Shown: positions 1 to 43,445 of the stretch, piece by piece | Layout: the number at the start of each line of letters is the position of its first letter | Position numbering within the stretch: the stretch's first letter is position 1 | The notes under the pieces: generated by a model | The model's input: only the letters and a program-made list of their open reading frames with translations | The model's database searches: none | What the model was told of the DNA's origin: nothing | Program-made: the position numbers and the translations under genes | Assembly: GCA_021831785.1 (NCBI GenBank) | Contig: JAKBMB010000018.1 | Span: 1-43,445, forward strand | Length of the DNA: 43,445 nt | Direction of reading: 5' to 3' | DNA from: Deltaproteobacteria bacterium | GTDB lineage: Bacteria; Desulfobacterota; Binatia; Binatales; Binataceae

Positions 1-2
1 TG

Positions 3-164
3 GACAGACTGCTCCATGACCGCGAGCGCCTGGGAGAATTCGTTCTCTTGCGCTGCCTGGTCGAGGTTCAGGTCCTATGCGGGCAGTGTCGGCGCAAGGG
101 GCAAAACTCGACGGGGGCTAGGCCGCGGCGCCAACGCCCGGTCCAATCCGCGGCGCAATCGTAA
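3..164 (+). CDS. Unrecognised open frame cut by the left edge
   Basis: An open frame enters from the left edge and stops at TAA 162-164, giving 53 residues. It contains a CGQC pair near residue 27-30 and an Arg/Gln-rich end. I do not recognise a family. In GC-rich DNA a 160-base open frame is common by chance, so this may be the C-terminus of an upstream gene or nothing. The remaining bases up to 217 show only the ribosome-binding site of the next gene (AAGGAGAAGGG, 204-214). Confidence 0.2.
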   Translation, partial: DRLLHDRERLGEFVLLRCLVEVQVLCGQCRRKGQNSTGARPRRQRPVQSAAQS

Positions 165-217
165 AGCCTTGGTTTGTTCGATAAAAAACCGAAACTCTGA
201 CTCAAGGAGAAGGGAAA

Positions 218-780
218 ATGGGGAAAGTAGCAAGGGAGCTGGTCGAGAAAGCCGGCGTCAATGCCGGCCAGCTCGTTCAAAAGCTGGTGCGCGCCACCGG
301 CGCGTAGTTCACCACGTACTAGTGTTATGCGATCTCGCGGGTGCTCGCGATCGGCTTTGAAGGCGTGGGCCTCAAGGAGATAATCTAGGACGCGCGAATC
401 GAGGACCGCAATCACTTCGAGGCCCTGGTGCCGCGCATCTACGAGTTGGGCGGCGAGATTCACCGCGATATCAAGGACTTCTGCAAGGACTCCGCGTGTC
501 CCGACGCATACCTGCCGAGCAAGCACGGAGACATGAAAGCCTTGCTCAACGTGCTGGTGGAACGGAGCGCTGCGCCATGCGCGTGTACACGGACATCTGT
601 CAGATGACACATGGCAAGGATCCGCGCACCTATGAACTGGCCGCCGCAATTCTGCACGAAGAAACAGAGCACGAGGCCTGGTTCTCCGAGTTTCTAGGTG
701 AAAAGCCTTCCGGCCACTTCCGGCGCGGCACGCCGGGCGAGTCGCCGTACGCCTCTCGCTTCCTCGTAGTGCCCAGGTAA
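218..780 (+). pseudogene. Broken ferritin/DPS-like protein gene
   Basis: Read from ATG 218, with a good ribosome-binding site (AAGGAG) upstream, the frame begins MGKVARELVEKAGV and follows a ferritin-like DPS family that I recognise from memory. Three in-frame TAG codons interrupt it at 305-307, 320-322 and 386-388, at places where relatives as I remember them carry Glu, Tyr and Glu. Near 552-556 the frame shifts: one base appears to be missing from an expected GAA-GCG-GAG, and the rest ([15 protein letters not shown], then [16 protein letters not shown]) continues in another frame to TAA 778-780. The EETEHE segment is the second metal-ligand helix, still intact. The intact protein would store or detoxify iron inside a four-helix bundle. 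The conserved C-terminal half suggests recent decay. Sequencing error could explain the frameshift but hardly three stops. Confidence 0.8.
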
Positions 781-860
781 GTCGGTCTCAAACCCGCCGG
801 ACTTCAGGATGAGGGCGCTTTGCCCTTCTCCTGCCCGCTCAACGCTGGCGTATTTCGTCC

Positions 861-1214
861 ATGGAAACATACCGCTCCCGTTGGATAGAGGTGGCCCAAT
901 CGGCGGAGATTCCGGAGGGCGCCCTCAAAGAGGTTGCTGCGGGCGCCGCGCGCATAGTGATCGCCAACCATGCGGGCAACTTCTATGCCTTTCAGGCGCG
1001 ATGCCCTCACATGGGCGCGCCGTTGAGCGAAGGGACGCTGGTCGGCTCGAAAATCGACTGCCCGTGGCATCACTATCTCTACGACCTCGCCACCGGCGAA
1101 AACTACTATCCGAAGTCAGTGTATCCCGAGGAGCTCAAGCACGCCGTGCCTCGGCTAAAGACCTTCCCCGTGCGCCAAGTTAACGGCCGGCTGGAAGTCA
1201 AGCTGGCCGACTAA
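861..1214 (+). CDS. Rieske [2Fe-2S] ferredoxin
   Basis: A 117-residue soluble protein with one Rieske domain. The cluster ligands are visible as CPH (Cys48, His50) and CPWHH (Cys67, His70), the C-x-H ... C-x2-H pattern. There is no signal peptide or membrane segment, so it resembles NirD-like or dioxygenase-type ferredoxins that pass electrons in the cytoplasm. About ten extra residues (NYYPKSVYPEEL) follow the second ligand pair, where short Rieske ferredoxins usually run straight to the C-terminus. The electron partner is unknown: no oxygenase or reductase lies beside it, only the broken ferritin-like gene upstream and convergent rplQ downstream. No strong ribosome-binding site precedes the ATG, so the start is less sure than the domain. 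Confidence 0.9.
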   Translation: METYRSRWIEVAQSAEIPEGALKEVAAGAARIVIANHAGNFYAFQARCPHMGAPLSEGTLVGSKIDCPWHHYLYDLATGENYYPKSVYPEELKHAVPRLKTFPVRQVNGRLEVKLAD

Positions 1215-1400
1215 GCCGCCCGGCGCGCTCGCGCTTAGTCAGCTCGCCGCGGGGAACTTGCAAAGAACAGCCGCTCGATACAATTAGCGAGAGGGGATCA
1301 GGCGCCGCCCAGCAGCCTACCCAAGCGACGCTTGAGCCTGGCGCTGGCTTGTCCCTTCGCGTGACCCGGGGGGTCCAGCCAATCTGGGGAGCGCGGACGC

Positions 1401-1826
1401 TTAGGCTTCGCCCGCCGTCTCTTTTTTCGCTTGAGCCCTTCGTCTGGGTTTGCGGGCCTTGGCCCGCTCTTCCGCGCCGCTGAACTCAACGACTGAAATT
1501 GGAGCGGCGTCGCCTACGCGCAGGCCGAATTTCACCACCCGCGTGTAGCCTCCGTGCCGGCTTTGAAAACGAGGGGCAATCTGGTCAAACAGTTTTTTCA
1601 CTGCCTCCCGCGAAGCCAAAAAGGCAAAGGCGCGCCGGCGCGCGCTCAGGTCCGCGCGCTTGCCTAGCGTCACCATCTTGTCGGCGACGCGGCGCAGCTC
1701 CTTAGCCTTGGCGTCGGTGGTGCGAATCCGCTCATGGCGGATGAGGCTCACCATCAAATTGCGCAGCAGCGCCCTGCGATGCGCGCTGGTGCGGTTAAGT
1801 TTACGGCCTTGCTTCAGATGGCGCAC
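1401..1826 (-). CDS. rplQ: Ribosomal protein L17
   Basis: Large-subunit protein near the peptide exit tunnel. The frame holds the family start [17 protein letters not shown], so I place the start at GTG 1826 with AAAGGGA upstream; a TTG at 1853 would add nine residues unlike the family. The product is 141 residues. The last 25 or so are a basic Lys/Arg/Ala tail beyond the usual L17 core. It is the last gene of the alpha block and of the whole ribosomal run, 69 bases after rpoA. No clear U-tract terminator is visible downstream; a CAAGCG-A-CGCTTG palindrome lies at 1322-1334 between it and the convergent Rieske gene. Confidence 0.97.
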
Positions 1827-1895
1827 GGCGGTGTTCCCTTTAGGCGATACCAAGCCGACTGCATTCTTACGCGGCCTCGCCCGATATTGAGACCT

Positions 1896-2921
1896 TTAAG
1901 CCGGCTGCCGCTGCTCGAGCTCGGCCCGCATCCGGTCCAGTTCGCTGCGCAGCGGCGGGTGCTCAAGCTGCGTGCCAAGCGACAAGCCCATGCCCGCCAG
2001 GACCTCTTTGACTTCGGCCAGCGACTTGCGCCCGAAGTTCTTGATCTTGAGCATGTCTTGCTCGCTCTTCTGCACCAGCTCGCATACGTACTTGATATCG
2101 GCGTTCTGGAGACCGTTGAAGGCCCGCACCGAGATGGGCAGGGTGTCCACCGGACGCAGCAGGTTTTCGTCCACGGCTCCGACCTTTTCCTCAGCGCCTT
2201 TGGGCGCACCCGCGGCCTCGGCTTCCTCCTCACCGATAAAGATCGACGCCTGGTCGCGCAGCACATGGGCCGCGTGCGCGAGCGCGTCCCGCGGCGTAAC
2301 CGACCCGTCAGTCCAGATTTCGAGCACTAGCCGGTCGTAGTCGGTGCGCTGACCGACGCGAGCGTTGGTCACCGTGAAGTTGACCTTCTTGATCGGCGAA
2401 AACGTGGCGTCGAGCCCTATCGTGCCGATCGGCTGGCCGTCCTCGCCGAGCTCGCTCGGGACGTAGCCGCGGCCTTTGCTCACGACCAGCTCCATGTCGA
2501 GCAGCGCGTCTTTATCCAGCGTCGCAATATGTTGGTTCGGCGTCAGAATTTCGAGCTCCGGTCCGCCGGTAATTTCCGCGGCGCTCGCCACTGCCTGGCC
2601 CTGCACCTTGAGGATCGCGGTTATTTGGTCGTTGTTATACAAGCGCAGCCGCACCTCCTTGAGGTTGAGGATGATGTCGGTTACGTCCTCTTTGACTCCG
2701 GGCAAGCTTGAGAACTCGTGCAGCGCGCCCTTGATTCGCACTGCGGTGATGGCATAACCGGGCAGCGAGGAAAGCAAGACGCGCCGCAGGGCGTTGCCAA
2801 AGGTCAAGCCATAGCCGCGTTCGAACGGCTCGGCGATAAACCGGCCGTAGATCGTGGTCGTGACCCGCTGGTCAATTTCTATCGACTTTGGCTTGATCAG
2901 GTCGAGCCAATCCTTCTCCAT
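1896..2921 (-). CDS. rpoA: RNA polymerase alpha subunit
   Basis: A 341-residue alpha subunit. The start is set at ATG 2921 (MEKDWLDLIKPKSIE), because the 21 residues further upstream do not match the family. The N-terminal domain (about 1-235) dimerises and assembles beta and beta-prime, and includes the YGLTFGNALRRVLLSS signature. An acidic linker (EEEAEAAGAPKGAEEK) leads to the C-terminal domain that binds UP elements and activators, with NADIKYVCELVQKSE and the helix-hairpin-helix KNFGRKSLAEV. It lies between rpsD and rplQ in the alpha operon, so polymerase assembly is made alongside ribosomal proteins. Confidence 0.98.
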   Translation of the reverse strand: MEKDWLDLIKPKSIEIDQRVTTTIYGRFIAEPFERGYGLTFGNALRRVLLSSLPGYAITAVRIKGALHEFSSLPGVKEDVTDIILNLKEVRLRLYNNDQITAILKVQGQAVASAAEITGGPELEILTPNQHIATLDKDALLDMELVVSKGRGYVPSELGEDGQPIGTIGLDATFSPIKKVNFTVTNARVGQRTDYDRLVLEIWTDGSVTPRDALAHAAHVLRDQASIFIGEEEAEAAGAPKGAEEKVGAVDENLLRPVDTLPISVRAFNGLQNADIKYVCELVQKSEQDMLKIKNFGRKSLAEVKEVLAGMGLSLGTQLEHPPLRSELDRMRAELEQRQPA

Positions 2922-2995
2922 AACTTCTCTTTCCCGTAACGCGTGAGATGAGATCTCGCGCAGTCCTCGCGAGTTTAGCGTCAAGCAGCGCCAAC

Positions 2996-3622
2996 CTATT
3001 TCGAGTAGTGTTCGACGATGAGCTTCTCATTGATGGGCATAGTGAGGTCGGCCCGAGCAGGCAGTGAACGCAAAGAGCCGCGCATCTGTTCCCGCTCAAG
3101 CGCAATCCATTGCGGCGCTCCTCGCCGTTGAGCCAATTCGATAGCCTCTTGAATCACCTTTTTGCCGCGGCTGCCCTCGGCAATTCTGATCTCGTGGCCG
3201 ACCGAAACCAAAAAGGAAGGCAGGGTGACGGTTCTCCCGCCCACCTGAATATGGCCGTGACGAACGAGCTGGCGCGCTTGCGCGCGCGAGGCGGCAAAGC
3301 CCAAGCGGTAGACGATATTGTCGAGCCTGCGCTCCAACAACGTCAAGAGGTTTTCTCCGGTCACGCCCGCGAGTCGTTCGGCCAGCGCGAAGTAGCGCTC
3401 GAACTGCCGTTCGCCCATGCCATAGATGCGCTTGACCTTCTGCTTTTCCCGCAGCCGGATGGCGAATTCCGAAAAGCGCGTGCGCCCCTGGCCGTGCTGT
3501 CCGGGCGGGTAGTTGCGCCGCTCGATCGCGCACTTGTCGGTATAGCAGCGCTCTCCCTTAAGAAAGAGCTTCAGCCCCTCACGCCGGCACAGTCGGCATA
3601 CTTGCCCTAAATTTCTAGCCAC
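2996..3622 (-). CDS. rpsD: Ribosomal protein S4, zinc form
   Basis: A 208-residue primary 16S rRNA binder that starts 30S assembly. The start is GTG 3622 ([12 protein letters not shown]). Cysteines 9, 12, 26 and 31 (C-x2-C-x13-C-x4-C) form the N-terminal zinc site of the C-plus version. The S4 RNA-binding domain is seen as [20 protein letters not shown]. In enteric bacteria S4 represses translation of its own operon by binding the leader; here it sits between rpsK and rpoA, in the same position, but no matching leader structure was identified. Confidence 0.98.
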
Positions 3623-3643
3623 CTTGGATCATCCTCGGACCAA

Positions 3644-4129
3644 TCAAACCCGTCGTCGCTTCGGCGGCCGGCATCCGTTGTGCGGGATCGGTGTCACGTC
3701 CTTAATTGCGCTCACGCTGAGCCCTGCCACCTGGAGGGCGCGGATTGCCGACTCGCGTCCGGCGCCCGGTCCCTTGACGTGGACGATTACGCTGCGCATG
3801 CCGAACTCCGCCGCCTTTCTCGCGGCCGCCTCGGCCGCCATCTGCGCGGCGAAAGGCGTTCCCTTGCGCGAGCCCTTGAAGCCGACCGTGCCGGCGCTGG
3901 CCCAGCTCAGCACCATACCCTGCTGGTCGGTAATGGCAACAATGGTGTTGTTGAAGCTGGCATGAATTCGCGCTACCCCTTCAGCGACGTTGAGCCGCGA
4001 ACGCCGGCGCTTGGCCGCAGTACCGCCCTTCTCCGCGGGCGCTTTGGCCGCGGGCGCTTGCGCCGTGGGTGCCTCCGCGGGCGCCCGCGCCTCACCTGCT
4101 TGAGTCTGTTTTCCCTGCTCCTCAGCCAT
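3644..4129 (-). CDS. rpsK: Ribosomal protein S11 with long N-terminal tail
   Basis: S11 lies on the 30S platform next to the Shine-Dalgarno helix. The core is clear from [19 protein letters not shown] to the end [15 protein letters not shown]. The product is 161 residues, about 30 longer than usual: residues 1-39 are an Ala/Pro/Glu/Lys-rich, probably disordered tail. ATG 4129 is the likely start, but an internal start is possible since no in-frame ATG lies between the tail and the core. It follows rpsM by 52 bases. Confidence 0.97.
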
Positions 4130-4181
4130 TATGAAATCACTCTCAGCCCGCCAGGAATAGCCGCGAAGGCCCTCGCTCGCG

Positions 4182-4562
4182 TCACTTGCGCGGCGCCGCC
4201 TTCTTGCCGGCTATCACTTTGCGCGGCCCCTTTCGCGTGCGCGCGTTGGTATGGGTGCGCTGGCCGCGCACCGGCAACCCGCGGCGATGACGCACGCCGC
4301 GGTAGCATCCCACATCCATCAGGCGCTTGACGGATTGTTGAATTTCGCGCCGGAGGTCGCCTTCGACCTTGTAGTCCTGGTCGATGACCTGGCGAATCCT
4401 TACGGCCTCGTCCGCGCCCAGATCGTCGCTCTTCTTGTCTAGCGCAACCGCGGCGCGCTCGAGAATCTTGCGCGCGCTCGAGCGGCCGAGCCCATAGACG
4501 TACGTAAGGGCGACTTCCATCCGCTTGTTTTTCGGCAATTCGACCCCAGCTATCCGAGCCAT
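4182..4562 (-). CDS. rpsM: Ribosomal protein S13
   Basis: A 126-residue protein of the 30S head that contacts the 50S subunit (bridges B1a/B1b) and the P-site tRNA. It begins [19 protein letters not shown] and ends in the basic tail [17 protein letters not shown], typical of the family. It opens the alpha block, 18 bases after rpmJ, so the spc and alpha blocks are read through without a clear break. Confidence 0.98.
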
Positions 4563-4580
4563 CGCGACCTGCGAACCTCC

Positions 4581-4694
4581 TCAGCCCTGTCTCTGCTTAT
4601 GACGCGGGTTGGCGCACAGAATGCGCACTACGCCGCGGCGCCGCACCACTTTGCAGTCCTTGCAAATCTTTTTTACCGAAGCTCTAACCTTCAT
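4581..4694 (-). CDS. rpmJ: Ribosomal protein L36, zinc form
   Basis: A 37-residue protein found by reading the gap between infA and rpsM. It begins [15 protein letters not shown] and ends NPRHKQRQG. Cys11, Cys14, Cys27 and His32 make the CCCH zinc site of the C-plus form. L36 is the smallest 50S protein and stabilises 23S rRNA near the peptidyl transferase side. Start ATG 4694 and stop TGA 4581-4583 are unambiguous. Confidence 0.96.
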
Positions 4695-4728
4695 AGGAAC
4701 TGCACGCTCTGCGTCTTGCCGGTCCCGA

Positions 4729-4947
4729 CTACCGGCTGCGATAGGTAATTCGACCCCGCGTCAAGTCATACGGCGAGAGTTCCACCGATACCTTATCGCC
4801 GGGCAAGATCTTGATGTAATGAAGGCGCATCTTCCCTGAAATATGCGCTAAGACGCGATGGCCGTTGTCCAACTCAACGCGAAACATCGCGTTCGGCAGC
4901 GCCTCGACTACGGTTCCCGTCACTTCTATCGCGTCAGCCTTAGGCAT
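4729..4947 (-). CDS. infA: Translation initiation factor IF-1
   Basis: A 72-residue S1-like OB fold (residues 5-70), including [21 protein letters not shown] and the end [14 protein letters not shown]-1 occupies the ribosomal A site during initiation and strengthens IF-2 and IF-3. The start ATG lies inside the end of map, so the two frames overlap by 8 bases and translation is probably coupled. The map-infA-rpmJ order is the usual end of the spc operon outside the enterics. Confidence 0.98.
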
Positions 4948-5713
4948 CGCTCAACCGGCTCAAAATCTCCGGCCCTTTGGCCGTGATCGCCACCGAATGC
5001 TCGAAGTGCGCGGAAAGCTTGCCGTCGGCAGTCACCGCCGTCCAACCGTCGCGCAAAATTTTCAGCGCCGCCGTTCCCTCGTTTACCATCGGCTCGATCG
5101 CCAGCACCATCCCTTCCTTAAGTCGCGGGTTAGCCATCCCGGAGCGAAAATAGTTTGGAACCTGCGGCTCTTCGTGCAGGCTGCGCCCGATACCGTGACC
5201 GGCGAACTCTTCCACCACCGAGAACCCCGCGTGCTCGACGGCCCGCTGCACGGCCAGCGATATATCGGCCACCCGATTACCGACGCGGGCCTGCTCGATA
5301 CCGGCGTACAGCGCCTGGCGCGCGACCGCGATCAACCGCTCTGCGGTGTCGGACACCGTTCCAACCGCCACCGTTCGCGCCGCGTCAGCGTAATATCCCT
5401 GATATACGACTCCGTAATCGAGCCCCACGATATCGCCTGCCTTTAATTTTCGGCCGGAGGGTATGCCGTGGACAATTTCGTCGTTGACGGCAACGCACAG
5501 GCTTTTTGGATAGGCCGCCTGCGGACCCGGCCGGTATCCCTTGAAAGCCGGCCGCGCGCCCCGTTTGAGCGTCAACTCCTCTGCCATTCGATCCAGCTCT
5601 TCGGTCGTAGTCTCGGGCCGCGCCGCCGCCCCTACCTGGGCTAAAACCTCAGCCACAATCTGGCCCGCACGGCGGATTAGCGCGATCTCTTCGGGTCCCT
5701 TGAGCAGAATCAC
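4940..5713 (-). CDS. map: Methionine aminopeptidase, type I
   Basis: A 257-residue metalloenzyme that removes the initiator Met from new proteins. The five metal ligands and the catalytic His are visible: His82 (EIVHGIPS), Asp99 (VGLDYG), Asp110 (YYADAART), His173 (GHGIGR), Glu207 (AIEPMV) and Glu238 (HFEHSVAIT). There is no N-terminal zinc-finger extension, so it is the short bacterial class. GTG 5713 is the start and overlaps the adk stop as GTGA, a sign of coupling. It sits between adk and infA. Confidence 0.98.
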
Positions 5714-6369
5714 GCCGGCTTCGCCCCTCCTTTGAGCGCGTCGAGCATCCGCCGATGCACATCGCCGACAGGGCCCGAGCCGTCGATCCGGATCAAAATT
5801 CCCTTCTCCTCGTAATATTGGAACAGCGGCTTAATCTTGCCCGCGTACTGCTCAAGACGCATTCGAACCGTATCTTCGTTGTCGTCCTCACGCTGGTAGA
5901 GCTCGCCGTTACACTGATTACAAAGCTCCGCGTTGCGCGGCGGGTCAAAAATCGCGTGGTACATCGCCCCACAGTTTCTGCACACCCGCCGGCCGGAGAT
6001 TCGCTTAACGATCTCCTCGTCACCGATCTCGAGCACTACAGCGCGTGACAACTTCTGCCCGGTACTCGCCAGCATCTCGTCCAGCGCCACGGCCTGCGCG
6101 CGCGTGCGAGGGAAGCCGTCCAGGATAAAACCCCTCACGGCATCCCCTTCGCCCATCCGCTCCACTACGGTTCGGAGCGCCAGTTCGTCCGGAACCAGCA
6201 ATCCCCGCTCCATGTAACGCCTGGCTTCCGTACCGGTCGCCGTATGCCTGCGGGCCGCGTCGCGCAGCAGGTCACCGGTGGAAATCTGCGGAATATTAAG
6301 CTCCTGCGCAAGCAAACGCGCCTGAGTCCCTTTGCCGGCGCCCGGCGGGCCGAGCATTGCCAAACGCAA
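5710..6369 (-). CDS. adk: Adenylate kinase, zinc LID form
   Basis: A 219-residue enzyme that interconverts ATP + AMP and 2 ADP. The P-loop is GPPGAGKGT (residues 7-15) and the AMP-binding part is ISTGDLLRD. The long LID carries Cys130, Cys133, Cys150 and Cys153 (CRNC ... CNQC), the four-cysteine zinc site found in Gram-positive and some other bacteria rather than the Cys-free LID of enterics. It follows secY by two bases and overlaps map by four. Confidence 0.98.
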   Translation of the reverse strand: MRLAMLGPPGAGKGTQARLLAQELNIPQISTGDLLRDAARRHTATGTEARRYMERGLLVPDELALRTVVERMGEGDAVRGFILDGFPRTRAQAVALDEMLASTGQKLSRAVVLEIGDEEIVKRISGRRVCRNCGAMYHAIFDPPRNAELCNQCNGELYQREDDNEDTVRMRLEQYAGKIKPLFQYYEEKGILIRIDGSGPVGDVHRRMLDALKGGAKPA

Positions 6370-6371
6370 GC

Positions 6372-7676
6372 TTAGCCTCTCCTTGATTTGATCCGCCCGC
6401 GCCGCATGAAACCTTCGTAATTGCGCGTCAACAGATGCGTCTCAATCTGCGCCATGGTGTCGAGCGCAACGCCCACTACGATAAGCAGCGCCGTACCGCC
6501 GAAGTAAAACGGGACGTTGAACCGCTGGATCAAGAGGGTTGGCAGAACGCACACCGCGCTGACATAAATCGCCCCGCCGAGCGTGATTCGCGACAACACA
6601 CGGTCAATATAGTCGGCCGTGTAGCGCCCAGGGCGTATTCCAGGGATGAACCCGCCGTGTTTCTTGAGGTTGTCAGCTACGTCAACGGGATTAAACGTGA
6701 CCGCAGTATAAAAATACGCGAAAAAAACGATCAGCGCTACATAGGTTAGGTTGTAGACCACGCCACCTGGCGTGAGCAGCGAAGCGTAGCCCTTAAGTGC
6801 AGGCACGAAGGTCGCTACGGTGGCCGGAAAAACCAGGATCGACGAGGCGAAGATCGGCGGGATCACGCCGGAGGTGTTGATCTTTAACGGCAGGTGCGAA
6901 CTCTGTCCACCGTAGATGCGCCGGCCCACCACGCGCTTGGCATACTGGACCGGAATCCTGCGCTGCGCGGTCTCGACGTAGACTATCCCGCCGGTAACCG
7001 CGAACGACAAAGCTAAAATGAAGATGAGCACGAACAGGCTCATCTCACCTTCGCGCACAAACTGCGCTGTGGTTCCGAGAGCACTCGGCAACCGCGCGAC
7101 GATGCCCGCCATGATGATAAGCGAGATGCCGTTGCCGATCCCGCGCTCGGTTATTTGCTCGCCCAACCACATGATGAACATGGTGCCCGCGGTCAAGGTC
7201 ATGACGGTGACGATGCGAAAGCCCCACCCCGGGTTGTACACCACCGGCCCACCGCCGGGCGCCTGAATTCTCTCCAGCGACACCGCGATCATGAACCCCT
7301 GAACAACGGAAAGCAGCACGGTGCCGTAGCGCGTGTACTGAGTTATCTTGCGCCGCCCGGCCTCACCCTCCTTGTACAGCTCGTCCAGATACGGCGAGGC
7401 AACCTTGAGCAGGTCAAGGATAATCGCCACGGAAATGTAAGGCATGATGCCCAAGGCGAAGACCGAAAATCGCTCAAGCGCACCGCCCGAAAATAGATTG
7501 ATCCAGCCGAATAGCGTGCTGCGCGCCGCGTCGAAAAACGAAGCCAGCGCCTGCGCGTCAATGCCCGGTGTCGGCACTGCCACGCCCACCCGGTAAACCG
7601 CCAACAGGGCGGCGGTGAATAGCAGCCTACGTCTTAACTCCGGGATGTGGGAAGCGTTTGAGAACCCCTGAAGCAT
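6372..7676 (-). CDS. secY: Protein translocase channel SecY
   Basis: A 434-residue inner-membrane channel with about ten transmembrane segments. The start MLQGFSNASHIPELRRRL and the first membrane segment with YRVGVAVPTPGID are typical. SecE, its partner, is coded at 33801-33998 in the same run. It follows rplO by six bases, the normal spc order. Confidence 0.98.
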   Translation of the reverse strand: MLQGFSNASHIPELRRRLLFTAALLAVYRVGVAVPTPGIDAQALASFFDAARSTLFGWINLFSGGALERFSVFALGIMPYISVAIILDLLKVASPYLDELYKEGEAGRRKITQYTRYGTVLLSVVQGFMIAVSLERIQAPGGGPVVYNPGWGFRIVTVMTLTAGTMFIMWLGEQITERGIGNGISLIIMAGIVARLPSALGTTAQFVREGEMSLFVLIFILALSFAVTGGIVYVETAQRRIPVQYAKRVVGRRIYGGQSSHLPLKINTSGVIPPIFASSILVFPATVATFVPALKGYASLLTPGGVVYNLTYVALIVFFAYFYTAVTFNPVDVADNLKKHGGFIPGIRPGRYTADYIDRVLSRITLGGAIYVSAVCVLPTLLIQRFNVPFYFGGTALLIVVGVALDTMAQIETHLLTRNYEGFMRRGRIKSRRG

Positions 7677-7682
7677 GGAGGC

Positions 7683-8144
7683 TCAATTCGCCCCGATCAC
7701 GACGGCGCTTCCGCCGGCAGCGATGATCTTTTCGCGAGCCACGCGCGAGAAGGCATGAGCGTTGACCTTAAGCGCTCGTTGGATTTCGCCCTCGCCTAAT
7801 ATTTTAACGCGCCGTCCGGCGGCAATCAGCCCGGCCTCGGCCAGAGCCTGCGGAGTTACCTCACTCACCTCGCCGAGTCTGGCCAGCTTTGCCAGGTTGA
7901 CGACCGCAGTTTGCCGCCGGCGCGCCTCGTTGGCTACCAGACGGCGAAACCCGCGCTTGGGCAAACGCCTTTGCAACGGCATCTGCCCGCCTTCGTAACC
8001 CGGCGGCGTGTTGGCACCGCTGCGCGAGCCCTTTCCTTTATTGCCGCGGCCTGCGGTTTTGCCATGCCCCGAGCCGATTCCGCGCCCAACTCTTTTGCGC
8101 CGCCGCTTGGCGCCAGGCGTAGGCCTTAGCGTGCTTAAATCCAT
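7683..8144 (-). CDS. rplO: Ribosomal protein L15
   Basis: A 153-residue late-assembly 50S protein. The Gly/Arg-rich N-terminus ([16 protein letters not shown]) threads into 23S rRNA; the globular part ends VVIGAN. I chose ATG 8144 ([15 protein letters not shown]) because the 16 residues before it are unlike the family; GTG 8192 is the alternative. There is no strong ribosome-binding site at either. The 136 bases between rpmD and this start form one of the longer gaps in the spc block, and nothing else is recognised in them. Confidence 0.97.
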
Positions 8145-8280
8145 ACCAGTTGCGTGCTGCCGCGTCCCGCGAACCGCCGCTACATGCGTCACTCGTCACT
8201 TTGCTGACCGCACGGAGTCTCGATCGCGAAACGATTCTGACCTAATTATGCCGCTCCAAATAGCTCTTGGTCTCGCTCGC

Positions 8281-8469
8281 CTAGCTCTTGATTGCGACCA
8301 CCAGATGCGCCACGCGCCGCAGCATCCCTTCCACCGCGGGCGTGCGCTTGATCTCGCGCTCGCACCCGACCCTTGTCAGTCCCAAGCCGCGCAGCGTCTC
8401 GCGCACGCGCCGGTTGGTTCCGATCGGGCTGCGCGCGAGCTTGATTCGAACCATCCCTTCCATCGGCAC
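8281..8469 (-). CDS. rpmD: Ribosomal protein L30
   Basis: A 62-residue protein with the family core MVRIKLARSPIGTNRRVRETLRGLGL. Three starts are possible: GTG 8469, whose G is shared with the rpsE stop TAG (TAGTG), ATG 8463, and ATG 8454, which gives the canonical beginning MVRIKL. None has a clear ribosome-binding site, which fits translational re-initiation after rpsE. Confidence 0.95.
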   Translation of the reverse strand: MPMEGMVRIKLARSPIGTNRRVRETLRGLGLTRVGCEREIKRTPAVEGMLRRVAHLVVAIKS

Positions 8470-8969
8470 TAGGCTGCGGGCTTAAGCTGGCGCCTTCTGA
8501 CTTGCTCCACCTGTTCCGGGCTTCTCAGCCCAGCCAAGGCCTCGAAGGCAGCCTTCACCAGATTGTGTGGATTTGACGAACCAAGCCGCTTCGTCAACAC
8601 GTCGGTAACGCCCGCAAGTTCGACCACGGCGCGCACCCCGCCGGCCGCGATGACCCCGGTTCCCGCAGCGGCCGGCTTGAGCATGACCTTGCCGGCGCCG
8701 AAATGGCCGATTACCTCATGTGGAATCGTGCCCCCGCGCAGCGGAACCCGCATCAAATTCTTCTTGCCCCGTTCCACGCCCTTGCGAATCGCTTCGGGAA
8801 CCTCGTTGGCTTTGCCCAGACCGAATCCGACCAAGCCGCGCTGGTCGCCCACCACCACTAGAGCGCTGAAGCTAAAACGCCGCCCACCTTTGACCACCTT
8901 GGCCACGCGGTTGATGTGGACAACCTTTTCCTTTAACTCCAGACCCTGCGGGTCGATGCGTTCAGCCAC
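8469..8969 (-). CDS. rpsE: Ribosomal protein S5
   Basis: A 166-residue 30S protein at the mRNA entry, needed for accuracy. The double-stranded RNA-binding region ([20 protein letters not shown]) is followed by the second domain with [18 protein letters not shown]. The start is GTG 8969 and the stop is TAG. Order rplR-rpsE-rpmD is standard. Confidence 0.98.
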
Positions 8970-9040
8970 TTAATCCACGCTCCCGTGCCGTAATCGATTC
9001 GCGTTCGGCGCGCCTGTAAGCGCGCTCGCCCGGCAAGAAT

Positions 9041-9403
9041 TCAAAACTTGAGACCTGCCTCACGGGCCGCGTCCGCCAGCGCTTTGACTCTGCCATGGTA
9101 AAGAAAGCCGTTGCGGTCAAAGACCACAGCCTGGATTCCTTTTTCTTTACACCGCTCGGCGATGGCCTTGCCCACCACCTTGGCCGCGGCGAGGCTTCGC
9201 GTATTCGGCAGTCCACCTTTCACGGCCGCATCCTGGGTAGAAACCGCGGTCAGAGTGCGCCCCGACTGGTCGGAGATCACCTGGACATAAATATGCTTGA
9301 GCGAACGGTACACCGACAGGCGCGGGCATAAATCGCTGCCCCGAACTTTGCGCCGCACGCGCCTTTGGCGCGCCGCGCGCTTCTCGAATCGCTCCGCAAC
9401 CAT
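9041..9403 (-). CDS. rplR: Ribosomal protein L18
   Basis: A 120-residue 5S rRNA-binding protein of the central protuberance. The basic N-terminus ([15 protein letters not shown]) and [16 protein letters not shown], then the end [14 protein letters not shown], are diagnostic. It acts with L5, coded in the same block. Gaps of 113 bases to rplF and 71 to rpsE hold nothing I recognise. Confidence 0.98.
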
Positions 9404-9516
9404 AGATACGCTCGCCGCCCGACTCCCTATTCTGCCATCTTCGCGATTCGTTGATCCGCGTTCATGAAAAGCCCGGGCAAATCACCCTGCCTCTTTACGC
9501 CGCGCGATCAAGCCGA

Positions 9517-10065
9517 CTAGCTGCTCGCCGCGCCGGCGGCCTTGCCTGCTTTGCGCCGAATCATCTCATCCGAGTACTTGACGCCCTTGCCTTTGTACGG
9601 CTCGGGCGGCCTTAAGGCGCGGATTTCCGCCGCCACCGAGCCTAGAAGCTGGCGATCCGCGCTCTCCAGCGTCAATATCGTCTGCCGCTCCACCTTGGCC
9701 GTCACACCCGCCGGCAATTGGTAGACGATCGGATGCGAGTAGCCCAGACTCAGCGTAATCGCGTTACCTCTCACCTCAGCCCGGTAACCAACTCCATTTA
9801 TCTCAAGCACGCGCGTGAAGCCCTTGCTCACGCCCTCCACCATGTTGGCCACTAGCTTGCGCGTAAGCCCGTGCAGGGCGCGCTCTCGTCTGGCGTCGTT
9901 CGGCCGCTTGACCACCAGCTTCGAGTCCTCGACACTAAGCTCGAAGCTTGCGGGCAGGCTCATCTCCAGTTTACCCTTGGGCCCGCTGACCAAGACCTGC
10001 CCGTTGACGACTTGCGCCTTGACGCTTTTGTCAAGGACCACCGGTAATCTGCCGATTCGCGACAT
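9517..10065 (-). CDS. rplF: Ribosomal protein L6
   Basis: A 182-residue protein of two repeated alpha/beta domains near the factor-binding site of the 50S. It begins MSRIGRLPVVLDKSVKAQV and has the C-terminal signature PPEPYKGKGVKY before an Ala-rich end. It follows rpsH by 14 bases. Confidence 0.98.
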   Translation of the reverse strand: MSRIGRLPVVLDKSVKAQVVNGQVLVSGPKGKLEMSLPASFELSVEDSKLVVKRPNDARRERALHGLTRKLVANMVEGVSKGFTRVLEINGVGYRAEVRGNAITLSLGYSHPIVYQLPAGVTAKVERQTILTLESADRQLLGSVAAEIRALRPPEPYKGKGVKYSDEMIRRKAGKAAGAASS

Positions 10066-10079
10066 CGCGCCGACCCGCC

Positions 10080-10475
10080 CTACCAGACCGCCAGCAAAAG
10101 CTCGCCGCCCACGTTGCGCTTGCGCGCCTCGCGGTCGGTCATCACTCCGAGCGGGGTCGTCAGGATATTAATCCCCAGTCCGCTCTGTATCTTGGGTATC
10201 TTCTTGGCACCCGCGTAAACACGCGCGCTAGGCCGGCTCACTCTCTTTACTCCCTGCAGCACCGGCCAATGTTCCGGCGTATAGCGAATGCCCACCAAGA
10301 GCTTCTTGCGCGGCCCTTGACCTTGGACCTCCACTCGCTCAAGAAAGCCCTCCTCCATCATCAAGCGCGCAACGGCCTCGCGCAGGCGCGAGTAATTATC
10401 TTCGACCTTGGCATGCCGCGCGCGCGCGGCATTTCTGATCTTGGTCAGAAAGTCGGCGATTGGGTCGGTCCGCAT
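10080..10475 (-). CDS. rpsH: Ribosomal protein S8
   Basis: A 131-residue primary binder of the 16S central domain. It starts MRTDPIADFLTKIRNA and ends with the family motif around GLGINILTTPLGVMTDREA. In E. coli S8 represses the spc operon by binding near the rplE start; no equivalent leader hairpin was recognised here. Confidence 0.98.
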   Translation of the reverse strand: MRTDPIADFLTKIRNAARARHAKVEDNYSRLREAVARLMMEEGFLERVEVQGQGPRKKLLVGIRYTPEHWPVLQGVKRVSRPSARVYAGAKKIPKIQSGLGINILTTPLGVMTDREARKRNVGGELLLAVW

Positions 10476-10484
10476 CGTTCACCC

Positions 10485-10670
10485 TCACCAACTGGCCTTC
10501 ATCACGCCGGGCAGCGCACCCTTGAGCGCGAGGTTTCGAAGACAAATGCGACAAAGTTGAAAGCGCCGGTAAAAACCTCGGGAACGGCCACACAGCGGGC
10601 ATCGATTATGACGCCGCACCGCAAACTTGGGCTGCCTTTGCGCCTTGACTATCAAGCACGTCCTAGCCAT
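10485..10670 (-). CDS. rpsN: Ribosomal protein S14, short zinc form
   Basis: A 61-residue S14 of the C-plus type: Cys24, Cys27, Cys40 and Cys43 (CPLC ... CRIC) hold zinc. The long zinc-free enteric form is about 100 residues, so this is clearly the short class. It helps to assemble the 30S head. Position between rplE and rpsH is standard. Confidence 0.98.
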
Positions 10671-10745
10671 CGATTGTTTATCTTACTCCGTACTCCGTCA
10701 GCATCGACGCCGCGCGCCGCATCCGAGCGTCATCGCCGTCTTTTC

Positions 10746-11471
10746 TCACGCTGCCGCGCTCTCGCGCTCGGGCATCGTACCGCGAAACGGCATCCCCAGC
10801 AATTTTAGCAGCCAAAACCCTTCATAGTCGCTGCGCGCGCTGGTCACGAAAGAGATTGTAAGCCCCTTGACGCGGTCGACTTTCTCCAGGTCCAGCTCAG
10901 GAAAAATCGTATGTTCGCGGATTCCCAGCGAATAGTCGCCGCGGCCGTCGAAGGCTTTTTCGCTGACTCCGCGAAAGTCGCGCACCCGCGGCAAGGCGAT
11001 CGTCACCAGGCGATCAAAAAATTCGTACATCCGACCGCCCCTTAACGTCGCCATCGCGCCGATCGGCACGTCCTTACGGATTTTGAAGTTCGAAATTGCC
11101 TTGCGCGCGCGCGTCACCACGGGGCGCTGGCCAGCTATCTGCGCCACTTCCTCAACCGCCGTGTCGAGCAGCTTGATGTTGTCGCGCGCCTCGCCAAGAC
11201 CGATATTAATCACGATTTTCTCGAGCCTGGGAACCGCCAGGCGATTATTCAGCTTAAGTTCGCGCATCAGCGCTGGAACCACTTCCGCCTGGTAGCGCAG
11301 CCAGAGCCGGGCCGGCACTTTCTCCTCCGGGGCGGTCTCGACCTCAGTCGGCGCCTTCGGCTGGGCCGCGGCTTTTGCGCTCTTTGCGCCGGCTGCGCCG
11401 CTGGGCCGCGGCGGCTTTTTCTTGCCGGCGGCGGCGGTCTTTTCGCGCTCGTTTTCCTTGCCCGTCGCCAT
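10746..11471 (-). CDS. rplE: Ribosomal protein L5 with long N-terminal tail
   Basis: L5 binds 5S rRNA and contacts the P-site tRNA. The core starts near residue 58 (LRYQAEVVPALMREL) and includes RLEKIVINIGLGEA and RDFRGVSEKAFDGRGDYSLGI. The product is 241 residues against about 180 usually: residues 1-53 are a Lys/Ala/Pro/Glu-rich, probably disordered extension. ATG 11471 overlaps the rplX stop as TAATG, which supports this start and therefore the tail. A more upstream start at 11507 would run inside rplX. Confidence 0.97.
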   Translation of the reverse strand: MATGKENEREKTAAAGKKKPPRPSGAAGAKSAKAAAQPKAPTEVETAPEEKVPARLWLRYQAEVVPALMRELKLNNRLAVPRLEKIVINIGLGEARDNIKLLDTAVEEVAQIAGQRPVVTRARKAISNFKIRKDVPIGAMATLRGGRMYEFFDRLVTIALPRVRDFRGVSEKAFDGRGDYSLGIREHTIFPELDLEKVDRVKGLTISFVTSARSDYEGFWLLKLLGMPFRGTMPERESAAA

Positions 11472-11803
11472 TAGCTGCTCTCCAGCGTCTCCCCGCAACG
11501 TCGACACACGCGCGTCTTGGTCTGGTCAGCGCCGGTCTTGTAGCCGACGCGCACCGGCGCGTTGCAACGCTCGCAAAACGCCATGACTTTACCGATGCTG
11601 AGCGGCGCCTCCTTTTCCACGATTCCGCCGGCCTGAGTTCCGCTGCGCGGCTTGAGATGGCGCTTGACGAGGTTAATCCGTTCGACGATGACTCTGCGCT
11701 CTTTGGGTAGCACCTTGGTGACTTTGCCGGTCTTGCCCCGGTCCCGACCGGACACCACCATGACCAGGTCGTTCTTTTTGATTTTGCACTTCGGCGCCGC
11801 CAT
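11471..11803 (-). CDS. rplX: Ribosomal protein L24 with four-cysteine end
   Basis: A 110-residue assembly-initiator protein of the 50S at the exit tunnel. The KOW motif is DLVMVVSGRDRGKTGKVTKV (residues 12-31). The C-terminal part carries Cys77, Cys80, Cys100 and Cys103 (CERC ... CRRC), a likely zinc ribbon present in many non-enteric L24 proteins. The start overlaps the rplN stop (TGATG) and the stop overlaps rplE (TAATG). Confidence 0.97.
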   Translation of the reverse strand: MAAPKCKIKKNDLVMVVSGRDRGKTGKVTKVLPKERRVIVERINLVKRHLKPRSGTQAGGIVEKEAPLSIGKVMAFCERCNAPVRVGYKTGADQTKTRVCRRCGETLESS

Positions 11804-12171
11804 CAGAGCACCTCGGGCGCAAGCGAGATGATTTTAACGAATCGCCGCGCGCGCAACTCGCGCGCAACCGGACCGAAGATGCGGGTGCCGATCGGCTCGA
11901 GCTGATTGTCCAGCAGCACGGCCGAGTTGTCGTCGAACCGAATATAGCTGCCGTCGGGGCGCCCCACCGGTTTGGTCGTTCGCACCACGACCGCTTTGGC
12001 GACCTCGCCCTTCTTGACCTTGGTGTTCGGTATCGCCTCCTTGACCGAGACCACGATTACGTCGCCGACGCTCGCGTACCTGCGTCGGCTCCCGCCGAGC
12101 ACTTTGATGCACATCACGCGTCGGGCACCCGAGTTATCGGCGACGTCGAGAATGGTTTGGGCCTGGATCAT
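11803..12171 (-). CDS. rplN: Ribosomal protein L14
   Basis: A 122-residue, very conserved beta-barrel protein at the subunit interface. It begins [21 protein letters not shown] and ends [14 protein letters not shown]. It is the classical first gene of the spc operon, here only 16 bases after rpsQ, so S10 and spc blocks appear to be one transcript. Confidence 0.98.
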
Positions 12172-12187
12172 CGCTCATTCGCTCCAC

Positions 12188-12442
12188 TCAGCCAGCCGCC
12201 CGCACCAAAATTTTGCTCACCCGCCACCGCTTGTCCTTAGAGAGCGGCCTCGACTCGATGATCATGACGCGGTCGCCCTCGCGGCACTGCGACTGTTCGT
12301 CATGCGCTTTAAAGCGCCGGCGCCGATGAACCCGCTTGCCGTACTTCGGATGCTCGACTAGGCGCTCGACCATTACCACCACGGTCTTACGCATCTTGGC
12401 CGACACCACAATTCCTTCGCGGCGCTTGACTCGTGCGCGCAT
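12188..12442 (-). CDS. rpsQ: Ribosomal protein S17
   Basis: An 84-residue OB-fold primary binder of the 16S 5' domain. Recognised from [20 protein letters not shown] and the later [22 protein letters not shown], in which the segment up to SRPLSK is the family signature. It ends the S10 block after rpmC. Confidence 0.98.
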
Positions 12443-12472
12443 ATCGTCTTTGGCCTTCCGCCACCCCCTCTG

Positions 12473-12667
12473 TCAGCGCGACGAGTTTTTCGCGCGCATC
12501 ACGGTCAGAACCCGCGCCAGGTCCGCGCGCGCCTGGCGGAACCGGGTCGGGTTGTTGAGCTGGTTGGTCGCAAGCTTGAGCCGCAGGCGAAAAAGCTCCT
12601 CGCGTAATTCGCGCTCTTTAGCCCGCAGCTCTTCGAACTCAAGCTGCCTCAATTCCTCAGCCTGCAA
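12473..12667 (-). CDS. rpmC: Ribosomal protein L29
   Basis: A 64-residue two-helix protein at the tunnel exit, part of the docking site for trigger factor and SRP. It starts [18 protein letters not shown] and carries the [19 protein letters not shown] segment typical of the family. Its start lies 11 bases inside the end of rplP, so translation is probably coupled. Confidence 0.97.
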
Positions 12668-13082
12668 GGGCCTCTTCTCCCCGCGTCACCAACGTCGTCC
12701 GCATCGGCAGCTTGTGCGCCGCGAGCCGCAGCGCTTCGCGCGCCATCGGCGCGTCAATGCCTTCGATTTCGAACAGGATTCGCCCCGGCCGCACCACCGC
12801 TACCCAGCCTTCGACCCCGCCCTTACCTTTCCCCATCCGGGTTTCCGCGGGCTTCTTGGTATACGGCTTGTCGGGAAAAATGCGAATCCAGACGCGCCCG
12901 CCGCGTTTCATATAGCGCGTCATCGCGATACGCGCTGCCTCGATCGTTTTGGCGTCCAGCCAAGTGGCCTCGAGGGCCTTAAGCCCGAACTCGCCGAAGT
13001 CCAGTTGGACCGCCCGACATTCGACGCCGCGCATCCGGCCCTTCTGCATTTTTCGATACTTAACTTTTTTGGGCGCTAACAT
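12657..13082 (-). CDS. rplP: Ribosomal protein L16
   Basis: A 141-residue protein that positions A-site tRNA near the peptidyl transferase centre. It begins [19 protein letters not shown] and contains [22 protein letters not shown], where the basic loop enters the A site. A 140-base gap separates it from rpsC; nothing is recognised in it. Confidence 0.98.
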
Positions 13083-13222
13083 CGCAATGTCATGCTCATC
13101 AACCTAAAGCAACGGTCCCTCGGCCAAGGGTTCGCAAGTGCTTAAGCCCGGATGCGCCGACATCTCACCGCGCGCTTAGGCGCCCGCGCCTCCCGTCTCG
13201 ATCCCGCCTTTACCGCCCATCG

Positions 13223-13891
13223 CTAAAGCCCCTGGCCCGCACGCTTACTCTCTTCTTCCTGGCGCGTGACGACCTCACCGCGAAAGATCCAGACTTTGAC
13301 GCCGATGACACCGTAGGTCGTGCGCGCTTGGGCGAACCCGTAAGCAACGTCGGCGCGCAAGGTCTGCGAGGGCACGCGTCCCTCCCGATACCATTCGGTG
13401 CGCGCGATCTCGGCGCCGCCGAGCCGACCCGAGACCTGTACCTTGATGCCCTGCGCGCCCATGCGCGTCGCCCGCGCCACGGCCTCCTTCATCGCCCGAC
13501 GAAACGCCACTCGGCGCTCCAATTGCAGGGCGATATTTTCCGCCACAAGCTGCGGGTCGAGGTCGGGGCGGCGAACTTCGACGATATTGATGTACGGCTC
13601 CCGCGCGGCCATCATCTTTTGCACTTCGCCCTTGAGCTTCTCGATCTCTACGCCCTTCTTGCCGATGACGATGCCGGGGCGCGCGGTGTGGATGCTGATC
13701 TTCGCCTTGGACGCCATACGCTCGATCTCGATGCGCGAAATGCCGGCGTGATAGAGCCGCTTTTTTATGAACTCCTTAAGTTTCAAGTCCTCGTGCAGAA
13801 GCTTCGCGTAGTCTCGCCGCGCGAACCATTTGGAGTCCCAATTCTCTATAATGCCCAGGCGAAGCCCGCGCGGATGCGTTTTTTGTCCCAC
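13223..13891 (-). CDS. rpsC: Ribosomal protein S3
   Basis: A 222-residue protein at the mRNA entry pore with helicase activity together with S4 and S5. The canonical beginning [15 protein letters not shown] places the start at GTG 13891, six bases after the rplV stop; a longer open frame to 14275 is only the rplV region in another frame. The KH domain loop is VIGKKGVE, and the C-terminal domain has [24 protein letters not shown] lies 11 bases upstream, inside the end of rplV. Confidence 0.97.
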
Positions 13892-13899
13892 CGGCTGCT

Positions 13900-14238
13900 T
13901 TACTCCGAAAGTTCGTCGACCACTACCGTCAGATGGCTCGTCCGCTTGTGGATCGGCGTCACGCGCATATGCGCCCTGGGCAGCGAGCGTTTCGAGCTCG
14001 GCCCGGAGTCGGCGTTCACTCGCTTGACGAACAAGCGGTCTTCGTCCACGTTCTGCTGGTCGCGCGCGTTGGCGACCGCGGCCAAAAGCGCCTTGGCCAC
14101 CAGCTTGCCGCCTCGCCGCGGCGTGAATTCGAGCACCGCGAGCGCCTCGCCGACGCGCTTGCCGCGGATAAGGTCGCACACCAGACGCAACTTGCGCGGC
14201 GCGATACGCGCGTAACGCGTGCGGGCAATCGCTTCCAC
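13900..14238 (-). CDS. rplV: Ribosomal protein L22
   Basis: A 112-residue protein whose beta-hairpin lines the exit tunnel. It begins at GTG 14238 ([20 protein letters not shown]) and has the hairpin region [20 protein letters not shown]. This loop is where macrolide-resistance changes occur in other species; no deletion is evident. It follows rpsS by five bases. Confidence 0.98.
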
Positions 14239-14243
14239 GGCCG

Positions 14244-14552
14244 CTACGGCGCCTTCGGCGCGCTCGCTTCGGCACCTTTCACCTGGCCCTTGCGGTCGCC
14301 CGCGTGGCTGTGAAAAGTGCGCGTCGGCGAGAATTCGCCGAGCTTATGACCGACCATATTTTCCGTGCAGTACACCGGAACAAACTTGTGCCCGTTGTGC
14401 ACCATGAAGGTCTGGCCGACCATTTCCGGAATGATCGTCGAGCGGCGCGACCAGGTCTTAATCGCGCGCTTTTCACCGCCGGCGAGATTGGCCTCGACCT
14501 TTTCCCGGAGATGCTGGTCGATGAACGGACCTTTTTTCAGTGAACGCGCCAT
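14244..14552 (-). CDS. rpsS: Ribosomal protein S19
   Basis: A 102-residue 30S head protein that pairs with S13. It begins [15 protein letters not shown] and contains [20 protein letters not shown], close to the family consensus. The last dozen residues ([11 protein letters not shown]) are an extra Ala/Pro tail. Confidence 0.98.
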
Positions 14553-14564
14553 ACCACCAACCCG

Positions 14565-15395
14565 TTAACGCTTGCCGCGCGGCCGGCGGCTCACGATGTA
14601 GCGGTCCGACGGCTTGCGGCCCCGCGTCTTGAAACCCTTGGTCGGCGTCCCCCATGGCGACTGCGGATGATTCCCCTTCGAGCGCCCCTCGCCGCCGCCG
14701 TGCGGATGGTCCACCGGGTTCATCGCGACCCCACGCACATGCGGCCGCCGTCCGAGGTGGCGGGTACGGCCGGCCTTGCCTTGCGAGATATTCTCGTGGT
14801 CGAGGTTGCCGGTTTGGCCCACCGTCGCCCGGCATTGAGCCAACACCATCCGCTGCTCGCCGGAGGGCAGCTTGAGCAGCGCGTAGCGACCCTCTTTGGC
14901 CATGAGCTGCACCTGCGTGCCGGCGCCGCGCGCAAGCTGGGCGCCTTTTCCGGGCTTCATCTCGACCGCGTGAACAAAACTGCCCATGGGAATGTTCGCC
15001 AGCGCCAACGCATTGCCGGGCCTGATGTCGGCCTGAGGCCCGGACTCGACCATATCGCCCACCTGGAGCCCGACCGGCGCCAGGATATAACGCTTGTCGC
15101 CGTCGCGGTAATGCAGCAAAGCTACGTTGGCCGACCGGTTGGGGTCGTATTCAATCGCCGCCACGATTGCCGGCACGCCGTCCTTGTGGCGCTTAAAATC
15201 GATAAGTCGCAGCCGGCGCCGATGGCCACCGCCACGATAGCGACAGGTGATCCGACCGAGGTTGTTGCGCCCGCCCGAACGCTTAAGCGGGGCAAGGAGG
15301 CTCTTTTCCGGCGCCTTTTTGGTCAGCTCGGAGAAGTCCGCCACTTGTAAGAATCGCTGGCCGGGCGTGCGCGGCCTGATTTGGATTATCGCCAT
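14565..15395 (-). CDS. rplB: Ribosomal protein L2
   Basis: A 276-residue protein needed for subunit association and peptidyl transferase activity. The SH3-like and OB folds are followed by the near-invariant [19 protein letters not shown], which holds the His important for activity. ATG 15395 ([15 protein letters not shown]) is the start. Length is standard. Confidence 0.99.
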
Positions 15396-15415
15396 CGCCG
15401 AACGCTCTCTACCCT

Positions 15416-15703
15416 CTAGACCCCTTCGAAGAACTCGATTCGCTCGCCCTCTTTTAAGGTCACGTAGGCCTTTTTCCAGTCCGGGCGTCGTCCCGATGAG
15501 CGCCCCACGCGCCGCTCTTTGCCCTGAAAATTGCAGGTCCTGACCGCCGTGACGTTGACCTTGAACAGCTCTTCCACCGCCTGCCGAATGACGTTCTTGG
15601 TCGCCTGAGGGCGCACCTTGAATACCACCTGATTCGAGCGCTCGCTAAGACTGGTGCCCTTCTCGGTAACCAGCGGCGCCATCAGCACGTCGTAAGCCCG
15701 CAT
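15416..15703 (-). CDS. rplW: Ribosomal protein L23
   Basis: A 95-residue protein at the tunnel exit, the main docking point for trigger factor and SRP. It starts [19 protein letters not shown] and ends [20 protein letters not shown]. Its ATG overlaps the rplD stop as TGATG. Confidence 0.98.
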
Positions 15704-16359
15704 CAGTCGGCCTCCTCGAACCGCGCCTGGATGGCCTGCGCAGCCTTGACCGTGAGCAAAACCTCCGCGTAGTTGAGGATATCGTACACGTTGACCCCGG
15801 CGACCCGCAGCACCTTATGCCGCGCGAGGTTGCGCGCCGCAAGGATGAAACCCTCTTCGCCTTCGCCGACCACGACCAGCGCATGGGTAAGCCCCAACTT
15901 GTCCAGTAGCGTCCTGGCGAGCTTGGTTTTGGGACGTTCGAGCTCCAGCCGTTCGATCACTAAAAGCTTGCCTTCGCGGGCGCGCTCGGAGAGCGCCAAG
16001 CGCAGCGCCTTAGCGCGCTGCTTGCGCGGAATCTTGTACGAATAGTCGCGCGGGTGCGGACCGAAGATCGTCCCGCCGTGACGCCACAGCGGCGAGCGTG
16101 TCGAGCCGGCGCGCGCGCGTCCGGTTCCCTTCTGCCGCCACGGCTTGATTCCGCCGCCCGAGACCATTGCGCGGGTCTTGGTCGCGGCCGTTCCCGAGCG
16201 CCGATTCGCCCGCTGCATCAGCACGGCTTCGTGCAGCGTCCCCGCATTGCCCTCGTGAGCGAAGACTTTACCCGAGCCTTCGAACTCGCCGATCTGGCCC
16301 TGCTCGGCGCTGTACAGCGGCAGCTTAACGGTGCGCGCCTGAGCCTGCTCTTCGCCCAT
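15703..16359 (-). CDS. rplD: Ribosomal protein L4
   Basis: A 218-residue protein that reaches into the exit tunnel; in E. coli it also represses the S10 operon. I place the start at ATG 16359 ([20 protein letters not shown]), one base after the rplC stop and behind AGGG; the upstream 17 residues would lie inside rplC. The tunnel loop region [20 protein letters not shown] is intact. Confidence 0.97.
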
Positions 16360-16360
16360 C

Positions 16361-17038
16361 TTAACCCTGCTTGGCGCGCGGCTCGGACCGTGTGGCGCGT
16401 TTAGCGGCATGCCTTACGATCACTACCGCGCCGTCCGCGCCCGGCGCGGCGCCCAAGACTACGATTGCGTGGTCCTCGGCCATCACGCGGCAGACGCGCA
16501 GATTGCCGACCGTCACCTGCCGATTGCCCATCTGGCCGGCCATCCGCAGCCCCTTGAACACGCGGCCGGGAAACGAGCGGTTCCCGATCGAGCCGCCGTG
16601 GCGGAAGTACTCATGCGTTCCATGCGAGCCGGGAAAGCCGGCAAACCCGTGGCGCTTAATCACGCCAGCAAATCCGCGGCCTTTGCAAAATCCTTCGACA
16701 TCGACCATATCGCCGGCCTTGAAAACTTCAGCCACGCTTACCGCCTGGCCCACTTTGAGCTCGGCCACGCCGGCCTTGACAAATTCCCGCGTGACGATTC
16801 CCGGGGCGACGTTGGCCTTAGCGAAATGGCCGCGCAGCGGCTTGGTGACGCGCGTAAGCCTGCGGCGCCCAAAGGTGACCTGGACCGCGTCGTAGCCGTC
16901 GCTCACGCCGGTCTTGACTTGGGATACCATGCACGGGCCGAGCTCGATCACCGTGGCCGCGAAGCGACGCCCTTTGTCGTCCACGACCTCGGTCATCCCG
17001 ACCTTCTTCCCAATGAGCCCGTTCAGCACCGCAATCAC
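16361..17038 (-). CDS. rplC: Ribosomal protein L3
   Basis: A 225-residue primary 23S binder near the peptidyl transferase centre. Start GTG 17038 overlaps the rpsJ stop as GTGA. Core [18 protein letters not shown] and [18 protein letters not shown] are typical. In the loop where E. coli has the methylated Gln150, this protein reads [14 protein letters not shown], with Asn in its place, so PrmB-type methylation is not expected. The Arg-rich end extends slightly past the family average. Confidence 0.97.
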
Positions 17039-17343
17039 TCGAGCTTGATTTCGACGTCAACCCCGGCCGCAAGGTCCAGCTTGCCCAGGGCGTCGATCGT
17101 TTGTTGCGTCGGTTCGAGCACGTCAAGCAGCCGTTTGTGGGTTCTGATCTCGAACTGCTCGCGCGACTTCTTGTCCACGTGCGGCGACCGGTTGACGGTA
17201 AACCGCTCGATCCTGGTGGGCAGCGGAATCGGCCCGGCGACCCGCCCTCCGGTGCGTTTGATCGTGTCCACGATCTCGCGCACCGAGCGGTCCAGCAGCC
17301 TGTAGTCGTAAGCCTTAAGCCTGATTCTGATTTTGTCGTTCAT
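17035..17343 (-). CDS. rpsJ: Ribosomal protein S10 (NusE)
   Basis: A 102-residue 30S head protein that also links NusG or NusB to polymerase during antitermination. The start is ATG 17343 ([20 protein letters not shown]); twenty further upstream residues do not fit the family. The RNA-binding loop includes [20 protein letters not shown]. It follows tuf by 69 bases. Confidence 0.98.
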
Positions 17344-17412
17344 CGCCAAGCTGCCGCCCGCCTGCCCGTACTCAAGCCCGCGCGCGCCGGACCACCGGTC
17401 CAATCTCCCGCG

Positions 17413-18612
<1,200 letters not shown>

Positions 18613-18667
18613 TCTTACTAACCTCCGCTTACCGGCCCTCTTGCCAATCCTTCAGTCGCGAAAGCCT

Positions 18668-20761
18668 TCACGCGCGCGGCGAGGATTCAACGGCGCCGCG
18701 TCCTTGCGCGGTCAATTCCTCGAACACTTGCTGGGGAACCGGCTCATAGACCGCGAACTGCATGGTATAGGTGGCTCGTCCTTGGCTGAGCGAGCGCAGA
18801 CGCGTGGCATAGCCAAACATGTTCGCCAGCGGCACCCGCGCCTCAATCACCTGTGCGTTGCCGCGGTCTTTGAGGCTTATGATCTTGCCCCGGCGCGCGT
18901 TGAGATCGCCAATCACGTCGCCCATGAATTCCTGCGGCGTCACCACCTCGACCTCCATCACCGGCTCGAGCAGGATCGCGGCGGCCTTCTCGGCGGCCTC
19001 CTTGAACGCCATCGAACCGGCGATCTTGAAGGCTATCTCGGAGGAATCGACCTCGTGATGCTTTCCATCAATCAACACCGCCCGGATATCGACCATCGGA
19101 TAACCCGCGACTACGCCGCTCTCGGCGGCCTCGCGGACCCCATCTTCAATCGCGGGAATAAAATTGCGCGGCACCGCGCCGCCCTTGGTGGCGTCAGTAA
19201 ACTCAAAGCCCCCGCCCTTGCCCAGCGGCTCCAAACGCAAATCGACCACGCCGAATTGGCCGCGTCCGCCGCTTTGGCGCACGAATCGTCCTTCCGCCTC
19301 GGCCGCGCGCCGAATCGTCTCGCGGTAAGCGACCTGGGGCCTGCCGACGTTGGCGTCAACGTTGAACTCCCGCAAAAGGCGCTCGACGATAATCTCAAGA
19401 TGCAATTCGCCCATCCCCGCGATGAGCGTCTGCCCGGTGTCGCGGTCGACTCCCACCCTGAAAGAAGGGTCTTCTTTGGCCAGCTTGCCCAGCGCCTCGC
19501 CCAGCCGCTCCTGATCGGCCTTGGTCTTGGGCTCGATCGCGACCTGAATCACCGGCTCGGGGAACTCGATGGCCTCAAGCACGACCGGATGCGCCGGGTC
19601 GCACAACGTATCGCCGGTGGCCGTGTCGCGAAGCCCCACGGCGCAGATATCGCCGGCGTAGACCTCGGCAATCTCCTCGCGCTTGTTGGCGTGCATTTTT
19701 ACCAGGCGGCCGATTCGCTCGCGTTTGCCGCGCCGCACATTGAGCACCGAATCGCCGCTTTGCAGCCGCCCCGAGTAGACGCGCACGAAAGTCAGCGTGC
19801 CGATATACGGGTCGGTCATGATCTTGAAAGCCAGCGCCGCGAACGGCTCATCGTCGCGCGGCCAACGCTCTTCGAGCTTCTCGCCGTTTTTACCCACCAC
19901 CGGCGGCACGTCGGTCGGCGCCGGCAAATACTCCACCACCGCATCGAGCAGCGCCTGCACGCCCTTGTTGCGGAAGGCCGAGCCCAGGATCACCGGAACC
20001 AGCGCCAGCTTAAGCGTCGCCGCGCGCACCGCGGCGCGAATCTGCGCCGGTTCGATCGCGCCGCCGTTTAAGTACGCTTCCATCACCCGTTCGTCGTGAT
20101 CGGCCAGCGTCTCCAAAAGCCTATCGCGCTCGACGCGCGCCTGCTCCTGAAGCTCGCGCGGAATCGGTTCGACGCGGTAATCGGCGCCCAGCAAGTCCTG
20201 GTCCCACACTAAAGCCTTTTGTTCGATCAGGTCGATTACGCCATGGAAGCGGTCTTCTTCGCCAAGCGGAAGTTGCAGCAGCAGCGGCCGCGCTCCCAGC
20301 CGCTCGGCCATCTCGACCAGCACCCGCCGGTAGTCGGCGCCAACGCGATCCATCTTGTTGATGAACGCGATGCGCGGCACGCGGTACTTATCTGCCTGGC
20401 GCCACACCGTCTCGGATTGCGGCTCCACGCCACCCACGGCGCAAAACACCGCCACCGCCCCGTCCAGTACGCGCAGGCTGCGCTCCACCTCGATAGTGAA
20501 GTCGACGTGGCCCGGGGTGTCGATGATGTTTATCCGGTGATTGCGCCAAAAGCAGGTGGTTGCGGCCGAGGTAATCGTGATCCCGCGCTCCTGCTCCTGC
20601 GCCATCCAATCCATGGTCGCGGTGCCTTCGTGCACCTCGCCAATCTTATAGTTGATTCCGGTGTAGTAGAGGATGCGCTCGGTGGTGGTAGTCTTACCGG
20701 CATCGATGTGCGCCATGATGCCGATGTTGCGCACACGTTCAATGGGGGTTTGGCGGGCCAT
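18668..20761 (-). CDS. fusA: Elongation factor G
   Basis: A 697-residue GTPase that drives translocation and, with RRF, ribosome recycling. P-loop AHIDAGKTT (residues 17-25), DTPGHVDF and NKMDR are intact, followed by domains II-V. Domain IV, the tRNA mimic, includes [11 protein letters not shown]-like text read here as [20 protein letters not shown]. Length matches EF-G1 and not the spdB-type paralogues. GGAG precedes ATG 20761. Order rpsL-rpsG-fusA-tuf is the classical str operon. Confidence 0.99.
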
Positions 20762-20785
20762 GAGTACTCCAACACTCGGCAGATA

Positions 20786-21256
20786 CTACCAGCGATAATG
20801 AGCGAAAGCGCGGTTGGCTTCCGCCATGCGGTGAGTGTCTTCCCGTTTCTTCACCGCTCCCCCCCGATTGGCGGCCGCCTCGCTGATCTCGTTGGCAAGC
20901 CGCTCCTCGAACGTCTTCTCCCCTCGCGCGCGCGCCGCCTGCGCCAGCCAGCGCATCGCCAGCGACGAGCGCCTGACCGGGCGCACTTCGACCGGCACCT
21001 GGTAGTTGGCTCCGCCGACTCGGCGCGACCTAACCTCGACCGCTGGCCTGACGTTCTCGAGCGCGCGCTTAAACAACGCCAGACCGTCTTCTTGACCGCG
21101 CCGGCCGGCGCTCTCCAAAGCGCCATAGAAGACGCTTTCGGCCAGCGATTTCTTGCCCTTAATCATCAGGATGTTGACGAACTTTGCCACCGCCCGGTCA
21201 TGATACTTGGGATCCGGCGCAACCTCTCTGATTCTAGCTTGACTTTTGCGGGCCAT
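20786..21256 (-). CDS. rpsG: Ribosomal protein S7
   Basis: A 156-residue primary binder of the 16S 3' domain, at the E site. It begins [18 protein letters not shown] and has the [15 protein letters not shown] hairpin that contacts tRNA. In E. coli S7 represses the str operon from the rpsL-rpsG gap; here that gap is only three bases, so that control cannot be placed in the same spot. Confidence 0.98.
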
Positions 21257-21259
21257 AGC

Positions 21260-21631
21260 TCACTTGGGCTTTTTCGCGCCGTACTTCGAGCGCCCTTGGC
21301 GGCGCTCCTGAACGCCGATTGAGTCAAGCGCCCCGCGCACCACGTGATAGCGCACGCCGGGCAGGTCTTTGACGCGCCCGCCGCGGATCAAGACCACCGA
21401 GTGCTCCTGTAGATTGTGGCCCACCCCGGGTATATAGGTCGTCACCTCGTGGCCGTTGGATAGGCGCACACGCGCCACCTTGCGCAGCGCCGAGTTGGGT
21501 TTTTTCGGCGTCGAGGTGTACACGCGCGTACAGACCCCGCGCTTTTGCGGCGACCCTTCCAGCGCGGGCGCGCTGGTCTTGTAGCGCTTCTTTTGCCGCG
21601 CACCCCGGATCAATTGGTTAATCGTAGGCAC
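21260..21631 (-). CDS. rpsL: Ribosomal protein S12
   Basis: A 123-residue decoding-centre protein. The canonical [14 protein letters not shown] puts the start at GTG 21631; the longer frame to 21736 runs into an intergenic hairpin. The decoding loops [13 protein letters not shown] and [13 protein letters not shown] carry Lys at both positions where streptomycin resistance arises in other species, so the sequence is wild type. The Shine-Dalgarno (AAGG) is far from the start, 14 bases. Confidence 0.97.
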
Positions 21632-21715
21632 TGTCTGCCAGCCAACCTTAATTTCCCGGGCAACCGGCCGCGACCGGCTGCTGCCCCTGACGGTGAGTAA
21701 ACCCTTCGAACAGAC

Positions 21716-21745
21716 CGCCCAAGGATGCGCTCGCACCCTTGGGCG
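21716..21745 (-). other. Strong hairpin between rpoC and rpsL
   Basis: The 30 bases form a 13-bp stem (CGCCCAAGGGTGC on the minus strand, one G-U pair) closed by the tetraloop GAGC. It lies 34 bases after the rpoC stop. No U tract follows on the transcribed strand, so it is not a standard terminator. It may be an RNA-processing site, a 3' stability element for the rpoBC mRNA, or a Rho-linked pause. Confidence 0.6.
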
Positions 21746-21779
21746 ACGCCTGCATTTTTACGCTAAAGCTGCCGTATTG

Positions 21780-26036
<4,257 letters not shown>

Positions 26037-26056
26037 ACCAGATTTCTCCTCCGGCT

Positions 26057-30181
<4,125 letters not shown>

Positions 30182-30341
30182 ACCTTCTCACCTCACCCGA
30201 CCGGCGTTCTTGCGGCCTTGAGTGAAAGCATCGCCTCGCCGTGGCCCAGCTTCCGAGAGCCGGCGTAGCTAGCCGCAGGCGAAGCCTTGCAACACGAAGA
30301 CAAAACTTACATCGAACGCGAAGAGCGTCCTCTCTTTGGTT
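30182..30341 (-). other. rplL-rpoB spacer with small hairpin
   Basis: A 160-base gap between rplL and rpoB. On the minus strand a 6-bp hairpin (GGACGC-TCTTC-GCGTTC, 30314-30330) lies shortly after the rplL stop, followed a few bases on by a short T run. In E. coli this gap holds an attenuator and an RNase III site that lower rpoBC relative to rplL; the same role here is inference from position only. Confidence 0.3.
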
Positions 30342-30737
30342 TCACTTAAGCTCCACCGTAGCCCCTGCTTCGGTCAGCTTCTTCTTAATCTCTTCGGCTT
30401 CAGCCTTGTTTACACCCTCTTTAACCGCCTTGGGCGCGCCGTCGACCAGGTCCTTGGCCTCTTTAAGCCCCAAGCCCGTGATTTCGCGCACGACCTTGAT
30501 TACCTGGATTTTCTTGTCGCCGACTCCGGTCAGCATCACGGTGAACTCGTCCTGCTCCGGCGCCGCTTGCGCCGTCGCGGCGGCACCGCCCGCCGGCGCC
30601 GCCGCAACCGCCATCGGCGCTGCCGCCGACACCCCGAGCTCGGCCTCGAGCTCTTTGACCAGGGCCGCGGCTTCCATCAGGTTAAGGTTTTTCAAGTACT
30701 CTTTGACCTGCTCCCTACTTAGCTGTGCTTCTGCCAT
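30342..30737 (-). CDS. rplL: Ribosomal protein L7/L12
   Basis: A 131-residue stalk protein, present in several copies per ribosome, that recruits GTPase factors. The N-terminal dimer helix ([20 protein letters not shown]) is followed by an Ala/Gly hinge of about 25 residues and the C-terminal factor-binding domain with [20 protein letters not shown]. The ribosome-binding site AAGGAGAG is strong, consistent with the need for excess over L10. It lies 464 bases after rplJ, an unusually large gap. Confidence 0.98.
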
Positions 30738-30830
30738 CGCGCTTCTCTCCTTAAGATATTGGCCGACGCGCGCCGCGTGATCGGCCGGCGGGCCAGCTTT
30801 CGCTTCGCAACTCGCGTCCTATGACGCTAT

Positions 30831-30879
30831 AAAAACCTACGGCGAAGGGCCTTACGCCGTCCGCGCAAAGGCCCTCGCC
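30831..30879 (-). terminator. Terminator-like attenuator before rplL
   Basis: On the minus strand a 12-bp stem (GGCGAGGGCCTT pairing with AAGGCCCTTCGCC, one bulged T) closes a 14-base loop and is followed by GTAGG and five T residues (30831-30835). That is the shape of a Rho-independent terminator, though the U tract starts five bases after the stem. A competing smaller hairpin (ACGGCG/CGCCGT, 30839-30860) shares the 3' arm, so two exclusive folds are possible. It lies about 95 bases before rplL. Confidence 0.55.
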
Positions 30880-31201
30880 TTCGGGCCTCTTCAGCCCTTG
30901 CTCCGGCCACCGGCGCCGCCGCTCGTTCACGTCACGCGGCGACGGCCGAGCATAAGCTGAAAATCGATGCTGCCTGCGTCAACGAAACCATTGCGGCCGT
31001 GCAAGTTCGGCGCGCATTGCGCCAGGAGCTTCGCCGTCGCGCTTCATTGCCCTCAGCTTCGCAAGCCGCCGGCAGCCCGAAACGAGCCGCAGCACGGACC
31101 CGAAACCCGGCCCGCGCCGCCGGCGTGACGGGGTCGCACGGCGCCAGGCCGACTGGTCCGCGGGTAGGCCCTTTCCGAAGCAACGCGGCGCCGCTCATCG
31201 C
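30880..31201. other. Long rplJ-rplL spacer, no gene recognised
   Basis: The remaining 322 bases of the rplJ-rplL gap are GC-rich. An 88-codon open frame (31198-30932, minus) starts four bases after the rplJ stop but is Ala/Arg-rich with no family features or ribosome-binding site, and I do not accept it. No clear promoter was found, though one is expected if rplL-rpoBC escapes the attenuator. Confidence 0.4.
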
Positions 31202-31726
31202 CTAAGCGCTCGCCGCCTGCTTCTTGCCGAGCGCGTCGACCAGCCGCGCCATCGCGCTGCCCGGTTCGTTGAGCACGCGGACAAGCCGCGCCGCCGGCGC
31301 CTGCAACACACCCAGCAATCGAGCCATCAGCACCGGCTTGGGCGGTAAGTTGGCCAACTCCTCAATCGCCCGCGCGTCAAGCGCTTTACCGCCGATTACG
31401 CCGCCGCGCAGCCGAAACCGCTCGCCCAGTTCCCTAAATGAAGTGACGGCCTTGGCGACCACAGCCGGATCGTCAAAGCAGAAGACAAGCCCGACCGGGC
31501 CCCCGAGCTGATCGCGCAGCGCGGCAAAGGCACCGTCGCCCACGGCACGCGCGATGAGCGTATTTTTGGCTATCTTCAACTCGCCGCTCGCCGCGCGAAG
31601 GCGCCGTCTGAGCTCGTTGGCTTCGCTCACCGAGATGCCGCGGAATTCGGAGACCAGAACCATAGTCGAACGCGCCGCTCGATCCGCAAGCTGGCGGGTT
31701 AGCGCAACCTTGTCTTGCCTTTTCAT
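31202..31726 (-). CDS. rplJ: Ribosomal protein L10
   Basis: A 174-residue base of the L7/L12 stalk. The N-terminal rRNA-binding domain includes KNTLIARAVGDGAF, and the C-terminal helix near LVRVLNEPGSAMARLVDAL binds L7/L12 dimers. It starts MKRQDKVALTRQLADRAAR at ATG 31726. The 146-base leader behind rplA is where L10 binds to repress its operon in other bacteria. The leader contains a CGAGGCC-GA-GGCCTCG inverted repeat but no kink-turn that I could confirm. Confidence 0.98.
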   Translation of the reverse strand: MKRQDKVALTRQLADRAARSTMVLVSEFRGISVSEANELRRRLRAASGELKIAKNTLIARAVGDGAFAALRDQLGGPVGLVFCFDDPAVVAKAVTSFRELGERFRLRGGVIGGKALDARAIEELANLPPKPVLMARLLGVLQAPAARLVRVLNEPGSAMARLVDALGKKQAASA

Positions 31727-31872
31727 CTGTGACTCTTAGTTATCCCCGGCCGCTCGCCATCCGAGGCCGAGGCCTCGCCTATCAGCGCACAGGCCCATCT
31801 GGGGTCCCGCGGTGGTCTTTGGTCATCTGCCTGGCATCGGCCGTAATGACGATGATTGGCCCTCGCCCTTGC

Positions 31873-32574
31873 TCAGGCCGCTGCGACGCGCGTCTGCGCA
31901 GGCTCGATCCTGAGCCCCGGTCCCATGGTCGAGGAGATAGCTACGCTGCGAATATAATTGCCCTTGGCCGAAGCCGGCTTGGCGCGCACGATCGCCGTGA
32001 TGAGCGCGTGCGCATTTTCGGCCAGCTTTTCGGCACCGAAGCTGCGCTTTCCGATTGGCGCGTGCACCACCCCGGCGCGGTCAACGCGAAAATCTACCTT
32101 GCCGGCCTTGGCTTCACTAACCGCCTTGCCCACATCAAAGGTCACAGTACCGACCTTGGGGTTGGGCATCAGACCTCGCGGCCCGAGAATCTTACCGATG
32201 CGCCCGACCGCGCTCATGATGTCCGGGGTGGCGATTACGCGCTCGAAATCGAGCCAGTTCTCCTCTTGAATCTTCTTGACCAGCTCCTCGCCGCCTATGT
32301 AGTCGGCGCCGGCTGCCTGCGCCTCCTTTACCTTCTCGCCCTTGGCCAGCACCAGGACGCGCACGCGCCGGCCGGTGCCGTGAGGCAAGAGCACCGAGCC
32401 GCGCACGTTCTGGTCAGCCTGACGCGGGTCAACACTCAGCCTCAGCGCTATTTCAACGCTCTCGTCGAACTTCGCCGTGGGATTGCCGACCATCATCGCG
32501 ACTGCTTCCTCAAGCGGATACTTCTTGGTCCGCTCAATCTTGGCCGCGACCTCGCGATATCTCTTGCCCGCCAT
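31873..32574 (-). CDS. rplA: Ribosomal protein L1
   Basis: A 233-residue protein of the mobile L1 stalk at the E site; in many bacteria it also represses the rplKA mRNA. It begins [20 protein letters not shown] and has the signature [17 protein letters not shown]. It follows rplK by 17 bases. Confidence 0.99.
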
Positions 32575-32591
32575 GGTTGCCTCGCTTCGCC

Positions 32592-33017
32592 TTAGCCCGC
32601 GACCTCAAGCCCCAGCGAGCGCGCCGTGCCTTCGATCGTACGCATCGCGGCGCCCAGGTCTTTAGCCGTCATGTCCGCCAGCTTGAGCTTGGCGATCTCT
32701 TCGACCGCCGAACGCGGCACCTGCCCCACCTTGACCTTGCCTGCCGTGGCCGCACCCTTTTCGATTCCTGCCGCCTTGAGCAGCAACACCGATGCCGGCG
32801 GACTTTTGGTAATAAAGGTAAAGGAACGGTCGGCATAGACCGTCACGATCACCGGGATAATCATACCCTGCATATTCTGGGTCTGGGCGTTGAAGGCTTT
32901 GCAAAACTCCATGATGTTAACCCCGCGCTGACCGAGCGCCGGGCCGACCGGCGGGGCGGGATTAGCCTGTCCGGCGGGGATTTGCAGCTTCACCTGTCCG
33001 AGCACCTTTTTTGCCAC
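32592..33017 (-). CDS. rplK: Ribosomal protein L11
   Basis: A 141-residue protein of the GTPase-associated centre. The N-terminal domain has the Pro-rich [21 protein letters not shown], and the C-terminal rRNA-binding domain holds KTPPA-type text read here as [19 protein letters not shown]. It starts at ATG 33017, 90 bases after nusG. Confidence 0.98.
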
Positions 33018-33107
33018 GCTTCAACCTCGCCTTCGACGCCCTGCTGCGCGGCGCCGCGCAATAGCGCCTTGCGGCGCTGGCCGACGAATCTAGCGAAAGA
33101 GTATCGG

Positions 33108-33641
33108 CTACCCTTTCTCCACCTGGATGAAGTCAAGCTCGACCGGAGTCGCGCGGCCAAAAATCGATATGAGCACGCGCAGCTTGCCCTTCTCGGGGCG
33201 CACCTCTTCGACCGTGCCGTTGAAGTCCTGGAACGGTCCGCTAACGACTTTGATCGCCTCCCCGACGTCGAACAGCACCTTGGGCTTGGGCTTCAGCGCG
33301 CCCTCCCGCATCTGCTCCACAATCTGGCGCACCTGATCGTCGGGCACCTCGGGCGGCTCGTTGGCGGGGCCGACGAAACCGGTCACCTTGGGCACGCTGC
33401 GCACCACGTGCCACGTTTCGTCGTTGAGCTCCATGTTGACGAAGATGTAACCGGGAAAGGACTTGCGGCTGGACGTCTTGCGCTCGCCGCCTTTACCCAG
33501 CTCTACCACTCTCTCCACCGGAACCAGAACCTCGCCGATTTGGTCCTCGAGCTTGAGCGAGCGCACGCGTTCTTCCAGCGCGGCCTTGACCTTGTGTTCA
33601 AAGCCCGAATAAGTATGAACCACGTACCATCTCTTGGCCAT
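33108..33641 (-). CDS. nusG: Transcription factor NusG
   Basis: A 177-residue elongation factor that closes the polymerase clamp and links it to Rho or to S10. The start is ATG 33641 (MAKRWYVVHTYSGFEHKVK) with GAGG upstream; fourteen more upstream residues are unlike the family. The NGN domain includes VNMELNDETWHVVRSVPKV, and the C-terminal KOW is AIKVVSGPFQDFNGTVEEV. It lies 159 bases after secE. Confidence 0.98.
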   Translation of the reverse strand: MAKRWYVVHTYSGFEHKVKAALEERVRSLKLEDQIGEVLVPVERVVELGKGGERKTSSRKSFPGYIFVNMELNDETWHVVRSVPKVTGFVGPANEPPEVPDDQVRQIVEQMREGALKPKPKVLFDVGEAIKVVSGPFQDFNGTVEEVRPEKGKLRVLISIFGRATPVELDFIQVEKG

Positions 33642-33753
33642 CAAGGCCTCCCGCAGGCAAAGGACCGTCGGGGCGCATGCCAAGCCCGTCGCGACGTTAT
33701 CACTGAGGCTCGCCCGGCCTTCTGAAGAACCAACGATAACTTGGAACGAACTG

Positions 33754-33774
33754 GACCCGAGACTGCCTCGGGTC
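33754..33774 (-). other. Hairpin in secE-nusG spacer
   Basis: A perfect 8-bp stem (GACCCGAG/CTCGGGTC) with a five-base loop, 26 bases after the secE stop on the transcribed strand. No T tract follows (CAGTTCG), so it is not a standard terminator. It may mark mRNA processing within an otherwise joined secE-nusG transcript. Confidence 0.45.
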
Positions 33775-33800
33775 GCATCTTAAGCGCAAAAATCTGAACG

Positions 33801-33998
33801 CTAGCTTAACAACTGGCGGACTAAACGCGTGGCGCCCAAGTCCACAAGCCCAAGCCAAAGGGCCATCAGGAAAGTCAAAACAACCACTGCCAGCGTGGCC
33901 TGTACGGTCTCCTTGGGCGAAGAAAAATGGACCTTAGAGAGCTCGATCCAAGCTTCTTTGACGAAGTCGACACCTGCGCTAATATAACTCTTTAGCAT
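33801..33998 (-). CDS. secE: Protein translocase subunit SecE
   Basis: A 65-residue single-span SecE. The amphipathic helix FVKEAWIELSKVHFSSPKET lies before one hydrophobic segment (about residues 34-54), the minimal form found outside the enterics. It clamps SecY in the inner membrane. It is the first protein gene after tRNA-Trp, 50 bases away. Confidence 0.96.
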   Translation of the reverse strand: MLKSYISAGVDFVKEAWIELSKVHFSSPKETVQATLAVVVLTFLMALWLGLVDLGATRLVRQLLS

Positions 33999-34048
33999 AG
34001 CCGTTTCACAGGGTCACGCCAAGACCCCCTAATATGCCCACTTCCATA

Positions 34049-34126
34049 TGGCGGGCCAGGCAGGATTCGAACCTGCAACCCTCGGATTTGGAGTCCGATG
34101 CTCTAGCCAATTGGAGCTACTGACCC
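34049..34126 (-). tRNA. trnW: tRNA-Trp (CCA anticodon)
   Basis: Acceptor stem GGGTCAG pairs with CTGGCCC (one G-U). The anticodon arm is CGGA-CTCCAAA-TCCG with anticodon CCA, and the T arm carries GGTTCGAATCC. The discriminator is G and the CCA end is encoded (34049-34051). Position just before secE is the same as in many bacteria. Confidence 0.97.
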
Positions 34127-34432
34127 GACCAAGCCTCGAGGGACCCACCAAAACCGCAGATTGCCCCGCGCATCCGCCCGATAGCCAGGCCCCGCTCGAC
34201 CCGATTTCCAAGCGCCCACGCGCTAAGGCCTCCCGTGGGCAAATGGAAAAAATTACCTGAAGCGCTTGACATACCATCAATTAGCGAGCGTCACAAGTAG
34301 ATGGGCCAACTCCGATCGGCAGCCCGCCCGCCCTAGCCCCAAAACCGCGCGCACCCGGGGCCTTGGTGCGCCTTCGAGGCACCTCGACTCCGACAACCGG
34401 CGCTGTTGGACGCCGGGCGCCGCCATACGGGG
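34127..34432. other. rpmG to tRNA-Trp gap
   Basis: These 306 bases hold no gene I recognise. They contain a possible minus-strand promoter (listed separately) and an inverted repeat GCCCACG/CGTGGGC at 34214-34240 with a 13-base loop, which is not followed by T residues on either strand. Confidence 0.4.
34252..34280 (-). promoter_or_regulatory. Possible sigma-70 promoter before tRNA-Trp
   Basis: On the minus strand TTGATG (34280-34275) and GGTAAT (34257-34252) are spaced by 17 bases. Each box matches four of six consensus bases. It would give an RNA starting about 120 bases before tRNA-Trp and could feed secE-nusG and onward. The match is weak. Confidence 0.3.
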
Positions 34433-34585
34433 TCAAACCTTGGTCTCGCGATGCACCGTATGGACGCGGCAGCTCGGGCAGAACTTCTTGATCGAGAACT
34501 TCTCGGTCTGCTTTTTCTTGTTCTTGCTGCTGGTATAGTTGCGTCGTTTGCAATTATCGCATGCCAGCGCGATTAAGTCTCTCAT
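34433..34585 (-). CDS. rpmG: Ribosomal protein L33, zinc form
   Basis: A 50-residue protein read between tRNA-Trp and tRNA-Thr. It starts MRDLIALACDNCKRRNYTSS and ends HTVHRETKV. Cys9, Cys12, Cys36 and Cys39 form the zinc ribbon of the C-plus form. L33 binds near the E site of the 50S. The place between tRNA-Thr and tRNA-Trp/secE is where many bacteria have tufB then rpmG; here rpmG stands alone. Confidence 0.96.
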   Translation of the reverse strand: MRDLIALACDNCKRRNYTSSKNKKKQTEKFSIKKFCPSCRVHTVHRETKV

Positions 34586-34700
34586 CTCAACCCTACTTGG
34601 CCACGGTGAAAGTCAAGGCATCACGCACGGTAGTGGCGCTTCGCCGGCGCCTGCCTCGCTTCCACTCGCCCCTTTTGCGCGTCAAAGCCCGCATTTGCGA

Positions 34701-34773
<73 letters not shown>

Positions 34774-34829
34774 TAAAAAATGCCCTGGCGTGCATCAGCG
34801 CGCCGTTTAAGTTTATATCGGCGACCCTG

Positions 34830-34905
34830 TGGAGCGGGAAACGGGACTCGAACCCGCGACCCCGAGCTTGGAAGGCTCGCGCTCTACCAACTGAGCTATT
34901 CCCGC
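34830..34905 (-). tRNA. trnG: tRNA-Gly (TCC anticodon)
   Basis: Acceptor GCGGGAA pairs with TTCCCGC. The anticodon arm CGAGC-CTTCCAA-GCTCG carries TCC, and the T arm is GCGGGTTCGAGTCCCGT. CCA is encoded after discriminator T (34830-34832). Confidence 0.97.
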
Positions 34906-34928
34906 TCAGAGCCGCAGCTGAAGCGCAA

Positions 34929-35011
34929 TGGAGAGGGGAGGATTCGAACCTCCGAAGGCATAAGCCGGCAGATTTACAGTCTGCTCCCTTTGGCCGCTCG
35001 GGAACCTCTCC
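34929..35011 (-). tRNA. trnY: tRNA-Tyr (GTA anticodon)
   Basis: Acceptor GGAGAGG pairs with CCTCTCC. The anticodon arm GCAGA-CTGTAAA-TCTGC carries GTA; a long variable arm follows, as expected for class II tRNA-Tyr. Discriminator A; CCA is not encoded. Tyr-Gly-Thr is the order of the E. coli tyrU-glyT-thrT-tufB cluster. Confidence 0.97.
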
Positions 35012-35040
35012 AGCACTCAAAATCATCGGCGATCAAAAGC

Positions 35041-35241
35041 CTAATCCGAATAGGCGGTCTCGGGTAACTCGCGCCGCTGGCCCAGCATGCGCAACAGCTC
35101 ACCGCACCGCGCGGAAAGCCTTAGCCGCGCAGCCTCACGCAGCCGAAATTTTCGACCAATCGCACCCGAGACCAGCCTCACATCAGAGATTCTAATATGT
35201 AAAGGATTGGTCTCCGCGCCGTCAAGCCGCGGCCAGCGCAT
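35041..35241 (-). CDS. Hypothetical 66-residue protein
   Basis: An open frame from ATG 35241, eight bases after the peroxiredoxin stop, to TAG 35041, just before tRNA-Tyr. The product is Arg/Leu-rich and mostly helical by eye (RKFRLREAARLRLSARCGEL). I do not recognise a family and see no ribosome-binding site. It could be a small cotranscribed gene or chance; the same DNA may hold the tRNA cluster promoter. Confidence 0.3.
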   Translation of the reverse strand: MRWPRLDGAETNPLHIRISDVRLVSGAIGRKFRLREAARLRLSARCGELLRMLGQRRELPETAYSD

Positions 35242-35249
35242 GACGGCGG

Positions 35250-35807
35250 CTATTTGGTCGAAGTTTGCGCAACCCCCAGGGCGTTCAGCACCTGAGTCGC
35301 GTGCGAGGAGGGGTCAACGTCAGTGAAGACCCTGAGAATTTTGCCGTTTTCGCCGATAACGTACGTGATCCGCCCGTCGAGACCAAGCAGCGGAATTCCG
35401 TTGGCCACGCCGTACTCCCTGGCTATCTTTTTCCTCGGATCGAGGAGCAGGGGGAACGGCAAGCCGTACTTCTTGATGAAGGCTTGATGTTTATCGAGCG
35501 GATCGACGCTGCATCCGAGCAGCACGATGCCGGCTTGGTCGTATTTGGCGTACCCGTCGCGAAACGCGCAAGCTTCCTTGGTGCATCCAGGTGTGAAGTC
35601 CTTGGGATAGAAGTAAAGCACCACCTTTTTCCCCCGAAAATCTGACAGCTTGACGTCCTTCACGCCGTCTGCCGTAACCATCTGGGTATGAAAATCAGGC
35701 GCCTGTTGGCCGGCCTTAAGCAAGTCCGCGCGCGCAATTCTCGGCCGGAGCGAAATCAACGCGACGGCGATCACGGCGGCCAACAGCGTGTATCCTAACG
35801 GTTTCAT
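35250..35807 (-). CDS. Secreted PrxQ-type peroxiredoxin
   Basis: A 185-residue thiol peroxidase of the AhpC/TSA family. I chose ATG 35807, behind GGAGG; it gives a clean N-terminal hydrophobic helix (LGYTLLAAVIAVALISL) ending RPRIARA, a signal peptide or anchor. The catalytic site is PKDFTPGCTKEAC, with peroxidatic Cys75 and resolving Cys80 five residues on, the PrxQ/BCP pattern. It reduces peroxides outside the cytoplasm with a periplasmic thiol donor not coded here. It is upstream of the tRNA cluster and has no evident functional link with it. Confidence 0.93.
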   Translation of the reverse strand: MKPLGYTLLAAVIAVALISLRPRIARADLLKAGQQAPDFHTQMVTADGVKDVKLSDFRGKKVVLYFYPKDFTPGCTKEACAFRDGYAKYDQAGIVLLGCSVDPLDKHQAFIKKYGLPFPLLLDPRKKIAREYGVANGIPLLGLDGRITYVIGENGKILRVFTDVDPSSHATQVLNALGVAQTSTK

Positions 35808-36107
35808 AGCTCCGTACCTCCACGCAAAGGCCTTGCGGCATCTCAACTAGAGCGCACCCTGCTCTTGCGTCGGTTAACCGAATCGCCCTGGGCGTCTGCC
35901 GGGGTACTAAGCTTAATCCCACGGCTGGCCTTGCACCTGCGCCCTGGACGGCAATAAGCTCAGCGTCCGCTTGAGTCGAGACGGAACCCACTGGCCGTGC
36001 CCGGTCTGCAAGCGCACGACGGCGACCCGTTGCCTCGCGTGACACCCTCCGAAGCAGGCCAGCTATACAGCCCTTCCAATAAAGCAGTTAGGCCACCGTT
36101 TCCCATA
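35808..36107. other. Peroxiredoxin to aminotransferase gap
   Basis: These 300 bases lack a gene I can support. On the plus strand 35917-36042 reads as an open segment with a CTC and a CPVCKR pair, like a zinc-ribbon piece, but it has no start codon and its upstream frame is closed by TAA. Confidence 0.35.
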
Positions 36108-37028
36108 CTACACATAGTAGAGCCAGCCGCGATAGCGCGAGTCGCGTCCCTTGAGTGCGGCGGTAAAGACTTCGCGCACCCGGGTCGTGATTGGTCCCGG
36201 CGTTTGGCTACCGATGCGACGGTCGTCGAGCTCGCGCACGGGCGTAACCTCGGCGGCCGTGCCGGTCATAAAGAATTCATCCGCAATATAAATCGCGTCA
36301 CGGGGGAAGCGTCGCTGGACCACGGTTATTCCCGCATCAGCGAGAATCCTGATCACCGCTTCGCGGGTTATTCCCGGCAGAGCGGAGCTCAGCGGCGGAG
36401 TGGTGACCACGCCGTCGCGGGCGATAAAGACGTTCTCGCCGGCGCCTTCGGAGACGAAGCCGTCAACGTCAAGCAGGAGCGCCTCGTCATAGTTGCTGTG
36501 TCTGGCTTCGTGCGAGGCCAGGATCGAGTTCACGTAATGGCCGGTGGCCTTGGCCATGCACAGCATCGAGTTGTGATGGAAGCGGACGAACGAAGACGTC
36601 TTGACCCGGATTCCGCGCTTGACGCCTTCCTCGCCCAGATACGCGCCCCACTCCCAGGCCGCAACCGCCACCCTGATTCTGTTGTTAGGTGCGGCAACCC
36701 CCATCTCGCCTTCGCCGACGAAGACCAGCGGCCGGATATAACATTCCTCCAGGGCGTTGGCCCGAACCACCTCGACGCAGGCGCGCAAGAGCTGCTCTTG
36801 CGTGAACGGAATCTTCAGCTCCAGTATGTGGGCGGAATCGAAGAGGCGCCTTATATGCTCGCGCGCTCGAAAGATAGCCAAGCGGCCGTCATCGGTCTTG
36901 TAGCATCGCATGCCTTCGAACACGCCGAGTCCATAGTGGAGGCTATGGGTTAGGACGTGAACGGTTGCCCGCTCGTAGGGAAGCAAGCTACCGTCTAGCC
37001 ATATGTTGTCCGTCTTGACGCTCGCCAC
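36108..37028 (-). CDS. ilvE: Branched-chain amino acid aminotransferase
   Basis: A 306-residue class IV PLP enzyme that transfers the amino group between Leu/Ile/Val and 2-oxoglutarate in the cytoplasm. The start region NIWLDGSLLPYERATVHVL and the GLGVFEGMRCY motif are typical; Lys160 (MLCMAKATGHYVNS) is the expected PLP lysine, and the SEGAGENVF and MTGTAAEVTPV loops bind the cofactor phosphate. D-amino-acid and ADC-lyase relatives share the fold, but the FEGMRCY pattern fits IlvE. GTG 37028 is the likely start, though the AAAAGGAG ahead of it is 16 bases away. 278 bases without a gene separate it from pcnB. Confidence 0.95.
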   Translation of the reverse strand: MASVKTDNIWLDGSLLPYERATVHVLTHSLHYGLGVFEGMRCYKTDDGRLAIFRAREHIRRLFDSAHILELKIPFTQEQLLRACVEVVRANALEECYIRPLVFVGEGEMGVAAPNNRIRVAVAAWEWGAYLGEEGVKRGIRVKTSSFVRFHHNSMLCMAKATGHYVNSILASHEARHSNYDEALLLDVDGFVSEGAGENVFIARDGVVTTPPLSSALPGITREAVIRILADAGITVVQRRFPRDAIYIADEFFMTGTAAEVTPVRELDDRRIGSQTPGPITTRVREVFTAALKGRDSRYRGWLYYV

Positions 37029-37306
37029 TGCTCTGATTCGCCAGCTCCTTTTTTTCGATATTCAGCCCGAAAGACCGCTCGGCGCCATCGCGTCAGTCCC
37101 ACGATCGAGGCTTGACTCTGACTAAATTAATAACCGCAAGTCACCGGTTCGAGGCAAACTAAATCGCTCGGCGCCCGCCTCGCAGCGCGATCCAAGGCGA
37201 AATCACCGCGCTCAATCGGGTGGCCATCACCAATACCGGGTAGCCGATGCGGGTTGCAGCTCTCGACCCGGGGCGGTCTTTGCCGCGGCCTTGAGGTGCG
37301 CGCCGC

Positions 37307-38614
37307 TCACGAGCGCGGCGGCGAGAGCGCCGCCATTGGCGGCGCGTCCGAGGCCAGCGTCTGATCGCCCGAGGGTGCAGCCTCATCGCTGGGGCTGCGC
37401 GGGGCAAGGGGGATTCCTGGCCTTCTGACGCGCCGGCGCCGGCGTGGCCGGCGCCCCTTATGCGCCCCATCGAACGGCGCCCGCGCATGATTGCTCTCGA
37501 CACCGGTCGGCACCGCGGGCTCAAGACCGTAGCTCGACGCCACCAGTTGATAGAGCTTTTGCGCCTCGCCGTAATACGGCTGTCGCGCAATCCGCTCTAA
37601 CCGGCGCCGCGTGCGCAAGCGCCACAGAGCGTTGAGCAAAAGCTTGACTCGCGCGATTTCAGCGCGGGCAAATCCCCGTTCGCGAAGCTCCTTTACGAGC
37701 TGCGCCTGCGCCACGGCGCTGCTCGCTTGGCGCATTTCCAATTCGGCGAAAAGACCCGCCAGCATCATCGAGCGCGACACGTCCGCACCACTCTTGCGCG
37801 CGGCCTCAAGCGCCCCTAAATTCTGCGCCGCACGCTCCCAGGCGCCGGAACTCTCCCCAAGCCACTGACACCAGCCAGGCAAAAGCACCTCGAGCAAGCC
37901 CAGTTCCCGCATCAAGCCGAGCGCCCGGGCGCTGCCGTCGGCCGCCAGCATCCGGTACAGCTCTTCGGCCAGCCGCGCCGGCGGGGCGTCGAGCACTTGC
38001 GCGCGGCAAGCCTCGATCGCGGCGCGCAGGCCGGGCTCCAGCTCGAAGCCCAGCTTGGCCGCCAAGCGCACCGCTCTGACCATCCGCACCGGGTCCTCCC
38101 GCATGCGAAGCTCCGCTTCCCCCACCGTGCGAACTAACTTCAGCTTAAGGTCAGCCAGCCCCGAGACATAATCCAACACGCCGTAAGTCTTGGGATCGTA
38201 AAATAGCGCGTTAATCGTGAAATCCCGCCGGAAGGCGTCCTCCTCGGCGGTGCCGAAGCTGTTATCCGGGGACAAAGCCGCACCGTTATCCGTCGCACTT
38301 GCGCCTTGCGGAGTAGCGCGAAAGGTGGCCACTTCGACGATTCGGTTGCCGCCAAAAAACACGTGCACCAGCGGGAATCGGCGGCCGATCAGGCGCGAGT
38401 TACGAAATAGCGCCCGCACGTCGCTCGGATGAGCCGTAGTGCCGACATCAAAATCCTTAGGCTTGCGCCCGAGCATGAGATCGCGCACGGCGCCGCCCAC
38501 CAGGTAGGCGACAAAGCCGGCATCGATTAGCCGGTAGAGAACCTTAAGCGCGATAACATCGATCTGGCGCCGCGAAACTGGATGCTCGGGGCGTTTAAGG
38601 ACATAAGGGTGCAC
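37307..38614 (-). CDS. pcnB: Poly(A) polymerase / CCA-adding nucleotidyltransferase
   Basis: A 435-residue class II tRNA nucleotidyltransferase family protein. The signature LVGGAVRDLMLGR (residues 38-50) and DFDV (Asp54, Asp56) form the catalytic site; RRDFTINAL and RMREDPVRMVRAVRLAAKLG follow. The beginning (LKRPEHPVSRRQIDVIALKVL) and the basic C-terminal tail of about 45 residues are PcnB-like, which argues for poly(A) addition to RNA. Sequence alone does not exclude CCA addition, which this cell needs because two nearby tRNA genes lack CCA. Start GTG 38614 is not close to the upstream AAGGAG, so the start is not certain. Confidence 0.9.
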   Translation of the reverse strand: MHPYVLKRPEHPVSRRQIDVIALKVLYRLIDAGFVAYLVGGAVRDLMLGRKPKDFDVGTTAHPSDVRALFRNSRLIGRRFPLVHVFFGGNRIVEVATFRATPQGASATDNGAALSPDNSFGTAEEDAFRRDFTINALFYDPKTYGVLDYVSGLADLKLKLVRTVGEAELRMREDPVRMVRAVRLAAKLGFELEPGLRAAIEACRAQVLDAPPARLAEELYRMLAADGSARALGLMRELGLLEVLLPGWCQWLGESSGAWERAAQNLGALEAARKSGADVSRSMMLAGLFAELEMRQASSAVAQAQLVKELRERGFARAEIARVKLLLNALWRLRTRRRLERIARQPYYGEAQKLYQLVASSYGLEPAVPTGVESNHARAPFDGAHKGRRPRRRRRVRRPGIPLAPRSPSDEAAPSGDQTLASDAPPMAALSPPRS

Positions 38615-39083
38615 GGTCCGGTGACTTCTTGGGCGGTGATGCTCCTTATAAACCTATGTTGTCGGTGCCGACGGTGTCAAACCCACGCGCCCTTGACCCT
38701 GCGTCGCCGGCCGGCGGCGGATTGGCGCCGTTCCCGATGCTTGAAGCGGCGCGATGACATTCGAGCGTGGCGCAAGCGCTCACCGTGCTGGTATATATCA
38801 TCTCTTGCGCCTCAGGAGCCGACATTCAGCCTCGTGGTTGGAGCAATCAATGGTTTAAGGCAATCAGTGGTAACAAAACCTAGCTATATCGCTTAGGGTA
38901 ATCTTGTCGCCCGCCGACCAGCCGCGCCAGGCGGTTAATTCGCGCCGGCTCGAAGCTTGCCTTAGACCAGGGTTTTGTGAAATTGAAAAGCGCTAACGGG
39001 GTCGGCCAAGACCGCAATAAGGGTGCGGCGCTCCACTGACGCTCGACCCGTGCGCATCCTCGATGGAAGGCACTAGGACCGCA
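38615..39083. other. Divergent intergenic region pcnB / DHH gene
   Basis: 469 bases between two divergent genes, less GC-rich than the surroundings in its middle (TATATATC at about 38792). A minus-strand TTGACA lies at 38680-38675, 61 bases before the pcnB start, but its best -10 partner is poor (TAGGTT, 18-base spacing). I saw no RNA gene or repeat. Confidence 0.4.
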
Positions 39084-40052
39084 ATGAGCCGGCACAGCCG
39101 CCTTAATATACAGGTGGTGAGTCACGGGATGGCCTGTCTTGACGGCGTGGTCGCCGCCGCCGCGGTGTCCCACTTTAACCCGGGCCACCGGGTCACGCCG
39201 ATGTTTGTGACAAATAGCGACACCGATCGCGCGCTGCAAGAGCTCAAGCTCGCGACCGGCGCGCAGAACGAGATTTGGATCACCGATCTATCCTGGCGCT
39301 GTGAGGCAACCGCCTTTCACTTGAATCGCCTCGCCGGCGCCGGCGCCCGCATTCATTGGATCGATCACCATCGGAGCGCGATCTCTCGCGCCGACGCGCC
39401 CGAGTTCCGCGTCGAGTTCGCCGGCAAAGTCTTGTCCGAGGAGTTTTCGGCTGCCCGCCTGGCTTACGACTACCTGCGCCGGCGCAGGCGGGTTGGCGGC
39501 AAGAGCGCGGCCGGCGGCGACTTTTTTCGCATCGTTGAATTGGCTGACGACTACGACCGCTGGGTCCACCGCTTGCCGCAGTCAAGGCGATGGGCGCTGG
39601 CCGTGCAAATCCTGGGGTCCCACGACAGCTATCGCTCGATAACGCGACTCAAACGAGCGGCTTTGAGTCCTAAGCTGGCGGCGGCGGCCAAGGCCGGAGA
39701 GGCCGCGATGCGCCTGAGCCTGGAACGCGCGCGCGCCACCTTGGTCGCGCAGCCTCTGGCCGGCGGGCTCACCCTGCTCGCCGCCTGTTGCGCCGGCTAC
39801 AGCAGCGAAGTCGCCTACGAGCTTTACCGCATCCGTAGCCAAACCGTGGTCGCACTGTTCGATTTGCGTACCGCCGGCGTAAGCCTGCGCCGCAGCGCGG
39901 ACTGCGCCGTCGATCTCTCCGAGCTGGCACGCTCATTCGGCGGCGGCGGACACGCGGCTGCCGCGGGATTCAGGATGGCCGAGCTATGCCGCACTCCGGC
40001 CGAACGGCTGGCCCTGCGCCTGAGCGAAAAGCTGGCCGGCGCGTCCGCCTGA
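39084..40052 (+). CDS. DHH/DHHA1 phosphoesterase
   Basis: A 322-residue protein of the DHH superfamily (nanoRNase, RecJ, cyclic dinucleotide hydrolases). I start at ATG 39084, behind AGGA, rather than 39063. Motif I reads SHGMACLDG (His14, Asp20), lacking one Asp of the common H-x-D-x-D; motif II is TDLS (Asp68), the name motif is IDHHRS (94-96), and the DHHA1 domain ends in FGGGGHAAAAGF. No membrane or sensor domains are seen, so it is a free cytoplasmic enzyme. Likely substrates are short oligonucleotides or nucleotides; the altered motif I means the substrate cannot be named. Confidence 0.88.
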   Translation: MSRHSRLNIQVVSHGMACLDGVVAAAAVSHFNPGHRVTPMFVTNSDTDRALQELKLATGAQNEIWITDLSWRCEATAFHLNRLAGAGARIHWIDHHRSAISRADAPEFRVEFAGKVLSEEFSAARLAYDYLRRRRRVGGKSAAGGDFFRIVELADDYDRWVHRLPQSRRWALAVQILGSHDSYRSITRLKRAALSPKLAAAAKAGEAAMRLSLERARATLVAQPLAGGLTLLAACCAGYSSEVAYELYRIRSQTVVALFDLRTAGVSLRRSADCAVDLSELARSFGGGGHAAAAGFRMAELCRTPAERLALRLSEKLAGASA

Positions 40053-40147
40053 TGCCTTGACGCGGGGGGTCACCCCGGCTTCGCCGACGGCGTTGGAAAT
40101 GGGCCGGCGACCACGCCGGGCACGGCCCACTCGCAACGAGTCGGCGC

Positions 40148-40486
40148 GCTGCGTGCCAAGGATATCGGCTGCGCCAGGAGTTCATCACGCCCTATACCCC
40201 GGAGCCAAACGCCATCGTCGAGCGCTTCTTTCGCGGTCTCACGGAAGAGTGCGTCTGGCAGCACAATTTCGCGAGCTTTGCCCAGGCGCACACCGCGACC
40301 GCGCGGGCTCCCGGGTCCTACGATCGCGAGCTCCCCCACCAACCGCTCGGCTACCGGAGCCCCAACCAATTGCGGGCGCAATCATTGCAAGCTACGACTT
40401 CATTTCCGGGGATACTACAAGCGCTCCGGCGGCCCGACCGTCTGAAGCTGTTAAGGTTGAAGGTTTGGAGCCAGTCAGTCAGGTGA
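40148..40486 (+). pseudogene. IS3-family transposase, 3' remnant
   Basis: Without a start codon the frame reads YRLRQEFITPYTPEPN, then ERFFRGLTEECVWQHNFASF and PHQPLGYRSPNQLRAQ, the C-terminal end of an IS3-type DDE integrase, and stops at TGA 40484-40486. The catalytic Glu (IVERFF) is present. The part between NFASF and PHQPLGY has the right length, but its Trp-rich helix is replaced by low-similarity residues. The two upstream Asp, OrfA and both terminal repeats were not found, so it is a decayed fragment. Confidence 0.8.
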
Positions 40487-40660
40487 TCCGTCGTTGCGAA
40501 TTTGCACGCGCGGACTCACGCCGCCAGCCGGCAAGCAGCGCCTAGATACAGCCGGCCTCCGCGACTTCGCCTGGCGCAAACGCTGACAGGTGCTCCTGCG
40601 GAAGCTGAACGCCGTCCTTTTCAGCCACCAGCGTTCCTCGGCTCTCTGCCGAATTTAGAA
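40487..40660. other. Gap between transposase remnant and vapC
   Basis: No accepted gene. A startless minus-strand segment (about 40650 to TAG 40542) reads like a protein piece (TLVAEKDGVQLPQEHLSAF) and overlaps the end of vapC in another frame; it may be a remnant or chance. Confidence 0.3.
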
Positions 40661-41092
40661 TTAAGTTTGGCTTAGCGTTTCAAGACCACGGGCTTGCGCC
40701 GCGACGTTCAACGCGCCATCGAAGCAGGCGAACGTCACCGTCGTGCGGAGCACCGCTTGGAGAGAATCGGCCGCCGCGAGATGGAGCGCGTCAAAAGCAC
40801 GCAGAGCATGTTCGTCGCACATTTCGCCGGCTTTGCGAACCGAGGCTTCGTCAATCGGCAACCGATGCAATCTCACCCAATCCCGTTCGAATGCTTGTTT
40901 GCCTCTTTTCAGATCGGCAGCTCCAATTTCCCCACCGCGCCTTTTTCTGGCCAGCGCCGAACGTGTTTCAACGTAGGACAACAGACTGGTGGCGATGAGA
41001 TTGGCATCCGCCACTGCTTGCCGCACAATCTTGCTGCCCGCTTCCTGCGCGTAGAGCTTCACCAGCGCCGACGTGTCCAAGTAAAGAATCAA
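40661..41092 (-). CDS. vapC: PIN-domain toxin, VapC-like
   Basis: A 143-residue PIN-domain ribonuclease. The acidic site is visible as Asp6 (YLDTSALVK), Glu42 (SYVETRSALAR), Asp101 (AFDALHLAAA) and Asp125 (FACFDGAL). VapC toxins cut initiator tRNA, rRNA or other structured RNA and stop translation when the antitoxin is lost. It starts with TTG 41092, overlapping the antitoxin stop as TTGA, which keeps toxin translation coupled and low. It lies beside a transposase remnant, typical of a mobile stabilisation cassette. Confidence 0.9.
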   Translation of the reverse strand: MILYLDTSALVKLYAQEAGSKIVRQAVADANLIATSLLSYVETRSALARKRRGGEIGAADLKRGKQAFERDWVRLHRLPIDEASVRKAGEMCDEHALRAFDALHLAAADSLQAVLRTTVTFACFDGALNVAAQARGLETLSQT

Positions 41093-41379
41093 CGGCGGTC
41101 CTCTAAGACCATCTCGGCAAGCGTTTTCTGCCCGGGCCGGATTCGTATCGCTCGCCTAGCGCCGAGCGGTTTGCCGCCGGTGCCTAGCCAAACGCCAGGA
41201 ACAAGCTTCAGCCGGCGCAATAGCTCCTCACCGCCCGGCTCTTCGCCTGCTTCTTCCGGAACGGCCAACAGACGAACGACTGGCCGTCCCCGCGACGTGA
41301 CCACCACGTCGCGGCCCGCGCGGGCGTCCTTCAAATACCGGGAGAGCTTCGCCTTGAAGTCGCGCACCGACACCTTCAT
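41089..41379 (-). CDS. vapB: Antitoxin, Phd/YefM-type partner of VapC
   Basis: A 96-residue protein. The N-terminal MKVSVRDFKAKLSRYLKDA and VVVTSRGRPVVRLLAV fit the Phd/YefM DNA-binding fold; the C-terminal half, with PGQKTLAEMVLEDRR at the end, would wrap the toxin. I prefer ATG 41379 to GTG 41385, because the promoter -10 box abuts the GTG and predicts an RNA starting at about 41379. It is first in the operon and probably represses its own promoter together with the toxin. Confidence 0.87.
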   Translation of the reverse strand: MKVSVRDFKAKLSRYLKDARAGRDVVVTSRGRPVVRLLAVPEEAGEEPGGEELLRRLKLVPGVWLGTGGKPLGARRAIRIRPGQKTLAEMVLEDRR

Positions 41380-41385
41380 GACCAC

Positions 41386-41414
41386 ATTCTATCTTTTTGT
41401 GACTACAACTCCAA
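41386..41414 (-). promoter_or_regulatory. vapBC promoter
   Basis: On the minus strand TTGGAG (41414-41409) and TAGAAT (41391-41386) are separated by 17 bases; the -10 box matches five of six consensus bases and the -35 three. The RNA start would fall at or within a few bases of ATG 41379, so the antitoxin mRNA would be leaderless. No ribosome-binding site is seen. Confidence 0.45.
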
Positions 41415-41707
41415 ATTCGGCGTATAACTCCACGGCGCACCTCGGCACACTCCGTTGCTCAGGCCAGCCGGCGACCGCTGGAGGCCATCTCGGCGGGCGC
41501 CGCGCCCCGCGGACAATCACAACGTCCCGTCGAGCGCTTGCCCTCGAAATCAGATTCGGGTTGACCCGTCGATGCTCGCTCTAGCGCTTGACCTACGATA
41601 GCAAACCGTGTAGCTGAACGCCTCATAGTCGTTTTCAAGACGACTTCGGGGCAGACCATAAGTCGGCCCCGGCGGGGGAGCAAGTGCGCTGGAGATCCAC
41701 ATTTGCC
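41415..41707. other. Gap between vapBC promoter and secreted-protein gene
   Basis: No gene recognised. TTGACC (41588-41593) could be a plus-strand -35 box for the gene at 41708, but no good -10 box stands at the right distance. Confidence 0.3.
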
Positions 41708-42717
41708 ATGAACGAAAGGCTTGAAATCCCGTGGCCAATAATCGTGCTGGCACTGATTGTCGGCGTGTCGAACGCCTATGCGGCTACTTGCGGCAGCGGC
41801 GAAACATTGGAGACCGGAGGAGATGGCGCGGACCTCGAAGTCACCGGCGGCGTCTGCAGGGTCACGGGCGGTACCTACGTCTACGGCAACGTAAACATCT
41901 ATAACAAGGGCACGCTCCAGTTCGAGGACGCGCAAACCGATTTTTGGGCAAGGTCGATTCTGGTGGAGAACACGGGAACTCTGCGCGCCGGCACTCCGCG
42001 TGACCCTATCGGGACTAAGGGGAAAGGTCGCAACGGCACCAGCTCCGAGGTGCTCACGATTTACCTCTACGGGGCGGACCAGGGCGCGCAGTATCCGTCT
42101 TTAAGGCAGGTGAGGCATATTACGTGTTCCTGGTCTTCGCCAAGCTCACCACCAGGCAGACGTATCAGATGTATGTCGGAAAGACGTTTGACCCAAAAAC
42201 ACGCGTGTTCCTGACCCAGGTAGAGCTACCGGGCTCCTATATCTTTCACGACCGAGCCGCAGCGGATTGGCCGCTAGGAGAGGAGGCACGGCAGTTTGAT
42301 CCGGCCGGCGGAATCCCGACCGTCACGCTCGACATGAGCAAGATTCCCAACTTCAAAACAAACTACGACAGTGAAAGGGCGAACAAATGCCGGCCAATCA
42401 GCTTCTGTTCATGGAGTGGAACGAGTTGCGAATGCAGCGCGAGTCCGTTCCCGGAGTTTCTCAAAACCGAATGCACGGCAGACGAAAGTCGCATATGTAG
42501 CTGGGCGGTCAAGGAGGTGGACTGCCCGCTCGGCGGCTGTTACGGATTCGGGGTCAGGCTGGCAGATGATTTCAAGACATTTGACACGCCGCTCCCGCCG
42601 CCGAAGGCAAATACGTTCATCTCAACTATGAGCGACTGGGCTGTGCCTTTCAAAAACATAAGCGACAAAACAGATGCGTGTTATTACGGTGACCTCACCC
42701 CAAAGCCGGTCTTCTGA
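41708..42717 (+). pseudogene. Broken secreted beta-helix / Cys-rich protein
   Basis: From ATG 41708 a signal peptide (IIVLALIVGVSNAYA, cut before ATC) leads into a G8-like beta-helix: GGTYVYGNVNIYNKGTLQFE, then DFWARSILVENTGTLRAGTP and LTIYLYGADQG. Soon after (about 42080-42110) this frame becomes nonsense and closes at 42214. In the -1 frame a sensible sequence begins near VFKAGEAYYVFLVFAK and runs to TGA 42717, with Cys-rich parts (CRPISFCSWSGTSCECS, CPLGGCYGFGV). Both halves look like parts of one exported protein; the expected middle is missing, so an internal deletion with frameshift is likelier than a one-base error. Function is unknown. Confidence 0.6.
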
Positions 42718-42719
42718 AA

Positions 42720-42823
42720 CGCACCGGCGCTTGAGCCGGTAGGCGGCTTCGGCCCTAGGCGACGTCATCAGCACAGATGCGGCGCGCCGGTGCGGTCGCG
42801 CGAAAGTCGCGCCAGCCGGTGCG
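42720..42823. repeat. GC-rich inverted-repeat cluster
   Basis: CGCACCGGC (42720-42728) occurs again inverted at 42786-42794 and 42815-42823. The first copy also forms ACCGGC-GCTTGA-GCCGGT (42723-42740), and between the inverted copies lies GCGCGA-AAG-TCGCGC. The cluster directly follows a stop codon, as REP-type elements and structured 3' ends do. There is no T tract. Confidence 0.45.
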
Positions 42824-43213
42824 CGACAAGACCCAGGCCGCCGTGTCCCGTATTTGCAACGTTTAATCGCACTCGCTTGCCTCAAGTCCTAGCTGTGCGC
42901 CAGCCTAATCAGGTGATAGCCGCACAAAAGAGTACAAAACGAAAGCTCACCGCAGCCCGTGTGGCAAAAACGTCTACTTCTTTGTTTCACCGCCAGACAT
43001 GCCGCCGCCACCGCGCTCAAAACGTGTCACGATTGAAACATCGGCGACACGATTTGCGCGCTCGGCAGGGCGCCGGCGCTTTCGCCATCGTCGAGCGAAG
43101 GCGGTTAATTATCCGCCGCCGTCTTTTCGGCGACTTTGAAAGGCTATCCTTAACAGACCCCAGTCTGTTCGCTCAACTCGGTCCCCAAATTGCAGCGTCG
43201 CAAAAAGACGCAA
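42824..43213. other. Gap upstream of sigma-54 activator
   Basis: No gene that I can support. It holds a nested hairpin (GTGTC-A-CGAT ... ATCG-GC-GACAC, 43024-43050), an inverted repeat ACAGAC-CCCA-GTCTGT (43153-43168) and a possible sigma-54 promoter (listed separately). Confidence 0.4.
43179..43194 (+). promoter_or_regulatory. Possible sigma-54 promoter
   Basis: GG at 43180-43181 and GC at 43192-43193 are ten bases apart, the diagnostic -24/-12 spacing, and the -12 part reads TTGCA. The -24 part (CGGTCC) is poor beyond the GG. Transcription would begin near 43205, only about nine bases before the ATG of the regulator. Confidence 0.3.
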
Positions 43214-43445
43214 ATGGACCACAGGGAAAATTCGGCTCCGAGCGGCATCGGCGGCGAGCCCGAGGCGGGCGAGCGATGGTTTGATGTGGAGGGGTTGGCG
43301 GCCGCGGGGGAGCGGCTTGGGCAGTTGGTGGGGTGCTCGGAGTTGATGCGCGGGGTATTCGCGGCGATTCGCTGGCTGGGCCCGTACAAGACCACGGTGT
43401 TGATTCAGGGCGAGTCGGGCACCGGCAAGGAGCTGGTGGCGCGCG
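43214..43445 (+). CDS. Sigma-54-dependent transcriptional activator (partial)
   Basis: The first 77 residues of an AAA+ enhancer-binding protein, cut by the right edge. After about 35 residues without a receiver, PAS or GAF domain, the ATPase begins with LVGCSELMRGVFAAIRWLG and the Walker A GESGTGKE. Such proteins remodel sigma-54 polymerase using ATP. A PspF-like protein lacking an N-terminal sensor is possible; a C-terminal FHA or DNA-binding domain cannot be judged. ATG 43214 has no good ribosome-binding site, so the start is provisional. Confidence 0.85.
   Translation, partial: MDHRENSAPSGIGGEPEAGERWFDVEGLAAAGERLGQLVGCSELMRGVFAAIRWLGPYKTTVLIQGESGTGKELVAR

Follow-up and report, generated by a model that had tools for sequence, protein, structure and literature searches.

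A probable internal-deletion pseudogene of the G8/CEMIP-beta-helix family in a Binataceae contig, and its intact bacterial relatives

RESULTS

The locus and its flanking genes

We analyzed a stretch of 43,445 nucleotides from a Deltaproteobacteria bacterium (hereafter, the window), whose right-hand part contains the features listed in Table 1. A DHHA1-domain gene, matched in 39 of 43 genomes, and the start of a sigma-54 activator gene border a stretch of ~3.1 kb, which contains a PIN/Phd gene pair and the gene remnant described below. In the former (40661–41385), a PIN-domain toxin gene adjoins a Phd/YefM-type antitoxin gene, which identifies the two as a toxin–antitoxin pair. The spacing between the DHH gene and the sigma-54 activator gene was ~440 bp in G001, a genome of the same genus, and ~955 bp in G015, compared with ~3.1 kb in the window, and the intergenic stretches of these two genomes exhibited no match to the toxin, the antitoxin or the G8 pieces. 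The extra stretch may have been gained by the lineage of the window or lost by the others. Neither promoter-like nor terminator-like sites exceeded chance (one promoter-like site, against a mean of 0.5 in shuffled sequences; two terminator-like sites, against a mean of 2.4).

Table 1. Features of the remnant and its surroundings, in positions of the window
Feature	Position	Strand	Basis or remark
DHHA1-domain gene, left flank conserved in relatives	39063..40052	+	Pfam DHHA1 2.2e-6
Stretch between DHH gene and sigma-54 regulator, absent from same-genus genome G001	40053..43130	.	Locus comparison
PIN-domain (VapC-like) toxin	40661..41092	-	Pfam PIN 3.2e-13
Phd/YefM-type antitoxin partner	41089..41385	-	Pfam PhdYeFM_antitox 1.4e-9
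Signal peptide (MNERLEIPWPIIVLALIVGVSNAYAA)	41708..41785	+	Export signal of the broken gene; read from the translation by eye
N-terminal remnant: signal peptide and G8 region	41708..42088	+	Pfam G8, family profile and L031 match
Predicted product from ATG 41708: ~127 residues of N remnant and ~40 out-of-frame residues, then stop	41708..42214	+	ORF list
Putative deletion joint: ~2.9-3.2 kb of coding sequence lost, frame changed	42085..42091	+	Ends of N and C homology
C-terminal remnant: Cys-rich domain, predominantly beta, that runs up to the original stop codon	42091..42717	+	Family profile, L031 match and predicted structure
Start of sigma-54 activator gene, right flank, cut by contig end	43214..43445	+	Pfam Sigma54_activat 2.6e-6

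Positions 43258–43445 of the window and the end of another contig of the same assembly (G000:C7; L188:8633-8820) carry nearly identical copies of the sigma-54 activator gene (98.9% over 188 bases), and both contigs end there. Contigs of G001 (C120) and G015 (C20, C10) likewise end in a sigma-54 activator gene or a relative of it. In several species, assemblies thus seem to be interrupted at a duplicated sigma-54 regulator.

Two halves of one exported protein

The remnant consists of two open halves whose reading frames are offset by two bases. The N half is open from the ATG at 41708, and its translation exhibits, by inspection, a charged start followed by a hydrophobic run and an AYA-A end. 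Its match to Pfam G8 (5.8e-6, 26.6 bits against a cut-off of 22.9) covers 46 of the 124 profile positions. The C half remains open up to the TGA at 42715–42717. The first-pass annotation had proposed an exported, Cys-rich and G8-like protein; the translation supports the first two properties and the Pfam score the third. The C half matched no Pfam family at E ≤ 1, and NCBIfam returned no named family for the two halves and three intact or partial relatives, with a single match at chance level. The predicted structure of the C half, a fair model (pLDDT 85.6, pTM 0.73), had no counterpart at E ≤ 0.001 among solved structures; this negative result carries little weight, as this piece may be devoid of the first strands of its domain.

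When the letters were shuffled, the openness of the N half was equalled in 67 of 2000 cases, which by itself is weak to modest evidence, and that of the C half in 1 of 2000, which is stronger evidence. On the evidence of the sequences, it is homology, rather than openness, that proves both halves to be genuine. Searched separately, both halves yielded intact single-frame relatives, and the closest of these was the same protein for both: residues 27–152 of L031 (1,357 aa) match the N half (51% identity, E 4e-35) and residues 1136–1344 match the C half (51% identity, E 3e-68). Other relatives also align the two halves at opposite ends of single proteins. The proposal that 41708–42088 and 42091–42717 are the two ends of one protein is thereby confirmed.

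A profile of the family gave the same picture. The N half corresponds to model positions 34–156 (41711–42088) and the C half to positions 1124–1337 (42085–42699), while the profile found no trace at the locus of positions 157–1123, which represent the CEMIP beta-helix. According to the family profile and the profiles of the separate halves, the N homology ends at 42088 and the C homology begins at 42085–42091, which agrees with the earlier placement of the joint within 42080–42110. The window copy is, in short, a broken remnant of the G8/CEMIP-beta-helix family and no working member of it; a large coding part is missing compared with the homologues and the frame is disrupted, the two features by which a pseudogene is recognized.

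Spacing of the halves in relatives

We ran separate N-half and C-half profiles over 41 genomes of the host family. Each profile matched 21 of the 41 genomes, 20 of which were common to both. Among the 22 contigs with both halves, the spacing between them was 2,865–3,156 nt in 21; in the window it is 2 nt, in accordance with the internal deletion suspected in the first-pass annotation. Four contigs exhibited the C half only (G029:C346, G029:C268, G001:C60 and G020:C23) and five the N half only (G029:C359, G029:C374, G028:C157, G026:C90 and G026:C22, the last three weakly).

We also inspected a set of named loci, in which 77 ORFs contained either half, 62 both halves in one frame, 902–1,161 residues apart, and 15 one half. 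Because these loci were fetched by motifs in the deleted middle and are thus biased towards intact copies, this set alone could not reveal joined forms; the host-family search with half profiles is free of this bias. In a search of 145 genomes (the own genome and relatives), the C half was found in 25, and among the 32 C-half matches listed, 23 lay in open frames of 1,335–1,519 codons, the remainder being shorter, cut by a contig end, or fragments.

These results make it very probable that the window holds a pseudogene, namely a large exported G8/beta-helix paralogue that lost ~2.9–3.2 kb by one internal deletion, the halves being joined out of frame.

Alternative explanations of the joint

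An assembly artefact, in which the genome contains an intact gene and the assembler skipped its middle or joined the sequences of two strains, is unlikely. In its favour, the assembly consists of 34 contigs, and the gene in which the window contig ends has a second, nearly identical copy. However, apart from the diverged paralogue on contig C24, no other contig of this assembly, which is 96% complete, carries the missing middle: the profile search detected just that paralogue and the two halves in the window, by which a relocation of the middle to another place in the genome is also rejected. The joint is clean to within ~7 bases. Moreover, the order of the flanking genes, from the DHH gene to the sigma-54 gene, is the same as in G001 and G015, which speaks against a random chimera, and the sister species has a second internally deleted remnant, albeit one that is likewise known from an assembly.

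We next consider a reduced but functional gene, in which a secreted G8 piece, or a C domain from an internal start (GTG 42124), would still be made and used. The two halves are nearly undamaged at conserved positions: of the columns conserved at 85% or more, the window keeps 43 of 44 in total. In the N half, compared with 34 other rows, 23 of 24 are unchanged, and only a Gly column close to the end differs, where the window has Glu; in the C half, compared with 59 other rows, the figure is 20 of 20. In principle, a G8 fragment might still be made and secreted. A recent deletion, however, accounts for this conservation equally well. In addition, the G8 domain of TMEM2 belongs to a continuous beta-helix (PMC10206443), so that the G8 piece in the window should not fold alone. 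The C piece has no signal peptide of its own and, judging from the strand lists of predicted models, its domain seems to be missing the initial strands, and this form was observed in none of the 21 other two-half contigs. We consider such a gene very unlikely.

If a short two-domain protein had suffered a one-base frameshift, or if its sequence contained an error of one base, two otherwise open halves separated by a single frame change would result, as observed here. Relatives with directly joined halves, which the first-pass annotation had named as the mark of this case, were however looked for and not found (0 of 21 other host-family contigs; 0 of the 62 two-half ORFs from named loci, in which intact copies are over-represented), which leaves this alternative without support and with next to no probability.

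Returning to the internal deletion, the 43 unchanged columns indicate that decay apart from the deletion has been slight, and the remnant is probably an internal-deletion pseudogene of young age, as far as sequence conservation can tell. Within 40000–43445, we found 7 direct and 10 inverted repeat pairs, none with a copy at the joint. The search for the sequence before the deletion and for breakpoint repeats in it yielded no copy close enough in DNA; the best protein identity in the C half was 53%.

Paralogues and recurrent breakage

In a tree of the C domain (66 rows), the C half of the window grouped with three copies from the host family (support 100/98), one of which is intact (G022:C30), one frameshifted (G038:C140) and one cut by the contig start (G029:C346). 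The genome of the window also encodes an intact paralogue of 1,335 aa on another contig (G000:C24). This paralogue has the same domains as the rest of the family and, unlike the window copy, is complete, but it is only distantly related to the window copy and belongs to another branch, where it pairs with G001:C149 (100/100). The possibility that the window holds a recent copy of the C24 paralogue is accordingly rejected by the tree.

Broken copies were also observed elsewhere. G001:C60 (L049:1628-2294), from the sister species, is a second remnant that exhibits a separate internal loss and frame change and is close in wording to the C24 type. In G031:C77, 234 open codons are followed by an in-frame TAG. 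Breakage of copies seems to recur in the G8/beta-helix family, and some of the broken copies could be assembly errors.

Two further observations were made along the way. Beside the intact C24 paralogue lies an in-frame ORF of 180 aa that resembles GMC oxidoreductases (L002:2225-2767), which keeps apparently just the FAD-binding start (by eye) and the C-terminus (Pfam GMC_oxred_C); it may be another gene that lost its middle. In the tree, the intact copy from L113, a metagenome bin titled Bordetella parapertussis, groups with copies from Lysobacterales/Dokdonella, and the label of this bin looks doubtful.

Domains and structure of the intact family

Intact proteins of the family are ~1,350–1,500 residues long. 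All 11 intact relatives scanned exhibited both G8 and CEMIP_beta-hel (E 1.2e-40 to 6e-50 for the latter) above the Pfam cut-offs, a combination in common with the animal proteins TMEM2 (CEMIP2) and CEMIP (KIAA1199). One intact relative (L034:2295-6542, G048) carries RTX calcium-binding repeats at its C-terminus, which suggests type I secretion in that case; some other loci adjoin type II secretion genes.

Compared with solved structures, the family profile matched only human TMEM2 (8c6i, 4e-51) at E ≤ 0.01. We predicted a model for residues 48–1247 of L150, an intact relative from a Burkholderiales MAG (pLDDT 88.8, pTM 0.92), for which TMEM2 was the top Foldseek match (E 1.2e-34), the next entry other than TMEM2 reaching 2.5e-7. 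VIA-align superposed TMEM2 on this model with Z 25.8 and 4.0 Å rmsd over 809 aligned residues. The second-ranking structure, the alginate lyase 6kfn, reached Z 20.2 with 268 residues aligned, followed by tailspikes and PL6 lyases. PL6 alginate lyases and phage tailspikes thus have the same kind of right-handed beta-helix; nevertheless, identity to beta-helix polysaccharide lyases and depolymerases is ~10% over the helix, and a shared fold alone shows no function. The earlier suggestion of a surface or matrix protein can accordingly be sharpened to a TMEM2/CEMIP-like G8 and beta-helix protein.

The bacterial proteins nevertheless differ from TMEM2 in several respects. Where TMEM2 has ~180 residues, comprising an inserted small domain and a lectin-like domain (PMC10206443), the bacterial profile has ~30 positions: the segment of the 8c6i chain from residue 158 to 338 falls between profile positions 190 and 221, which leaves too little room for the lectin-like insertion. 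The short segment before that gap scores weakly by itself (i-Evalue 25), but its FG-K and GGTL-L-G pattern is clearly recognizable. The 11 Pfam scans of intact relatives found no further domain at this site. The bacterial family appears, from these alignments, to be devoid of the lectin-like insertion of TMEM2, and because of this difference we class its members as relatives of TMEM2/CEMIP and not as TMEM2/CEMIP proper. Furthermore, TMEM2 is anchored in the membrane, whereas inspection of the bacterial proteins reveals a signal peptide, and their C-terminal part is Cys-rich and outside Pfam coverage. The window copy, in turn, differs from TMEM2/CEMIP in having lost nearly the entire helix.

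Residues shared with TMEM2

We defined conserved residues as those invariant or present in at least 90% of 55 bacterial rows. Those that are also kept in TMEM2 include the following: Thr and Asp of TDY; Arg of RA; the two Gly of FGGH; Tyr and both His of YPVHFH; Ser and Arg of S-x-x-R; His of the following H-x-T; and Gly, His, Glu, Asp, Glu and Asn of GHxFxLEDGxExxN. Some bacterial invariants are not shared: TMEM2 has other residues in place of the His that follows TDY and the Asp that precedes S-x-x-R. These shared His/Arg/Glu-rich motifs of the helix, all of which lie in the part deleted from the window copy, are candidates for an active groove or active site.

Distribution and neighbouring genes

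Relatives are encoded in 337 of the 409 stretches matched in the genome collection, where the counts refer to stretches rather than genes or species and a single gene may be matched by two patterns. Among the 74 loci retained, Pseudomonadota, Acidobacteriota, Dadabacteria, Methylomirabilota and Binatota-like MAGs are represented; carriers include the cultured Nitrobacter and Thiocapsa. The first-pass annotation had described a large, uncharacterised family of this lineage; the size and the lack of characterisation hold, but the spread over several phyla indicates that the family is not lineage-specific. Within the phylum, PF24606 was found above the cut-off in 4 of 198 genomes (5 at E ≤ 0.001), compared with 21 of 41 genomes of the host family by the C-half profile, and in 1 of 14 control genomes (Deinobacterium chartae). 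A viral origin was considered and rejected, as 16 pattern matches obtained by scanning viral contigs with motifs of the intact middle included no relative.

Neighbour clusters were built from the ORFs beside the 74 named loci, with shadow-frame clusters ignored. A BBP7 outer-membrane porin lies beside 8 of the 74 loci (two scanned); in the six listed, its gene is directly upstream and has the same orientation. Examples of this gene for a BBP7-type beta-barrel porin directly upstream of the intact gene are L150:4752-5996 and L118:4547-5962; the two genes possibly form one operon. An NHL/Vgb-lyase propeller protein is encoded beside 9 of the 74 loci (two scanned), and among the six listed its gene is downstream on the same strand in three and upstream on the other strand in three. 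Type II secretion proteins E and F are found beside five and four of the 74 loci, respectively (one of each scanned). These neighbours, each at a minority of loci, fit an exported role.

DISCUSSION

The evidence is best explained by one deletion that would have taken away almost the whole beta-helix of a paralogue of ~1,350–1,450 residues, by which the G8 end would have become fused out of frame to the C-terminal Cys-rich domain. This deletion would be recent, and it is expected to be inactivating because the helix with the putative active groove is gone and translation would stop after ~40 out-of-frame residues. The pseudogene as such is ordinary. Being one case in a family with recurrent breakage, the broken paralogue itself is of little weight; the intact family is moderately interesting.

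The intact protein is most likely secreted and, as judged from its predicted fold and its neighbours, would bind or cleave an extracellular polysaccharide of the acidic or amino-sugar type, with the beta-helix groove as the site of action. The paper of He et al. 2006 defining the G8 domain reportedly may already mention bacterial members. In our search of the literature, whose coverage was partial, no paper on bacterial relatives of CEMIP/TMEM2 was found by title or by the start of the abstract, and the excerpts available of PMC13424714 and PMC13113925 do not mention such relatives. The intact family represents a known and widespread domain combination, the bacterial members of which are apparently unstudied.

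Whether TMEM2 itself binds or cleaves hyaluronan is disputed (PMC10206443; PMC10474455). In the TMEM2 structure paper, the active site could not be assigned and no activity was seen (PMC10206443), whereas another group described the activity as intrinsic to TMEM2 (PMC10474455). A bolder proposal, which we put forward as speculative and rather doubtful, is that the intact bacterial family would be a minimal TMEM2/CEMIP machine that is secreted, consists of G8 and beta-helix without the lectin-like insertion, and acts as a lyase or hydrolase on polysaccharides; the residues shared with TMEM2 (Tyr and both His of YPVHFH, Ser and Arg of S-x-x-R, His of H-x-T, and His, Glu, Asp and Glu of GHxFxLEDGxE) might then mark the missing active site of TMEM2, and the window might present the same helix discarded as a unit at the death of a gene. 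Whether TMEM2 and CEMIP themselves cut hyaluronan, and by which residues, is a matter of dispute, and the secreted bacterial relatives lacking the lectin-like insertion, which could be produced in quantity, would offer a direct test of this question.
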